64,000 bases of DNA from Weeksellaceae bacterium TAE3-ERU29 (GTDB lineage: Bacteria > Bacteroidota > Bacteroidia > Flavobacteriales > Weeksellaceae), in the NCBI GenBank assembly GCA_019218445.1, contig JAHUUM010000006.1, positions 1 through 64,000 on the forward strand, read 5' to 3'. Shown here in pieces: positions 1-64,000 of the stretch. Position 1 is the first letter of the stretch. The number at the start of each line of letters is the position of its first letter. The position numbers and the translations under genes were made by a program. The notes beneath the pieces are model-generated. The model ran no database searches and was not told where the DNA came from. It saw nothing but the letters and a program-made list of their open reading frames with translations.

Positions 1-33
1 ACAACTATTACATGACTTTTTTTAATAAGAAAA

Positions 34-64
34 CCGTCTCGGTTTTGAGACGGCTTCTTTTTTT
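34..64 (+). terminator. Rho-independent terminator at left edge
   Basis: A 7-bp stem (CCGTCTC at 34-40, GAGACGG at 47-53) is followed by a T-rich run. It probably ends a plus-strand gene that lies off the window to the left. A frame ending in a TAA at 23-25 is compatible with that gene, but too little is visible to name it. The same stem sequence reappears in terminators near 2111 and 47269. Confidence 0.7.
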
Positions 65-67
65 TAT

Positions 68-75
68 TAAATTTG
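68..75 (+). promoter_or_regulatory. Promoter -7 element for dnaG
   Basis: TAAATTTG matches the Bacteroidetes -7 consensus TAnnTTTG and lies 22 bases before the TTG start of dnaG. No convincing -33 TTG element was picked out. Confidence 0.5.
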
Positions 76-97
76 TTTTCTAATTAAATTCAAAAAA

Positions 98-2035
98 TTG
101 ATTTCAAGAAAAACCATAGACGAAATTTTCTCTACTGCTCGGGTAGAAGAAGTGATAGGTGATTTCATTCAGCTAAAAAAATCGGGAAGTAATTACAAAG
201 GCTTTTCCCCTTTTAGTAATGAAAAAACACCGTCGTTTATGGTGTCACCGGCAAAGCAAATTTGGAAAGATTTTTCTTCGGGAAAAGGCGGTAGCGTAGT
301 TTCATTCCTCATGGAGCACGAGCAGTTCACTTATCCGGAGGCTTTAACTTGGTTAGCAAAAAGATACAATATTGAAATTGAAGAAGACCGAGAAAGAACT
401 GAAGAGGAAGTCGCTCAGTTTAAAGAAAAAGAAAATCAATATGTCTTAACCACTTTTGCCGCAGATTATTTTAAAAAGCAACTACATGAAACCGAAGAAG
501 GAAAAACCATAGGTCTATCTTATTTTAAAGAAAGAGGTTTTAATAACGAAACTATTCAGCATTTTGATTTAGGTTATTCTCCTGAGGCTTGGGATGCTTT
601 CACGTCTTACGCCATGCAAAAAGGCTATTCCTATGAATTACTAAAAGAAACAGGACTTACCGTAGGAAACCCTGAACGTCCCGTAGATAGATTCCGAGAA
701 CGAGTAATATTTCCTATTCATAGTTTTTCCGGTCGAGTTTTAGGGTTTGGTGGAAGAATTTTAAAAAATCAGGTAAAAACGGCAAAATATCTCAACTCTC
801 CGGAGAATGAAATCTACCATAAAAGTAAAATTTTATACGGAATCTTTCAGGCAAAACAAGAAATCTTAAAAAAAGACGAATGTATTTTAGTCGAAGGTTA
901 TACCGATGTACTTTCTCTTTATCAATCAGGAGTAGAAAATGTGGTAGCCAGTTCAGGAACAGCTTTAACACCTGAACAAATTCGATTAATTAAGCGTTTA
1001 ACCAATAATATTATTCTGATTTATGACGGAGATTCTGCCGGAATAAAAGCCTCCTTCAGAGGAATTGATTTAATTCTAGAACAAGAATTAAACGTAAAGG
1101 TTATTGTATTGCCCGACGGTGATGACCCCGATTCTTTTGCTAAAAAACATTCCGATACAGAAATACAAGATTTCATAAAAAAGAACGCCACTGATTTTAT
1201 TAAATTTAAAATCAAAATTCTAAAAGATGATGCGGGAAATGATCCGATAAAAAAAGCTGAAATGATTTCCGGTGTAGTGGAAAGTATTGCTTTAATTCCT
1301 AATATTATTCAGCAAGAAATTTACGTTCGGGAAGCTTCTAATCTTTTAGATGTACGGGAAGAAACACTTTTCAGACAATTAGAAATAGAGAAATTAGCTA
1401 ATAAGAAAAAGTTTAATTACAAACCGACCAAAGAAGAAAGCGAAGGAAAAGTTACATTACAAAAATCTACGGAAACTCATGATTTTAGTATCGATAGATT
1501 TGGTAAATTAGAAGAAGATATTTTACAATCCATTATAAAATACGGTGATAAAAAATATGAATTTCCTCACCCTACTCTAAAAAATAAATTTTATGAATCT
1601 ACTGTTTTAGAAGAAGTTATCACACAATTAGAAGAAGATAAAATTATTTTTTCCGTTCCTTTTTACAATAAAATTTATACTGATTTAAAATCTGAATTTA
1701 TTCAGCAACAAAATATAGACACCGCTTCTTTAATTCAGCATCCTGATGAAAAAATAAGTAAAATCGTTTCTGACTTTTTATTTGAGAAATATGAGCTTTC
1801 CAACTGGGAAAGACAAGGAATGGTTACGCCTAAAAAAGAAGACAATATGGCAAAACATATTCAGGAACTATTACTGAATTATAAAAGATTAATTGTTATA
1901 AAAATGATAAATCAGGCGAAAGAAGAAATCTCTAAAGAATTAGAACCTTATGAAAGATTAAACGTTTTAGAAAACATTATGAAATTAAAGAAAGTATTAT
2001 CTAATCTGGAACAAATATTAGGCAGAGTTGTTTAA
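98..2035 (+). CDS. dnaG: DNA primase DnaG (zinc-less form)
   Basis: Synthesises RNA primers at the replication fork, working with the DnaB helicase. The N-terminal domain (about 1-100) has the family framework, and the Toprim catalytic core shows VEGYTD near 265-270, YDGDSAG near 309 and DGDDPD near 339. The C-terminal part is diverged, as is usual for the helicase-binding domain. The start is TTG at 98: translation from it gives the expected ISRKTIDEIF N-terminus and a TAnnTTTG element lies just upstream. Odd: all four positions that normally bind zinc (Cys, His, Cys, Cys) are replaced by Ser37, Ser40, Asp58 and Ser61. From memory this is shared by other flavobacterial primases. Length of 645 residues is normal. 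Confidence 0.96.
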   Translation: MISRKTIDEIFSTARVEEVIGDFIQLKKSGSNYKGFSPFSNEKTPSFMVSPAKQIWKDFSSGKGGSVVSFLMEHEQFTYPEALTWLAKRYNIEIEEDRERTEEEVAQFKEKENQYVLTTFAADYFKKQLHETEEGKTIGLSYFKERGFNNETIQHFDLGYSPEAWDAFTSYAMQKGYSYELLKETGLTVGNPERPVDRFRERVIFPIHSFSGRVLGFGGRILKNQVKTAKYLNSPENEIYHKSKILYGIFQAKQEILKKDECILVEGYTDVLSLYQSGVENVVASSGTALTPEQIRLIKRLTNNIILIYDGDSAGIKASFRGIDLILEQELNVKVIVLPDGDDPDSFAKKHSDTEIQDFIKKNATDFIKFKIKILKDDAGNDPIKKAEMISGVVESIALIPNIIQQEIYVREASNLLDVREETLFRQLEIEKLANKKKFNYKPTKEESEGKVTLQKSTETHDFSIDRFGKLEEDILQSIIKYGDKKYEFPHPTLKNKFYESTVLEEVITQLEEDKIIFSVPFYNKIYTDLKSEFIQQQNIDTASLIQHPDEKISKIVSDFLFEKYELSNWERQGMVTPKKEDNMAKHIQELLLNYKRLIVIKMINQAKEEISKELEPYERLNVLENIMKLKKVLSNLEQILGRVV

Positions 2036-2108
2036 TAAATGTGTCCCAATACCCACAGTCTCTCTGAGATTTACATACCTGTGAGGCCAATACGAGCAAA
2101 ATCAATAA

Positions 2109-2145
2109 AAAGAGCCGTTTCAATAAGTTTTGAGACGGCTTCATA
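2109..2145. terminator. Bidirectional terminator between dnaG and SPOR gene
   Basis: GCCGTTTCAA and TTTTGAGACGGC form a hairpin between two convergent genes, with A-rich sequence on the left and T-rich sequence on the right. It can serve dnaG on the plus strand and the SPOR gene on the minus strand. Confidence 0.65.
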
Positions 2146-2152
2146 TTAAATA

Positions 2153-2623
2153 TTATTTAGCCTTTCTACACCAAACCGCCCATTGTACAAAGAATGCCCC
2201 GGGATATTTTCTTTTAATTTTAGCCATATCCATTGCCCCCGATCTTTTACTAAAATACTCACCTACCAATACCCGATAATCCGGTCTTGTATAAACCATT
2301 TCAGAAGGTAAATCCGGAAACGAAGCATTAAATTCTCGTATTACTTGATTAGCTGTATTTCTATCTTTGGTATATCTTATTTGTATTCTGTACCCTCGTA
2401 CTTTAGGATTTTTAGCACATATATCAACCGTTTCCTCTGGTTGAACAGAAGAAGAGGATGCCGCCTTCCAACAATTGGCTTTAGCTTCTTTTGTAATCAA
2501 AGAATCTATAGCACTATTTACATCTAAATTATACTCTCCTCCCGAAAGACTATCTTTTACAGATATTTGTGCATAAGAAAAACTTAAAAACAGACAAACC
2601 ACTAAAAATAGTATCTTCTTCAT
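2153..2623 (-). CDS. Secreted SPOR-domain protein
   Basis: A 156-residue protein with a signal peptide (MKKILFLVVCLFLSFSYA, then QIS). The C-terminal ~75 residues (GYRIQIRYTKDRNTA to GAFFVQ) look like a SPOR domain, a fold that binds denuded peptidoglycan glycan strands. A Cys-rich linker (NCWKAA, VDICAKNP, VWCRK) could form disulfides. The gene faces away from the act operon and has its own promoter at 2639-2646. From memory, a SPOR gene beside the act operon is common in flavobacteria. The physiological role is not known from the sequence; a periplasmic or outer-membrane cell-wall binder is likely. Confidence 0.75.
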   Translation of the reverse strand: MKKILFLVVCLFLSFSYAQISVKDSLSGGEYNLDVNSAIDSLITKEAKANCWKAASSSSVQPEETVDICAKNPKVRGYRIQIRYTKDRNTANQVIREFNASFPDLPSEMVYTRPDYRVLVGEYFSKRSGAMDMAKIKRKYPGAFFVQWAVWCRKAK

Positions 2624-2638
2624 CTTTTACTTTTTTTG

Positions 2639-2646
2639 CAAATATA
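2639..2646 (-). promoter_or_regulatory. Promoter -7 element for SPOR gene
   Basis: Read on the minus strand this is TATATTTG, a full match to TAnnTTTG, 15 bases before the ATG. Confidence 0.55.
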
Positions 2647-2859
2647 TGATACTTTATAGATTTTAAATATAATTTTATAGATTAAAGCAAAATCAATATT
2701 TTTTGCTTAAATTACAACATAATAAAAATTAAAGTTAGATGAACCTTAAAACATTACATAACAAACATTTAAACCCCTTATTTTATTTAGAACACTTATA
2801 AATTAACGCTAAATCAGAAATACATTTAATTTTGTTAGGATAAAATTAACTGATGCGTC

Positions 2860-2867
2860 TATTTTTG
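2860..2867 (+). promoter_or_regulatory. Probable promoter of the act operon
   Basis: TATTTTTG fits TAnnTTTG and lies 44 bases before the actA ATG. A TTTG upstream at about 2831 is somewhat too far for a standard -33 element, so the assignment is tentative. The rest of 2647-2911 is AT-rich with no recognised feature. Confidence 0.45.
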
Positions 2868-2911
2868 TATTTATTAATTAAAAACATACCCAAATTTCAT
2901 TATCATAAGAT

Positions 2912-4246
2912 ATGGTGTATTTGCAGAAAAATAGAAAAAATTGCTTTGTGATGTTACTCTTGTGTGTGATGTTTAGCATTACTTACGCACAAGACAGTGA
3001 AGCAATAAACGGAAATCCTGAAAAGGGTAAAGAGTTATTCAATGCTCAGTGTGCCGCTTGTCACCAGTTAGACAAGAAAGTAGTGGGACCAGCCCTTGGA
3101 GGTATTGTAGAACGCCTACAAGAGGAAGAAGACTTAGGACGAGAATGGCTACACAAATGGATTAGAAATAATCAGGAACTAAGAGAATCCGGTGACGAAT
3201 ATGCTATTAGAGTATATGAGGAAAACAACAAAGTTCCTATGACTCCCTTTCCTAATCTAACAGATCAGGAAATTGACGATATATTAGCCTACACCTCTAA
3301 TCCGCCTGAAGAGAAAAAAGAAGAAGTTGTTGCAGTTTCAGATGAACCTAAAAAAGACAACTCCAGTTTAGCTTCCGGCCCTATAGTTATTGCATTTACT
3401 GTAATTGCAGGTTTGTTAATCTGGATATTATTTAGAGTAAATGCTCTTAATAAACTATCTGTAGCTGAAAGCCTTTCTGAAGGACAAATTATTGAAAAAA
3501 CAACTTTTAAAGAAGTTTTAGAAAAAAATCAAAAATTTGTTTATGCAGGATTAGGACTATTTGCTTTATTAGCACTTTACGGAGCTTGGGATACTATGCT
3601 TACCATTGGTGTTGACAAAGGATATCGCCCTGAACAACCAATCTATTTTTCACATAAAATACATGCAGGAGAGCAAGGAATAGATTGCCAAATGTGTCAT
3701 ACAAGTGCTAAATACGGAAAAGTATCAGGAATTCCTACTACAAATGTATGTATGAACTGTCACTATCAAATCCAAGAATACAAAGGAGATTATGTAGAAG
3801 AAGGGAAATCTAAAGAATTCTATACAGAAGAGATTCAAAAAATTTATGCTTCTTCCGGATTTGATAAAAATGAAATGAAATATACCGGCGAACAAAAACC
3901 TATTGAATGGACGAGAATTCATAATATGCCTGACTTTGTATACTTTAATCACGCACAACACGTAGTTGCCGGAGGAGAAGCAATAAAGAAATCTAAAAAC
4001 GTAGAACAAGTATGTTATGCTTGTCATGGAAGAGTAGATGAAATGGATGTAGTAGAAATGGCTAATGATTTTACTATGGGATGGTGTATCGAGTGCCACA
4101 GAGCTACAGAAGTTGACATGAATAACGGCTATAACAAAGCCTATTATGTTAACCTTCATGAGAAACTGGTACAACAATACGGTAAAGGAACCACTATTAC
4201 AGTGGATGCTATTGGAGGATTGGAATGTGGTAAGTGTCATTATTAA
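2912..4246 (+). CDS. actA: Alternative complex III multihaem cytochrome subunit ActA
   Basis: Periplasmic electron-carrying subunit of alternative complex III, the quinol:electron acceptor oxidoreductase that replaces cytochrome bc1. A signal peptide (1-26) is followed by a monohaem cytochrome c domain (CAACH at 47-51, probable axial Met in KVPMTPFPNL). Two membrane segments follow near 152-174 and 212-232, then a pentahaem domain (CQMCH, CMNCH, CYACH, CIECH, CGKCH, the last at the extreme C-terminus). That makes six haem c sites. The fused N-terminal monohaem domain makes the protein larger than the pentahaem-only form. First gene of a tight six-gene operon; actB begins 30 bases downstream. 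Confidence 0.93.
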   Translation: MVYLQKNRKNCFVMLLLCVMFSITYAQDSEAINGNPEKGKELFNAQCAACHQLDKKVVGPALGGIVERLQEEEDLGREWLHKWIRNNQELRESGDEYAIRVYEENNKVPMTPFPNLTDQEIDDILAYTSNPPEEKKEEVVAVSDEPKKDNSSLASGPIVIAFTVIAGLLIWILFRVNALNKLSVAESLSEGQIIEKTTFKEVLEKNQKFVYAGLGLFALLALYGAWDTMLTIGVDKGYRPEQPIYFSHKIHAGEQGIDCQMCHTSAKYGKVSGIPTTNVCMNCHYQIQEYKGDYVEEGKSKEFYTEEIQKIYASSGFDKNEMKYTGEQKPIEWTRIHNMPDFVYFNHAQHVVAGGEAIKKSKNVEQVCYACHGRVDEMDVVEMANDFTMGWCIECHRATEVDMNNGYNKAYYVNLHEKLVQQYGKGTTITVDAIGGLECGKCHY

Positions 4247-4276
4247 TATTAACAAAAAAATAAATACTGAAGTTAC

Positions 4277-7200
4277 ATGGCTTCTAACAAAAAATATAGA
4301 AGAAGTATAGAAGAATTAGAAAATAATTCTCTTACAGAAAAACTTTCGGCAAATGAATTTGTGGAAGAGTTACCGGTAGACGAGTTTTTAGGAGACAAAG
4401 AAATAATGGAGTCTTCTAAAACAAGTCGTAGGGACTTTCTTAAATTCTTAGGATTTAGTACAGCAGCGGCCACTTTAGCAGCTTGTGAGGCTCCGGTTAT
4501 AAAATCGGTTCCTTATGTAGTAAAACCTAATGATGTAATACCCGGACTACCCACTCATTATGCTTCAACAATGTTCGATGGATTTGATTTCGCGAACGTA
4601 ATTGTAAAAACAAGAGAAGGAAGACCTATCAAAATTGATAGAAATAAAGATGCTAAATTTTTAGGGGATACCAATGCCAGAGTTCAAGCATCTGTATTAT
4701 CATTATATGATACTTACAGACTTAAAGACCCTGCAATTAATGGTAAAAAGACAGATTGGGCTACATTAGATGCTACAGTTTCTAAAAAATTAGATTCATT
4801 AAACGGTAAAAAAGCTGTTTTAGTAACATCATCTCTGCCTTCTCCATCAACAAAAGCAATAATTGAGAACTTTTTAAATTCAGTTCCGAATGCTGAACAC
4901 GTAATTTATGATGCGGTAGATTTCACTCCGGCGTTAGATGCTGCGGAAGAAGTTTTCGGAAAAAGAGTTTTACCTTATTATGACCTTACTAAATCTAAAT
5001 TAGTAGTAAGTTTCAATGCTGATTTCTTAAACACAAGTACAGGTTCTTTAGAAAAAGAATATGTAACAGCTCGTAAACCGGGCAAAGACATGTTACGCCA
5101 TATTCAAGTAGAATCTAATTTAAGTTTAACAGGGTCTAATGCAGATACTCGTATCCCTGTAAAACCAAGCGATGTTTATAAAATATTAGCCGATGTTTAC
5201 AATGGATTAAATGGAGGAACAACTGAATCTCAAGAGGCTAAAGCTTTAATTAAAGAAATTAGAGAAAACGGAAGCAATGCAGTTGTATTAGTTGACGGCT
5301 CTAAAGAAGCACAGATTTTAGGTCATTTAATCAATAAAACTTTAAATTCCAGAGCATTTACAGGGAAATCAATATTATTAAGAGAAAGTAATATTGAAAA
5401 ATATAAAGCATTCTTAAACGATGCAAAAGCAGGAAGAGTTGGGGCTTTATTTATCTATAACTGTAATCCTGTAGAGTTTTCTTACTACGGAGAACATTTA
5501 GCAGAATCTTTAAAGAAAATACCTTTATCTGTAGCTTTATTAAATAGAGAAAATAAAACATCTCAAAGTGTTAATGTAATTGCACCGGTAAACCACTGGT
5601 TAGAAAGCTGGGGAGATTTCATCCCAATGTCAGGAGTTTATACACTTCAACAGCCTACTATTCAGCCATTATTCAACACTAGACAGTTTCAAGAATCATT
5701 AATGATTTGGGCTAAAAGAGGTAAATCTAATGCAGATAATGCAAATTCATCTTTCATGATGGTAGCAGATTCTACTGCAATGGGAGAAGAAGCAACTATT
5801 GGTATGAATGTAGCTCATGAGCAATCATATTATAATTATCTTAGAAACTTTAGTAAATCTTATTTGAGCGAAACTTCTTTTAATCAAGCACTTTATAACG
5901 GATATAATGAGTTTTATGAAGGAGAAGCCCTTTCTTTTGTAGGAGGAAATGCAACAAATGCCATTTCTAAATTAAAGTCAAACAAAGGCGCTGAATGGGA
6001 AATCCAAATTTATACTAAAGTAGGTATGGGAGATGGAACTCAAGCAACTAATCCTTGGTTACAAGAACTTCCTGATCCAATTACAAGAAGTTCATGGGAT
6101 AATTACTTTACGATGAACCCATTAGACGCAGAAAGATTAGGTATAGATACTTGGAATTTTGGAAATGAACGTAACGGTAGAATGGAATTAAACGGAGTTT
6201 ACTATATTGCTACTGTGAATGGAAAAACTGTAAAAGCACCTGTATTTGTTCAACCTGGGCAAGCAATTGGTTCAATTGGATTGGCTTTAGGCTACGGAAC
6301 TACCGGTAAAATTGCAGAAGCAAATAACTTAGATGCAATAGGTGTAAATGCTTATCCTATCTACAAAGACGGACAGATTACTGCCAATGTAGAAAAATTC
6401 GAGAAAACATCAGGAGTTCACCATTTTGCAAATATTCAGATGATGAATACACTAATGGGACGTTACGAAATTGCTCGTGATGCTACATTAGATCAATTCT
6501 TACATGAAGATCCTAAAGAATGGAATGAGCCTTCCGAAATGGATACTTTCATGGGAAAAGGTACTCCTACTAATAAAGTTGATTTATGGAGAGGTTTTGA
6601 TAGAACTATTGGTCCTCACTTTAATCTTTCCATAGATTTAAATGCTTGTACAGGTTGTGCGGCTTGCGTAATTGCTTGTCATGCAGAAAACAATGTACCG
6701 GTAGTTGGTAAAGATGAAATTAGAAGATCACGTGATATGCACTGGTTAAGAATAGACAGATACTATTCAGACCACATGCAAGAGCTTCACCCTGAGCGTT
6801 ATCCGTACACACAGAAAGAAGCATTAAAAGATAAAGAATATAACGAACCTACTCAATATAAAGTATTGGTAAAACCGGCATCAGAGAATCCGGACGTTAT
6901 ATTCCAGCCGATGATGTGTCAGCATTGTAACCACGCACCGTGTGAAACTGTTTGTCCGGTAGCGGCAACATCTCACGGACGACAAGGGCAAAACATGATG
7001 GCTTATAACCGTTGTGTAGGTACAAGATATTGTGCAAACAACTGTCCTTATAAAGTACGTCGTTTCAACTGGTTTAACTATGCTCAGAACGATAAGTTCA
7101 ACTTTAACATGAATAACGATTTAGGTCGTATGGTATTAAATCCTGATGTAGTAGTACGTCAGAGAGGGGTTATGGAAAAATGTTCATTCTGTATTCAATC

Positions 7201-7450
7201 TACTCAAGCGGTTATTTTAAAAGCTAAAAAAGAGAACAGAAGAGTGTCTGCAGATGAATTTAATGATGCTTGTGCTTGTGCAAGTGCTTGTTCTTCCGGA
7301 GCAATGGTATTTGGAGACATTAATGATAAAGAAGCTCCAATTACAGCACTAAAACAAAGTAAACGTAAGTATGAAGTGTTAGAAGAAGTTGGTACAAAAC
7401 CAAACGTATTCTACCATGTGAAAATTAGAAATAGAAAAGAATTAAATTAA
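4277..7450 (+). CDS. actB: Alternative complex III iron-sulfur/molybdopterin-like subunit ActB
   Basis: Large periplasmic subunit. The N-terminal ~750 residues resemble the molybdopterin oxidoreductase fold, which in ActB proteins carries no molybdenum cofactor. The C-terminal ~270 residues are a four-cluster ferredoxin domain, with Cys groups CTGCAACVIAC (about 790), CQHCNHAPCETVCP (about 880), CANNCPY, CSFC and CACASAC. A twin-arginine motif (SRRDFLKFLGF, Arg51-Arg52) leads into a lipobox-like LAAC at Cys70, which suggests folded export by Tat and possible lipidation. The ~48 residues before the RR motif are unusually long but typical of Bacteroidetes ActB from memory. Electrons pass from the quinol site in ActC through the clusters to the ActA haems. 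Confidence 0.95.
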   Translation: MASNKKYRRSIEELENNSLTEKLSANEFVEELPVDEFLGDKEIMESSKTSRRDFLKFLGFSTAAATLAACEAPVIKSVPYVVKPNDVIPGLPTHYASTMFDGFDFANVIVKTREGRPIKIDRNKDAKFLGDTNARVQASVLSLYDTYRLKDPAINGKKTDWATLDATVSKKLDSLNGKKAVLVTSSLPSPSTKAIIENFLNSVPNAEHVIYDAVDFTPALDAAEEVFGKRVLPYYDLTKSKLVVSFNADFLNTSTGSLEKEYVTARKPGKDMLRHIQVESNLSLTGSNADTRIPVKPSDVYKILADVYNGLNGGTTESQEAKALIKEIRENGSNAVVLVDGSKEAQILGHLINKTLNSRAFTGKSILLRESNIEKYKAFLNDAKAGRVGALFIYNCNPVEFSYYGEHLAESLKKIPLSVALLNRENKTSQSVNVIAPVNHWLESWGDFIPMSGVYTLQQPTIQPLFNTRQFQESLMIWAKRGKSNADNANSSFMMVADSTAMGEEATIGMNVAHEQSYYNYLRNFSKSYLSETSFNQALYNGYNEFYEGEALSFVGGNATNAISKLKSNKGAEWEIQIYTKVGMGDGTQATNPWLQELPDPITRSSWDNYFTMNPLDAERLGIDTWNFGNERNGRMELNGVYYIATVNGKTVKAPVFVQPGQAIGSIGLALGYGTTGKIAEANNLDAIGVNAYPIYKDGQITANVEKFEKTSGVHHFANIQMMNTLMGRYEIARDATLDQFLHEDPKEWNEPSEMDTFMGKGTPTNKVDLWRGFDRTIGPHFNLSIDLNACTGCAACVIACHAENNVPVVGKDEIRRSRDMHWLRIDRYYSDHMQELHPERYPYTQKEALKDKEYNEPTQYKVLVKPASENPDVIFQPMMCQHCNHAPCETVCPVAATSHGRQGQNMMAYNRCVGTRYCANNCPYKVRRFNWFNYAQNDKFNFNMNNDLGRMVLNPDVVVRQRGVMEKCSFCIQSTQAVILKAKKENRRVSADEFNDACACASACSSGAMVFGDINDKEAPITALKQSKRKYEVLEEVGTKPNVFYHVKIRNRKELN

Positions 7451-7472
7451 ATAAACGGTTTAAAATAAATTT

Positions 7473-8885
7473 ATGTCAGGTCATTACGAATCACCCATTA
7501 GGGAACCGCTTATTTTAGGTCACAAGACCTATCATGATATCACAGAAGATATAGCGCGTCCGGTAGAAAGTAAAGCAGGAAGATTATGGTGGATAGCCTT
7601 CAGTTTAGCTTTTATTGCTTTCCTTTATGGTTTTGGGTGTATAGCTTACACCATAGGAACAGGAATTGGAGTCTGGGGTCTTAACCGAACTATTAACTGG
7701 GCATGGGATATTACCAACTTCGTTTGGTGGGTAGGTATCGGTCACGCGGGTACATTAATCTCAGCTGTATTGTTATTATTTAGACAAAAATGGAGACTAT
7801 CAATCAACCGTTCTGCAGAGGCTATGACGATTTTTGCTGTAGTGCAAGCAGGATTATTCCCGGTAATTCACATGGGGCGTCCTTGGGTTGGATATTGGGT
7901 ATTCCCTATTCCTAATAATTTCGGATCTTTATGGGTAAACTTTAACTCTCCTTTATTCTGGGATGTATTAGCAATATCAACTTATTTATCAGTATCATTA
8001 GTGTTCTGGTACATGGGATTAATCCCCGATTTTGCAATGTTACGAGACAGAGCTACTAAACCTTTCTCCAAAAAGATTTATGGAATCCTTTCTTTCGGAT
8101 GGGGTGGTAACGCAAAACATTGGCAAAGATTTGAAGAATTATCTTTGGTATTGGCTGGGTTAGCAACACCATTGGTATTCTCTGTACACACCACCGTATC
8201 ATTTGACTTTGCTACATCAGTAATTAAAGGTTGGCACTCTACAATTTACCCACCTTACTTCGTTGCCGGAGCGGTATTCTCAGGATTCGCAATGGTACAA
8301 ACATTAATGGGAGTTGCAAGAAAAGTAATAGGGTTAGAAGATTATATTACAAGAAAACATATTGAATATATGAATATTGTAATTTTAGTAACCGGTGGAA
8401 TGGTAACTGTTGCATATTTAACCGAGTTTTTCGTTGCATGGTATTCAGGCAGTAGATACGAAGACTTTACTTACTTTACAGTAGGAGCCGCTACAGGGCC
8501 ATATTGGTGGGCATTCTGGTTACTAATTATTTGTAATGTAATTGTTCCTATGACTATGTGGTATAGACCTGCAAGAAGAAATTATCTTTGGACCTTTATT
8601 GTATCTATTGTAATTAATATAGGTATGTGGTTTGAGCGTTTTGATATTATTGTTATCAACTTAAGCCGTGATTATTTACCATCATCTTGGACTATGTTCA
8701 TGCCAACATTTGTAGATGTAGGTATCTATTTAGGAACAATCGGGTTCTTCTTTATACTATATTTGTTATATGCAAGAACATTCCCTGTAATTGCACAGGC
8801 GGAATTAAAAACAGCTTTAAAATCATCTGGCGAAAGCTATAAAAAACATCATACAGAACATGAGCACGACGAACATAAACACTAA
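7473..8885 (+). CDS. actC: Alternative complex III NrfD-like membrane subunit ActC
   Basis: Integral membrane quinol-binding subunit of the NrfD/PsrC family, 470 residues with about ten hydrophobic segments. Typical flavobacterial features are the EPLILG opening, the WWIAFSLAF first helix, a GHAGTLISA stretch and a His-rich, charged C-terminal tail. It lies 22 bases after actB. Its last 26 bases overlap the start of actD, which implies coupled translation. Confidence 0.94.
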   Translation: MSGHYESPIREPLILGHKTYHDITEDIARPVESKAGRLWWIAFSLAFIAFLYGFGCIAYTIGTGIGVWGLNRTINWAWDITNFVWWVGIGHAGTLISAVLLLFRQKWRLSINRSAEAMTIFAVVQAGLFPVIHMGRPWVGYWVFPIPNNFGSLWVNFNSPLFWDVLAISTYLSVSLVFWYMGLIPDFAMLRDRATKPFSKKIYGILSFGWGGNAKHWQRFEELSLVLAGLATPLVFSVHTTVSFDFATSVIKGWHSTIYPPYFVAGAVFSGFAMVQTLMGVARKVIGLEDYITRKHIEYMNIVILVTGGMVTVAYLTEFFVAWYSGSRYEDFTYFTVGAATGPYWWAFWLLIICNVIVPMTMWYRPARRNYLWTFIVSIVINIGMWFERFDIIVINLSRDYLPSSWTMFMPTFVDVGIYLGTIGFFFILYLLYARTFPVIAQAELKTALKSSGESYKKHHTEHEHDEHKH

Positions 8886-9396
8886 GGTATATGCCCTTTA
8901 CGATGATGATGATGTATTAATAAGTGCCATTCATACATTACGTAAAAAAGGCGTTAATATAAAAGAGGTATACACTCCTTTTCCTGTACACGGCTTAGAT
9001 AAAGCATTAGGATTAAAGAAAACAAGAATATCCGATTTAGCTTTTATCTATGGAGCTTATGGTCTAATATTAATGATTATTACTACGTGGTATATGATGA
9101 TTTATGACTGGCCGCAAGATATCGGAGGAAAACCAAGTTTTAGCTGGGGAGAAAATGCTACGGCTTTTGCTGTACCTATGTTTGAGATGACTGTATTTTT
9201 CGCAGCTCACTTAATGTCAATTACTTATTTAGTAAGATGTGGGTTATATCCGGGAGCAGAAGCAAAAAACCCAGACCCTAGAACTACAGATGATAAATTC
9301 TTAATTGAAGTAGAGTCCGATGATATAGAGAAACTAAAGACAATGTTCATTGATTCAGGAGCTGAAGAAGTTTCTGTAAAAAGAGCAGTAAAATAA
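8860..9396 (+). CDS. actD: Alternative complex III membrane subunit ActD (DUF3341)
   Basis: A 178-residue subunit with a cytoplasmic N-terminal domain (VYALYDDDDVLISAI, then YTPFPVHGLDKA) and two membrane helices near 64-84 and 106-126. This matches the DUF3341 family. The ATG at 8860 lies inside the end of actC. It is preferred because it leaves the conserved VYALYDDDD segment near the N-terminus and no other ATG lies between it and that segment. Confidence 0.92.
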   Translation: MSTTNINTKVYALYDDDDVLISAIHTLRKKGVNIKEVYTPFPVHGLDKALGLKKTRISDLAFIYGAYGLILMIITTWYMMIYDWPQDIGGKPSFSWGENATAFAVPMFEMTVFFAAHLMSITYLVRCGLYPGAEAKNPDPRTTDDKFLIEVESDDIEKLKTMFIDSGAEEVSVKRAVK

Positions 9397-9407
9397 AATT
9401 AATAGAA

Positions 9408-10010
9408 ATGATAAAAAATACATATATAATACTGTTAATAGTTGGCACTGCGTTCTTGGCATCTTGTGTTGGGGCAGACTCCAAACCAGCTATGGTATAT
9501 ATGCCAGACATGTATTACTCCAACTCATATGAGCCATATGCCAAAACTACTTTTGGATACCCTGATGATACAGATGATAGTGATGTTTATTTATTCGTAA
9601 AAAACCATCATAGTTCTGCTTTATCTCCGGTAGAAGGAACAGTTCCACATACAGAGTCAGGACTTTTACCTTATACTCTACCTAATACAAATGAAGGGTA
9701 TGAGCAAGCAAGAAATCTTAAATCTCCATTAGATTCTTTAAATTATCAAAAGGATGTAGAAAGAGGTGAAATGTTATTTAATCAAGCTTGTGCAGCTTGT
9801 CATGGAGTAAATGGAGACGGACAAGGACCTATTGTTCAATCAGGAGCTTATGTAGGAGTACCTAATTATAAAGACAGAGAACTTACCGTGGGAATAGTAC
9901 ACCATGTGATTATGTACGGTAAAAACGCTATGGGATCTTATGCTTCGCATTTTAACGAAGAAGATAGATGGCGTGTAGCAGAATATGTAATGGAATTAAA
10001 AAATAAATAA
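9408..10010 (+). CDS. actE: Alternative complex III monohaem cytochrome lipoprotein ActE
   Basis: A 200-residue lipoprotein: a signal peptide ending in the lipobox LASC (Cys at about 20) anchors it to the membrane. One haem c site, CAACHGVNGDGQGP near 127, sits in a class I cytochrome c domain with a likely distal Met in YGKNAMGSYASH. It takes electrons within the complex towards the periplasmic acceptor. It follows actD by 11 bases and precedes actF by 21. Confidence 0.92.
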   Translation: MIKNTYIILLIVGTAFLASCVGADSKPAMVYMPDMYYSNSYEPYAKTTFGYPDDTDDSDVYLFVKNHHSSALSPVEGTVPHTESGLLPYTLPNTNEGYEQARNLKSPLDSLNYQKDVERGEMLFNQACAACHGVNGDGQGPIVQSGAYVGVPNYKDRELTVGIVHHVIMYGKNAMGSYASHFNEEDRWRVAEYVMELKNK

Positions 10011-10031
10011 TTTTTTAGAGGAAGATAAATT

Positions 10032-11408
10032 ATGTACAATTTTTCATCAAAATTAAGAAAAGCATCTATAATATCAATCGTTTTAGGATTTTTAATGTTC
10101 GCGATAGGATATGGGTTGAATGCTACAAAAGGAGCAGATTATATCGTACAGGAAATGAACGAAAATCCTGAGCAATTCGATTATTTGGCGTCTTCTTCGG
10201 AAACTTTAGAATCTAACCACGAAGAGGTAATTGTAGGACATGAAAAAATAAATGAAGCACATGGAGAACATCATGTAAGCCATGAAGTAGAACATTTATT
10301 AGCCCAATACCATAACAGACCTTGGACAGCATTCTTTATATCAGCATTCTTATTTACAGGAATAGCAGCGATTACAATGTTTTTCTTAGCAGTTAACAAC
10401 GTTGCACAGTCAGGGTGGTCTGTAATTCTTACCAGAATAATGGAGGCTATGACCTCTTTCCTCCCTTGGGGAACTGTATTGATGCTAATAGTTTTAGTAG
10501 GCTCTGCTTTACACATGAATCATTTATATCACTGGATAGGAGATCCAGAAGCATTAGATTTTAACAGTCCTAACTTTGATCATTTTATGAAAACAAAATC
10601 TGAATGGTTAAATATACCTTTTTGGTTAACTCGTTCAGTTATATACTTAGTCGGTTGGACTTTATTATCTTTCTGGATAAGAAACAAATCTAAAAAATTA
10701 GACCAAACAGGAGCAACAAAAGATTATTGGGGACTTTATAAAGTATCCGTATATGCAATTATATTTTTTGCATTATCATCTATGGCTTCCGGTTGGGATT
10801 GGGTAATGTCCATTGACCCTCACTGGTACAGTACATTATTCGGATGGTATGTAATGGCAAGTTATTTAACTGCTGCAATTGCAATTATTATCTTAATAGC
10901 AGTACATCTTAAAAATGCAGGAGTATTCCCACAGTTTAACGATAATCATTTACATGACTTAACTAAATACTTATTCGCAACCAGTTTATTATGGGGGTAT
11001 TTATGGTTATGCCAATTCGAATTAATTTGGTATGCTAATATTCCTGAAGAAGTTGTTTATTTCCAACAAAGAGAAGCACTTTACGGACCAACTTATTATA
11101 CAATGTTAATTCCTAACGTAGTATTACCTTTCTTAGCACTAATTAGTAGCTCTATGAAGAGAAATTACAAATGGGTATCAGGAGTTGCAATTATAGTAAT
11201 ATTAGGACATTGGTTAGATATATTTAACCAAATGATGCCAACAACTGTAGGACCATGGTGGCAATTCGGATTATTAGAATTTGGAGCCTTATTCTTTGTA
11301 GGAGGTTTATTTACTTTTGTAGTGATGAGAACATTATCTAAAATGCAACTTATCCCTAAAGGAAATCCACTTTTACATGAAAGTGAAATTTATGAATATC
11401 CGTTCTAA
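10032..11408 (+). CDS. actF: Alternative complex III NrfD-like membrane subunit ActF
   Basis: Second NrfD-like integral membrane subunit (458 residues), paralogous to ActC, with about ten hydrophobic segments. A His/Glu-rich periplasmic stretch (residues ~50-95) follows the first helix. ActF is thought to be structural or to take part in proton movement. It is the last gene of the operon and a hairpin terminator follows. In many flavobacteria the oxidase genes coxBA come directly after actF; here they do not. Confidence 0.92.
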   Translation: MYNFSSKLRKASIISIVLGFLMFAIGYGLNATKGADYIVQEMNENPEQFDYLASSSETLESNHEEVIVGHEKINEAHGEHHVSHEVEHLLAQYHNRPWTAFFISAFLFTGIAAITMFFLAVNNVAQSGWSVILTRIMEAMTSFLPWGTVLMLIVLVGSALHMNHLYHWIGDPEALDFNSPNFDHFMKTKSEWLNIPFWLTRSVIYLVGWTLLSFWIRNKSKKLDQTGATKDYWGLYKVSVYAIIFFALSSMASGWDWVMSIDPHWYSTLFGWYVMASYLTAAIAIIILIAVHLKNAGVFPQFNDNHLHDLTKYLFATSLLWGYLWLCQFELIWYANIPEEVVYFQQREALYGPTYYTMLIPNVVLPFLALISSSMKRNYKWVSGVAIIVILGHWLDIFNQMMPTTVGPWWQFGLLEFGALFFVGGLFTFVVMRTLSKMQLIPKGNPLLHESEIYEYPF

Positions 11409-11440
11409 TCTTAGAAAATCATAATTAAAAACATAGAAAG

Positions 11441-11468
11441 CCCGTCATATCAAAATGATGGGTTTTTA
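11441..11468 (+). terminator. Terminator of the act operon
   Basis: A perfect 8-bp stem, CCCGTCAT (11441-11448) with ATGATGGG (11455-11462), is followed by TTTTTA. Confidence 0.8.
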
Positions 11469-11491
11469 TATTATATTAAATAAACAATAAC

Positions 11492-11499
11492 TATATTTG
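11492..11499 (+). promoter_or_regulatory. Promoter -7 element for pdxA, next to its start codon
   Basis: TATATTTG is a full match to TAnnTTTG, but it ends only four bases before the pdxA ATG. If it is used, transcription would begin at or beside the start codon, giving a leaderless or nearly leaderless mRNA. Confidence 0.45.
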
Positions 11500-11503
11500 A
11501 ATT

Positions 11504-12535
11504 ATGAATAATTCAGAAAAAATAAAAGTAGCTATTTCAATAGGAGACCCCAATGGAATAGGGCCTGAAATCATTGTAAAAACTTTAAGCAGAAAAGACA
11601 TCCTTAATATTTGTACCCCTGTTGTTTTCTGTACTCATAAACTTTGGGGATACTTAGCAGGAGTAGTAAATAGTAATTTGGCTTTTCACAAAATATTCGA
11701 TTTAAAAAAGATAGACCCAAACAAAGTAAATATTATGGACATAAAATCTCCTGATATTTTAATTGAATTTGGAAAATCTAATGAAATTGCAGGAACAATT
11801 TCTTTTAACTCATTAGAATATGCTACAAATGCAGTTACTACAAGAGATTGTGATGTATTAGTAACTGCCCCTATAAATAAATCAAATATACAATCAGATG
11901 TATTCCAATTCCCGGGACATACAGAGTATTTAGAAAAATCATGGGGAGGAAATGCTCTTATGTTTATGATCCATGAAAATATAAAAGTAGGATTAGTAAC
12001 ACAACACATTCCCATTAAAGAGGTGCCTTCTAAAATTACTCAAAAAGCTATTGTAGATAAAATCTATCTTATGCAAAAAAGCTTAATTGAAGATTTTGGA
12101 ATTTCAAAACCTAAAATTGCTTGCTTAAGTCTTAACCCACATGCAGGAGATAAAGGTTTATTAGGATCAGAAGAAATAGAAATTATAACTCCTACGATCA
12201 AAAAGCTAACAGAAGAAGGGAATTATGTCTTTGGTCCCTACCCTGCTGACAGTTTCTTTAATTTTGATAACTTAAATAAATTTGATGCTGTTTTAGCCAT
12301 GTATCATGACCAAGGATTAACCTCCTTTAAAACCATAGCCGGCATAGAAGGAGTTAATTTCTCAGCAGGATTAAAGCATGTAAGAACTAGCCCTGACCAC
12401 GGAGTTGGTTACGATATCAGTGGTAAAAATATTGCTGACGAAACTTCTATGGTAGAAGCTATTTATAAAGCAATAGAGATTTATAAACACAGAAATGAAT
12501 TTTTAGATTTAAAAAAGAATGTTTTAAAACTTTAA
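11504..12535 (+). CDS. pdxA: 4-hydroxythreonine-4-phosphate dehydrogenase PdxA
   Basis: NAD-dependent oxidation of 4-phosphohydroxy-threonine in the DXP-independent (PdxJ) route to pyridoxal phosphate, in the cytosol. Family motifs are present: ISIGDPNGIGPEI at the N-terminus, TAPINK, FPGHTEYL (metal-binding His), NPHAGDKG with a second His, and AMYHDQGLTSFKT with the third His. Length 343 is normal. There is no downstream in-frame ATG before the conserved start, so ATG 11504 is firm. It appears to be a single-gene unit; no other B6 gene is in the window. Confidence 0.95.
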   Translation: MNNSEKIKVAISIGDPNGIGPEIIVKTLSRKDILNICTPVVFCTHKLWGYLAGVVNSNLAFHKIFDLKKIDPNKVNIMDIKSPDILIEFGKSNEIAGTISFNSLEYATNAVTTRDCDVLVTAPINKSNIQSDVFQFPGHTEYLEKSWGGNALMFMIHENIKVGLVTQHIPIKEVPSKITQKAIVDKIYLMQKSLIEDFGISKPKIACLSLNPHAGDKGLLGSEEIEIITPTIKKLTEEGNYVFGPYPADSFFNFDNLNKFDAVLAMYHDQGLTSFKTIAGIEGVNFSAGLKHVRTSPDHGVGYDISGKNIADETSMVEAIYKAIEIYKHRNEFLDLKKNVLKL

Positions 12536-12595
12536 TAAAATTTATAGAATTTTCACTAAATTAAAAGAATAAAATAGAAGTTTAAATAAATTTTG

Positions 12596-12603
12596 TATAT
12601 TTG
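12596..12603 (+). promoter_or_regulatory. Promoter -7 element for small lipoprotein gene
   Basis: TATATTTG lies 24 bases before the ATG at 12628. It overlaps an in-frame TTG at 12601, which rules that codon out as the start. Confidence 0.6.
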
Positions 12604-12627
12604 TATTATAATCTAAAAATTAAAATT

Positions 12628-13035
12628 ATGAAAAAAGTATTTTTATTAGCATCTGTTGCTGGTTTAGTAGCGTTCACTTCTTGTAAAAAAGGAGATAAAA
12701 CTGACACTACAATTGAGCAAACAGATAATACAATTGAAACTACAGCAAACGATATGGTTAACGATACTGATGAAGCTTTCGAATCAGCTAAAGCTGCTGT
12801 TACTGATGCTCCACAACTTCAAGATGCTGAATTACAAGAATGGGTAAATAAACTACACGATGAAGCAGTTAAAGCTAAAGTTGCTTCAAAAGCAGGTGAC
12901 CGAGATGCTTTAAATAATGCTACTGCAGAAATAACTTCTTTAGCTGAGGCTTTAAATACTCAAACAACTAAAGCAGAATATTCACAAGCTAAAGCTTATT
13001 ATGAAGAAGTTCAAGCTGAATTACAAAATAACTAA
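12628..13035 (+). CDS. Small predicted lipoprotein, unknown function
   Basis: About 135 residues starting MKKVFLLASVAGLVAFTSCKK, a lipoprotein signal with the acceptor Cys at about 19. The mature part opens with a Thr/Asp/Asn-rich linker (about 20-50), then is rich in Ala, Glu, Lys and Gln and predicted to be helical, possibly a small helical bundle or coiled coil. I recognise no family. It has its own promoter and a very strong terminator, so it is probably an abundant monocistronic envelope protein. Confidence 0.8.
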   Translation: MKKVFLLASVAGLVAFTSCKKGDKTDTTIEQTDNTIETTANDMVNDTDEAFESAKAAVTDAPQLQDAELQEWVNKLHDEAVKAKVASKAGDRDALNNATAEITSLAEALNTQTTKAEYSQAKAYYEEVQAELQNN

Positions 13036-13065
13036 TTAATATTACAATAATATTATACATAAAAA

Positions 13066-13100
13066 AGTGAGGCTGAGTTTTACTCAGCCTCACTTTTTTA
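13066..13100 (+). terminator. Strong terminator after small lipoprotein
   Basis: A perfect 12-bp stem, AGTGAGGCTGAG (13066-13077) with CTCAGCCTCACT (13083-13094), has a five-base loop and a following T run. It isolates the surface-cassette array from upstream transcription. Confidence 0.92.
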
Positions 13101-13113
13101 TAATTTATTTTGT

Positions 13114-13121
13114 TATTTTTG
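13114..13121 (+). promoter_or_regulatory. Promoter of surface cassette A
   Basis: TATTTTTG fits TAnnTTTG. The bases after it (TCATCTTAAAATTA) resemble those after the cassette B and C promoters (CAATCTTA), so the three leader regions are related. Confidence 0.5.
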
Positions 13122-13148
13122 TCATCTTAAAATTATAGATTATAGTAC

Positions 13149-13676
13149 ATGAAGAAACATTTATTTTTTCTTCTTTCATTAAGTCTTGGCTTCACAAGTG
13201 CCCAAGTAGCTATTGGAAAAGAAAACACACACAGTTCTGCCTTACTTGAATTTGAACAAAATAACGGAAAAGGTATTATTTTACCTACCACTACCGGAAC
13301 TCCTACAGAAGTGGGAGCCATTACCTTTAATGTAACTGATGGTATAATTTATTATACCGATAAAAATTCAACACCTGTTGCCCTTAGTGGACAATCGGAA
13401 CAAAAAGGAAAACCACGTACTTTAGACCCATTAATAGCAGAAAACCCAGAAGAGCCTCAAGGGGTGATTATTGGTGCTCAAACCAGTGATGCCGAGGGCG
13501 TATTAATATTAGAGTCTAATAATAAAGCATTGGTTTTACCACATGTAAACGATCCTGTAACTAATATGCCATCTCCCGAGCCGGGAACTATTTGCTATGA
13601 TACCGCCAGTAAATCTATTGCCGTATTTGACGGAACCAACTGGTACTTTTGGAATCATATTAAAACGGATAATTAA
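13149..13676 (+). CDS. Cassette A small surface protein
   Basis: A 175-residue exported protein with a signal peptide (MKKHLFFLLSLSLGFTSA, then QVAIG). It contains two versions of a motif common in Flavobacteriales surface proteins: an ALLEF or LILES strand, a KGIILP or KALVLP strand, a GAITF or GTICYD strand, then a final FDGTNWYFW. This arrangement is like the shaft and head units of adhesin and fibre proteins; that comparison is inference. It differs from the cassette C small protein at only about five residues. The stop is six bases before the large-gene ATG, so the two are co-transcribed. No secretion-sorting C-terminal domain is seen. Confidence 0.8.
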   Translation: MKKHLFFLLSLSLGFTSAQVAIGKENTHSSALLEFEQNNGKGIILPTTTGTPTEVGAITFNVTDGIIYYTDKNSTPVALSGQSEQKGKPRTLDPLIAENPEEPQGVIIGAQTSDAEGVLILESNNKALVLPHVNDPVTNMPSPEPGTICYDTASKSIAVFDGTNWYFWNHIKTDN

Positions 13677-13682
13677 AACAAA

Positions 13683-16600
13683 ATGAAATATTTATATTTA
13701 CTCCTTTTATTAGGGGCTAACTTGGCTTTTGCCCAATTACAACCTTTTACCATTAACGTAACAGCTACACCTGAAACTTGTGATAGAAATGGTACTATTA
13801 GCTGGACAACTAAAGGTACAACAGATGGAACTACCTTATCTTATGCTATATATAAATTACCGGAAGAAAATATAGCTATAAAAACAACACAAGAAAATAG
13901 GGTAGAGAGTTTAGAAGCCGGAACTTATAAAATTGTAGCCACACAAACTAATGAATTTGAAAGTAATAGCACAAGTGAACAAATAACTATATCTGATAAA
14001 AAAATCCCTTTAGTTTTCTCCTTTTTCAAACCCTATTATGGTATATTTGATATATGTGGAGGAGATGCTTCAGTAAAGATAAATGTTAGTAGTGGTAGAG
14101 CTCCCTATGAATATCAAATCTTAGATGAAAATAATCAAATTATTAAAAAATCCAACTCCTCACAAATTAATGGGTTATCTGCGGGTACTTATAAAGTACG
14201 GGTAGTAGATGCCTGTGGAGTAGGTGTTGTAGGATTAAAACCATTAGAAATACAGAAAGTAAGCATAGTGCCTACCAAAGATACCGAAGTTTCTCTAGAA
14301 ACATTTCACCGCCCAGGTAACTGTAAACTCTTTTTAGTTTTTCATGAGGAATTTTCTAAAGATAATACCCCTTCTTTCAATGTCTTTCATAATAATATCA
14401 ATATAGAACTTTCTTTTATAGACCCTAACACTAATCAAAAAATAACTATAACTAATAAAGATGGATTAACAGGTATTGATAATAATAATAATACTAATTG
14501 GAAGTATAATGTAGGTCTAAAAGTTCCTATCTTCTCCGGTAAACAGATACAATACAATTGGCGTATCACAGATAAGTGCGGAAATGAACGACAAGGAACA
14601 TATGAAGTATTACACCCTTATGATGAGTTTAAAATAGAAAGTTATTACAATATCTATAATACTTGCAATAACTCTATTGGTTTCCAAATGGAATTAACCC
14701 CCACTAAAGTCCCTTCATTACTTTCTATTGACGAAATTGTAATAACAGACAAACCCGAAGGGGCTTCATCTGATATATATATTAATACTTATGGCAAAAG
14801 AGTTTCAATAGGAAATTCAAATAGCCCTTTAGCCAAAGAAGGTATTTATAAAGGTTATATTCGATTATGTAGTGGAAGAAAAATATTTTTTGAACATAAT
14901 TATATAAAAGATTCTCAACCTACTACTGAAGAAGAGGCAAAATTTAATATTCAAGATCAATATATCTCTTGTGGAAATAAACGATTTACTATAATCTTTA
15001 ATCGTGGAGTAAAAGGTTACATTTCTAATATTAAAATTAATAATCAAACGATTAATTTTGTTTCAGAATATAAAAGAGCTAAGATATATGGATTAAACGC
15101 AGGTAACTATACAGCAGTAGTAACAGATGAATGCGGCAAAGAACATACGATTAATTTTGAAGTCCCTCCTTATAATGAAGTAGAACCAAAAGAAGTAAGT
15201 ATAAAATCAAATTGTGGCTCTATTAAAATAAGGTCTATAGGAGGCAGTTCCCGTAAATATTTACAAATATATGATACTGATTTAGGAGGATGGACTAGCC
15301 CTACTAGAGATGATAAAGAGATTTTTGACCCTGAAAACAACAACAATGTACCTTACAGCCAGGGGGATGAATTTTATAGTGAGATTAGTGTTCATAAAGC
15401 AAATAACGCTCGCTACCGAGTAATCGAAGTCTATCCAAATTATATTTATGATGATACTACAAAATCTGAAGTCTCTGGAAAAGTATGTTATAAAGTGATT
15501 AAAGAATTTACTTTTAATAAAGAATTTAATATAAAAAATATATATTCTTTTAAATGTGAAAATAATTTATATAATGTTGGGATATCTATGATGAACCCAC
15601 TAGAATCCTATACTTATCAAATCGTAAAGGATCCTAACTCTACTACAGAGGAAAATATTATTAAAAATAATGGAGAACAACAATTATTCACCGAGTTAGC
15701 TCCGGGTAAATATTATTTTAGAGTATTAGATAACTGTGGTAATTTCATTACAAGTGAATATGATATCACTACTTTAGGAACTCCTAAAATCCGTACAGTT
15801 ACTAACTGTGATTCACAAGAAGTGAAGTTCGCAGTTGATGGAATAGATTATTTAAATTTTGAATGGTACAAAGAAGGTGAAGAAAGTACTATTTTAAGTA
15901 CAAATAACAGCTTAGATTTACAAAGCTTTACCACAGACGAAGCAGGAACCTATAAATTGCATTTAACATCCCCTATCACTACCGCTTGTGTAAATGAAGT
16001 ATTGAGCGTAAAAGTATCAGAAGACCCTTTCAATACACCGCATGCCGGTAAAAATAGTACACATACCATCTGTGGAGATGCACCGGTAAGATTAAGCGAT
16101 TACTTACAAGAGGCAAACCCTGGAGAAGGAGTAGACAGCTATGGTGTTTGGCAAAGAGTAAATACAGCAAATGATGCTGGTGCTTTAGTGGGTGATCAAT
16201 GGTTTGCTAACTTAGCTACACCGGGTCTCTATGAATTCAATTATGTTGTAGACGGGTTATGTTCGGGACAAGATGTGGCAACCATTACTTTAGATACACG
16301 TGATTTAGTAGCACCTACCGTAACTCAATGCCCGTCAGATATCACTGCTTTCTCTACGAATGATATTAACGCAGTGGCTACTTGGAGTCTTCCAACTTTC
16401 GACGATAATTGTAAAGTATATGTAACCAGTACTCACCAACCGGGAGAAACATTCCCTATGGGAAATACAACGGTTACCTATACCGCGGAAGACAGAGGTG
16501 GAAACACAGCTACTTGTACTTTTAACGTAACGGTTAATCGTTTTACTTGTGCCAAAAAGCCAAATACAGGAGCTCCACAAGGTAACGTAAAAGTAGGAAT

Positions 16601-16859
16601 ATCCAACTTAAACCGTACAACACAAACTACGGAATGGATTAATAGTTACAACGATGGTTGGATTGCGATGGAATCTAAAACCAAAGGTTTTGTCATTACC
16701 CGAGCCGATGATGTAAATCATCCGGAAACGGCAATTGAAAATCCAGTAGAAGGTATGATTGTTTTTGATATTGATGAAAACTGTATCAAATTATACGATG
16801 GAACCAAATGGGCATGTGTCGCACAAGGATGTAATGATGATAATGCATCTAATCCATAA
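13683..16859 (+). CDS. Cassette A large adhesin-like protein
   Basis: A 1,058-residue exported protein with signal peptide 1-17. In order: SprB-like repeat units with the signature C-x-G, PYEYQ, LSAGTYKVRVVDACG (about 30-200); a long unassigned core with further AGNYTAVVTDECG- and APGKYYFRVLDNCG-type strands (to about 715); an Ig-like segment (WYKEGEEST to SVKV); a DAGALVGDQW-type segment; a HYR domain (PTVTQCPSDITAF to NVTVNRF, about 875-955); and a C-terminal fibre-like motif ending IKLYDGTKWACV. The last ~340 residues are nearly identical to those in cassettes B and C, whereas 30-715 is diverged. No recognisable type IX sorting domain is present. Probably a surface adhesin; ligand unknown. 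Confidence 0.82.
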   Translation: MKYLYLLLLLGANLAFAQLQPFTINVTATPETCDRNGTISWTTKGTTDGTTLSYAIYKLPEENIAIKTTQENRVESLEAGTYKIVATQTNEFESNSTSEQITISDKKIPLVFSFFKPYYGIFDICGGDASVKINVSSGRAPYEYQILDENNQIIKKSNSSQINGLSAGTYKVRVVDACGVGVVGLKPLEIQKVSIVPTKDTEVSLETFHRPGNCKLFLVFHEEFSKDNTPSFNVFHNNINIELSFIDPNTNQKITITNKDGLTGIDNNNNTNWKYNVGLKVPIFSGKQIQYNWRITDKCGNERQGTYEVLHPYDEFKIESYYNIYNTCNNSIGFQMELTPTKVPSLLSIDEIVITDKPEGASSDIYINTYGKRVSIGNSNSPLAKEGIYKGYIRLCSGRKIFFEHNYIKDSQPTTEEEAKFNIQDQYISCGNKRFTIIFNRGVKGYISNIKINNQTINFVSEYKRAKIYGLNAGNYTAVVTDECGKEHTINFEVPPYNEVEPKEVSIKSNCGSIKIRSIGGSSRKYLQIYDTDLGGWTSPTRDDKEIFDPENNNNVPYSQGDEFYSEISVHKANNARYRVIEVYPNYIYDDTTKSEVSGKVCYKVIKEFTFNKEFNIKNIYSFKCENNLYNVGISMMNPLESYTYQIVKDPNSTTEENIIKNNGEQQLFTELAPGKYYFRVLDNCGNFITSEYDITTLGTPKIRTVTNCDSQEVKFAVDGIDYLNFEWYKEGEESTILSTNNSLDLQSFTTDEAGTYKLHLTSPITTACVNEVLSVKVSEDPFNTPHAGKNSTHTICGDAPVRLSDYLQEANPGEGVDSYGVWQRVNTANDAGALVGDQWFANLATPGLYEFNYVVDGLCSGQDVATITLDTRDLVAPTVTQCPSDITAFSTNDINAVATWSLPTFDDNCKVYVTSTHQPGETFPMGNTTVTYTAEDRGGNTATCTFNVTVNRFTCAKKPNTGAPQGNVKVGISNLNRTTQTTEWINSYNDGWIAMESKTKGFVITRADDVNHPETAIENPVEGMIVFDIDENCIKLYDGTKWACVAQGCNDDNASNP

Positions 16860-16881
16860 GATTTTTAAAGTTTGAATTAGA

Positions 16882-16918
16882 ATAGCCATTTTTTATTAAC
16901 AAAAATGGCTATTTATAT
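16882..16918 (+). terminator. Terminator of cassette A
   Basis: A perfect 12-bp stem, ATAGCCATTTTT (16882-16893) with AAAAATGGCTAT (16901-16912). It differs from the terminators of cassettes B and C, which match each other. Confidence 0.75.
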
Positions 16919-16972
16919 TTTAAAATTAAGTATTTTTAAGTAAATAAAGTTAGTTTTTAACCTATTTATATA

Positions 16973-16980
16973 TATATTTG
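16973..16980 (+). promoter_or_regulatory. Promoter of surface cassette B
   Basis: TATATTTG followed by CAATCTTAAATTTA. The same arrangement precedes cassette C. Confidence 0.6.
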
Positions 16981-17002
16981 CAATCTTAAATTTACTCTAA
17001 TT

Positions 17003-17524
17003 ATGAAAAAACATTTATTTTTTCTTCTCTCATTGAGTTTTGGGTTTGCAAGTGCCCAAGTAGCCATTGGAAAAGAAAACACACACAGTTCTGCCTTACT
17101 TGAGTTTGAACAAAATAATGGGAAAGGTATTATTTTACCTACCACTACCGGAACTCCGGTAGAAGTAGGTGCTATTACATTTAATAGCACAGACGGCATT
17201 GTTTACTATACAGATAAAGATGCTAATCCTGTAGCCCTTAGTGGACAATCAGGAGAACGAGGAACATCCCGTACTTTAGACCTGTTAGTAGCAGGAAACC
17301 CAGAAGAGCCTCAAGGCGTAATTATTGGTGCACAAACCAGTAATGCCGAGGGGATATTAATATTAGAATCTAATAATAAAGCATTGGTTTTACCACATGT
17401 AAATGACCCTGTAACTAACATGCCATCTCCCGAGCCGGGAACTATTTGCTATGATACCGCCAGCAAATCTATCGCCGTATTTGACGGGACTAACTGGTAT
17501 TTCTGGAATCATCTTAAAAACTAA
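17003..17524 (+). CDS. Cassette B small surface protein
   Basis: A 173-residue paralogue of the cassette A and C small proteins, with the same signal peptide, two-motif layout and FDGTNWYFW ending. It is the most diverged of the three, mainly in the middle (VEVGAITFNSTDGIVYY, DKDANPVALS, GERGTSRTLDLLVAG); the first ~50 and last ~60 residues remain almost identical. The large gene begins 13 bases after its stop, against six in A and C. Confidence 0.8.
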   Translation: MKKHLFFLLSLSFGFASAQVAIGKENTHSSALLEFEQNNGKGIILPTTTGTPVEVGAITFNSTDGIVYYTDKDANPVALSGQSGERGTSRTLDLLVAGNPEEPQGVIIGAQTSNAEGILILESNNKALVLPHVNDPVTNMPSPEPGTICYDTASKSIAVFDGTNWYFWNHLKN

Positions 17525-17537
17525 TAACGAAATCAAA

Positions 17538-20500
17538 ATGAAACAATTATATTTATTTTTACTCTTGACGGCAAACATGGCTTTTGCCCAATTGCAACCT
17601 TTTACAATAGACGTAACGGCAACACCCGAAACCTGTAACCGTAACGGTGGACTTAGCTGGACGGTAAATGACAAAACAGCGGGTTCTACCATTACTTACT
17701 CTATCTATAAATTACCTAACCAGAGTACAGCAATTGCTACAACAGACCAAACTCAGATTACTGGATTAGAAGCCGGGAGCTATAAAATAGTAGCTACCCA
17801 AACTAAAAATAATAATACTAATAATACTAGTGAAACGGTAACCATTGCAGATAATACAATTCCTGTATTATATAATATAAGTAATATTATAGATGAGTTT
17901 TGTGGAAACGATGGAAAGGTTACAATAAATGTAACAAGTGGAACGGCTCCTTATGAATATCAACTTTTAGCAGCTGACAATACAGTACTCACTACCCAAA
18001 CATCTCCCACCTTTACCGGATTAGCTGCCGGAACTTATAAAGTACGAGTAAATGATGCTTGTGGAATAGGGGTAGTTAAAGATGTAATTATAAAAAGTGT
18101 TACTTTAAGAAACTTTTCTTATAACTATGCAAACAGAGATCGTACTTGTGAAAGGTACATTAATCTTTATGAAGGCTTTAATGGTAATATCGAGGGGCAT
18201 ACCATTACCCATAAAATCTCCTATACTAATCCTAACACAGGTGCTTTAATCGAAAAAGAAAAAACAACCACTATAACAAGTACAACTCCTGGTTATGGTA
18301 TTAATAACGGTAATAGTTATTTTTTCGGTAGAATTGATTTAGACGAGCACTTCCCCGGACAAACAATTACTTACACTTACACTATTACTTATGATGATTG
18401 CGGAACTCAAAAAACCGGCACATTTGATGCTTTAAATATAGGCTATGAAACAGAAATAGACGGTTACCGAAGAGGGTCTAGAGATCAATGTGGTTTTTCT
18501 CGTAGTATGATAATAAATTTAAGAAAGGTGGATAACCATTATGCTTTTGATCTTACTGACATTCAATTCACAACCATGCCATCAGGAGTGACTCAAAATG
18601 ATCTTACCGCAAAATTAGGTAACGATGGGGATCTTTATATCTCTTCTACCGCAAATGACCTACCGGATGGTTTATATGAAGGTACACTTACTATTTGTAA
18701 TGGGCATACCTTACCTTTTTCTTTTAATTATACAAAAAATCGAATTATTAGCAATCCTAACTATGCTCTAAATATCACTTCACAGACCAATGTTTGTGGC
18801 AGTAAAGTAGCTTCATATCAGGTAAGTCCATACTATAGTAATAATGTTGAATTTATTGATTTACCTGCCGGCTCTAACTATAAAATAAATTCTAATACCA
18901 CAGGATTATTGTTCAATGTACCTCCAGGAGTATATCATGCTCGTTTTACAGATAGCTGTACAGGCCAACAAGTACCTGTAGAATTTACAATCAACGAATA
19001 TGCTGAACACCCAAATGATGAAGATGTAAATATTTTACCTCTCTGTAGCGGATTTAATTTAAGATTGAATACTAATTATTTTGACCCTAATACCGCTCTT
19101 TTTGTTTACATGTTACAAATTTATGATAACGCATTGGGAGGATGGACAACACCGATAGCAAGAAATAACCGTGTAGCATTTGATCCAAATAATCCTACAA
19201 CAGCTGATAATCATGGACTTTATCTAAGGGAAAATCAATTAGAAGAATTGATTAATAAAGCAAACATGATTTTTGACGGGAAATTTAGAATAATACGAGT
19301 TAATAGGACGAATGTTTATGAGAATTATCAATCTGGGCGATATAATAAGGCATGTTTTAATGTTATAAAAGAATTTGAGCATTATTCCACTATTACTATT
19401 GCAAATATCAATTCTTGGTTGTGTACAGACGGTACCTACAATGTAGGAGTTGGTGTAAAAGGGGTGGGAAACTATACCTATCAAATTGTACAAGATAGAA
19501 ACTCTACAGACGCGGGAAATATACTTGTTGATAATGGTACTAATCCTTTGTTTACTAATTTAGCGCCGGGTACTTACCTATTCCGTGTAATAGATGATTG
19601 TGGTAACTTCTCTACTACGGAATATGACATTACTACTTTGGGAGCACCACAAATCCGTACGGTTGCAGATTGTGCTACACAAGAATTACGTTTTGTAGTG
19701 GATGGTGTAAATTATCTAAATTTTAAGTGGTATAAAGAAGGTGAAGAAAGTACTATTTTAAGTACAAGTAATGAATTAAACTTAGGTAACTTTACTCCAG
19801 CTAAAGCAGGAACCTATAAATTACATTTAACATCGCCTATCACTACCGCTTGTGTAAATGAAGTATTGAGCGTAAAAGTATCAGAAGACCCTTTCAATAC
19901 ACCGCATGCCGGTAAAAATAGCACACACACCATCTGTGGAGATGCACCGGTAAGATTAAGCGATTACTTACAAGAGGCAAACCCTGGAGAAGGAGTAGAC
20001 AGCTATGGTGTTTGGCAAAGAGTAAATACAGCAAATGATGCCGGTGCTTTAGTGGGTGATCAATGGTTTGCTAACTTGGCTACACCGGGTCTCTATGAAT
20101 TCAATTATGTTGTAGAGGGTCTATGTTCGGGGCAAGATGTGGCAACCATCACTTTAGATACACGTGATTTAATAGCACCTACCGTAACTCAATGCCCGTC
20201 AGATGTCACTGCTTTCTCTACGAATGATATTAACGCAGTGGCTACTTGGAACACGCCAGCTTTTGACGATAATTGTAAAGTATACGTAACCAGTACTCAC
20301 CAACCGGGAGAAACATTCCCTATGGGAAATACAACGGTTACCTATACTGCAGAAGACAGAGGTGGAAACACAGCTAATTGTACTTTTAACGTAATTGTAA
20401 AACGTTTTACTTGTGCCAAAAAGCCAAATACAGGAGCTCCACAAGGAAATGTAAAAGTAGGAATATCCAACTTAAACCGTACAACGCAAACTACGGAATG

Positions 20501-20723
20501 GATTAATAGTTACAACGATGGTTGGATTGCGATGGAATCTAAAACCAAAGGTTTTGTAATTACCCGAGCCGATGATGTAAATCATCCGGAAACGGCAATT
20601 GAAAATCCGGTAGAAGGTATGATTGTTTTTGATATTGATGAAAACTGTATCAAATTATACGATGGAACTAAGTGGGCATGTGTCGCACAAGGATGTAATG
20701 ATGATAATGCATCTAATCCATAA
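17538..20723 (+). CDS. Cassette B large adhesin-like protein
   Basis: A 1,061-residue paralogue of the cassette A large protein. The start is ATG 17538, which gives the signal peptide MKQLYLFLLLTANMAFA. An in-frame extension back to 17451 lies inside the small gene and is rejected. SprB-like units (SGTAPYEYQ, LAAGTYKVRVNDACG) are followed by a core diverged from A and C. Then come the shared region from about WYKEGEESTIL onwards, the HYR domain (PTVTQCPSDVTAF) and the LYDGTKWACV end. From about 19729 to the terminator its DNA is nearly identical to cassette C. Predicted surface adhesin, co-expressed with its small partner. Confidence 0.82.
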   Translation: MKQLYLFLLLTANMAFAQLQPFTIDVTATPETCNRNGGLSWTVNDKTAGSTITYSIYKLPNQSTAIATTDQTQITGLEAGSYKIVATQTKNNNTNNTSETVTIADNTIPVLYNISNIIDEFCGNDGKVTINVTSGTAPYEYQLLAADNTVLTTQTSPTFTGLAAGTYKVRVNDACGIGVVKDVIIKSVTLRNFSYNYANRDRTCERYINLYEGFNGNIEGHTITHKISYTNPNTGALIEKEKTTTITSTTPGYGINNGNSYFFGRIDLDEHFPGQTITYTYTITYDDCGTQKTGTFDALNIGYETEIDGYRRGSRDQCGFSRSMIINLRKVDNHYAFDLTDIQFTTMPSGVTQNDLTAKLGNDGDLYISSTANDLPDGLYEGTLTICNGHTLPFSFNYTKNRIISNPNYALNITSQTNVCGSKVASYQVSPYYSNNVEFIDLPAGSNYKINSNTTGLLFNVPPGVYHARFTDSCTGQQVPVEFTINEYAEHPNDEDVNILPLCSGFNLRLNTNYFDPNTALFVYMLQIYDNALGGWTTPIARNNRVAFDPNNPTTADNHGLYLRENQLEELINKANMIFDGKFRIIRVNRTNVYENYQSGRYNKACFNVIKEFEHYSTITIANINSWLCTDGTYNVGVGVKGVGNYTYQIVQDRNSTDAGNILVDNGTNPLFTNLAPGTYLFRVIDDCGNFSTTEYDITTLGAPQIRTVADCATQELRFVVDGVNYLNFKWYKEGEESTILSTSNELNLGNFTPAKAGTYKLHLTSPITTACVNEVLSVKVSEDPFNTPHAGKNSTHTICGDAPVRLSDYLQEANPGEGVDSYGVWQRVNTANDAGALVGDQWFANLATPGLYEFNYVVEGLCSGQDVATITLDTRDLIAPTVTQCPSDVTAFSTNDINAVATWNTPAFDDNCKVYVTSTHQPGETFPMGNTTVTYTAEDRGGNTANCTFNVIVKRFTCAKKPNTGAPQGNVKVGISNLNRTTQTTEWINSYNDGWIAMESKTKGFVITRADDVNHPETAIENPVEGMIVFDIDENCIKLYDGTKWACVAQGCNDDNASNP

Positions 20724-20744
20724 GATTTTTAAATATTAATTAAC

Positions 20745-20780
20745 AAACCCCGTTTCAATTTACTTGAAACGGGGTTTTTC
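20745..20780 (+). terminator. Terminator of cassette B
   Basis: A 14-bp perfect stem, AAACCCCGTTTCAA (20745-20758) with TTGAAACGGGGTTT (20764-20777), then T and C. Cassette C ends with the same stem and the same preceding sequence. Confidence 0.88.
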
Positions 20781-20831
20781 TTTAAAATAGATTTTTTTGA
20801 CCGATATGATTCATTCTGAACTAATTATTTA

Positions 20832-20839
20832 TATATTTG
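20832..20839 (+). promoter_or_regulatory. Promoter of surface cassette C
   Basis: TATATTTG followed by CAATCTTACATTTA, matching the cassette B promoter region. It lies 24 bases before the ATG at 20863, so upstream in-frame codons are not used. Confidence 0.6.
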
Positions 20840-20862
20840 CAATCTTACATTTATTGATAAAT

Positions 20863-21390
20863 ATGAAAAAACATTTATTCCTTCTTCTTTCATTAAGCCT
20901 TGGGTTCGCAAGTGCCCAAGTAGCTATTGGAAAAGAAAACACACACAGTTCTGCCTTACTTGAATTTGAACAAAATAACGGAAAAGGTATTATTTTACCT
21001 ACCACTACCGGAACTCCTACAGAAGTGGGAGCCATTACCTTTAATGTAACTGATGGTATAATTTATTATACCGATAAAAATTCAACACCCGTTGCCCTTA
21101 GTGGACAATCGGAACAAAAAGGAAAACCACGTACTTTAGACCCATTAGTAGCAGAAAACCCAGAAGAGCCTCAAGGGGTGATTATTGGTGCTCAAACCAG
21201 TAATGCCGAGGGGGTATTAATATTAGAATCTAATAACAAAGCATTGGTTTTACCACACGTAAACGACCCTGTAACTAATATGCCATCTCCCGAGCCGGGA
21301 ACTATTTGCTATGATACTGCCAGCAAATCTATTGCCGTATTTGACGGTACCAACTGGTACTTTTGGAATCATATTAAAACGAATAACTAA
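20863..21390 (+). CDS. Cassette C small surface protein
   Basis: A 175-residue exported paralogue with signal peptide MKKHLFLLLSLSLGFASA. It is almost identical to the cassette A small protein, including the SEQKGKPRTLDPL stretch that differs in cassette B. ATG 20863 is chosen over an in-frame extension to 20797 because the extension crosses the promoter and lacks the signal peptide at its N-terminus. The stop lies six bases before the large gene, as in cassette A. Confidence 0.8.
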   Translation: MKKHLFLLLSLSLGFASAQVAIGKENTHSSALLEFEQNNGKGIILPTTTGTPTEVGAITFNVTDGIIYYTDKNSTPVALSGQSEQKGKPRTLDPLVAENPEEPQGVIIGAQTSNAEGVLILESNNKALVLPHVNDPVTNMPSPEPGTICYDTASKSIAVFDGTNWYFWNHIKTNN

Positions 21391-21396
21391 AACAAA

Positions 21397-24300
21397 ATGA
21401 AATATTTATATTTACTCCTTTTATTAGGGGCTAACTTGGCTTTTGCCCAATTACAACCTTTTACCATTAACGTAACAGCTATACCTGAAACTTGTGACAA
21501 CAACGGTGAGTTAAATTGGACTACAGAAGGAACAACTCCTGGTTCCACTATCATCTATTCAATTTATAAACTGCCCAATGAATCTACGGCTATTGCTACT
21601 ACAGACAAAACGAAGATAGAAGGCTTAGATTCAGGAGATTACAAAATTACAGCTACTCAAACAAAGAGAAATGAGATTAATCATTTTACGGCAACAGCTA
21701 GCATTTCAGACGAGACTATACCGATACAATTTTCTATTAAAGATATTAGAAACGTATTTTGTGGCAATGATGGTAGCTTTAATGTAAATGTTTCTTCTGG
21801 GACACCACCCTATACGTATCAACTTTTAAACGACAATAATGAGGTTACATACAGCCAAAACGATCCGCAATTTACGGGGCTTGTAAAGGGGCAATACAAA
21901 GTACGAGTAAGAGATGCTTGTGGTATTGGTAGCGTTAAAACGGTAAACCTGGATTTAATAGACCCCGAACCAAGGCTAACAAGGGTTACTTTAGATCAAT
22001 CTGATCTTGCTGATCTTGGATGTAATAGATACATAAAATTCTATGAAGTTTTTAACCAAAGTGGTTTCGAAAAAGAATTCTTTTTCGAAATACGTTATAC
22101 CCATCCAAACACTGGGGAAGAAATCGTGGTAAAGGAGAGCACGCAAAATTCAGGTAACAATAGCAATACTGATAAGTATGCTAAAAAAATAAATATAGAA
22201 ACCTTTCCGGGAGAGACTATTACTTATAGCTGGAAAATAACTGATAAATGTGGGACAGTACGTACCGGTAGCTTTAAGGCTTTTAATAAGTATTACGACA
22301 GAAAGATAAATTTTATGAGGAATGTAACATCTTCCCAAAACTGCGGACACTCCTATGGTTTTAAGATCAACACAACAGAATTACAAACCCCTACCGCTAG
22401 TCGATTAACCGATATAACATTTACTGAAGTTCCAGAGGGGGTGGAAAAAAGCAACATTCCAACTTCAAATCCCCATCCTTATAATGAGTACATTATTGGC
22501 TCCAATTATAAAACTTTAGTCCCAGGTATCTATAAAGGGAACATTAGTGTATGCGGTGGAAAACAAACTATTCCTTTTGAATACAATTATCAGCCTTCTA
22601 CAGAGATGGTAAGTACGCATTCTCGTGTAGAGGGCCCTTATGCTAAAAGAAATAGCTGTGGGTATACCTATCAATATATTATTTTTAGGAATACAGGAGG
22701 AATAAAAAGCATTAACTTATTAAACCCACCCACGACAGGTAATATAAGGTCTAATCCAAATGGTAAGGATTTTTCAAAGGTAGACTTGTATGATTTTCCT
22801 GCGGGCACCTATCAGTTTGAGATATTCGACAATTGTGGAAATTCTGACACTTTAAACGTTACTGTAGATGCTATTCCCGAGGTGATTCCTGGTGTTATCA
22901 ATGTAGAACGCGTATGTGGTGGCTTCAATATTTTGGGGGTACAGAATGCAAAAAATGTTGATATACTTCTTGCTTATCGCAAACTGCAAATATATGATGA
23001 AGAATTGGGGGGATGGACAACGCCAAAAACCAATATATCCCGTCAAATCCATGAAATAGATAGTGCTTACGTTGATCCTCATAAAGCTTTTGATTTAGAT
23101 TATGACTATTCTCTAGGTCTGAATTTAAATACACGTTCAGACATTCAATTTGAAGGGCGTTTTCGTTTAATAGAATTATATGAAACTAAAAAGTATAATC
23201 CTGAGACAAATAAAGAATATTTTTATTATTGCTATGAAGTTTTAGAAGAATTTGAGTACAGTAATCAACCCATACTTAATAATATCTACTCTTTCGAGTG
23301 TACAGACGGCACATATAACGTAGGCCTCAGTGCCAAAGGTGGCGTAACACCTTATACCTATCAAATTGTAAAAGACCCTAATTCTACTGATGATGATAAT
23401 ATAACCATAAACAATGGCAGTAACCAACTCTTTACCAATTTAGCACCTGGTAAATATTACTTTAGGGTGTTAGACGATTGTGGGAACTTCATAACCACAG
23501 AATATGACATTGTAACCCTGGGGACACCGCAAATCCGTACCGTTACCAATTGTGATACCAAAGAACTGAAATTTATATTAGATGGTGTAGACTACCTAAA
23601 CTTTAAGTGGTATAAAGAAGGTGAAGAAAGTACTATTTTAAGTACAAGTAATGAATTAAACTTAAGTAACTTTACTCCAGCTAAAGCAGGAACCTATAAA
23701 TTACATTTAACATCGCCTATCACTACAGCTTGTGTAAATGAAGTATTGAGCGTAAAAGTCTCGGAAGACCCTTTCAATACACCGCATGCCGGTAAAAATA
23801 GTACACATACCATCTGTGGAGATGCACCGGTAAGATTAAGCGATTACTTACAAGAGGCAAATCCGGGAGAAGGAGTAGACAGCTATGGTGTTTGGCAAAG
23901 AGTAAATACAGCAAATGATGCTGGTGCCTTGGTAGGTGATCAATGGTTTGCTAACTTAGCTACACCGGGTCTCTATGAATTCAATTATGTTGTAGACGGA
24001 TTATGTTCAGGACAAGATGTGGCAACCATCACTTTAGATACACGTGATTTAGTAGCACCTACCGTAACTCAATGCCCGTCAGATGTCACTGCTTTCTCTA
24101 CGAATGATATTAACGCAGTGGCTACTTGGAACACGCCAACTTTTGACGATAATTGTAAAGTATATGTAACCAGTACTCACCAACCGGGAGAAACATTCCC
24201 TATGGGAAATACAACGGTTACCTATACCGCGGAAGACAGAGGTGGAAACACAGCTAATTGTACTTTTAACGTAATTGTAAAACGTTTTACTTGTGCCAAA

Positions 24301-24603
24301 AAGCCAAATACAGGAGCTCCACAAGGAAATGTAAAAGTGGGTATATCCAACTTAAACCGTACCACGCAAACCAACCAGTGGATCAATAGCTACAACGATG
24401 GATGGATTGCGATGGAATCTAAAACTAAAGGTTTTGTAATTACCCGAGCCGATGATGTAAATCATCCGGAAACGGCAATTGAAAATCCGGTAGAAGGTAT
24501 GATTGTTTTTGATATTGATGAAAACTGTATCAAATTATACGATGGAACTAAGTGGGCATGTGTCGCACAAGGATGTAATGATGATAATGCATCTAATCCA
24601 TAA
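21397..24603 (+). CDS. Cassette C large adhesin-like protein
   Basis: A 1,068-residue exported paralogue. Its first ~27 codons and leader are virtually identical to cassette A. The core (about 30-735) is its own version, with SprB-like units such as SSGTPPYTYQLL and KGQYKVRVRDACG. From about 23606 to the end it is nearly identical to cassette B, with HYR domain and LYDGTKWACV end. By eye the core uses noticeably more G/C-ending codons than its flanks or the A core, which suggests a donor with different composition. A short tract near 24336-24412 (protein TNQWINSYN instead of TTEWINSYN) also differs from both paralogues inside otherwise identical sequence. Function inferred as for cassette A. 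Confidence 0.82.
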   Translation: MKYLYLLLLLGANLAFAQLQPFTINVTAIPETCDNNGELNWTTEGTTPGSTIIYSIYKLPNESTAIATTDKTKIEGLDSGDYKITATQTKRNEINHFTATASISDETIPIQFSIKDIRNVFCGNDGSFNVNVSSGTPPYTYQLLNDNNEVTYSQNDPQFTGLVKGQYKVRVRDACGIGSVKTVNLDLIDPEPRLTRVTLDQSDLADLGCNRYIKFYEVFNQSGFEKEFFFEIRYTHPNTGEEIVVKESTQNSGNNSNTDKYAKKINIETFPGETITYSWKITDKCGTVRTGSFKAFNKYYDRKINFMRNVTSSQNCGHSYGFKINTTELQTPTASRLTDITFTEVPEGVEKSNIPTSNPHPYNEYIIGSNYKTLVPGIYKGNISVCGGKQTIPFEYNYQPSTEMVSTHSRVEGPYAKRNSCGYTYQYIIFRNTGGIKSINLLNPPTTGNIRSNPNGKDFSKVDLYDFPAGTYQFEIFDNCGNSDTLNVTVDAIPEVIPGVINVERVCGGFNILGVQNAKNVDILLAYRKLQIYDEELGGWTTPKTNISRQIHEIDSAYVDPHKAFDLDYDYSLGLNLNTRSDIQFEGRFRLIELYETKKYNPETNKEYFYYCYEVLEEFEYSNQPILNNIYSFECTDGTYNVGLSAKGGVTPYTYQIVKDPNSTDDDNITINNGSNQLFTNLAPGKYYFRVLDDCGNFITTEYDIVTLGTPQIRTVTNCDTKELKFILDGVDYLNFKWYKEGEESTILSTSNELNLSNFTPAKAGTYKLHLTSPITTACVNEVLSVKVSEDPFNTPHAGKNSTHTICGDAPVRLSDYLQEANPGEGVDSYGVWQRVNTANDAGALVGDQWFANLATPGLYEFNYVVDGLCSGQDVATITLDTRDLVAPTVTQCPSDVTAFSTNDINAVATWNTPTFDDNCKVYVTSTHQPGETFPMGNTTVTYTAEDRGGNTANCTFNVIVKRFTCAKKPNTGAPQGNVKVGISNLNRTTQTNQWINSYNDGWIAMESKTKGFVITRADDVNHPETAIENPVEGMIVFDIDENCIKLYDGTKWACVAQGCNDDNASNP

Positions 24604-24624
24604 GATTTTTAAATATTAATTAAC

Positions 24625-24657
24625 AAACCCCGTTTCAAGTAAATTGAAACGGGGTTT
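24625..24657 (+). terminator. Terminator of cassette C
   Basis: Stem AAACCCCGTTTCAA (24625-24638) with TTGAAACGGGGTTT (24644-24657). The 3' untranslated sequence before it is the same as in cassette B. Confidence 0.85.
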
Positions 24658-24719
24658 TATGTTTTTGGAAATATGGTCTAATTTTCTGTATATTTACTTC
24701 CCTCACTAAATATTTCATT

Positions 24720-25691
24720 TTGCGATTTACGATTTTCACTATACTTTTTTCCATTTTATTTTCTTGTCATCCAACACAAGAAAAACCAAAACATACCTTT
24801 TATTATTGGCGAACTGAATTTAACTTGTCGCCTAAAGAACAAAAAGCCTTACAAAAAACCGATTCCGATAAATTATATGTTCGTTTTTTTGATGTAGATA
24901 GATTAAACAATGGTTTTACGCCGATTGGTGTAATCAATCGGTCAGACGAAACACCAATTGGAAAAGAAATTGTACCCGTCATTTTTATTGTCAATCGGGT
25001 ATGGAAAGGAATTTCTAAGGCAGAAATCCAACTTTTAGCACAAAAAATTTCTCAACTTACACAAATTACGGCACAGCAAAATCATTTTGGAGAGTGGCAC
25101 GAATTACAAATTGACAGTGACTGGACAAACTCTACCCAAAAAGAATATTTTCACTTTTTAGAAGTGCTGAAAGAAATCAGTGGTAAAAACATTACGTGTA
25201 CCATTCGGTTACATCAAGTGAAAGACAAAGAAAAGACAGGTATTCCGCCTGTAAACAAAGGTTATCTCATGTGCTACGCCACCGGTTCTCCTTTGGAAAA
25301 CAGCAATAAAAACTCCATTTTGGATGTTCAACTTTTAAAAAATTATTTGGCTCAGTTGGAAAACTATCCTTTAAAAATGGACATGGCTTTTCCTATTTAT
25401 TCGTGGGGAATTATTACAAACCACCTCGGTAAAAAGCGATTAATTAATGCCGTAACTCAACAAGAATTACAAGATAATCCTAATTTTAAATCCGTTGATA
25501 AAAACACGTTCAAAGTAATGAATGAAGGATTTTATTACGGCATTTACATGAGTCCTAATTTTACTATTAAAGTAGAAGAGATTTCACCGGAAACATTACA
25601 AAACTGTTTAGACTTCATACAAACCAAACGTTCTGATTTTGAATTGATTTATTATCATTTGGATGAACGTTTTATCAAAAAAATTATCTAA
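24720..25691 (+). CDS. Predicted lipoprotein, unrecognised family
   Basis: About 323 residues with a lipoprotein-type N-terminus (MRFTIFTILFSILFSCHPTQ, Cys at 16). The start appears to be TTG at 24720; no ATG gives a signal peptide. Stretches such as KLYVRFFDVDR, QIDSDWTNSTQKEYFHFLEVLK, MDMAFPIYSWG and YGIYMSPNF suggest an alternating alpha/beta barrel with acidic residues on strand ends, as in glycoside hydrolase-like proteins, but I cannot name a family. It precedes the next gene by ten bases and is surely co-transcribed with it. A weak -7-like TATATTTA lies upstream near 24688. Confidence 0.7.
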   Translation: MRFTIFTILFSILFSCHPTQEKPKHTFYYWRTEFNLSPKEQKALQKTDSDKLYVRFFDVDRLNNGFTPIGVINRSDETPIGKEIVPVIFIVNRVWKGISKAEIQLLAQKISQLTQITAQQNHFGEWHELQIDSDWTNSTQKEYFHFLEVLKEISGKNITCTIRLHQVKDKEKTGIPPVNKGYLMCYATGSPLENSNKNSILDVQLLKNYLAQLENYPLKMDMAFPIYSWGIITNHLGKKRLINAVTQQELQDNPNFKSVDKNTFKVMNEGFYYGIYMSPNFTIKVEEISPETLQNCLDFIQTKRSDFELIYYHLDERFIKKII

Positions 25692-25701
25692 ATTCGTATG
25701 T

Positions 25702-28221
25702 ATGAAAAAGCATTTTTATTATTTCTTTATTTATATTTCGTTTATTCTTTTTCCTGTAAAAAACCAGGCTTGTGCTTATTACAACCCGGAAGAAATGTAC
25801 TTTAACTTGTTTGCGCAAGAAATGGTGAATGAGCCTGAATATTACTCTTTTTTACGGGACGAGGAATCTCGATTTTATGGAGAAGGCTATTACAATGAAG
25901 AAAAGCAAAGACCTTTTACCGTTAATCAAAACACGCTGGCTTGGGAAAAATATTTCGGTGGAAATTTAACGTATGAAGAAACCGATGCTTTGCTTAAAAT
26001 TATTCGAGGTCAACATCTTAAAAATTGGAAAAAAGGAAAATTAAGCCATGTTTTAAGTAAAAAATTAGGGACAGATTTCTATAAAAAGTATCAAGAAGGT
26101 TTAGATTATTTAATCGTAGCGAAAGATTTAGAGCCGTATATGAAAATAAAAACGGCAAACTCTGATAATTTCTGGGCAGTTAATGATTATGACAAAAAAT
26201 CCACTGTGGCAGATTTAAATATCTCTGCCGTATTAGCTCAATTAAAAAAGGCATATCAAAATACTAAAAATAGAGGAATTCAATTGCGGTATGCGTATCA
26301 AATGGTTCGCCTATTACACTATAATTTAGAATTTAAAGAATCGGTGGAGGCTTTTAAAACTTATTTCACCAAAAATGACGAAAACCAACCGATTTATTGG
26401 TACGCTTTCGATCAAATGGCGGGGGCATATAGAGGTTTAGGAGAAAAAGAAAAAGCCAACGAAGCCTTTTTTCAGGTTTTCATCCATGCTCCGGATTTGC
26501 ATAAAAGTGCGTTTATTTCTATGGAATTATCTAACAATGATGATTTTAGCAGTTTATTAAAAACCGCAAAAACACCCAAAGAAAAAACCTATGCTTATTT
26601 TCTTTTGGCGTATAATGGCTATGCCAACCCGATTCCTTTAATGCAGAAAATCAAAGCCATTGACCCAACAAGTCCTTTATTAAAAGTCTTGGCAGTGCGC
26701 TCTCTTAATGAATTGGAACGTTCCTATTTACCCACCGATTATTTTTGTTGGGATAACAATTGCAAAGAACACAAAAACAAGAGATTGCCTATTGTAGAAA
26801 GCACCAACAATCCTTATGAGGACGAAGACAAATTACCTTTATCAGAATATACAAAGCAATTAAAACAATTGATTCAATCCTTTGCAAGTAGCTCTAAGGA
26901 TGAATTTTGGGTTTTATCGTATGCTTATCTTCAGTTTTTAGAGAAAGATTATAACCAAAGTTTAAAAACGCTGAACCAAATAAAAGCGACAAATCAGATT
27001 TATATTAATCAGATAGAGCAAATGAAAATGCTCATCGAAATTGTTTCTCAACCAAAAATCGATACCACTTTTGAAAATTATTTAACTCAGAAATACCCAA
27101 CTATTTTTAACCAAAATCTACAAACAGAGCAAAATACAACACTTGCTTTTATTCGTGATATTTTAGCCAATCGGTATTTTTTACAGAAAGAATATGCCAA
27201 ATCTTTTTTGATGAATAATACACTGGTAGAATTGCAATATGTTCCGGATTTAACACTTACACACGAGTTAGAAGACTTTTACAAAAAGAAAAATAAAACC
27301 TCTTTAGAGAAATTTATTTTGAAAAACATGGAAACCGATTTCTTTACGCCTGAACAAGTCTCAGCCTATTTCCAAATGGTTTATGGTGATTATGCCATGC
27401 AAGCCGGTGATTTTGAAAAAGCCGTTCAACACTATGAAAAAGTAACGGACTTTAGAGGAATTACAAGAGGTGGCTACGACGGTGATTATTGGTTGCCCGA
27501 AAAAGGAAAATACGACGGGTTTCATAATATATCGCCCTATGTTTTTGGTATAAATAATTTTGAATGCTTTAATTGTGGAGAAAGTTTTACCATGCGATTA
27601 GAGAAGGAAAATCTTTTACCTCAAGTTCCAACCACTTCGTTTTCTAAATTGGAATTAGCCGAGACCATGTTGGCTTTGGAACAAATCGGGAAAGGAAACG
27701 ACGAACGTTCTGCCAAAGCAAGAGAATTAATGGGAAATATGATGTATAATACTTCGGCATTGGGTTATTTTAGAGAGCTTTTTGTGCAAGATTTAACCAA
27801 TGGTAACAGCCCAAAATATCGTTTTGACGAAAGTAAACCGATGTTTGAATTTTATTATAAAAATTATGGTTTCTATCCGTATGCACCAAAAGGTAACTTT
27901 GATTTAGCTATTTCATATTATCAGCAAGCTCTGGAAAAAACGCAAGATAAAGAACGAAAAGCACAGATTCTTTTTCAAATGGCATCTGCCGAACAAGGGA
28001 AATATTATGTTTGGGAAGCGACTCAAAACAAAGATTTTGACTATTATGATCCTAATTATGATGAAAAAATGAAAGCCTTACAAGAAAGACTTAATCAGAC
28101 TAAAAATCAAAAGTTCCGTACGGCTTTTTCTATGCTTAAAAAAGACTATGCCGATACGCAAACCGTAGAAAATTTATTGCGTAGTTGCTCTTATTTTAAT
28201 CATTATTTTTACAATAAATAA
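25702..28221 (+). CDS. Large exported TPR-like protein, unrecognised
   Basis: About 839 residues from ATG 25702, chosen because it begins the signal peptide (MKKHFYYFFIYISFILFPVK, then NQACAYYNPEEMYF). The mature protein is helical and contains degenerate TPR-like units: residues near AYRGLGEKEKANEAFFQVF, GDYAMQAGDFEKAVQHYEKV and NFDLAISYYQQALEK. A short CFNCGESF motif is present. No catalytic signature is seen. It is paired with the lipoprotein gene upstream, so the two may form an envelope complex; this is inference from gene order only. Confidence 0.75.
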   Translation: MKKHFYYFFIYISFILFPVKNQACAYYNPEEMYFNLFAQEMVNEPEYYSFLRDEESRFYGEGYYNEEKQRPFTVNQNTLAWEKYFGGNLTYEETDALLKIIRGQHLKNWKKGKLSHVLSKKLGTDFYKKYQEGLDYLIVAKDLEPYMKIKTANSDNFWAVNDYDKKSTVADLNISAVLAQLKKAYQNTKNRGIQLRYAYQMVRLLHYNLEFKESVEAFKTYFTKNDENQPIYWYAFDQMAGAYRGLGEKEKANEAFFQVFIHAPDLHKSAFISMELSNNDDFSSLLKTAKTPKEKTYAYFLLAYNGYANPIPLMQKIKAIDPTSPLLKVLAVRSLNELERSYLPTDYFCWDNNCKEHKNKRLPIVESTNNPYEDEDKLPLSEYTKQLKQLIQSFASSSKDEFWVLSYAYLQFLEKDYNQSLKTLNQIKATNQIYINQIEQMKMLIEIVSQPKIDTTFENYLTQKYPTIFNQNLQTEQNTTLAFIRDILANRYFLQKEYAKSFLMNNTLVELQYVPDLTLTHELEDFYKKKNKTSLEKFILKNMETDFFTPEQVSAYFQMVYGDYAMQAGDFEKAVQHYEKVTDFRGITRGGYDGDYWLPEKGKYDGFHNISPYVFGINNFECFNCGESFTMRLEKENLLPQVPTTSFSKLELAETMLALEQIGKGNDERSAKARELMGNMMYNTSALGYFRELFVQDLTNGNSPKYRFDESKPMFEFYYKNYGFYPYAPKGNFDLAISYYQQALEKTQDKERKAQILFQMASAEQGKYYVWEATQNKDFDYYDPNYDEKMKALQERLNQTKNQKFRTAFSMLKKDYADTQTVENLLRSCSYFNHYFYNK

Positions 28222-28241
28222 AGTAATTTTTTATCCATAAA

Positions 28242-28275
28242 AATCCGCCTTGATGGGGTACAAGGCGGATTCTAT
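28242..28275. terminator. Terminator between convergent genes
   Basis: An 11-bp stem, AATCCGCCTTG (28242-28252) with CAAGGCGGATT (28261-28271), lies between the TPR-like gene and the minus-strand beta-helix gene. Confidence 0.75.
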
Positions 28276-28306
28276 TTTAAACATTATCTTTTAAGATGAT
28301 TAGAGA

Positions 28307-29470
28307 TTAATATCCACTCCATCCTTTAGCCCAATCCGGTAATTCTAACCCATTTCCGGCTCCTGTAGCTTTATCATTCTCCATTTTAGTTACTAAATCA
28401 TCGCTGATTCCTTCTACTTTTTTATCTACATTATGAAATTTAACATTAGTTATATGTGTTCCTTCAGAAAAGTATTTTTGAGTGTCATTACTTTTGAATG
28501 TGAAACCTGTAGCCCAGCCGGATACTACAATGTTATCTAAAGTTGCGTAAGTTCCTACTCTGAATAAGTTAGTTCCTGCGTCTTCATTATCAGTTGTTTT
28601 GTAACCAATTAAAGTAATATTTTTTAAGGTTGGGTTAGACCTTGGTTCTGCACTTTCATCTCCTTTTCTGTTATCTGCCTCAATACCTCTATTTCCTACT
28701 TTAGCATTTGTTCTTTTTGCATAAGCATCTGTTAAAGAACCTACCCATCCGTCTGTCCAATCTATTGCATCATCATCATTATTAATAGATACTATTTTAG
28801 AAACATTTACAGTTCCTCCAAAGAACTCTATTCCATCATCAGATCCGTCAATTACAGAAACTCCTTCTATAGTTGTTCCGTTTCCTACTCCAAATAGAGA
28901 AAGTCCGTTAAATTCTTTCTCTCCATTGATACGAGCTCCTGCATATCTGATTTGTGTATAAGTAATAACTCCTGAGTTATCATTTTTTACAGTTCCTCCA
29001 TAAGGTAAATTTGCTACTTCAGATATTTGACCTGTCCCATTATTTATAGGAGCTTTTCCACAAAGAACGATTCCTCCCCAAGCTGCTTTTTCTTTAGATG
29101 TTGCTGTAAAAATAACCGGTTTTGCAGCTGTTCCTTTAGAGTATATTTTACCTCCTTGTGCTACTGCTACATAAGCACTTGTTCCTCCTGATGCAGTGAT
29201 TGTTGTTCCCGGCTCAATTTCTAAAACACCTCCGTCTTCTACAACAACAGCTCCTGTTATTGTCCAAGCTTTGTCTGCTGTAAGAACTAATTTATCTCCG
29301 GATTTTAAAGTTAATCCTTTTTCCCCTCCAAGGTTAGTATTATCTACTTGTACAGTCCCTGTGTTTTCGGACTTGTTATTATCATCTCCTCCGGAACAAG
29401 ATGTTAGAGTAGATACTGTTGATACTCCTAATGTTGCTAACAACATTGCTTTTACAAAAAACTTTTTCAT
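28307..29470 (-). CDS. Beta-helix lipoprotein
   Basis: A 387-residue lipoprotein: signal peptide ending TLTSC (Cys at about 25) and a low-complexity GGDDNNKSENTG linker. The rest has the repeated short-strand pattern of a right-handed parallel beta-helix (GGVLEIEPGTTITA, GGKIYSKGTAAKPVIFTA, GTTIEGVSVIDGSDDGIEFFGGTVNVSKI, TLKNITLIGYK). Gly/Asn/Asp turns are frequent. It is downstream of the TonB receptor gene by 36 bases, so it is probably an outer-membrane surface partner of that receptor. The ligand is not visible; phosphate or a phosphorylated compound is possible given the neighbouring PhoB-like system. Confidence 0.8.
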   Translation of the reverse strand: MKKFFVKAMLLATLGVSTVSTLTSCSGGDDNNKSENTGTVQVDNTNLGGEKGLTLKSGDKLVLTADKAWTITGAVVVEDGGVLEIEPGTTITASGGTSAYVAVAQGGKIYSKGTAAKPVIFTATSKEKAAWGGIVLCGKAPINNGTGQISEVANLPYGGTVKNDNSGVITYTQIRYAGARINGEKEFNGLSLFGVGNGTTIEGVSVIDGSDDGIEFFGGTVNVSKIVSINNDDDAIDWTDGWVGSLTDAYAKRTNAKVGNRGIEADNRKGDESAEPRSNPTLKNITLIGYKTTDNEDAGTNLFRVGTYATLDNIVVSGWATGFTFKSNDTQKYFSEGTHITNVKFHNVDKKVEGISDDLVTKMENDKATGAGNGLELPDWAKGWSGY

Positions 29471-29506
29471 GTTTAATCGTTTTTAAGTTACTGTTTATTT
29501 TTATTG

Positions 29507-32224
29507 TTAAAATTTACATCCTATGCTTAAACCGAACTCCGTTCCGTTTTTATATTCATATATAGTTGATTCTGCTTTCATGTTTTCTTGAACCCTTTTT
29601 ATTGTAGCATTTAATAAATTCTTTGCTTTTAAGGATAGACTTAAATTATTGTAATCATACTTTAGTGTAGTATCTAATAAGCTAATAGGTTTTGTAACTA
29701 CTCGCCCTAAACCTTGTGTTCCAATAGAATAAAGATTCTCTCCTACATAAGAATAAGAGATTATAAAATCTACATTACTCTCATCTAATTTATAATTGAA
29801 ACCTAAGTTTGCATTTCCTACTAAATCTGCCGCTCCTTCCAATTGATCTTCTGTGTCATTAAAGTTCACTGAAAATGGAGAATTAGCTTTTATTTTTTCG
29901 TTATTTAATTCACTTTTTGATTTAAGATAAGAGCCATTTGCAAAAGCATATATTTTATAATCACTATATCTGTAAATGTCTTTTCTCACCTCTGCCTCTA
30001 CCCCATATACATACGCATGGTCTCCTACGTTTAAGTATGAATATAAACTCTCTGAAACTAACGCTTTTGAAATAGGATTCTGTATGTATTTACCATAAAC
30101 TCCGAAAGATATTAATTCTCCCCTATTAGGGAAAAACTCCCATTTTATATCTAAGTTATTATTATCTGAAGGATTTAAAAATGGATTTCCTTGAGATTGC
30201 TCGCTTATATCATCGTAAATATAATACGCCAATTCTTTTAACTGAGGCATTGAATAAGTACGAGACAATGAAACTTTTAAATTCTGATCATTATTAATAG
30301 AATATTTTACATTTAATGATGGTAAAACTTTTGTATAATTAGAGTTAGTTTCTGTGATTCCATCAGGAGCAATCAAATTAGTCTTCCAACTAATATTTTG
30401 ATTTACATTTTCTACTCTCACTCCTAAAACAGCAGTTAATTTATCATTAAAACTATAATCTGCATTCACATAACCTGCATTTGTATATTGATTCCCGTCG
30501 AAAGACATCGGTGTAAGTTCTCCTGATTTTTGTGAGAAATTTGTACGGATACTAAAGTAATCTTGATTAAAGTTTTGTGCATTTAGATTATTATCGATAT
30601 CCATAATATTCAGCACTGTATTTTTATCGGCATGTTTATCATTATATCTAAAATCATATTGCTTAGATTCAAAATTTCTGGTTTTAAATCTTCCTTGATA
30701 TCCGGCATTAAAATTCAATTTTTCATTGAACTTATATTTAAAATTAAAGTTTGCAGACGCATCATTGTCAGATAAGTTGTCAAAGTATCTATTAGACGAA
30801 CCTCCATCTCTTCTCAATTCATAATTATTTTCTAAACTATTAAATATCAAAGTATTTGTAACCCTATCCGGACGTTTACTCGTCATGGTATTATAACCGG
30901 CAATCCATTTTAAAGATAATTTATCATTTAATGTATGATCTCCTCCTAATTGATTAATTAATAAATCAGTAGATTTAAACAAAGATCTTCTTATATATCC
31001 TTTACTATTCTGAGCCCAATCGTAATGATACCCTAAATAATTTTTAACTTCCTGATCTGTAGAACGAATATAATTGGTTGTGAAGTTTAATTTATTAGCA
31101 TTATTTATATTGAAAAATAAATTAACTAATCCCGTCATATTTGTAGAGTACTTATACTTTTTGGTATCAAACAAACTTAATTTTGTTCCTTGAGCATTAT
31201 AATTCCCCTCTAAACCATTAGCATAAGTATAATCATTGTCGAACCCGGCATAAAAAAATGCTTTAAGTTTTTTCTCTCCTATAATAAAATCTCGCCCCCC
31301 ATTTAAACTGAATGAAAGGTTAATCGGTTTATGATTTAATTTTTGAAAATTCCAACTTCCTGACTGATATGTTGTAAGAGAATTTGTTGGAGTCTTTGTA
31401 TCATCAAACCCAAAATAATTATAATTAGCAGGCGTATAAAAGTCTTTATTTTCTAATGTTTGTGTATTTACCGAGCTCCCTAAGGAAACACTAAGATAAG
31501 GTTTTCCGGAAAATTCTTTAGAAACAATATTTATATTAGCTCCTCCAAAATCACCCGAAAGTGTAGATCCAAAAACTTTTTCTATCCCGATATATTCTAC
31601 AATATCCGTTTTAAATAAAGCTAAGTCTATATTTTTATTTTCAGGATCGTTAGACGGAATTGCTAATCCGTTTAATGTAGTTGTATTATATCTGTCTAAT
31701 AATCCTCTGACAGAAAATGTAGAATTCCCCTGTTGTTTTACAGTACTTGTTGCTTTTGTTACCGCACTTGCGATGTCTCCCACTCCTTGTTTACTAAGCT
31801 GTACAGCTCCAATATTTTCAACGATTTCTACACTTTTTCTTTGAATATTTAAAAGTGAAACCTCATCAGATTTATTTATTTTAGCTTCTGCTACAATTTC
31901 TTTTAAATTAGTTACAGAATTACCATCAATTGGCAACTCCAAAACAAAATCACTTGTATTATTCCCGTCAGTCACCTCTAATTCTTTAGAAGTATTCTTA
32001 AACCCAAAAGCCGAAACTTTCATAGTATATTTTCCGGGAGTTTCTATATCTATAGAATATTTACCATCATTTTCTGTAAGATAATAGTAATTGGTGTTTG
32101 CTAAAAAAACCTCACATCCTTCTACCGGCTTTCCATTTGAATCTTTCACTATTCCCTCCAGTTTAGTTTGAGCATTTAAAACTACCCCTACAAATACCAT
32201 CGTTAGAATTAAAATTTTCTGCAT
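29507..32224 (-). CDS. TonB-dependent outer-membrane receptor
   Basis: About 905 residues from the ATG at 32224, where the signal peptide MQKILILTMVFVGVVLNA begins; nine further upstream residues are unlikely to be translated. Order: CarboxypepD_reg-like domain (TKLEGIVKDSNGKPVEG to about 105), plug domain (QLSKQGVGDIASAV, FSVRGLLDRYN, GDFGGANINIVSK), then a long beta-barrel ending in an aromatic residue (SIGCKF), as OM barrel proteins do. It imports a ligand through the outer membrane using TonB energy. No SusD partner is present; the beta-helix lipoprotein follows in the operon. It is divergent from a two-component system that may regulate it. Confidence 0.92.
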   Translation of the reverse strand: MQKILILTMVFVGVVLNAQTKLEGIVKDSNGKPVEGCEVFLANTNYYYLTENDGKYSIDIETPGKYTMKVSAFGFKNTSKELEVTDGNNTSDFVLELPIDGNSVTNLKEIVAEAKINKSDEVSLLNIQRKSVEIVENIGAVQLSKQGVGDIASAVTKATSTVKQQGNSTFSVRGLLDRYNTTTLNGLAIPSNDPENKNIDLALFKTDIVEYIGIEKVFGSTLSGDFGGANINIVSKEFSGKPYLSVSLGSSVNTQTLENKDFYTPANYNYFGFDDTKTPTNSLTTYQSGSWNFQKLNHKPINLSFSLNGGRDFIIGEKKLKAFFYAGFDNDYTYANGLEGNYNAQGTKLSLFDTKKYKYSTNMTGLVNLFFNINNANKLNFTTNYIRSTDQEVKNYLGYHYDWAQNSKGYIRRSLFKSTDLLINQLGGDHTLNDKLSLKWIAGYNTMTSKRPDRVTNTLIFNSLENNYELRRDGGSSNRYFDNLSDNDASANFNFKYKFNEKLNFNAGYQGRFKTRNFESKQYDFRYNDKHADKNTVLNIMDIDNNLNAQNFNQDYFSIRTNFSQKSGELTPMSFDGNQYTNAGYVNADYSFNDKLTAVLGVRVENVNQNISWKTNLIAPDGITETNSNYTKVLPSLNVKYSINNDQNLKVSLSRTYSMPQLKELAYYIYDDISEQSQGNPFLNPSDNNNLDIKWEFFPNRGELISFGVYGKYIQNPISKALVSESLYSYLNVGDHAYVYGVEAEVRKDIYRYSDYKIYAFANGSYLKSKSELNNEKIKANSPFSVNFNDTEDQLEGAADLVGNANLGFNYKLDESNVDFIISYSYVGENLYSIGTQGLGRVVTKPISLLDTTLKYDYNNLSLSLKAKNLLNATIKRVQENMKAESTIYEYKNGTEFGLSIGCKF

Positions 32225-32299
32225 TTTTTCACTATGTTTATTTGCTTGCAAAGAAATTGTAATTAAACTAAAAAGGAGTTACGAGATTATTATGTTTAG

Positions 32300-32346
32300 T
32301 TTAACGTAGTGTTAGACAAAATAGCTCTATTTTAAATTAACGTTAA
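32300..32346. promoter_or_regulatory. Candidate regulator-binding repeats in divergent promoter region
   Basis: In the 187-base gap between the receptor gene and the response regulator gene, TTAACG (32301) and TTAGAC (32312) form an 11-base-spaced direct pair. A perfect palindrome TTAACGTTAA lies at 32337-32346. OmpR/PhoB-type regulators bind 11-base-spaced direct repeats, so this could be the site of the adjacent regulator. No functional evidence is available. Confidence 0.35.
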
Positions 32347-32411
32347 GGGTTTTAGTAGTCTATATAATGTATATAATTGTTTGTAACTTTAGCCCATATT
32401 AAATGATTATC

Positions 32412-33086
32412 ATGAAAAAACAAAAGATTTTATTAGTAGATGATGAACCGGATATTTTGGAATTTTTAAGTTATAATTTGGAGAAAGCAGGCTACAAAGT
32501 AGAAACAGCACTTAACGGGACTGAAGGCGTAAAAAAAGCAAAAGTCATGAAACCTAATCTTATTCTTTTAGATATCATGATGCCCGAAATGGACGGAATC
32601 GAAGCTTGTAGCCAAATAAGAAAAATAGATTCGTTAGCCAATACATTAATCGTATTTTTATCAGCAAGAACAGAGGAATTCACTCAGTTGGCAGGTTATG
32701 AAGTGGGTGCAAATGACTATATTACCAAACCTATAAAACCTAAAGTTTTAGTGAGTAAAATAAAAGCACTATTAAAACTGAAAAGAAAAGAAAATGTAGA
32801 TAAAATCATAGAATTAAATGATATAAAAATTAATCGGGAAACTTATAAAGTTACATTTAACGGAGAAGATTTAATCTTACCGAGAAAAGAATTTGAACTT
32901 TTGGCTTTACTTGCCTCTAACACAGAAAGAGTTTTCAAAAGAGATGAAATCTTAGAAAAAGTTTGGGGAAATGAAGTAGTTGTTGGTGATAGAACAATTG
33001 ACGTTCATATAAGAAAACTGAGAGAGAAATTCGGGAAAGAGCACTTCACTACAATAAAAGGAGTCGGTTATAAAATAAATGACTAA
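32412..33086 (+). CDS. Response regulator, OmpR/PhoB family
   Basis: About 224 residues. The receiver domain carries the acidic pocket VDDEPD, phosphoacceptor Asp54 (LILLDIMMPEMDG) and Lys in ITKPIKP. The C-terminal winged helix has the OmpR pattern (LPRKEFELLALLA, DRTIDVHIRKLREKF, TIKGVGYKI). ATG 32412 is preferred over ATG 32403 because MKKQKILLVDD is the usual N-terminus; either is possible. The stop overlaps the kinase ATG by one base (TAATG), so the pair is translationally coupled. Most similar in style to PhoB-like regulators of Bacteroidetes; the signal is not proven. Confidence 0.9.
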   Translation: MKKQKILLVDDEPDILEFLSYNLEKAGYKVETALNGTEGVKKAKVMKPNLILLDIMMPEMDGIEACSQIRKIDSLANTLIVFLSARTEEFTQLAGYEVGANDYITKPIKPKVLVSKIKALLKLKRKENVDKIIELNDIKINRETYKVTFNGEDLILPRKEFELLALLASNTERVFKRDEILEKVWGNEVVVGDRTIDVHIRKLREKFGKEHFTTIKGVGYKIND

Positions 33087-34072
33087 TGTTTAAAATCAAT
33101 AATTTTTCATTTGCCTTTTTAGCTTCTGTTTTTACGATAGTAATTGTTTTTATAACAGAAAATATTGCTCCTGTATTTCGTTATCTCGCTTTGTTTATAA
33201 TTATATTTATCTTATTTTTCTTCATGAATAAATATTATTATAAAATACAAATAAACCGATTATATAATTTATTGCCGAGTTTAAAAAATAAAAAAGAACA
33301 TCCTCAAGACATTAAAGGACTTTCTAAAGATATATCTACCATTACACAACATAAAAGGCACGAGCTGGATGTGCTTTACGAAAGAGAAATGTACCGTAGA
33401 GAATTTGTAGGAAATGTAGCTCACGAACTCAAAACTCCATTATTTTCTATACAAGGATATTTACTCACATTGATAGAAGGCGGTTTATACGATGAAAAAA
33501 TCAGAGATAAATATTTACATAGGATTAATAAATCGGTTGAAAGATTAACCTATATTGTAAAAGATTTAGACCTGATTACAGAATTAGAATCCGGCACTTT
33601 AAAATTAGACATTTATCCATTTAATATAGTTTCATTAACCAGAGAAGTTTTTGAATTTTTAGAAATAAAAGCAGAGAAAAATAAAATTTCTTTGGGATTT
33701 GATAAGTCTTATAAAGAAGCTATAAAAGTAAAAGCCGACGTAGAGAAAATAGAACAAGTTTTAATAAACTTGGTGGTAAACGCCATTAATCACTCGCAGA
33801 GAAAAGGGAAAGTAACAGTTTCTTTTGAGGTAATAGAAGATAAAGTTAAAATAATTATTTCTGATACCGGAGTAGGAATTAAAAAAGAGGAATTAAACCG
33901 AATTTTTGAAAGATTTTATCGTGTAGATAAATCCAGAAGCAGGTCTCAAGGAGGCTCAGGTTTAGGTTTGGCTATCGTTAAACATATTTTAGAAGCACAT
34001 AACGAGAAAATAGAAGTAGAAAGTACTTATGGAGAGGGGACTTCTTTTACTTTTTACTTAGAAAAATATTAG
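33086..34072 (+). CDS. Sensor histidine kinase, PhoR-like
   Basis: 328 residues with two N-terminal membrane segments (about 7-24 and 31-47) and almost no periplasmic loop, as in PhoR-type kinases. The HisKA domain has phospho-acceptor His113 (NVAHELKTPLFSIQGYL). The ATPase domain shows the N box (NLVVNAINHS), G1 box (DTGVGIKKEE) and G2 box (GGSGLGLAIVKHIL). It should phosphorylate the response regulator encoded immediately upstream. The small extracytoplasmic part suggests it senses through a membrane partner rather than by direct ligand binding. Confidence 0.9.
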   Translation: MFKINNFSFAFLASVFTIVIVFITENIAPVFRYLALFIIIFILFFFMNKYYYKIQINRLYNLLPSLKNKKEHPQDIKGLSKDISTITQHKRHELDVLYEREMYRREFVGNVAHELKTPLFSIQGYLLTLIEGGLYDEKIRDKYLHRINKSVERLTYIVKDLDLITELESGTLKLDIYPFNIVSLTREVFEFLEIKAEKNKISLGFDKSYKEAIKVKADVEKIEQVLINLVVNAINHSQRKGKVTVSFEVIEDKVKIIISDTGVGIKKEELNRIFERFYRVDKSRSRSQGGSGLGLAIVKHILEAHNEKIEVESTYGEGTSFTFYLEKY

Positions 34073-34083
34073 TCAGAATAGAA

Positions 34084-34449
34084 TTAAATCTCGTGAGCAA
34101 GAAAAGCATCAATAAACATTTTTGCGGATAATCCGTTTTTGGTTTTTGTTACAACAGCAATGTCAAATCGGCATTCCACGTCTAAATCTTTTTGCTGAAT
34201 GTATTCATCTGCGGCTTTTACTAATCGTTTTTTCTTAGATTTAGTTACAGAATCCTCAGGATTTTCAAAAGTATCGTAAGACCGAGCTTTTACTTCTACA
34301 ATGGCTAAAGTATTATCTCTTTTAGCAATAATATCTATTTCTGCCGGAGAGAAATACCAATTTCTTTCTAAAATTTCATAGCCATTTTTAATATACTTTT
34401 GGGCAACATATTCCTCTGCTATTTTCCCAAAATCATTGTGTTCTGCCAT
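34084..34449 (-). CDS. YraN/UPF0102 family nuclease-fold protein
   Basis: 121 residues from the ATG at 34449 (MAEHNDFGKIAEEYVAQKY), which gives the usual family length; a longer frame to 34497 would add residues unlike the family. The fold is restriction-endonuclease-like: GYEILERNWYFSPAEIDIIAKRDNTLAIVEVKAR holds the Glu, Asp and ExK residues of the active-site pattern. The family is widespread, and its biological role is not settled. Tail to tail with the histidine kinase gene, 11 bases apart. Confidence 0.88.
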   Translation of the reverse strand: MAEHNDFGKIAEEYVAQKYIKNGYEILERNWYFSPAEIDIIAKRDNTLAIVEVKARSYDTFENPEDSVTKSKKKRLVKAADEYIQQKDLDVECRFDIAVVTKTKNGLSAKMFIDAFLAHEI

Positions 34450-34465
34450 TTTAAGTAATATTAAT

Positions 34466-34966
34466 TTATTGTCTAAAAAGAGAAACATAATCCTCAAACA
34501 TATAAAGGCGTCCTCTATCTGCTCCTGTAATTTCTTTTAGAATTTCTAATTTCTCCAAATCAGAAGTTAATTTATAAGCAGTTGAAGGTGCTTTTTCTAT
34601 AATTTCACTTATTTTTTGAACATTTATAACGGGACGATTATATAAGTATTCCACCACTTTATAAGCATCACCACTTTTGTTTCCTAACTCTTTAAGTTTA
34701 TTGTCTATTATTTTTTGTAATTGTAATATACCGTCAAAAGTTTCTACCCCTTTTTTAGCAGTTTCTATAACCCCGGTAAGGAAAAACTTTAACCATTGCT
34801 CTATATCGTTGTGAGTACGAACACGCGTTAAGTTATCGTAATAATTGGATAACCTGCATATTCTGTAAATGCCAATCTCTATTAATAAAGCTTGGTTGAA
34901 AACTTTTATAATATCCTTGATTAACGGAATGCCCTGATTTGAAAAACTGCATAAAAGTAAAATTAG
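34466..34966 (-). pseudogene. Truncated Fic-family protein remnant
   Basis: Translating the minus strand past the short ATG frame gives Fic C-terminal sequence: YYDNLTRVRTHNDIEQW, LKFFLTGVIETAKKGVETFD, then a winged-helix tail (VVEYLYNRPVINVQKISEII to YMFEDYVSLFRQ). This matches the region that follows the Fic catalytic core. The catalytic HPFxxGNGR motif is absent upstream, and the sequence before YYDNL is disrupted (IKVFNQALLIEIGIYRICRL), suggesting frameshifts and 5' loss. Intact Fic proteins transfer AMP or similar groups onto targets; this copy cannot. The downstream yraN start is only 17 bases away. Confidence 0.55.
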
Positions 34967-35053
34967 TGAAAGCCTTATTATACAAATATACCAAAAAACT
35001 AAAATAAAGAATGTCCTTATTTTAATAAATCGATGAAAATTAAAATAAGTGTT

Positions 35054-36265
35054 TTATTTCATATTCTTAGAAGCCAACTCTTTTTTTACTTTTAATTCAA
35101 AAGGATTTTCGTTTTCAGGTTTAATTTTTAGAGTAAGAGAGTCATAACTTTTAAATAGCGAATTTGTAACTAAATCACATATCATAGAATCATTTACATT
35201 TCTTCCATTAATTGATAAAATTTCATCGGCATATTTAATTTTACTTTTTAAATCTTCATCCCAAACTACTCCAATAATAAGTTTTCCATCTTTTAAAGTT
35301 TTATCAAAACCAAACTCAGGCTCTTCCACATTTATAACTTCTTTGGAATAAGGCTCAAAGTAAAACTTTTTATGGAGATAGTCAATCGTCATAATTCCAT
35401 AATCTAATAGTTTTGCTCCAATTAGGGAGTTACGGCTTTTTATAGTCTCTGATATTACATTTTGAAATTCAATATTATTAATTGTAAGAGATGGTAATAA
35501 AAGTTTGTAATTTTTATGCTTGGTTACTTTGTCTGCCATAAAACCTAAAGAAGAAGCTCCTTCGTCTTCTCCTATTTGGTGAAAGATTTCTTTTTTGCTA
35601 AAAACTTTCTCATAATTTTTAAGAGAGGTAGAGTAAATGTCATCTGCTCCGGTATCGATTAACAATTGCTCTTTCCCTTTATCCTCTCCTCTTAATTTAA
35701 CCCAAACGAAAGGTGTACTTTGAATTTTTGTAAGCATAATACCCTCTGAGTTTTTCTCTTTTAAATTTAGTTTTTCTTTTAAATCAGTAATGATTAATTT
35801 CTTCTTTTTGCCATCTATCTGAATAATGGAATTCTTTAGCATATTACTGCCAATAACACCATCTATTTTCATACAACTGAAAGGCACTTTCTTAGTGAAT
35901 TCCCCTACAAAAGTTGGAATTTTCTCAAAATTTAAATCTCCAATTTTTAAACTATCAATAGAAACGATAAGTTTATTCTCTTTTATTTGATTGATGTCTA
36001 CGAGAGGAAAAATTCGTATAGTATCAGGTTTTAACTTATTATAAAGCTCTTCTGATATCGCGTTCATTGCTCCTGTATCAAATAAGAATCTATATTCTTC
36101 TCCTTGAATACTAACAGGAACAATAATTTTATTTCTGATTAACTCAAAATCAATTTCTGAGTAGTAGTCTTTAATTTTCTGTTCGCCAATATTTAGACTA
36201 AACTTCTGAGTAGAACAACTTGTTACAAAAAGTAAAACAGCAAAGAATAAAATTAGTTTTCTCAT
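35054..36265 (-). CDS. Retropepsin-like aspartyl protease lipoprotein with PDZ domain
   Basis: 403 residues with a lipoprotein signal (LLFVTSC, Cys at about 17). Two retropepsin-like halves each carry a catalytic Asp motif: FLFDTGAMN near 62 and LLIDTGADD near 203. A C-terminal PDZ-like domain (KYADEILSINGRNV, TNSLFKSYDSLTLKI) follows. With both Asp motifs in one chain it could fold as a pepsin-like pseudo-dimer without dimerising. It lies 20 bases after ldcA and is probably in its operon. A role in envelope proteolysis is inferred; substrates are unknown. Confidence 0.85.
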   Translation of the reverse strand: MRKLILFFAVLLFVTSCSTQKFSLNIGEQKIKDYYSEIDFELIRNKIIVPVSIQGEEYRFLFDTGAMNAISEELYNKLKPDTIRIFPLVDINQIKENKLIVSIDSLKIGDLNFEKIPTFVGEFTKKVPFSCMKIDGVIGSNMLKNSIIQIDGKKKKLIITDLKEKLNLKEKNSEGIMLTKIQSTPFVWVKLRGEDKGKEQLLIDTGADDIYSTSLKNYEKVFSKKEIFHQIGEDEGASSLGFMADKVTKHKNYKLLLPSLTINNIEFQNVISETIKSRNSLIGAKLLDYGIMTIDYLHKKFYFEPYSKEVINVEEPEFGFDKTLKDGKLIIGVVWDEDLKSKIKYADEILSINGRNVNDSMICDLVTNSLFKSYDSLTLKIKPENENPFELKVKKELASKNMK

Positions 36266-36285
36266 TTTTTAAGGAATTTAAAACT

Positions 36286-37212
36286 CTAAATATAAAAACT
36301 TAAATCAGTTTTATCATCATTTACAGATAATTCCACTTTACTTCCCATGATTAAAGCTCGGTTGTCGCCTGTATGTCCTGCGGGAAAATTAAAAACTACG
36401 GGGATGTTTAAGTCTTTTACTTGTTCTAAAATCACTTGATTGGCGGTAGGGTCATAATTTAGGTTAAAATCAGGGTTTTCTTCTTCCACATCCATTTTAG
36501 TAAAACTTCCCACGATAATCCCTTCTACTTTTCTGAACAATCCCGAACGCTTGAGAGCCTCCAGCATTCTGTCCACGTGATACCAGTTTTCGTACCAATC
36601 TTCAATAAATAAAATAATTTCCTCGCTTTGCAAAGCTGTACAACTCCCCAACTGACTGTAAATTATGGAAAGGTTTCCGCCCATTAAAATACCTTTTGCT
36701 TTTCCTTTTATATTGAGTGAATGATTTGGCAATGTGTACGACAAACTTTCGCCTTTTAAAACTTTAATTAAACTCGTGTACGATTCTTCGGTGTATTTTG
36801 TATTGAGCGGTTTTGCGGTTACGGCGTGTAAAGTCGGAATATTTTTATTGTTCAAATAATTATGAAAAACGGTAATATCTGAATAACCAATTAACCATTT
36901 AGGATTATTTAAAAAAGTAGAAAAATCCAAATCATCTATAATTTTCACCGAACCGTATCCGCCCCGAGCGCACCAAATTGCATCTAAATCGGGATTATCC
37001 AAAGCCTCTTGCGTGATTTTTAATCGTTGCTGAGTATCACCCGCGTACCAATATCCTAAATTAAATTCAGTAAATAAATCTTTTGGAATTTCTAACGTCC
37101 AACCTTGTTTTTTAGCCCAATCTTTGGCAAAATCAAGTTCATGTTCAAAGATTCTACCCGCCGGAGCTATAATGCCTATTTTTGAGCCTTTTTTTAATAT
37201 GGGATTTTTCAT
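36286..37212 (-). CDS. ldcA: LD-carboxypeptidase (peptidase S66)
   Basis: Cuts the terminal D-Ala from the tetrapeptide of recycled muropeptides (L,D-carboxypeptidase, cytosolic). 308 residues, normal length. Motifs: GIIAPAG at the N-terminus, ARGGYGSVKIIDDLDF, the nucleophile region IGYSDITVF, a Glu in LFIEDWYENWYHVDRML, and the His of NFPAGHTGDNRALIMG, forming the Ser-Glu-His triad expected for S66. The retropepsin-like lipoprotein gene follows on the same strand. Confidence 0.92.
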   Translation of the reverse strand: MKNPILKKGSKIGIIAPAGRIFEHELDFAKDWAKKQGWTLEIPKDLFTEFNLGYWYAGDTQQRLKITQEALDNPDLDAIWCARGGYGSVKIIDDLDFSTFLNNPKWLIGYSDITVFHNYLNNKNIPTLHAVTAKPLNTKYTEESYTSLIKVLKGESLSYTLPNHSLNIKGKAKGILMGGNLSIIYSQLGSCTALQSEEIILFIEDWYENWYHVDRMLEALKRSGLFRKVEGIIVGSFTKMDVEEENPDFNLNYDPTANQVILEQVKDLNIPVVFNFPAGHTGDNRALIMGSKVELSVNDDKTDLSFYI

Positions 37213-37262
37213 CTTCTTAAGAAAGAGATATAATTTAATAGAAATGCTTTTTTGAAGTTTAA

Positions 37263-38399
37263 TTACATATCTAAGCCTTTTGTAATCTCTAATATTTTTT
37301 TTATTTCAGATTCAAACAGTTTACACATCTCTCCATTAATTATAGCAATCATCGCTTCTTTCCTCCAATAACTATCATAGGGTACAGGGAAACTATTCCA
37401 AACCCAATTTTCATTACTTTTATTAAATTTGTCTTTTAGTACACTAAATGTTTTATCGTTTCTTTTCTCTTTGTCTCTATGGTATAATCCAATTATTAAA
37501 TTTCGAAGATTTTTATTTTCAAACTCTAAAGCGATATTATAATACTTCCAATTAGGATTTAAAAAGACAAATTGAGACCATGGTGTATTTACTCTATCAT
37601 ATTCCCCTGATTCATTCTTTAGATTAAGTTCATTACAAACTCTATCCAATTGTGGAATTAAAACTTTATTAATGAGGTGATTTCTTACCTTATCAATATT
37701 ATCACTAATTGTAAATAATGCTTCTATATTTTCTTCTTTCGATAAAAGTTCTATTATTTCTGTATTCATCTGTGATAGTTGGGTATTGTTAGTTAGATAT
37801 TTTATATGATTAACATATTGAATTAAAGTTTCTCTAATTATAGGTTTTCTAGCTGATATTTCGATACATTTTTCTAACCAATTTACTATTGTATGTTCGT
37901 ATGAGACAACCTTATAATCAACTCCTTTAGAACTCTGTTCAGAAGCTTCATCTCCCCATAAATTTAAATATAATAGTTGATAGCTTTTGAAATTTCTTTT
38001 AGCATATTCCTCATATCTTTTTAGTTGCTCAAATTGATCTCTTGCATATATTTTATTTTCAATAATAATACATTGATCACGATTTTTTACTATTATATCG
38101 ATTCGCCCTCCTAAACCTATTGAAAATTCAGTAGTAACCTCTATATCAGATAAAGAAAACACAAAATCACTCTCTATGATGTTATCCTGTTTTAAGGTGT
38201 CAAGAAATAGTTTTAAAAACTTTGTTTCAAAATTGTGTGATCCTTTATTACTTAATAATTCTGCTAATATAGAGGAATGTGTTACTTCATAATGATTAAC
38301 TCCACATATTTTAAAGATATTAAAGTTATCATTAGTTAATTTATCTATTTGCTTTTGATATCTATTTAATATCTTTATTTTCTCTATAAGTTCTTTCAT
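37263..38399 (-). CDS. PD-(D/E)XK nuclease family protein
   Basis: 378 residues. The N-terminal half has the nuclease motif order: HSSILAELL, then GGRIDIIVKN (catalytic Asp), CIIIENKIYA (ExK motif) and DQFEQLKRYEEYA (conserved Gln). This is the pattern of the PD-(D/E)XK nuclease group with stand-alone members (PDDEXK_4-like). The C-terminal half (FVFLNPNWKYYNIALEFE, NENWVWNSFPVPYDSYW) may bind or recognise a target. The gene stands alone between ldcA and cysS, is more AT-rich than its neighbours by eye, and carries no transposon. A defence or DNA-repair role is possible but not shown. Confidence 0.8.
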   Translation of the reverse strand: MKELIEKIKILNRYQKQIDKLTNDNFNIFKICGVNHYEVTHSSILAELLSNKGSHNFETKFLKLFLDTLKQDNIIESDFVFSLSDIEVTTEFSIGLGGRIDIIVKNRDQCIIIENKIYARDQFEQLKRYEEYAKRNFKSYQLLYLNLWGDEASEQSSKGVDYKVVSYEHTIVNWLEKCIEISARKPIIRETLIQYVNHIKYLTNNTQLSQMNTEIIELLSKEENIEALFTISDNIDKVRNHLINKVLIPQLDRVCNELNLKNESGEYDRVNTPWSQFVFLNPNWKYYNIALEFENKNLRNLIIGLYHRDKEKRNDKTFSVLKDKFNKSNENWVWNSFPVPYDSYWRKEAMIAIINGEMCKLFESEIKKILEITKGLDM

Positions 38400-38410
38400 T
38401 TTTATCTCTA

Positions 38411-38439
38411 TTTAAAACCCCAAGAAATTACTCTCGGGG
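38411..38439 (-). terminator. Terminator of folE-cysS transcript
   Basis: Read on the minus strand, CCCCGAGA pairs with TCTTGGGG (38418-38425 and 38432-38439; one G-U pair), followed by TTTTAAAT. It lies between cysS and the nuclease gene. Confidence 0.6.
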
Positions 38440-38467
38440 CTTTATATATTTAGTATTAATTCATGAT

Positions 38468-39940
38468 TTAATTAATAGAATAACTTGTTCCGTCTTTTCC
38501 GTCTTTTAATTGAATTCCACCCTCTGCCAATTTATCTCTAATCTCGTCAGACGTTGCCCAATCTTTATTATCTCTCGCTTTTTTACGAATATCAATCAAT
38601 AAATTAACCGCAGTGTCTAACTGAGTAGAATCAGTTGTTGCTTCCATAGGTTTTAGTCCTAAAATATCCTCTACAAAGGCAGTCAGTTTTTCCTCAAAAA
38701 GCGATTTATCTTCTTGGCTGATTTGCTCTTTTCCTTCTTTTAAAAGATTAATGATTTTTACCGCCTCAAACAACTGAGCGATTAACATTGGCGTATTAAA
38801 ATCATCGTCCATTTTGGCATAACATTCCTTAACCCAAGCATTAATATCCACACTTGATTTATCCGAAGTTTTCACCTCTTTTAAATCCTTCATTGCTTGC
38901 ATTAATTTCAAATAACCTTTCTCTGACGCCAAAACTGCATCATTAGACAAATCGAGAACACTTCTGTAATGTGCTTGCAACATAAAGAAACGAATAACCA
39001 TAGGGTCAAAACCTTTTTCAAAGAAATCATTATTTCCCGAGAAAAGTTCAGACGGTAAAATTGTGTTTCCGGTAGATTTAGACATCTTTTGTCCGTTCAT
39101 TGTCAACATATTTGCGTGCATCCAATATCTTACGGGAGCATGTCCGTTTGCACCTTTTGCCTGAGCGATTTCACACTCGTGGTGAGGGAATTTTAAATCC
39201 ATTCCACCTCCGTGAATATCAAAAGTCTCGCCTAAATATTTAGTACTCATCACAGTACATTCTAAGTGCCACCCCGGGAATCCGTCGCTCCAAGGAGAAG
39301 GCCAACGCATAATATGCTCCGGCGAGGCTTTTTTCCATAAAGCAAAATCTTGTGGGTTTCTCTTTTCGGACTGACCGTCAAGTGTTCGAGTATTTGAAAT
39401 CAAATCCTCTATATCGCGCTTACTTAATTCACCATAAGTATGGCTTTCATTATATTTTTTCACATCAAAATAAATAGAACCATTGCTTTCATACGCAAAA
39501 CCATTGTCTAAAATTCTTTTAATGATTTCAATTTGTTCTATCAAATGCCCTGTTGCGGTTGGTTCTACGTTTGGCGGTAAATTATTAAACTGAGCCAAAA
39601 CATTATGAAAATCAATCGTATATTGTTGAACAATTTCCATAGGCTCTAATTCTTCCAGCCTTGCCTTTTTAGAGATTTTATCTTCTCCCTCATCGGCATC
39701 GCTTTCCAAATGCCCAACATCGGTAATATTTCTCACATAACGAACTTTGTAGCCTAAATGTTTCAAATATCTGTAAACCACATCAAAGGACATAAAAGTC
39801 CTTACATTTCCCAAATGGACGTAAGAGTAAACCGTAGGACCGCAAACATACATTCCAACAAAATTGGGGTGTATTGTTTCAAACTTTTCTTTTTCTCCCG
39901 AATGAGAATTGTGAATTTTTAAATTATGTTCTATTACCAT
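38468..39940 (-). CDS. cysS: Cysteinyl-tRNA synthetase
   Basis: Class I synthetase that charges tRNA-Cys. 490 residues. The zinc ligands are intact: Cys in [11 protein letters not shown], Cys in HLECTVMS, and His/Glu in [10 protein letters not shown]. The ATP-binding HIGH-type motif is VHLGNVRT and the second signature is KMSKSTGN. The C-terminal helical domain and a short anticodon-binding tail are complete. It begins 24 bases after folE and is likely co-transcribed with it. Confidence 0.97.
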
Positions 39941-39964
39941 TTTGTTATTTTTAATTAAGAAAAA

Positions 39965-40651
39965 CTATACATTAAACTTAGTCCCCATACCTATATATTT
40001 AAGGAATTCGGCACGTGTAGTCGGGTTAGTTTTAAAAGCACCACCCAATTCTGCCGTAACCGTACTGCTCTCTATATCTTTAATTCCTCTCGAGTTCACA
40101 CATAAATGTTTGGCATCTATCACACAAGCCACATCTTTAGTCCCTAAAGCCTCTTGCATCGCACGAACAATCTGCATCGTTAAACGCTCTTGCACTTGTG
40201 GTCTTTTTGCATAATATTCCACAATTCTATTCATTTTAGAAAGCCCGATAACTCGCCCCTTAGAAATATAAGCCACATGAGCACGCCCCACAATCGGTAA
40301 AAAATGATGTTCACAAGTAGAATAAACTATAATATCTTTTTCCACCAACATTTGGTTATATTTATATTTATTCTCAAAAGTGGACATTTTCGGTTTTCTT
40401 TCAGGACTTAAACCACCAAAAATTTCTTTCACAAACATTTTCGCCACACGGCGTGGAGTTCCCTTCAAACTATCATCAGTCATATCAAGACCCAAAGTCT
40501 GCATAATCTTAGAAAAATCCTTTTCGATAGAACTTATCTTTTCCTCATCAGAAATAGCAAACGCATCTTGTCTTAACGGAGTTTCGTGATTTCCCGGAAT
40601 GTGACCATCCCCCATATCATCATACAACTCTTCCTCGTTGTAATTTGTCAT
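39965..40651 (-). CDS. folE: GTP cyclohydrolase I
   Basis: Converts GTP to dihydroneopterin triphosphate, the first step of tetrahydrofolate synthesis; homodecameric, cytosolic. 228 residues. Zinc ligands are present (CEHHFLP and HLCVNSRGIKD), as are the substrate-binding segments KGRVIGLSKMNRIVEYYAKRPQVQERL. The N-terminal ~45 residues are variable. A TAnnTTTG promoter lies just upstream. Confidence 0.96.
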   Translation of the reverse strand: MTNYNEEELYDDMGDGHIPGNHETPLRQDAFAISDEEKISSIEKDFSKIMQTLGLDMTDDSLKGTPRRVAKMFVKEIFGGLSPERKPKMSTFENKYKYNQMLVEKDIIVYSTCEHHFLPIVGRAHVAYISKGRVIGLSKMNRIVEYYAKRPQVQERLTMQIVRAMQEALGTKDVACVIDAKHLCVNSRGIKDIESSTVTAELGGAFKTNPTTRAEFLKYIGMGTKFNV

Positions 40652-40668
40652 AGCATCATTAATTTGTA

Positions 40669-40676
40669 CAAATTTA
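40669..40676 (-). promoter_or_regulatory. Promoter -7 element for folE-cysS
   Basis: TAAATTTG on the minus strand, 17 bases before the folE ATG. Confidence 0.5.
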
Positions 40677-40734
40677 ACGATTAATTTTAAGCCTACAATA
40701 ATAAATAAAAATTGAGCAGTATTATTAAAAGTTA

Positions 40735-40826
40735 TTTGGGCGTTTCCCTTCGGGTCGGGCTATAACACTACAAGTCCTCGCTCCGCTTTACTACGCTGTG
40801 GGCTTTCCGTTGCTATCCCTCACGCA
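40735..40826. repeat. ~92-base intergenic repeat, inverted relative to 57284
   Basis: The stretch from TTTGGGCGT to CTCACGCA (with inner GGGTCGGGCTAT, CAAGTCCTCGCTCCG, GCTGTGGGCTT and CTATCCCTCACGCA) is found again at 57284-57376 in the opposite orientation. It is far more GC-rich than its surroundings and not coding. Similar sequences occur between genes in many Bacteroidetes genomes, from memory; their function is unknown to me. Confidence 0.8.
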
Positions 40827-40886
40827 ACCTACCGAGTACCCCCTCGAGGAAAGTCTGCGATAGCAGAGTATGTGAATAGAGAATAA

Positions 40887-41062
40887 ATTCCCCCTTCAGG
40901 GGGATACAGGGGGTGTTGCGATAAGTAAAATACCCATGAGACTCTGAAATAAATTCAGGGTCACAAAGGATTTAGTTTTTTGTACGATAAAACATCCCCC
41001 TTACCCCCTTCAAAGGGGGATTAGCATGCCTACTGTCATACCAACCGCGTTTCTGCATCACA
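40887..41062. repeat. CCCCCTT palindromes and degenerate repeat fragments
   Basis: Two CCCCCTTnnnGGGGG-type inverted repeats (near 40887-40917 and 40988-41023) flank a TCTGAAATAAATTCAGGGTC palindrome (about 40940-40960). A partial copy of the GTCATnCCAAC repeat follows at 41034. This is non-coding repeat debris at the left side of the repeat island. Confidence 0.6.
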
Positions 41063-41091
41063 CTTGTAGGGATCTACGTATTTCTGTTTTC

Positions 41092-41379
41092 ACGTCATTG
41101 CGAAGAATGAAGCAATCTCTGAATGTACTTATTAGGGGTTGCTTCGAGCTAGCTCTTGCAATGACGTACGTTTTAATTTTGTTTATTATGATGTTACCCT
41201 GAAACAAGTTCAGAGTGACACTGTGCGTGCTTTCTCATCGTTGCGGTCATGCTGAATTTATTTCAGCATCACACTCATTAATAACAAGTACTTTTCTGTT
41301 TTCACGTCATTGCGAAGAATGAAGCAATCTCTGAATGTACTTATTAGGGATTGCTTCGAGCAAGCTCTCGCAATGACGT
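41092..41379. repeat. Composite repeat, left flank of cassette D
   Basis: Two near-identical MITE-like units (41092-41167 and 41304-41379), each an imperfect palindrome with ACGTCATTGCGA and CGCAATGACGT-type ends, bracket a second palindromic segment (ACCCTGAAACAAGTTCAG, then GTCATGCTGAATTTATTTCAGCAT). The same arrangement and orientation occurs at 44633-44851. Confidence 0.85.
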
Positions 41380-41522
41380 GCGTTTTTATTTTTACTTGTT
41401 AATTTTTAATTTACTACAAAAGTTTCCCACACCTAACAGATTATAAGGCAAAGGTTTATAGAACTTTTTAGGATATTTGGTATGCATTTTTGCTATTTTG
41501 TAGTTTTTATAAAAAATATAAA

Positions 41523-41562
41523 AACCTTGCAAAGCCTTTGTTTATACAGGCTCCACAAGGTT
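41523..41562 (-). terminator. Terminator of cassette D
   Basis: On the minus strand AACCTTG pairs with CAAGGTT (41556-41562 and 41523-41529), with a nested AGCCT/AGGCT stem and a following T-rich run. It lies 163 bases downstream of the large cassette D gene. The remainder of 41380-41724 contains another hairpin (AACACC/GGTGTT near 41670) and nothing coding. Confidence 0.5.
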
Positions 41563-41724
41563 AGTTAATATTTGTATCTATTCTTAAAAACCAAAGGTTG
41601 CCCTCTTTACACATATTCCTCTTCCATGTATTCAGAGGACTTCCTTTGATGGTGAAAACACACCGTTTCTAAACACCTCTTTTTGGTGTTTTTTACCTAA
41701 CAGCTTAACGGAGTTGAACCCGTA

Positions 41725-43935
41725 TTAATCCTGGATACAACGAACACTCATCCCATCGGCCCAGCTTCCTTTAGTCTGGTTCGGATCCGCCCAGTGCTTA
41801 CTCATATAAAATACATAAGCCGATCTCTCTCTCCCCTCGACAACAGCCGTTGACGACGCATACCAAGCGTATTCACCCACCTGTCTCACTTCACCTGCAT
41901 AATCGGAACGGTAGCCCGCATTTATTAGGTTTGGTAATAGGGTCTGATTGTACCATTCGTAAGTGACCACGCCATCTGAATGACCGGTGATAGCCTCATG
42001 AACAGCCACCCACTCCTCATGGGTCGGCACATGGAACCCTGTAGGACAAGGGTTATTAGGCTTACCACTTCGCCACAATTCTACATTGGCTCCGGAAGCA
42101 TCATTTGAACCGTTTGATACCCAACTATATTTATTTGAATAATTAGATAGAATAAACTTCCCAACGATACTGGAAGGAGACGTTGCCTGCCAATTATTTG
42201 CTCTCGTATTAATAGTTGGAGAATATCTATACTCATGACCGTCCGTAGGGCGCTGCCATTGGTATAAACCTCCGTAAATTTTCGGTATAGCATAGCCAGA
42301 CGCTCCAGTTTCACTTATAGTAGGGTCAAACGCAGCAGAACCTAATTTTGCGGCAGCTGCCCCTAAGTTCAAGTTTAACCATGTTTTATTGTATCCAGTG
42401 GGCGTAGTTACTTGTACCGGTAAATACACAAAGTTATGGACTCCATCTCCAAATTTCTTATCAAGTATACCTCCTATTCCCTTTAATACTACTTGGAAGT
42501 TACTTCCGTTCATATCTACATTAAAGGTAGCAATGTCATAGGTTGCACCGGGTGCTAATTGCCTTACTAAATATTCTCCGTCACCTCCTACTTCTATCGT
42601 TCCTGTTAAATTCCCTGCCGCATTAAAGGTATTTGGCTGTATATTTAAAGTCAACTCATTAGTATCATTATTTTGCCCCGGCGCAGACGTTTGGGTAATA
42701 CTTACGGCATTATAACTTCCTTGTCCATTGGTATAAGGGATTTCTAAAGTAACTTTTTCTGCTCCGTTGTTTATCTTCCCTTGTAGGGTGGTACTATTAT
42801 ATACCATAGAAACTATGTAACGTTCTCTGTTACTAAGGGTAGCGGAACCTAAACCTACTTGAATACTTTGGTCTGCCTGTAAACCTAATTTATCAAAGGT
42901 AGCAGTTAAATTCCCGCTTTCAGGAGTGCCTGTTAATTTATAAATTAAAGTTTTGGTTTCTCCTCCACTTAAGGATACATCATTGTTTTGGTTAGGGGCA
43001 ACTTGTATATTACTTGTTCCGTTTTGGATTGTTACTGCATCAGAAAAATCAACATTATTAATCGCTGCAAATCCATTGTTCTGTAACTTAAATTTTACTT
43101 TGTTCGCATCGGTTAATGCCACTCCGCTTATATATTGTCCTTCAAAGCCTGCAGATGATACTGCTACACTTTGGGATTGTGCACTCCCTGCATCCGGTAA
43201 ACACTGCCATTGGTGCGCTCCGTTTACTATCCCTTGATACATCTCTATACACTTTTTAGTGGTGTTATAAATCAACATACCTACTTTGGTGTCTACAAAT
43301 TTTGAACGTTGATCTGAACTTACATTGGGGATATTTAAGCCTTGGGGTTTGGTTTCATCCCATGTTGAGTTATACGAAATCTCCATTGAACCTTTCGGAT
43401 CGGTGGTATTGATTCCTACTTTCCCTCCTGTAAAGTTTAGGTTATGATTGTCTAAGTTTACCTCTCTGTCTCCCGAAAGTGTTCCGTTTTGGCTATAGAA
43501 ACTCGCTAAGCTTACTCCTGAACCAAGGGGTTTCCATCTTCCACCGGCTAAATTCCCTGAGGTGTTTCCCGTAGGATTACTAAAATAATAAAAACCTTCT
43601 TTTAAATCTAACGTATATGTTCCTGTGGCAGGATCATCTATCGTAGCATTTTCTTCTACATGAGTATTGTAAACCAACATGCCATCAAATGCCGTTGGGA
43701 ATACCAAACCTAACCCATCGAATAAATCGGTTTTAAATTTAAACGTGGTTAAATTAGTTCTTGGAAATACGATTCCTTTCCCTACACTCGGATATGCCGA
43801 TTGAGAGGACGCATCTATAAACGGATTTTGATTTAAAATGTCTGCATTTACAGGAACATTTGTTTTTATCTGTGCTTGTGTTTTAGGTAAGGATATCAAA
43901 CCTAAAAGTGATGCTATGATGATATATATTTTCAT
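41725..43935 (-). CDS. Cassette D large protein with FISUMP domain
   Basis: 736 residues with a signal peptide (MKIYIIIASLLGLISLPKTQA). The N-terminal ~270 residues contain fibre-like units: KGIVFPRTNL, GMLVYNTHVE, KVGINTTDPKGSMEIS, GMLIYNTTKKCIEMYQ. A beta-rich middle follows. The last ~200 residues form a FISUMP domain (IYGGLYQWQR, NPCPTGFHVPTHEEWVAV, YAWYASSTAV, GMSVRCIQD), a C-type-lectin-like fold common in Bacteroidetes surface proteins. The LVYNTxxKxxEMYxG motif is the same building block as at the ends of cassettes A-C. No type IX sorting domain was recognised. It follows the small gene by 27 bases. Predicted adhesin. Confidence 0.85.
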   Translation of the reverse strand: MKIYIIIASLLGLISLPKTQAQIKTNVPVNADILNQNPFIDASSQSAYPSVGKGIVFPRTNLTTFKFKTDLFDGLGLVFPTAFDGMLVYNTHVEENATIDDPATGTYTLDLKEGFYYFSNPTGNTSGNLAGGRWKPLGSGVSLASFYSQNGTLSGDREVNLDNHNLNFTGGKVGINTTDPKGSMEISYNSTWDETKPQGLNIPNVSSDQRSKFVDTKVGMLIYNTTKKCIEMYQGIVNGAHQWQCLPDAGSAQSQSVAVSSAGFEGQYISGVALTDANKVKFKLQNNGFAAINNVDFSDAVTIQNGTSNIQVAPNQNNDVSLSGGETKTLIYKLTGTPESGNLTATFDKLGLQADQSIQVGLGSATLSNRERYIVSMVYNSTTLQGKINNGAEKVTLEIPYTNGQGSYNAVSITQTSAPGQNNDTNELTLNIQPNTFNAAGNLTGTIEVGGDGEYLVRQLAPGATYDIATFNVDMNGSNFQVVLKGIGGILDKKFGDGVHNFVYLPVQVTTPTGYNKTWLNLNLGAAAAKLGSAAFDPTISETGASGYAIPKIYGGLYQWQRPTDGHEYRYSPTINTRANNWQATSPSSIVGKFILSNYSNKYSWVSNGSNDASGANVELWRSGKPNNPCPTGFHVPTHEEWVAVHEAITGHSDGVVTYEWYNQTLLPNLINAGYRSDYAGEVRQVGEYAWYASSTAVVEGRERSAYVFYMSKHWADPNQTKGSWADGMSVRCIQD

Positions 43936-43962
43936 TTTGATTTTATTTTAAATGATGATTGA

Positions 43963-44577
43963 TTATAATGAGGTAGCGATCCAATGCCATTGGTTATCTG
44001 TATCTTGAAAAGAAGTATAACATCTGGTAAAACCTGCATTAATTGTTTCATGTCCTGCTACTACATTGGTAATAACTACTTGTTTTGCACCTGTTCCATA
44101 AGGTGCAGAGGTAGCATTTCTAAAACAAATGGTTCTGTTTTTATATTCATCAGTTACGACTGGCATAGCAAGTCCTTCTGCGTCTGTAAAAGCGATTATA
44201 TGATCATCCGGTTGAATATCTGAAGCTGAAAAAGTAGCTTCTCTATAGATTCTTACCTTTTCATAAACAGCTCCTATTGCATTTCCTACTTTTGCCCATG
44301 ATGTTCCATTCCAATAGTAATAACCTGCAGGGGTTACACTTCCGTTTCCGTCATTCCATACTAACAGTCCTGCTGTATTTGCACTTCCGTTTAATGCTTC
44401 GGTTCTACTGTTTAATGATACTGACGGTAATACTACGCCTTTCTTTTCTCCTGTTTTGTTTTTTATATGGAATACCGCATCAGGTGCTATGTCTCCATTG
44501 TTTTCTGTGTTAATGCCTACCTGTGCAAATGTTACACCGGTTAAGACAAGTGCTAACGTTGTAAATACTCGTTTCAT
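43963..44577 (-). CDS. Cassette D small surface protein
   Basis: 204 residues, signal peptide MKRVFTTLALVLTGVTFA then QVGINTENNGD. The fibre-like unit AVFHIKNKTGEKKGVVLPSV, LLVWNDG, GYYYWNGTSWAKV corresponds to that of the cassette A-C small proteins. A second, different beta-rich half (EKVRIYREATFSASDIQPDD, QVVITNVVAGHETINAGF) ends in QWHWIATSL. It precedes the FISUMP gene and is probably co-transcribed with it. The order, small then large, is the same as in cassettes A-C although the sequences are only distantly related. Confidence 0.78.
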   Translation of the reverse strand: MKRVFTTLALVLTGVTFAQVGINTENNGDIAPDAVFHIKNKTGEKKGVVLPSVSLNSRTEALNGSANTAGLLVWNDGNGSVTPAGYYYWNGTSWAKVGNAIGAVYEKVRIYREATFSASDIQPDDHIIAFTDAEGLAMPVVTDEYKNRTICFRNATSAPYGTGAKQVVITNVVAGHETINAGFTRCYTSFQDTDNQWHWIATSL

Positions 44578-44632
44578 AATTCTTTAATTTTTAATTGTTA
44601 ATATTTAGTTTTTAATTGTTTCTTTTGTTTTC

Positions 44633-44851
44633 AAGTCATTGCGAAGAATGAAGCAAGCTCTGGATAATCTTGTTAGGGATTGCCACGAGCAAGCTCTCGC
44701 AATGACGTGTGTTTTAATTTTGTTCATTCTTATGAGACCCTGAAACAAGTTCAGGGTGATACTGAGTGCTTTCTCATCATTGCTGTCATGCCAACCTTGT
44801 TTCAGCATTGTACGCATAAAGAGATTGCTTCGTAAACTCGCAATGACGTGT
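44633..44851. repeat. Composite repeat, right flank of cassette D
   Basis: One MITE-like unit (44633-44707), a palindromic segment (ACCCTGAAACAAGTTCAGGGT, then CTTTCTCATCATTGC and GTCATGCCAACCTTGTTTCAGCAT) and a truncated second MITE-like unit (about 44819-44851). This is directly oriented and homologous along its length to 41092-41379. Confidence 0.85.
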
Positions 44852-44896
44852 GTTATATTTTTTACTTTTTCATTGTTAGTTTTTATTTTATATAAA

Positions 44897-45092
44897 AAGC
44901 CTGCTCCCCCAACACACACAGATAAGAACAGGCAGACAACCGAATATAAGAAACAGTTTACTTTAAAACTTAACTCGGTTGATGAACTGAAAAGACAAAT
45001 GTTATTTTTAAACTCTTGAGAAGTTAATCCTAAAATAAAAAATACGAAAAAAACCGTATCTCCCTGTAAAAGGGAAATACGGCTTTTTTTTA
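44897..45092. other. Gene-free stretch with opposed hairpins
   Basis: A minus-strand hairpin with T run (GCCTGTTC/GAGCAGGC, 44897-44933) and a plus-strand terminator (CCGTATCTCCCT/AGGGAAATACGG, 45054-45082, then eight T) lie here. No convincing gene needs either. A 58-codon frame (44843-45019) with one hydrophobic segment lies between them; it starts inside the repeat and is considered doubtful. Confidence 0.4.
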
Positions 45093-45162
45093 GAGCTAAA
45101 TTTAATTTTAGCTTATTTGTGTTTTTTGAAAATTTTCTATAAACTAACGCACACGCATAATT

Positions 45163-45197
<35 letters not shown>

Positions 45198-45392
45198 ACA
45201 CTATTTCTTGAATTGTGCAAATCTAAAATGTTAAAGTTTATATTTTCTTGTGTGCTGGTCATTTCTGTTCTGATAACGTGACAAATATAGGGATTATTTT
45301 TAAACTAAAAAGAATTTAATATAATTACATCATTCAAAGATTAAACAAATATAATCTTTTTCCTTATTTTTACGGCTCTATTTACAATCATT

Positions 45393-47246
45393 ATGAAACA
45401 TATTTTTAGTTTTTTAACTTTAAGCCTATTTACTTTTACCATGGCACAAAAACAAAATTTAACACCGGAAACACTTTGGAAACTCGGGCGAGTGCAAGGC
45501 ATCACGCTTACAGAGAATCAAAAAAATGTGATTTACAAAGTGAGCACGCCCAATATGGAGGAAAATACGATTCCTTCAAAATATTATACAATAGAAATTA
45601 ATTCGGGAAAATCATCGGAAATTTCTAAGGATTTTGCTAACGAATTGGAACGTAAAATTTCGCCTAACGGGGAATATGAATTAGTGACCAAAGACGTCTT
45701 AGTCGAGAAAATTGAGGCAAAAAACATTTATCCCGATTTACCGAAATCAAGTGGCTACTTATTTAGTGATTTGCAACACCGCCACTGGGATACTTGGAAC
45801 AACGGAGAGTTTACGCATTTGATTATCCGTAATTTAAAAACAGGTGAAGAAATAGAATTATTAAAAGACAAGCCTTATATTGTAACAGAATACACTTGGA
45901 ATGCAGACGGCTCTCAAGTGATTTATGTCACCAAAGAAAACTACGGAACAGAGTACATGACCTCTACCAATTCCGATGTTTTTGCTTACGATATGAAGTC
46001 GGGCAAAATTGAAAATATTACCAAAGGAATGTTAGGCTATGATACACAACCGGCTTTTAATAAAGACAATGTTTTGGCATGGACAAGTATGGAAACCCCG
46101 GGCTACGAAGCCGACAAAAACGATATTTTCATTCTTTATAAAGGTAAAAAAATCAATATTACTAAAGATTGGGACGGAACCGTAAATTCATTCAAATGGA
46201 GTAATGACGGAAAGAAAATTTATTTTACCGCTCCTACTCCGGGCGAAGAACAACTTTTTGTAGTTTCTCCTTTTGATAAAACCCCGAAAGTGGAACAACT
46301 TTCCAAAGGAATGCACAATATTACGAACATAGTGGGCGAAACCAACGGTATTTTGGTTGTTTCTAAAACCGACATGAACCACGCTGCAGAGTTGTTTACT
46401 TTCGATTTAAAATCAAAAAAACTAAAACCTTTAACCCAAGTAAACAAAGATACTTACGCAAATGTCGCTGAGTCTAAAATCGAGCAACGTTGGGTAAAAA
46501 CCACGGACAACAAACAAATGTTAGTCAATGTGATTTATCCACCAAATTTTGATAAAAACAAAAAGTATCCTACCCTTTTATATTGCCAAGGAGGACCGCA
46601 GTCTCCCGTGAATCAGTTTTATAGTTTCCGTTGGAATTTTGCTTTAATGGCGGCACAAGGTTACATTGTGGTCGCTCCTAACCGAAGAGGTTTGCCCGGA
46701 TTTGGCACAAAATGGAACGCCGACATCAGTGGTGATTGGGGCGGACAAGCCATGCGTGATTATTTAACTGCGATTGATGAATTAGCCAAAGAACCTTACG
46801 TGGACAACAACCGATTAGGTGCCGTGGGAGCAAGTTATGGAGGATATTCCGTGTATTATTTAGCAGGAATCCATGAGAAAAGATTTAAAACATTTATTGC
46901 TCATTGCGGGGTATTTAATTTAGAAAGTATGTACGGTGAAACTGAAGAACTGTTCTTTATAAATCACGATTTAGGCGGACCGTATTGGGAAAACCATAAA
47001 TCATACAAAGAATTTAATCCAATTACAAATGTAAAAAAATGGGATACGCCGATTTTAATTATTCAGAATGATAAAGATTATCGTGTGCCGATTGGGCAAG
47101 GATTACAAGCCTATACAGCCGCTCAAGTTTTAGGATTAAAGTCTGAGTTACTTTATTTCCCTGACGAAAACCACTGGGTTACACAACCTCAAAATGGTAT
47201 GTTCTGGCAAAGAACTTTCTTTAAATGGTTAGAGGATACTTTATAA
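45393..47246 (+). CDS. S9 family prolyl oligopeptidase/dipeptidyl aminopeptidase
   Basis: 617 residues with a signal peptide (MKHIFSFLTLSLFTFTMA). A WD40-like beta-propeller half (about 30-370; units such as EYTWNADGSQVIYVTKEN and SFKWSNDGKKIYFTAP) gates an alpha/beta hydrolase domain. The catalytic triad is visible: Ser in VGASYGGYSVYY, Asp in QNDKDYRVPIGQG, His in DENHWVTQP. It cleaves dipeptides or short peptides in the periplasm, feeding an amino-acid-based metabolism. Monocistronic, with a terminator 22 bases downstream. Confidence 0.93.
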   Translation: MKHIFSFLTLSLFTFTMAQKQNLTPETLWKLGRVQGITLTENQKNVIYKVSTPNMEENTIPSKYYTIEINSGKSSEISKDFANELERKISPNGEYELVTKDVLVEKIEAKNIYPDLPKSSGYLFSDLQHRHWDTWNNGEFTHLIIRNLKTGEEIELLKDKPYIVTEYTWNADGSQVIYVTKENYGTEYMTSTNSDVFAYDMKSGKIENITKGMLGYDTQPAFNKDNVLAWTSMETPGYEADKNDIFILYKGKKINITKDWDGTVNSFKWSNDGKKIYFTAPTPGEEQLFVVSPFDKTPKVEQLSKGMHNITNIVGETNGILVVSKTDMNHAAELFTFDLKSKKLKPLTQVNKDTYANVAESKIEQRWVKTTDNKQMLVNVIYPPNFDKNKKYPTLLYCQGGPQSPVNQFYSFRWNFALMAAQGYIVVAPNRRGLPGFGTKWNADISGDWGGQAMRDYLTAIDELAKEPYVDNNRLGAVGASYGGYSVYYLAGIHEKRFKTFIAHCGVFNLESMYGETEELFFINHDLGGPYWENHKSYKEFNPITNVKKWDTPILIIQNDKDYRVPIGQGLQAYTAAQVLGLKSELLYFPDENHWVTQPQNGMFWQRTFFKWLEDTL

Positions 47247-47268
47247 AACATTATAAAATAATAGAGAA

Positions 47269-47300
47269 GCCGTCTCAAAACTCATTGAAACGGCTTTTTT
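47269..47300 (+). terminator. Terminator of S9 peptidase gene
   Basis: GCCGTCTCAA (47269-47278) with TTGAAACGGC (47285-47294), one mismatch, followed by T. It shares its stem core with the terminators near 34 and 2111. The following 47301-47530 holds no recognised gene. Confidence 0.8.
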
Positions 47301-47533
47301 CTTGATTTTTCTTGTCCCCATATAGCTTTAAATATTAAAATCTCAAAGAAAAAACATTACATTAGATGAAATTAAATTCACTCAGAATTTAGGAAAATAT
47401 AAAATAACTATTTATTTAGGTCCTATTTCATTATTTTCTTATTATATTGATTACGGAGTAAAATATATTCTTTTTCAAGAGAGGTAATAATAAATTTCAC
47501 AACTAAATAGATTCTATTTTAGATATTTCGTTA

Positions 47534-47541
47534 TATCTTTG
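47534..47541 (+). promoter_or_regulatory. Promoter -7 element for small membrane protein
   Basis: TATCTTTG fits TAnnTTTG. It abuts an ATG at 47542, so transcription would begin after that codon and the ATG at 47557 is the likely start. Confidence 0.45.
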
Positions 47542-47556
47542 ATGAAAATCAAGAAG

Positions 47557-47739
47557 ATGAGCAAAAGAAAATCATTTTTATTAACATTAGCTATATTCTG
47601 TATAGCAATGCCTCCCGTAATGTATTTAGTAAATTATTTTTTAGATTTTGAATTACAGCCTGCATCATATTTTATTACGCCTTTACTTACAGCCTGTATT
47701 TTCTATTTTACTTCAAATAAGAAAGCAAAAACTAAATGA
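47557..47739 (+). CDS. Small membrane protein, unknown
   Basis: 60 residues beginning MSKRKSFLLTLAIF, with two predicted membrane helices (about 6-26 and 34-50) and a Lys-rich C-terminus (SNKKAKTK). The start at 47557 is preferred over 47542 because of the promoter position. No family recognised. Confidence 0.55.
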   Translation: MSKRKSFLLTLAIFCIAMPPVMYLVNYFLDFELQPASYFITPLLTACIFYFTSNKKAKTK

Positions 47740-47839
47740 TAAGTGAAAATATTGTTTTGGTAAATTTTAGTCTGCCTCTTTAATACTGAAAAGAGATGTA
47801 TATATTACTCATTTAGAAAAACTATAAAACAAAAAAACG

Positions 47840-47847
47840 TATATTTG
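47840..47847 (+). promoter_or_regulatory. Promoter -7 element for parC
   Basis: TATATTTG, 35 bases before the parC ATG. Confidence 0.55.
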
Positions 47848-47882
47848 CGTATTCCAAAAATTAGTAATATTATAAACATTCT

Positions 47883-50468
47883 ATGGCAGAATTAGTTCCA
47901 GATAAATACGAAGGAGAATCTATCAGAAAAGTATCCGGAATGTACGAGGATTGGTTTCTTGATTACGCATCTTACGTAATTTTAGAACGAGCCATTCCCT
48001 CTGTTCATGACGGATTAAAACCTGTTCAGCGTCGTATCATGCACTCCATGCGAGAAATGGAAGACGGCAGATACAATAAAGTTGCGAACGTGGTGGGAAA
48101 TACAATGAAGTATCACCCACACGGAGATGCTGCCATTGGAGATGCCTTAGTACAATTAGGACAAAAGAATTTATTAATAGACAAACAAGGAAACTGGGGA
48201 AATTTATTTACGGGAGACGGTTCAGCCGCACCTCGTTATATTGAGGCAAGACTTACCAAATTTGCTTTAGAAGTAGTTTTTAATCCAAAAACCACCGAAT
48301 GGCAATTATCTTACGACTCCAGAAACAGAGAACCTGTAAATTTACCGATTAAATTCCCATTGCTTTTAGCTCAGGGAGTTGACGGAATTGCCGTAGGACT
48401 TTCCACCAAGATTTTACCACATAATTTTAATGAATTAATAGATGCCTCTATAAAACATTTAAGAGGAAAGAAATTTCAATTATTCCCTGATTTCCAAACA
48501 GGTGGAATGGTAGATGTTACTGATTATAATGATGGTGAACGTGGTGGACGTGTACGAATTAGAGCAAAAATCAGTCAGGTAGATAAATCGACTTTAAAAA
48601 TTTCTGACATTCCTTACGGACAAACAACCGGTTCTGTAATCGATAGTATTTTAAGAGCTAACGACAAAGGGAAAATAAAAATAAAAAAGGTAGAAGACAA
48701 TACTGCCGAAAAGGTGGAAATCATTGTGCATCTGCATAATAATGTTTCGCCTGATAAGATGATAGATGCACTTTATGCTTTTACATATTGCGAAATTTCC
48801 ATGTCACCAAATGCTTGTGTTATTGTAAATAAAAAACCCGAATTCCTTTCAGTTTCAGAGATTTTAAAAATCAATACAAAAAGTACAATTGATTTACTAC
48901 AAAGAGAGCTGGAAATTGAACTGGAAGAATTAGAATATAAATGGCATTTTTCTTCTTTAGAAAGAATTTTTATTGAAAATAGAATTTATCACGACATAGA
49001 GGAAGAGGAAACCTGGGAAGGTGTTATAAAAGCGATTGATGAAGGTTTAAAACCTCATATATCTCATTTAAAAAGACCCGTAACCGAGGAAGATATTCTA
49101 AAATTAACGGAAATTAGAATTAAGCGTATCTCTAAGTTCGATTTAGACAAAGCTCAGCAATACATTGAGTCTTTGGAAGAGCAAATAGAAAAAGTACTCT
49201 TTCACTTAAATAATCTAACCGATTACGCTGTTGATTATTTTAAGAATTTAAAAATAAAATACGGAAAAGATAAGGAAAGATTAACCGAAATTCGTCCGTT
49301 TGAAGAGATAGATGCTACAAAAGTAGCCGCTGCCAATGTGCGTTTATACGGAAACTTTGCCGAAGGTTTCATTGGTACAGGAACAGCCATGAAAAAAGAG
49401 GAGTTTCTATTTGAATGCTCTGATATAGATGATATTATAACTTTCCGAAGAGATGGCGTAATGATGGTTACCAAAGTAAGTGATAAGACTTTTGTGGGTA
49501 AAAATATCATTCATTGTGCTGTTTGGAAGAAGAAAGACAAGCGAACAATCTATAACCTTATTTACAGATTAGGTAAAAACGGGCCGAACTATCAAAAAAG
49601 GTTTTCTGTGACGAGTATTATTCGGGATAAAGAATATCCTGTGGGAGGAAATGCAAAAAACTCTCAAATACTTTATTTCTCAGCAAACCCTAACGGAGAA
49701 GCAGAAATTGTTCAAGTATTATTAAATCAAAGAGCAAGACTTAAAAAACTAAAATTTGATATAGATTTTGCCGAATTAGCTGTAAGAAGTAAAACAGCAA
49801 AAGGGAATTTAGTATCTAAACACCCTATCAAAAAAATTGATTTAAAAGAAGAAGGAGTTTCTACTTTAGCTCCACGTAAAATCTGGTTTGATGAAACTGT
49901 AAAAAGACTGAACGTAGAAGAACGCGGAAGATATTTAGGTGCATTTAAAGGAGAAGATAAAATATTAACAATCAATGATGAGGGAGTTGCTCAATTAACA
50001 AATTTTGATTTAACCAATCACTTCAATGACAATTTAGTATTCCTCGAAAAATGGAATCCGAACAAACCAATTACTTGTATCTATTACGATAGCGAGAGGG
50101 AACGATATTATGTAAAAAGGTTTATTTTAGAAGACAGCTTTAAAGAGCAACCTTTCTACTTTTTAGAGGACAATAAATCTTTTATAGAATTAATTTCCAT
50201 TGATTACATCCCTCAAATAGAAGTTTTATTTAAAAAAGTAAACGGGAATGAACGAGAACCGGAAATCATTAATTTAGAAGAATTTATCTCGGTAAAAGGA
50301 ATTACGGCAATGGGAAATCAATTGACTCCGTATGATGTTAAGAAAATTGTAGAATTAGAGCCAATTCCATATGAAGAGCCTGAGCAAGAAGAAGATTCAG
50401 ATGATGACGATGATGAATTATTCGATGGAGAAGCTAAACAAGCATCATTATTTGGAGAAGAAGAATAA
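47883..50468 (+). CDS. parC: DNA topoisomerase IV subunit A
   Basis: Type IIA topoisomerase subunit that breaks and rejoins DNA to unlink daughter chromosomes. 861 residues. Winged-helix and active-site region: LKPVQRRIMHSM and the catalytic Tyr in SAAPRYIEARL. A coiled-coil tower follows, and the C-terminal beta-pinwheel lacks a GyrA box (no QRRGGKG-type sequence), which favours ParC over GyrA. The quinolone-binding segment is HPHGDAAIGDAL: Ala occupies the position of Ser83 in E. coli GyrA, and Asp is kept at position 87. The extreme C-terminus is strongly acidic. ParE is not adjacent. Confidence 0.9.
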   Translation: MAELVPDKYEGESIRKVSGMYEDWFLDYASYVILERAIPSVHDGLKPVQRRIMHSMREMEDGRYNKVANVVGNTMKYHPHGDAAIGDALVQLGQKNLLIDKQGNWGNLFTGDGSAAPRYIEARLTKFALEVVFNPKTTEWQLSYDSRNREPVNLPIKFPLLLAQGVDGIAVGLSTKILPHNFNELIDASIKHLRGKKFQLFPDFQTGGMVDVTDYNDGERGGRVRIRAKISQVDKSTLKISDIPYGQTTGSVIDSILRANDKGKIKIKKVEDNTAEKVEIIVHLHNNVSPDKMIDALYAFTYCEISMSPNACVIVNKKPEFLSVSEILKINTKSTIDLLQRELEIELEELEYKWHFSSLERIFIENRIYHDIEEEETWEGVIKAIDEGLKPHISHLKRPVTEEDILKLTEIRIKRISKFDLDKAQQYIESLEEQIEKVLFHLNNLTDYAVDYFKNLKIKYGKDKERLTEIRPFEEIDATKVAAANVRLYGNFAEGFIGTGTAMKKEEFLFECSDIDDIITFRRDGVMMVTKVSDKTFVGKNIIHCAVWKKKDKRTIYNLIYRLGKNGPNYQKRFSVTSIIRDKEYPVGGNAKNSQILYFSANPNGEAEIVQVLLNQRARLKKLKFDIDFAELAVRSKTAKGNLVSKHPIKKIDLKEEGVSTLAPRKIWFDETVKRLNVEERGRYLGAFKGEDKILTINDEGVAQLTNFDLTNHFNDNLVFLEKWNPNKPITCIYYDSERERYYVKRFILEDSFKEQPFYFLEDNKSFIELISIDYIPQIEVLFKKVNGNEREPEIINLEEFISVKGITAMGNQLTPYDVKKIVELEPIPYEEPEQEEDSDDDDDELFDGEAKQASLFGEEE

Positions 50469-50473
50469 ATAAA

Positions 50474-51133
50474 ATGGAACAATACATCACTTATATAATT
50501 ATAGGAATTACAGTTTTTGTAAGCTGGCAAGCTTGGCAAAACTTCAATCTGTTTGAGCGATTAAAATTCCAAATGTCTGCAATCGTAGACGGAAAACAAT
50601 ACGACAGAATGTTCACCTCTGCATTTGTACATGCGGATTGGATGCACTTATTCTTTAATATGTTTGTGCTTTATACATTCATGCCTGTATTGTTAAGCAT
50701 TTTTTCAGCTCAAATGTGTGTTTTAATATACATAGCAGCCATATTATCAGGAAGTTTATTTACTATTTTATTTCATAGAAAAGACAAATGGTATTCAGCT
50801 GTTGGAGCTTCGGGAGGAGTTTCAGGAATTGTATTCTCTGCAATAATGCTTTATCCTGATTTACCTTTAACTATCATATTTTTTCCGTTCTTTAGTTTTC
50901 CCGGTTGGGCTTTTGGACTAATTTACTTAGGATATTCATTATTCGGAATGAAGAATAATGTAGGGAATTTAGGACACGCAGCTCACTTAGGAGGAAGTAT
51001 TGCGGGAATATTACTCACTGCTTTATTAGTTCCTGCCAGTGTTTTCCAAATCAATATTATATTTCTTATAGGAATTATAGTAATGATTATTGCTATGGGA
51101 ATCATGGCTTACAAAGAGAATGTAAGAAGATAA
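50474..51133 (+). CDS. Rhomboid-family intramembrane serine protease
   Basis: 219 residues with six hydrophobic segments. The catalytic Ser lies in GASGGVSGIVF and the His in GHAAHLGGSIAG; an HxxxN-like element (HLFFNMF) sits in an early helix. It cleaves membrane proteins near the outer face of the inner membrane. It begins five bases after parC, so co-transcription is likely, though no functional link is implied. Confidence 0.9.
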   Translation: MEQYITYIIIGITVFVSWQAWQNFNLFERLKFQMSAIVDGKQYDRMFTSAFVHADWMHLFFNMFVLYTFMPVLLSIFSAQMCVLIYIAAILSGSLFTILFHRKDKWYSAVGASGGVSGIVFSAIMLYPDLPLTIIFFPFFSFPGWAFGLIYLGYSLFGMKNNVGNLGHAAHLGGSIAGILLTALLVPASVFQINIIFLIGIIVMIIAMGIMAYKENVRR

Positions 51134-51198
51134 TAAATTATTTTACAATTTAAAGGAAACTTTTACGTTTAGATAGTATTATATTTAGTGATAAATAT

Positions 51199-51206
51199 TA
51201 ATTTTG
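51199..51206 (+). promoter_or_regulatory. Promoter -7 element for the mre operon
   Basis: TAATTTTG fits TAnnTTTG and lies 45 bases before the mreB ATG. Confidence 0.5.
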
Positions 51207-51251
51207 CCAAACACAAATAATTAACATAAAAAAACACCGTATAAATAGACA

Positions 51252-52277
51252 ATGGGTTTATTCAATTTTTTCACAAAAGACATTGCAATAGATTTAGGTA
51301 CAGCAAATACCTTAATCATTCATAACAATAAAGTGGTTGTAGACCACCCTTCAATAGTAGCAATAGAAAGACAAACAGGAAAATTGATTGCCGTAGGGCA
51401 TGAGGCTAAAAGTATGCAAGGAAAAACGCATGATGATATAAAAATCATTCGTCCGTTAAAAGATGGAGTAATTGCAGATTTTGAGGCTTCAGAAAAAATG
51501 ATCAGGAAATTTATTTCTATGATTCCCGGTTTAAGAGGTGGAATGATGGCTCCCGCTTTACGAATGGTAATTTGTATCCCTTCTGGAATTACACAAGTAG
51601 AAAGAAGGGCAGTAAAAGATTCTGCAGTTCATGTAAATGCGAAAGACATCCGATTAATTTATGAGCCGATGGCAGCCGCTATTGGAGTTGGTATAGATAT
51701 CCAACAGCCGGAAGGTAACATGATTATTGATATAGGAGGTGGAACTACAGAAATTGCGGTAATTGCATTAGGAGGTATCGTTATAGATAAATCCGTTAAG
51801 ATTGCCGGTGATGTATTTACAAATGACATTGCTTATCATTTAAGGACACACCACAATTTATATGTAGGAGAAAGAACAGCAGAAAGAATCAAAATTGAAA
51901 TTGGTGCTGCTTTAGAAGAGTTAGAACACGCTCCGGACGATATCCATGTACAAGGACGTGATTTAATTACAGGAAAACCAAAAGAAATTGTTGTTAATTA
52001 TAAAGAAGTTGCAAAAGCATTAGATAAGTCTATTTCTCGTATAGAAGATGCGGTAATGGAAACTTTATCTCAAACTCCACCGGAATTAGCAGCAGACATC
52101 TACAATACAGGTGTTTATATGGCAGGTGGCGGTTCTATGCTTAGAGGATTAGACCAACGTATTTCCAGAAAAACAGGCTTACCTGTATTTTTAGCAGAAG
52201 ATCCTTTACGTGCGGTTGTTCGTGGTACAGGAATCGCATTAAAAAATATCGACAAGTATAATTTCTTAATGCGATAA
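51252..52277 (+). CDS. mreB: Rod-shape actin homologue MreB
   Basis: Bacterial actin that directs cell-wall elongation on the inner face of the membrane. 341 residues. The ATP-binding motifs of the actin fold are visible: AIDLGTANTLI near the N-terminus, IDIGGGTTEIAVI and MAGGGSMLRGL. First gene of the operon mreB-mreC-mreD-mrdA-rodA, whose genes are spaced by a few bases or overlap. Confidence 0.97.
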   Translation: MGLFNFFTKDIAIDLGTANTLIIHNNKVVVDHPSIVAIERQTGKLIAVGHEAKSMQGKTHDDIKIIRPLKDGVIADFEASEKMIRKFISMIPGLRGGMMAPALRMVICIPSGITQVERRAVKDSAVHVNAKDIRLIYEPMAAAIGVGIDIQQPEGNMIIDIGGGTTEIAVIALGGIVIDKSVKIAGDVFTNDIAYHLRTHHNLYVGERTAERIKIEIGAALEELEHAPDDIHVQGRDLITGKPKEIVVNYKEVAKALDKSISRIEDAVMETLSQTPPELAADIYNTGVYMAGGGSMLRGLDQRISRKTGLPVFLAEDPLRAVVRGTGIALKNIDKYNFLMR

Positions 52278-52283
52278 AAATCC

Positions 52284-53132
52284 ATGCGTCTTTTAGCAAA
52301 TCTAATTTCAAAAATTGGAGTTTTTATTTTCTTTTTGATTTTAGAAGCAGTTTCTATATTTTTCATGTTTTCCAATAGCAGTTATCATAAAAGTGTTATC
52401 GGAAAATCCTTTATGGATATGAATGGGTATTTCTCTGAAAAAGTAAGTTATGTTACTCAATTTTTTGATTTACCCGAAGAAAATATAAGATTAGCTTCTG
52501 AAAATGCAAAGCTTAGACAAGACCTAAAAAATACAACTATTATAAATAGAAATGATTCAACACTTTCCGGTATGGATAGTATTTATAATCAAAAATTTAT
52601 TTATAAACCGGCACAAATCATAGATTATTCTTTACGAAAAAAAGATAATTACTTTTTAATTAATAAAGGAAAAGCAGACGGAATTAAAGAGGATATGGCT
52701 GTAGTTTTTGGAAAAGGAATTGTGGGAGCAGTACTTTCAACCTCAGACCATTACGCATCGGTAATATCAATTTTACATTCTAAAACAAATATTAAAGCAA
52801 AAGTAAAGAACTTAAATTATTTCGGAATTATAAAATGGGATGGAGAAGATCACAGAAAATTATCTTTAACAGAAATTCCTAAATATTTAAGCATAAAAGT
52901 AGGAGATACGGTTGTAACCGCAGGAGCATCAGCAATATACCCCGAAGGTGAAATGATAGGAAAAGTTACCAAACTTGTCCCAAATAACCAAACAGGAGAT
53001 TTTAATATAGAAGTTACTACATTCGAAGATTTAGCAAATGTTAAAAATGTTTATGTAATCGAGAATTTAGACAGAGCAAATATATTAGAAGCACAAGAAA
53101 AACAACAGGAATTAATAGATGATACAGAGTAA
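52284..53132 (+). CDS. mreC: Rod-shape protein MreC
   Basis: 282 residues: one N-terminal membrane helix (about 11-30), a coiled coil (about 65-90, ENIRLASENAKLRQDLKN), then the periplasmic beta-domain (KGIVGAVLSTSDHYASVISILHS, GDTVVTAGASAIYPEG). It scaffolds the elongasome and activates the PBP2-RodA pair. Its end overlaps mreD by 14 bases. Confidence 0.95.
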   Translation: MRLLANLISKIGVFIFFLILEAVSIFFMFSNSSYHKSVIGKSFMDMNGYFSEKVSYVTQFFDLPEENIRLASENAKLRQDLKNTTIINRNDSTLSGMDSIYNQKFIYKPAQIIDYSLRKKDNYFLINKGKADGIKEDMAVVFGKGIVGAVLSTSDHYASVISILHSKTNIKAKVKNLNYFGIIKWDGEDHRKLSLTEIPKYLSIKVGDTVVTAGASAIYPEGEMIGKVTKLVPNNQTGDFNIEVTTFEDLANVKNVYVIENLDRANILEAQEKQQELIDDTE

Positions 53133-53637
53133 CATCAAAAATATAATTATAATGGCAGTATTTGTTTTACTGCAAGTCGCAATCTTCAATAATATTAATT
53201 TTTGGGGATATGCCAATCCATATATTTATATTTTATTTATTTTATTACTTCCGGTTTCCATGAATCGGTATTTACTACTTATGTATGCTTTTATAGCAGG
53301 CATCTCCATTGATTTATTTGAAGCTACCGGAGGAGTAAATGCATTTACCACAGTACTTGTTGCCTATCTTAGAAATCCGCTCATTTATTTACTTAGCAGT
53401 AATAATATAAACGAGCCGGATAGCATTAAATTAAGTGATTTTTCATTTCTACAATGGAGCATTTATTTAGTGATTTTAATCCTAATTCAACATATAACCA
53501 TAGACGTTATAGAAAGCATGCAATGGTCTAAAATATTAACTGTTATAGAACGTAGTTTAATTGGTTCTGCAATCACTATTATTTTAGCTGCCATGTATAT
53601 ATCATTTTTCCCACCTAAAAGACAAAATGATATATAA
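53119..53637 (+). CDS. mreD: Rod-shape protein MreD
   Basis: 172 residues with about five hydrophobic helices; low primary conservation, as is usual for this family, so the call rests mainly on topology and position between mreC and mrdA. Membrane partner of MreC. Confidence 0.88.
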   Translation: MIQSNIKNIIIMAVFVLLQVAIFNNINFWGYANPYIYILFILLLPVSMNRYLLLMYAFIAGISIDLFEATGGVNAFTTVLVAYLRNPLIYLLSSNNINEPDSIKLSDFSFLQWSIYLVILILIQHITIDVIESMQWSKILTVIERSLIGSAITIILAAMYISFFPPKRQNDI

Positions 53638-53639
53638 AC

Positions 53640-55544
53640 ATGAAAAGAATAGGTCTTTTTTATTTTCTAATCTTTGTTATTAGCGTCAGTTTTATAGCAC
53701 GATTAGCTTATTTACAGCTTTTTACCGATAGATATATCCTAAATGCCTTTAATACCTCTATAAAAAAGGAAGTCGTTTATCCTAAAAGAGGAGATATTTT
53801 AGACAGAAATGGAAAGCTTTTAGTAACAAATAGTTACGATTATGAATTGCAAATCACCCCATTTTTATTAGAAAAAGGATTTGATACTATTAAATTTTGT
53901 CAATTAATAGGAATCACAGTAGCTGACTTTAATAATAGAATGGAGGAAATAAAATCTATAAAAGGTTATTCTAAAGTTGCTACTTTCCCATTAATAAAAG
54001 GACTAAACAGAGAAGATTTTACTCGTTTTCAAGAGCAAATGTATAAATATCCTGCAATAGACGTTGTTCAAAAACCAAAGAGAGAATACCGAGTAAGCAC
54101 CGCAGGAAATGTCTTAGGTTACATTCAAGAAGTGAGCCCTACTTATATAAAAAGAGATTCATCCTATTACGACCCGGGAGATTTAGCCGGAATGGCAGGA
54201 GTAGAAAAATCCTATGAAAATGTTTTACGAGGTGTAAAAGGGGTAAAATATTTAAAAAAAGATATTCGGCTTAGAACAATCGGCTCATACGAAAATGGTG
54301 AGAAAGATGTTCAAGTACAAAACGGAAAAACAATCAATTTAAGTATTGACTATGATTTACAACATTATGCCGAGACTTTACTTAAAAATAAAAGAGGAGC
54401 AGTTGTAGCTATAGAACCTTCTACGGGAGAGATTTTAGCATTAGCATCATCACCATACATAGATCCGCATAGATACAATATTCCTGGAGAAATTTCCAGA
54501 ATGATGCTCGATTCCATTAATAAAATAATGTATGATCGTTCCTTACAAGCTGCGTATCCTCCGGGATCACCTTTTAAAATAATGACAGGATTAGCTGCTT
54601 TCCAAATGGGAGTTTCAGATTCGGCAAAAGTTTATACTTGTCATCACGGATTTTATTACGGAAGAGCCCATATGAATTGCCACTGTGGAAGAACAAACTT
54701 AAAGATTAAAACAGCAATAGAACGTTCTTGTAACTCTTATTTCTCTAAAACTTGGGTAGATATTTTGAAGAAAGACTCCATCAGCATAGAAAACAGCATA
54801 GATGAATGGGCAGATATAATGCACAGTTTCGGTTTAGGGAAATTCTTAGGAACAGATATGCCTGTAGGAAGCAAAGGAAATATTCCTAACTCTGCTTATT
54901 ATAATCGATTTTTAGGAAAAGGCAAATGGAATCCGTTCAGTATAATATCTAACGGTATAGGACAAGGAGAAATTCTTTCAACACCTATACAAATGGCTAA
55001 TGCAATGGCAGCTGTAGCAAATCAAGGGTATTATTACACACCTCATATTGTGAAAAAAATAGACGGAGACCCAACTAAAGATACTATTTATACAACTAAA
55101 CGATATACAAAAGTAGACCCTAAATATTTCCCTAACTTTTTAAAAGGAATGGAATATGTTTTTAGCCGAGCAGGAACAGCAAGAGCTTATTATACAAAAA
55201 GATTTACACAGGCAGGAAAAACAGGAACATCACAAAACCCACACGGAGCAGATCACTCTTTATTTACAATTATAGCACCGGTAGAAAATCCTAAAATAGT
55301 AGTTGCTGTTGTAGTTGAAAATGGAGTTTGGGGAGCAAGATGGGCAGCACCTATTGCGAGTTTAGTAGCAGAAAAATATATTTTTGGAGATATAGAAGAA
55401 GGAAAAAGAAAATCTTTAGAAAATAGAATGATAAATGGAGATTTAACTCCAACATATAGAAGTGTAGAAAAAGAACGCCTTAAAAGATTAGGGTGGTATG
55501 TAGAATCTAAAAAAGACAGTATTGCAATCCAACAGATTTTATAA
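53640..55544 (+). CDS. mrdA: Penicillin-binding protein 2 (elongasome transpeptidase)
   Basis: Cross-links new peptidoglycan during cell elongation. 634 residues: N-terminal membrane anchor (about 5-22), pedestal domain (DILDRNGKLLVTN, VLGYIQEV, GVEKSYENVLRG) and transpeptidase domain. Active-site motifs are GSPFKI (SxxK), ERSCNSYF (SxN) and AGKTGTSQNP (KTG). It starts two bases after the mreD stop and overlaps rodA by 23 bases, consistent with a stoichiometric pair. Confidence 0.96.
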   Translation: MKRIGLFYFLIFVISVSFIARLAYLQLFTDRYILNAFNTSIKKEVVYPKRGDILDRNGKLLVTNSYDYELQITPFLLEKGFDTIKFCQLIGITVADFNNRMEEIKSIKGYSKVATFPLIKGLNREDFTRFQEQMYKYPAIDVVQKPKREYRVSTAGNVLGYIQEVSPTYIKRDSSYYDPGDLAGMAGVEKSYENVLRGVKGVKYLKKDIRLRTIGSYENGEKDVQVQNGKTINLSIDYDLQHYAETLLKNKRGAVVAIEPSTGEILALASSPYIDPHRYNIPGEISRMMLDSINKIMYDRSLQAAYPPGSPFKIMTGLAAFQMGVSDSAKVYTCHHGFYYGRAHMNCHCGRTNLKIKTAIERSCNSYFSKTWVDILKKDSISIENSIDEWADIMHSFGLGKFLGTDMPVGSKGNIPNSAYYNRFLGKGKWNPFSIISNGIGQGEILSTPIQMANAMAAVANQGYYYTPHIVKKIDGDPTKDTIYTTKRYTKVDPKYFPNFLKGMEYVFSRAGTARAYYTKRFTQAGKTGTSQNPHGADHSLFTIIAPVENPKIVVAVVVENGVWGARWAAPIASLVAEKYIFGDIEEGKRKSLENRMINGDLTPTYRSVEKERLKRLGWYVESKKDSIAIQQIL

Positions 55545-57045
55545 CGGAATAGATTGGCCCATTATAATAATGGTGCTTATGATAATGGCTTTTGGAGTAG
55601 CTAATATTTACAGTGTTGATCCCGAATACGGAATCAAACAAATTGTAAGAATTGGTTTAGGGTTTGGAATGGTTTTTTTCTTTATGATTATCACTTCCTT
55701 TACCAAAAACTTTTTTGACCTCTACGCTTTTATATTCTATGCAATAGGTGTACTGGCTTTAATAGGCGTACTCTTTGTAGGAAAAGAAATAAATGGAGCA
55801 AAGGCATGGTATTCCATTGGGGGCGTGGGTATTCAACCGGTAGAACTTATGAAAATAGCCACCGGCTTAATGATAGCTCATGTGCTTAACGTGCCGGGAA
55901 ATGACATTAGAGAACCTAGAACTTTTATCACTTGTATCGGCTTGATTGTTATTCCTGCAATTTTAATTTTATTACAGCCGGATGTTGGGTCATTATTTGT
56001 TTTTGGAGCATTTCTATTAGCAATGTACCGAGAAGGAATGAACCCGGCTTACTTACTTATTCCAATAGCTTTAGGTGTTATTTTCTTACTATCTGTGGTA
56101 TGGGAAAGTAGTTTAATTATAGCTGTAATAGGTTTTATAGTTTGGTTAGGCATTACTCTTTTCACCTTATTCTTCAGTAGAGATCAAATTTCACTAAGAG
56201 GAATGTATATTCTCATGGGATTATATTTTGGGCTGGGAATTTTCTTTATTATCAATAGTGCTTTAACTCATTTTTTCTTGTCTAATTTAGGTATAGAAGG
56301 CATCTTGGCTAATAAGACAGAATTAATGATTAATATAACTTCTATTCTAATGGCTTTCATTAGCTTTATTACCTGTTTGGGGATTTATATAGGTAATCGA
56401 GATTATAATAAAAGCATTTCTCAATTCGTAAAAATAAAAGCAACACATACTCGTCAGTTTTTATCAGGAACAACGGGCATTATTTTTCTTATGGGAATAG
56501 TTATGGCTATTAGTTTCAATGCACAAGGAATTTTAGAAAAGTTACCTAAACACCAAAGAGAAAGAATAATGGTTTTATTCGAGGGAGAAGCAAAATACCG
56601 AGACACTTCGGGTTATAATTTACTTTACTCTAAAACTGCAATAGGCTCAGGTGAACTTTGGGGAACAGGGTGGAATAAAGGAACTATTACTGATGGACGG
56701 TTCGTTCCTGAACAATGGACAGATTATATATTTTGTACTGTTGGCGAAGAATGGGGATTTATTGGGAGTTCAACATTAGTTTTATTATATGCTTGTCTTA
56801 TAGGGCGACTTTATTATTTGGCAGAAATACAAAAAACTACATTTGCCCGATACTTTGGGTACAGCGTTGCCTCTATTCTATTATTACACTTTTTCATAAA
56901 CATAGGAATGGTAGTAGGCCTTTTCCCTACTGTTGGTATTCCCCTACCCTTTTTAAGTTATGGCGGAAGTTCTTTATGGGGCTTTACTTTAATGCTGTTT
57001 ATATTCTTAAAATTGAACTACGAAAACAAACAAACTTTGATTTAA
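55522..57045 (+). CDS. rodA: Peptidoglycan glycosyltransferase RodA, enlarged
   Basis: SEDS-family membrane glycosyltransferase that polymerises lipid II together with PBP2. 507 residues, larger than the ~370-420 common for RodA. An extra ~100-residue stretch with hydrophobic segments (about 215-305, around ISLRGMYILMGLYFG and LMINITSILMAFISF) sits before the GTWNKG-like core. Conserved SEDS features: IQPVELMKIA, QPDVGSLFVF, GEEWGFIGSS, FLSYGGSSLWG. The start is TTG at 55522, inside mrdA; no ATG lies before the first helix. Confidence 0.92.
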   Translation: MQSNRFYNGIDWPIIIMVLMIMAFGVANIYSVDPEYGIKQIVRIGLGFGMVFFFMIITSFTKNFFDLYAFIFYAIGVLALIGVLFVGKEINGAKAWYSIGGVGIQPVELMKIATGLMIAHVLNVPGNDIREPRTFITCIGLIVIPAILILLQPDVGSLFVFGAFLLAMYREGMNPAYLLIPIALGVIFLLSVVWESSLIIAVIGFIVWLGITLFTLFFSRDQISLRGMYILMGLYFGLGIFFIINSALTHFFLSNLGIEGILANKTELMINITSILMAFISFITCLGIYIGNRDYNKSISQFVKIKATHTRQFLSGTTGIIFLMGIVMAISFNAQGILEKLPKHQRERIMVLFEGEAKYRDTSGYNLLYSKTAIGSGELWGTGWNKGTITDGRFVPEQWTDYIFCTVGEEWGFIGSSTLVLLYACLIGRLYYLAEIQKTTFARYFGYSVASILLLHFFINIGMVVGLFPTVGIPLPFLSYGGSSLWGFTLMLFIFLKLNYENKQTLI

Positions 57046-57283
57046 AAGTAATATTTTAATCAACTCAGCTACCTTATGAGAATTTCTATATGGAGTTGAA
57101 AAATTTCTGTAAGAGAAAAGGTAAATTTCGATTAGGAAATGGCGAATTCCAGTTAGGAAATAACTAATTCCGTAAGACTTTTTTCTAAAAACATATCCGA
57201 TTTAAAAGATTTTCATGTGAAGTTGGAAGACTCCGGGAAAGAAAAGAGATTGTGTTGGAGAACCGGTGCCAAGGTTGGATGAA
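57046..57283. other. Gene-free stretch after rodA
   Basis: No gene is seen here. Two short related blocks, TTAGGAAATGGCGAATTCC and TTAGGAAATAACTAATTCC, form an imperfect tandem near 57135-57172. No terminator clear enough to report was found for the mre operon. Confidence 0.4.
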
Positions 57284-57376
57284 CTGCGTGAGGGATAGTA
57301 ACGGCAAGCCCACAGCGCAGTGAAACGGAGCGAGGACTTGTTGTGGATAGCCCGACCCGATAGGGGCACGCCCAAA
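57284..57376. repeat. ~92-base intergenic repeat, inverted copy of 40735
   Basis: TGCGTGAGGGATAG to GGGGCACGCCCAAA, the reverse complement of the block at 40735-40826 with a few differences. It is GC-rich against an AT-rich background. Confidence 0.8.
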
Positions 57377-57504
57377 TTATATAAATAATTATGGAGATTA
57401 AGGTGCTGATTAAGGTTTAATCAATAAAGATTTAAAAAAATTCAAATAAATTTTTTATTCAATACAATCCTCTTTATCTTTACTCAAAGCATTAATATTT
57501 TATC

Positions 57505-58476
57505 ATGGAAAAGTTAGCTAAATACCAAACATTATTTCAATCAGCTTTAGAAAAATATCATATAACTGATGAACCTAAGGAACTTTACGAACCAATCAAT
57601 TATATCTTAAATATAGGAGGAAAAAGACTAAGACCTATTATCACATTAATGGGTTGCGACTTATTCGGAGGCGATTTAGAGAAAGCCATAAAACCGGGAT
57701 TAGCCATTGAGTTTTTTCATAATTTCACATTAATGCATGATGATATTATGGATGATGCTCCTATCCGACGAGGACAAACGACAGTTCATGAAAAATACAA
57801 TGTAAACACTGCGATTTTATCCGGCGATGCTCTTTTGATTAAAGCCTATGAACTTTTTAACGATTTATCTGCCGAAAAATATAAATCTGTAGTGAGTTTA
57901 TTTACTCAAACAGCTCTTACCTTATGTGAAGGACAGCAGTATGACATGAATTTTGAAACTCAATCTGATGTAACTTTGGAGGAATACGAAAAAATGATTC
58001 TTTACAAAACCGGAGTTCTTACTGCTTGTGCATTTAAAATCGGTGCTTTAATTGCTGATGCTTCTGAGGAAGATGCAGAGCATATTTATAATTTCGGTAA
58101 ATATTTAGGATTAGCGTTTCAATTAAGAGATGATTTATTAGATGTTTTTGGAGAAAACGCTGCTTTTGGAAAAAAACATGCGGGGGATATCTTCGAAAAT
58201 AAGAAAACCATTTTATACATAAAAGCACTAGAAAAAGCCAACGAAAAACAAGAGGATGAACTTAAATATTGGTTTTCTATTAAAACGGAAAATATTGACA
58301 AAGTATATGCTGTAGAAAAAATATTTAAAGTTCTAAATGTAGATATAACTGTAGGGCAAATGATTACAGACTATACCAATAAAGCATTGGACGAGTTAGA
58401 AGCGATTAAAGGGAATAAAATTGATAAGCAATATTTAGTAGAATTTGCAGAAAATTTAATCGGTAGAACAAAATAA
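57505..58476 (+). CDS. Polyprenyl diphosphate synthase
   Basis: Trans-isoprenyl diphosphate synthase that condenses isopentenyl diphosphate onto an allylic primer. 323 residues. First Asp-rich motif MHDDIMDDAPIRRG, second LRDDLLDVFG, plus GGKRLRP near residue 38. The residues before the first DDxxD (FFHNFTLMHDD) look typical of medium- to long-chain enzymes, so the product may be the menaquinone side chain, which would feed the quinone pool used by alternative complex III. Chain length cannot be fixed from this. GSCFA and tatD genes follow closely. Confidence 0.92.
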   Translation: MEKLAKYQTLFQSALEKYHITDEPKELYEPINYILNIGGKRLRPIITLMGCDLFGGDLEKAIKPGLAIEFFHNFTLMHDDIMDDAPIRRGQTTVHEKYNVNTAILSGDALLIKAYELFNDLSAEKYKSVVSLFTQTALTLCEGQQYDMNFETQSDVTLEEYEKMILYKTGVLTACAFKIGALIADASEEDAEHIYNFGKYLGLAFQLRDDLLDVFGENAAFGKKHAGDIFENKKTILYIKALEKANEKQEDELKYWFSIKTENIDKVYAVEKIFKVLNVDITVGQMITDYTNKALDELEAIKGNKIDKQYLVEFAENLIGRTK

Positions 58477-58491
58477 AGACAATCGTTTTTA

Positions 58492-59487
58492 ATGAATTTT
58501 CGTACAGAAATTAATATCACATCTCCGGAGTTTGAGATTCAACATAGAGAAAAGGTGTTTTGTATGGGGTCGTGCTTTGCCGAAAATATTTATAAAAAAC
58601 TCACTGAATATAAATTTACTTCTCATTTTAATCCGTTTGGGACATTATTTCACCCTCAGGCAATAGAAAATGCCATGATGCGGATTTATACGTTGGAGAA
58701 ATATATTAGTAATGAGATTTTTAGTTTTAATAATTTATATTTCAGTTGGGACCACAGCACAAAATTTTCGTCTAATAATTTAGAGAAAACGTTACTAAAT
58801 ATAAATTCCGAAATAGAAAAAGCACACGAGTTTATTACAAATTGTAAAACGTTTATTTTTACACTCGGAACAGCTTGGGCATATCAATTAAAAAAAGGAA
58901 ATTTTGTAGTAAGCAATTGTCATAAGATTCCGCAAAATCAGTTTGATAAAGTTTTATTGAGTCATGCTCAAATCCTAAAATCTATACGGAATATTGTATT
59001 GATGTGCAAAGATTTAAACGAAGAGGCAAATATTATTTTTACGGTAAGTCCGGTTCGTCATGCACGGGACGGATTCTGGGAAAACAACACAAGTAAAGGA
59101 AGTTTACATTTAGCATTAAATCTATTAGTTAAAGAAGAATTGGGGAATGTTTATTATTTTCCGTCTTATGAAATTGTTTTGGACGAATTACGCGATTACC
59201 GATTTTATGAGAAGGATATGCTACACCCGAATCAATTAGCGATTGATTATATTTGGGAGCGATTTTCCGATGTCTTCTTTAATGAAAGAACTAAAAAACT
59301 AAACAAAGAAATCGAGAAAATAAATTTAGCGGTAAATCATAAACCGATAAATCCGCAAGGCGTTCAGCATCGTAAATTTTTGTATGATACGCTTAAAAAA
59401 ATCGAGCAACTCGCCATAGAATTACCAAAGAATACTTTTAATAAAGAAATAGAACATTTAAAATACCAAATTCACCATGTATATTGA
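58492..59487 (+). CDS. GSCFA-domain protein
   Basis: 331 residues. The family name motif is visible as MGSCFAENIYKKL near 25. Other features are ITSPEFEI at the N-terminus, FNPFGTLFHP, TLGTAWAY, and a conserved C-terminal DMLHPNQLAIDYIWERF. These resemble the blocks of SGNH hydrolases: Gly-Ser at the nucleophile position and Asp-x-x-His near the end. Function unsettled. It begins 15 bases after the polyprenyl synthase, and its end overlaps tatD by 11 bases. Confidence 0.9.
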   Translation: MNFRTEINITSPEFEIQHREKVFCMGSCFAENIYKKLTEYKFTSHFNPFGTLFHPQAIENAMMRIYTLEKYISNEIFSFNNLYFSWDHSTKFSSNNLEKTLLNINSEIEKAHEFITNCKTFIFTLGTAWAYQLKKGNFVVSNCHKIPQNQFDKVLLSHAQILKSIRNIVLMCKDLNEEANIIFTVSPVRHARDGFWENNTSKGSLHLALNLLVKEELGNVYYFPSYEIVLDELRDYRFYEKDMLHPNQLAIDYIWERFSDVFFNERTKKLNKEIEKINLAVNHKPINPQGVQHRKFLYDTLKKIEQLAIELPKNTFNKEIEHLKYQIHHVY

Positions 59488-60250
59488 TTCTCACACGCAT
59501 TTATATGCCGAACAATTTAACGAAGACAGAAACGAAGTTGTGCAAAATGCAATAGCGAATGGCGTTACAAAGTTTTTTCTTCCGGCGATAGATTCCAATA
59601 CACATGATAGAATGTTGGCTTTGGAAGCAGAATATCCCGAAAATATGTATTCAATGATGGGACTTCATCCTGTTGATGTTAAGCCCGAAAGTTATAAAAA
59701 TGAATTAAAAATAATTGAAGTTTTTTTAGAAAAACGACCATTTTCCGCGATTGGTGAAATCGGAATAGATTTGTATTGGGATAAATCAACTTTGGAAATT
59801 CAACAAGAGGCATTTTCTCATCAAATAAAACTGGCTAAAAAATATAAATTACCGATTGTAATTCATTGTCGAGATGCTTTTGATGAAGTTTTTGAGATTT
59901 TAGAACAGCACAAAGGCAATGATTTGTTTGGGATTTTCCATTGTTTTACTGGAACAAAAGAACAAGCCGAACAAGCAATTTCATATAACATGAAGTTAGG
60001 AATTGGCGGAGTAGTTACCTTTAAAAACGGAAAGATAGATAAGTTTTTAGGTGATTTCCCGATAGAAAATATTGTCCTTGAAACGGATTCGCCATATCTT
60101 ACGCCTACGCCTTACAGAGGTAAAAGAAATGAATCTAAATACATTCCGTTAATAGCAGAAAAATTGGTAGATATTTACAATCTCACACCTTCTGAAATTG
60201 CAGAAATTACAACTAAAAATGCTTTAGAGGTTTTTAATATTTATAAATAA
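59477..60250 (+). CDS. tatD: TatD-family metal-dependent hydrolase
   Basis: 257-residue TIM-barrel hydrolase, usually assigned as a DNase or D-aminoacyl-type hydrolase. Metal ligands: DSHTHLY at the N-terminus, Glu in GEIGIDLYWD, His in VIHCRDA and FHCFTG, and Asp in ETDSPYLTP. Last gene of the three-gene group with the polyprenyl synthase and GSCFA genes. Confidence 0.93.
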   Translation: MYIDSHTHLYAEQFNEDRNEVVQNAIANGVTKFFLPAIDSNTHDRMLALEAEYPENMYSMMGLHPVDVKPESYKNELKIIEVFLEKRPFSAIGEIGIDLYWDKSTLEIQQEAFSHQIKLAKKYKLPIVIHCRDAFDEVFEILEQHKGNDLFGIFHCFTGTKEQAEQAISYNMKLGIGGVVTFKNGKIDKFLGDFPIENIVLETDSPYLTPTPYRGKRNESKYIPLIAEKLVDIYNLTPSEIAEITTKNALEVFNIYK

Positions 60251-60261
60251 TTTCTGGTCTT

Positions 60262-60345
60262 AGTCTTTTGTCACTCTAAGCTTGTTTCAGAGTCGCATTA
60301 TGGGTTTATAATATTATAGTAAATTTCAGCATGACGATTTAAACG
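60262..60345. repeat. Degenerate GTCACTCTAAGC / TTTCAGCATGACG repeat
   Basis: Fragments similar to the palindromic segment of the cassette D flanks occur between the convergent tatD and manA genes: GTCACTCTAAGCTTGTTTCAG, then TTTCAGCATGAC. Confidence 0.5.
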
Positions 60346-60349
60346 AAAA

Positions 60350-61285
60350 TTAAGCCTTAACTCTTAAAACCTTTAAATCTTTAGCATGAAGAGAGTATTC
60401 TCCTAATCCCGCAGGTATTAAAATAGTTTCTCCGAGTTTTATAGAAGTTTCTTGACTGTTGTATTTTATTAAACCTTCGCCCCCTACGCACATAAGCACG
60501 TCATAAGAGCCTTCTGTGTTCATTTTGAATGAATCTGTTACGTTTAAATAATAAGTCTCAAAAAACTCGCTTTTTATTACTTTATTTAAAGTGTTTTCCT
60601 CTTTTGTATATGGTAAAAGAAAATCATCTTTAAAATTATAATCGGTAACCGCTATGGCTTTATCAATATGCAATTCTCTATCGGTTCTGCCCCAGTCATA
60701 AATTCTGTAAGTGACATCAGAGGTTTGCTGAATTTCTGCAATAATTAAGCCTTTACCAAGTGCATGAATACTACCCGCAGGAACAAAATAAAACTCTCCT
60801 TTTTTAGGTTTATAAGTTTTTAAATAATCTTTTATGTTTCCTTGTTTATAAGCATTAACAAGTTCTTCTTTATTAAACTTCTTTTTCCAGCCTAAATACA
60901 GCTCAGCATCATCTGTTGCATCTACTACATACCACATTTCGGTTTTCCCGTGGCTGTTCTCCATTTCTTGGGCTAACTCCTCGTTTGGGTGCACCTGGAT
61001 AGATAAAGGGATATTAGTGCCTAAAAACTTGATTAAAATAGGGAATTCTTCTATCTCAGCTTTTCCGATAAGTTCCTTCGGGTATTTAGATATTAAATCA
61101 CTTAAACTCTCATTCTTGTAAACTCCATTCGCAACTTTAGAAACATGACCTTTTACATCTGATATTTCCCAAGATTCGCCTATATTAGATGAGTTTGTAT
61201 CTTTTTTTAAGAATTTAGCCATCATATTCCCTCCCCAGACTTTGTCTACTAAAATAGGTTGAAATTTGATTGGGTATAAATTCAT
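60350..61285 (-). CDS. manA: Mannose-6-phosphate isomerase, class I
   Basis: Interconverts fructose-6-phosphate and mannose-6-phosphate, supplying GDP-mannose for glycans. 311 residues, the short bacterial form. The zinc site is IQVHPNEELAQ (His pair) with Glu in GKTEMWYV and a His in PAGSIHALGKG; a cupin-like C-terminal part follows. Monocistronic on the minus strand. Confidence 0.93.
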   Translation of the reverse strand: MNLYPIKFQPILVDKVWGGNMMAKFLKKDTNSSNIGESWEISDVKGHVSKVANGVYKNESLSDLISKYPKELIGKAEIEEFPILIKFLGTNIPLSIQVHPNEELAQEMENSHGKTEMWYVVDATDDAELYLGWKKKFNKEELVNAYKQGNIKDYLKTYKPKKGEFYFVPAGSIHALGKGLIIAEIQQTSDVTYRIYDWGRTDRELHIDKAIAVTDYNFKDDFLLPYTKEENTLNKVIKSEFFETYYLNVTDSFKMNTEGSYDVLMCVGGEGLIKYNSQETSIKLGETILIPAGLGEYSLHAKDLKVLRVKA

Positions 61286-61360
61286 TTTACTAAGCGATTT
61301 AATTTAATTCAAAAATACTCAGATTTTTTATATTAGAATAGATAATATTTCTAATAAAAT

Positions 61361-61392
61361 AAAAAAATCGCTCATAATAATGAGCGATTTTT
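61361..61392. terminator. Terminator after tRNA-Val
   Basis: A perfect 13-bp stem, AAAAATCGCTCAT (61363-61375) with ATGAGCGATTTTT (61380-61392) and loop AATA. On the minus strand it lies just beyond the tRNA 3' end, followed by T-rich sequence. Confidence 0.85.
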
Positions 61393-61395
61393 AAG

Positions 61396-61473
61396 TGGTG
61401 GGATTTGAGGGATTCGAACCCCCGACCCCCTGCTTGTAAGGCAGGTGCTCTAAACCAACTGAGCTAAAATCCC
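61396..61473 (-). tRNA. tRNA-Val (anticodon TAC)
   Basis: Read on the minus strand: acceptor stem GGGATTT with AAATCCC, D arm GCTC/GAGC, anticodon arm CCTGC-CTTACAA-GCAGG (anticodon TAC, reading GUA), T arm GGGGG-TTCGAAT-CCCTC, and an encoded CCA end. Seventy-eight bases including CCA. Confidence 0.97.
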
Positions 61474-61629
61474 GAAAGACTTCCGTTATGAACAACCATG
61501 TGTTTCATAATTGGACTGCAAATATAAGACGGATTTTTAAATCTGCAAACTTTTCTATCAAAAAAATTAAAATATTTTTCATTGAAATATTTAATAAATT
61601 AATAATCAGTGGAGTAAATTTTAAAAAAT

Positions 61630-62724
61630 TTAGTCTAATGCTCTTCTTATATATAAGATAATAGTTATTACTCCAAAAATAATATTAGAAAGCCATGTTG
61701 CCAATAACGGACTAATATCCCCAACGGAGGAGAATACTTTACTTGCCTCATTTCCGAAAATATAAATAAAAGCAATAAATATCCCTAATGCGAGGTTTAA
61801 TCCTATTCCCCCTCGCTTTTTACGAGAGCTTAAAGAAAGTGCCAATAGCGTAAGTATTATACTGGAAAAAGGCATACTCGTTCTTTGATAAAGTTCATTT
61901 AAATATACACTTATACTGGCTGAGCCTTTAAACTTTTCTCGGTTTATAAAGTTCATTAATTCAAATGAGTTCATATTTTCGGCGACATATCCTTCAGGTA
62001 ATAAATCATCAGGGGTAACTTGGAATTTCTGAGAAATACGATTCCCCGAAATTAAACTATCGGGTTTATCTTTCCACATAAACCTTTCGTAATAATTCGT
62101 CAAAACATAAGTAGAATCCTCTTCACTCCATAATAAATCATTAGCTCTCATAGAATAAACCATTCTCGTACTATCAAATTTCTGATAGAGGAAACCATTT
62201 CCATTCTTTGTCCTACGATTATAATTATGAATAAAAAGATATTCGTTCGGAGAAATTTGAGAACTTATCGGCCGTCCTTTAAAATATTCTCTTTCTCGAC
62301 TGGAACGCTGTAAATAATTATAAAAATATTCGTTTTTATGCTCATTTGCTTTAGGTAAATAATAATGATTTACAACAAAAGATAAACTACCAATTGCAAG
62401 TGCCACAATTAAATAAGGACGTGTAAGTCTAAGAAAACTCATTCCACCTGATGTCATTGCAACCACCTCAGTATTATTTGTTATCCTTGAAGTAAAATAA
62501 ATCGCTGAGATAAAGACACCAATCGGTAAATAAGTATTAACTATCCATAAAAGATAAAACGGATAATACTCTGTAAGCGCAGCAAAAATGGTAGAGCCAT
62601 TGTCTTGTATTTTCCCTACTTTCTGGCTTAAGTCTATAACTATAACGATTAAAGCCAAAAGACTTGTCATAAAAACAAATGTTCCTACGAAGTTTTTAAT
62701 GATATATTTATCTAATATCTTCAA
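61630..62724 (-). CDS. LptF/LptG-type lipopolysaccharide transport permease
   Basis: Inner-membrane permease subunit of the LPS export ABC transporter (YjgP/YjgQ family). 364 residues: membrane helices near 15-35, 55-78 and 100-118, a periplasmic beta-jellyroll domain (about 130-260), then helices near 275-292, 300-320 and 335-355. The N-terminus ILDKYIIKNFVGTFVF is typical. The start is TTG at 62724, one base after the tgt stop, so tgt and this gene form an operon. I cannot choose between LptF and LptG. Confidence 0.88.
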   Translation of the reverse strand: MKILDKYIIKNFVGTFVFMTSLLALIVIVIDLSQKVGKIQDNGSTIFAALTEYYPFYLLWIVNTYLPIGVFISAIYFTSRITNNTEVVAMTSGGMSFLRLTRPYLIVALAIGSLSFVVNHYYLPKANEHKNEYFYNYLQRSSREREYFKGRPISSQISPNEYLFIHNYNRRTKNGNGFLYQKFDSTRMVYSMRANDLLWSEEDSTYVLTNYYERFMWKDKPDSLISGNRISQKFQVTPDDLLPEGYVAENMNSFELMNFINREKFKGSASISVYLNELYQRTSMPFSSIILTLLALSLSSRKKRGGIGLNLALGIFIAFIYIFGNEASKVFSSVGDISPLLATWLSNIIFGVITIILYIRRALD

Positions 62725-62725
62725 T

Positions 62726-63856
62726 TTACAATCTGGTTTTTAGTCTTGGTATTATTGATTTTTTCCATTGAGCAAAATCACCTGCAATTATATGCTCTCT
62801 TGCCACTCTTACTAAATCCAAATAGAACGCCAAATTATGTACAGAAGCAATTTGTTTGGCTAAATATTCTTTTGCTACAAATAAATGGCGTACATAGGCT
62901 TTAGAATATTCTTTGTCTACATAAGAAGTTCCACTCTCGTCTAACGGAGAAAAGTCGTCTTTCCATTTAGCATTCTTCATATTCATAACACCGTTCCAAG
63001 TGAAAAGCATTCCGTTTCTGGCATTTCTGGTGGGCATCACACAATCAAACATATCTACACCGAGCGAAATCCCTTCAATTATATTCCAAGGAGTTCCTAC
63101 CCCCATAAGATAACGTGGTTTGTCTTTTGGTAAAATTGAATTTACTAATTCCGTGGTTTCGTACATTGCCTCTTCCGGCTCTCCTACACTTAATCCTCCA
63201 ATTGCATTTCCATCAGCCCCGATAGAAGCTATAAATTCTGCCGACTGTGTTCTTAAATCTTTATAAGTACTTCCTTGCACAATAGGGAAAAGCGTTTGTT
63301 TATAACCGTAGATTTCAGGGTTTTCACCTAACCATTTCACGCATCTTTTAAGCCAACGGTGCGTCATTTCCATAGATTCTTTTGCCGGTCTGTACTCACA
63401 AGGGTAAGGTGTACACTCATCAAATGCCATAATGATGTCTGCCCCAATTTCTCTTTGAATTTCCATAGAACGTTCCGGACTAAAAAAATGATAAGAGCCG
63501 TCTATGTGCGATTTAAAGTTTACACCTTCTTCGGTAAGTTTTCTTCTTCCCGAAAGTGAATATACTTGATATCCGCCACTATCGGTTAAGATAGGTCTAT
63601 CCCAATTAATAAATTTATGCAAACCTCCTGCTTGCTTTAGGATATCGGTTGTTGGTCTTAAATATAAATGATAAGTATTCCCTAAAATTATTTGTGCTTT
63701 TATATCTTCTTTCAATTCTCTTTGGTGAACAGATTTTACACTTGCCACCGTCCCCACCGGCATAAAAATAGGAGTTTGGATTTTACCGTGATCTGTTATG
63801 ATTTCTCCTGCACGAGCCGAACTTTCTATATCTGACTTTTCTATTGTAAACTTCAT
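62726..63856 (-). CDS. tgt: tRNA-guanine transglycosylase (zinc-less form)
   Basis: Exchanges guanine-34 for preQ1 in tRNAs with GUN anticodons (queuosine pathway). 376 residues from the ATG at 63856; a frame reaching back to 63865 would start with a TTG inside the promoter element. The TIM barrel carries the catalytic Asp residues in LTDSGGYQ and VDMFDCVMPTRNARNG, and GGLSVGEP. Odd: the usual zinc site CxCxxC is replaced by ESGTSYVD (about 300-310), and only the surrounding EYSKAYVRHLF remains. Other flavobacterial enzymes share this, from memory. Confidence 0.95.
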   Translation of the reverse strand: MKFTIEKSDIESSARAGEIITDHGKIQTPIFMPVGTVASVKSVHQRELKEDIKAQIILGNTYHLYLRPTTDILKQAGGLHKFINWDRPILTDSGGYQVYSLSGRRKLTEEGVNFKSHIDGSYHFFSPERSMEIQREIGADIIMAFDECTPYPCEYRPAKESMEMTHRWLKRCVKWLGENPEIYGYKQTLFPIVQGSTYKDLRTQSAEFIASIGADGNAIGGLSVGEPEEAMYETTELVNSILPKDKPRYLMGVGTPWNIIEGISLGVDMFDCVMPTRNARNGMLFTWNGVMNMKNAKWKDDFSPLDESGTSYVDKEYSKAYVRHLFVAKEYLAKQIASVHNLAFYLDLVRVAREHIIAGDFAQWKKSIIPRLKTRL

Positions 63857-63862
63857 AAGGGG

Positions 63863-63870
63863 CAAAGATA
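63863..63870 (-). promoter_or_regulatory. Promoter -7 element for tgt operon
   Basis: TATCTTTG on the minus strand, six bases before the tgt ATG. It overlaps the alternative TTG codon at 63865 and thereby excludes it. Confidence 0.5.
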
Positions 63871-63912
63871 CAATCTATTCCTAATATCACTAAAAATTAT
63901 TTCAGTAATTAG

Positions 63913-63946
63913 AAAAGCTGCTTCTTTAGGAGAAACAGCTTTTTTA
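63913..63946. terminator. Terminator between right-edge gene and tgt
   Basis: Stem AAAAGCTGCTTCT with AGAAACAGCTTTT (63913-63925, 63931-63943; one mismatch), with T on both strands. It would end the minus-strand gene entering from the right. Confidence 0.6.
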
Positions 63947-63962
63947 ATTGTTTTTACTTTGT

Positions 63963-64000
63963 TTAAGCATCCAGTAGCGTAACTGTTGCTAAATTTACGA
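63963..64000 (-). CDS. Possible 3' end of a gene running off the right edge
   Basis: On the minus strand a frame reading VNLATVTLLDA followed by TAA enters from the window edge and stops at 63963, about 17 bases before a hairpin terminator. Too short to identify. Confidence 0.35.
   Translation of the reverse strand, partial: VNLATVTLLDA

Follow-up and report, generated by a model that had tools for sequence, protein, structure and literature searches.

The small and large exported proteins encoded by a triple cassette in Weeksellaceae bacterium TAE3-ERU29 share, by profile comparison, a homologous beta unit of about 50 residues, present as one copy in a C-terminal domain (CTD) of the large protein and as two copies in the small protein. 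This pairing of CTD and small protein recurs across a bacterial family. An earlier note on this DNA knew of no described system of this exact form, and none was found in the literature searched. The explanation that we favor, and consider reasonably probable, is that a cassette would encode a cargo, namely the large protein, and also the small protein, which would complete the C-terminal docking module of that cargo as its second half. The window analyzed is 64,000 nucleotides long and belongs to a genome of 2.37 Mb in 52 contigs.

Three tandem, same-strand cassettes occupy positions 13114-24657 of the window, each consisting of a promoter-like box, a small exported gene, a large exported gene and a hairpin terminator. 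The six genes alternate strictly (S1 B1 S2 B2 S3 B3) and no other gene lies between cassettes. Coordinates, terminators and boxes confirm this layout, which the earlier note had described. The features, all on the plus strand, are:

13059-13101, plus strand: terminator of the upstream gene (20-pair stem, then a T run), which insulates cassette 1
13114-13121, plus strand: promoter-like TAnnTTTG box of cassette 1, TATTTTTG, 28 nt before the ATG
13149-13676, plus strand: S1, small partner gene, 175 aa, signal peptide and two homologous units
13683-16859, plus strand: B1, large gene, 1058 aa, with signal peptide, SprB/Ig-like middle, HYR and CTD
13833-15900, plus strand: diversified middle of B1, approximate limits, dS 1.1 to saturated against the other copies
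16524-16859, plus strand: B1 CTD, CTD profile E 7.6e-45
16880-16914, plus strand: cassette 1 terminator, hairpin
16973-16980, plus strand: promoter-like box of cassette 2, TATATTTG
17003-17524, plus strand: S2, small partner gene, 173 aa
17538-20723, plus strand: B2, large gene, 1061 aa
17688-19770, plus strand: diversified middle of B2, approximate limits (dS)
20388-20723, plus strand: B2 CTD, CTD profile E 8.0e-45
20745-20777, plus strand: cassette 2 terminator, hairpin
20832-20839, plus strand: promoter-like box of cassette 3, TATATTTG
20863-21390, plus strand: S3, small partner gene, 175 aa
21397-24603, plus strand: B3, large gene, 1068 aa
21547-23650, plus strand: diversified middle of B3, approximate limits (dS)
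24268-24603, plus strand: B3 CTD, CTD profile E 6.8e-45
24625-24657, plus strand: cassette 3 terminator, hairpin

The small products (173-175 aa) and the large products (1058-1068 aa) all carry an N-terminal Sec-type signal peptide with AQ as its last residues, as judged by eye. The TAnnTTTG boxes at 13114, 16973 and 20832 lie 23-28 nt 5' of each small-gene ATG. Since the motif by itself occurs at chance level across the window (99 found, 98 expected), the promoter calls rest on position and on an identical 16-mer common to the boxes of cassettes 2 and 3. Terminator-like sites numbered 19 in the window and 7.4 (sd 3.0) in shuffled sequence. The gap from small to large gene is 6-13 nt and that from large gene to the next small gene 139-143 nt; therefore, the transcription unit in the window is small gene, then large gene. 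The description of the large proteins as SprB-like/HYR held in full for HYR (PF02494), which was detected by Pfam in B1-B3 at 56-59 bits against a cut-off of 21.7, and in part for the SprB repeat, which was above its cut-off in B2 and B3 and below it in B1.

The three units are alike in layout, as had been noted, but not uniformly alike in sequence, and their mosaic structure had been overlooked: dS is about 0.1-0.5 in the ends (the small genes and the final ~316 aa of the large ones) and exceeds 1 or is saturated in the middle of the B genes. Identity to S3 was 97% for S1 and 90% for S2, and identity to B3 was 60% for B1 and 62% for B2. In the aligned cassettes, identity along most of the small gene is 94-100% for copies 1 and 3 and about 75-96% for copy 2; it is 86-100% among copies in the final ~1 kb of the large gene and about 40-70% between these two regions. 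Small-gene dS was 0.13 for S1-S3 and 0.47 for S2 against the others, and the last ~276 codons of the B genes gave 0.10-0.25; values above 1 or saturated span alignment codons 50-790. The large genes in the window are mosaic, and it is their middle that has diversified. Because amino-acid constraint cannot give a step in dS, either the ends have been homogenized or the middles exchanged. The B middle was missing from three congeneric species, where the genes after pdxA are different ones and the cassette is absent, and was patchy in other genera (one genome per species compared).

These patterns would fit tandem duplication plus recombination in the near-identical ends, with the module held constant while the adhesin middle diversifies. 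That the window encodes surface-variable adhesins is fairly probable. On another account, the three cassettes would together serve antigenic or receptor variation, as a locus in which identical ends recombine, adhesin middles are reshuffled and the small gene is a mere passenger. The sharp dS step at the limits of the variable middle and the absence of the adhesin from the three sister species, with its patchiness elsewhere, agree with this account, but it leaves the small gene beside unrelated enzymes in other places unexplained and no invertible element was seen; we regard it as quite unlikely.

A search of the source genome with B3 showed that, outside the cassettes, only the last ~100 residues match, and that they do so on other proteins: two PL8 lyases, a 2429-aa protein, a 402-aa protein and a reprolysin-type protease. 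The small gene adjoins three of four of these extra CTD loci. The ~100-aa end of the large protein is a portable CTD that also occurs on unrelated exported proteins. Profiles of seven rows (CTD) and six rows (small protein) were run on 59 related genomes, the window's own included. A small gene was adjacent to 94 of 106 strong CTD genes, downstream in 88 (counting B1 and B2, whose downstream small gene is that of the next cassette) and upstream in 6. Homologues of the large protein's shared end are not, as the earlier note allowed they might be, routinely found without the small gene, since only 12 of the 106 CTD genes had none adjacent. The strong lists of one genome (G032) held 13 genes of each kind. 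A scan of named genomes used the small protein alone, with the closer alignment subset, the diverse alignment being too variable; 57 of its 58 small loci had an adjacent CTD gene, nearly always upstream, in Chryseobacterium, Empedobacter, Apibacter, Flavobacterium, Pedobacter, Sphingobacterium and other genera. The large-to-small gap was 2-125 nt in 62 pairs.

Gene order elsewhere is mostly large then small, and the small-first order of the window is in the minority. In another genome, G038, the small gene also comes first and some proteins have the CTD unit in an internal position, so the CTD is not always a terminal signal. At two loci of that genome (L162 5028-15543; L163 2652-14320), the small gene heads runs of large-protein genes, with the CTD unit internal in the last. 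The sole small locus without a CTD neighbor was in Riemerella anatipestifer (L118 8956-12618); the protein encoded after this lone gene has an apparent type A tail of the type IX secretion system (T9SS).

At 41725-44577 on the minus strand, the window encodes a neighboring exported pair (736 and 204 aa) with a distant version of the CTD/small-protein unit; the larger protein matches the CTD profile at E 2e-9, and the pair, which falls in neither the CTD nor the small family, is possibly a homotrimeric relative. Beside the lyase pair (L018 10407-14531, minus strand), a further three exported proteins carry the generic unit, and two of them end in a tail-fibre-like region and then a coiled coil. 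Open frames at 44605-44919 and at L023 9576-10268 have a peptide stretch in common (LKQGWH..NDEKALSITLNLFQG, VIARACSW) and are apparently an interspersed DNA repeat, not a gene. The small proteins matched no Pfam family beyond a weak DUF2793, had no relevant NCBIfam match and gave weak matches to tail-fibre PHROGs. The "tandem genes" pep25/lbp26 of Flavobacterium collinsii (PMC9950754) were considered as relatives and set aside, as there was no evidence of a relation.

The cargo is diverse. Among 42 CTD proteins, curated models identified chondroitinase AC, hyaluronate lyase, reprolysin, DUF11, TSP_3, cadherin, CshA, L-type lectin, IgGFc-binding and RCC1 domains, among others, and HYR/SprB proteins were also represented. 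The pairing is not specific to SprB/HYR adhesins, since polysaccharide lyases and a metalloprotease are among the cargos. Matches labeled "BamM" on 12 cargo proteins were discounted; the match inspected was short and far below the cut-off, and these were taken as shared repeat domains rather than as membership. Within the source genome, the PL8 lyase paralogues with the CTD are 806 and 808 aa long and those without it 708 and 717 aa, ending just before the CTD. The reprolysin of this genome has the CTD, whereas all seven homologues scanned from other genomes have TIGR04183. The CTD therefore behaves as a module, because PL8 paralogues exist with and without it and reprolysin homologues swap tails. 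In a sister species (L160 9135-10939; G003 C1 1771422-1777653), the reprolysin gene is apparently split, with transposase-like genes nearby, and its CTD and the small gene persist.

Comparison of profiles gave probabilities of 99% for the CTD with the C-terminal half of the small protein, 97% for the two halves of the small protein and 96.5% for the CTD with the N-terminal half. Many pairs share a reading frame, which allowed CTD and small protein to be read through as one chain, with stop codons read as glycine for modeling only. AlphaFold gave pLDDT 85 and pTM 0.84 for nineteen read-through pairs, with disorder confined to the linker and signal peptide, and pLDDT 78 and pTM 0.81 for a second query from another lineage; these models rest on 17-19 sequences and on three homologous repeats that AlphaFold may pack too readily, and the window's own pair was not among the queries. 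The small protein (~170 aa) was modeled as short-stranded beta units, and the CTD and small protein are predicted to fold into one compact three-unit body, that is, we infer, a pseudo-trimer of one plus two units. The confident complex in the models bears out the earlier suggestion that small and large proteins belong together, and it is very likely that they form a complex. Assigning them the roles of "base or shaft and adhesin" was not upheld: the small protein is two copies of the CTD's unit, and a docking or cap subunit therefore fits better than a shaft.

When the first read-through model was searched with Foldseek, no PDB or viral hit reached significance, with weak ones on a second look, and a PDB sequence search for relatives returned none at a significant E-value. 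In the second-look alignments, each unit was placed on one segment of TSP3 (583-625) or Mtd (5-48), namely the CTD and small C-unit of model 1 and the small N-unit and CTD of model 2, with each match weak (Z 2.8-4.6 over ~40 residues). Both Mtd and the tailspikes are trimeric. All three units may point to the same kind of phage domain, though the likeness is weak and homology to phage proteins is open to doubt.

The partners appear mostly to travel and change together. Distances between small proteins and between CTDs were correlated over 87 pairs (r = 0.59, Mantel p = 0.001) and, within a single genome, over nine paralogous pairs (r = 0.90, p = 0.0005); another genome, with four pairs, showed no such correlation. 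Where the CTD ends in a CP motif, the small partner ends in W/F-x-P in 28 of 44 cases, against 0 of 43 for other CTDs, and the C-terminal classes of the partners are associated (p = 1e-11, a statistic that ignores relatedness). Ordinary tandem duplication of an adhesin gene and an unrelated neighbor, with functionally unlinked products, would explain the three near-identical flanks as recent duplication or homogenization. It is extremely improbable given the family-wide adjacency, the counts of which already contradict it, the homology of the products, their co-variation and the predicted complex. A small protein that acts as a periplasmic chaperone, preventing homotrimerization of the CTD and released before the cargo reaches its site, would be consistent with about one co-transcribed small gene per cargo and with a separate signal peptide on a protein built of the CTD's own unit. 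We consider a chaperone improbable: in the models, the CTD's unit and the two units of the small protein pack compactly together and nothing resembles a device for release, and the partner tails co-vary.

By the curated models, the CTD is none of the T9SS types A, B and C. The 42 CTD proteins had no match to type A (TIGR04183/PF18962), although the same library finds type A in the protease homologues, or to type C (NF033708). Type B (TIGR04131) was found neither in the 42 proteins nor in B1-B3, and PF13585 was absent from B1-B3 and from the matches listed for the 42 proteins (25 of 38 Pfam families). The source genome had only 9 type A matches, compared with 8 strong CTD proteins. SprA was present in this genome and in every genome with the two-gene system. 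The system occurred in 0 of 5 SprA-less relatives and in 0 of 72 in a phylum sample, but carriers outside one family are so few that chance could account for this, and the SprA association is weak. A better argument for T9SS than co-occurrence with SprA is that, in one protease family, the CTD takes the place of a type A tail.

The module could instead be a device that serves assembly or anchoring and takes no part in export, the cargo leaving by another route or staying periplasmic and a tail-fibre-like knob of CTD and small protein linking it to a fixed structure. The weak likeness of the unit to trimeric phage tail domains, the internal CTD units of G038 and the lack of matches to T9SS CTD models favor such a device; the tail replacement on the same protease family and the restriction of the system to genomes with SprA count against it, and we judge it unlikely. 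A sorting or anchoring role of CTD and small protein together is likely. T9SS dependence and a surface location of the cargo would follow from the docking-module explanation, and a T9SS route for CTD cargo is slightly favored.

According to the docking-module explanation, both products would cross the inner membrane by Sec, as their signal peptides suggest, and assemble into a hetero-oligomeric version of the beta-prism that three identical phage tail chains build, a prediction resting on weak likeness. The composite knob would deliver the cargo to the outer-membrane exterior, or hold it there, in place of a type A or B T9SS CTD. The small protein would take the role of a PorP/SprF-like partner for type B, but as a soluble two-unit protein with no barrel. 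More tentatively, and with considerable doubt, cargo may be tagged here on a principle that is new and differs from the known T9SS CTD classes: a secretion or anchoring tag, incomplete in the cargo, would become active only once a separate protein supplies the remaining two-thirds of a pseudo-trimeric fold, for up to 13 different cargos per genome. Surface proteins of Bacteroidota are currently predicted by three known T9SS tail classes. If the explanation is true, a fourth, two-part class, unnamed by curated models and covering adhesins and degradative enzymes, would span the six genera named above, the location of many unannotated proteins would become predictable from sequence, and there would be a handle on how T9SS accepts different signals. 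The window's tandem mosaic would offer a natural example of a docking module that stays fixed while the adhesin it serves diversifies.

T9SS tails are of types A, B and C, and a partner, usually encoded in a cluster with the cargo, anchors type B cargo (PMC10202324, PMC9143113). Type B with PorP/SprF (SprB-SprF, PG1035-PorP) resembles the present system in having a conserved C-terminal domain on large surface proteins and a dedicated partner usually encoded close by, with several pairs per genome (PMC9143113, PMC10202324). In contrast, type B models do not match the CTD, and the partner described here is a protein of ~175 aa with two CTD-like units rather than a 14-stranded barrel. Type A CTDs (TIGR04183/PF18962), which act with PorV, are likewise C-terminal on mixed cargo, and the reprolysin family carries them in other genera, but there is no sequence match and a dedicated partner gene lies here beside nearly every cargo. 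The type C CTD (NF033708, ChiA) is also a C-terminal region of ~100 residues, for which we know of no described partner gene; its curated model does not match the CTD. SprB/HYR adhesins share SprB repeats (copies 2 and 3) and HYR with the B cargo, whereas B1-B3 have no type B CTD, are ~1060 aa rather than giant and neighbor a small protein gene instead of sprF. As for the trimeric phage receptor-binding protein Mtd and tailspike CBA120 TSP3, each unit matches one segment of these proteins weakly and in structure only, and the three units of the present system would come from two different chains.
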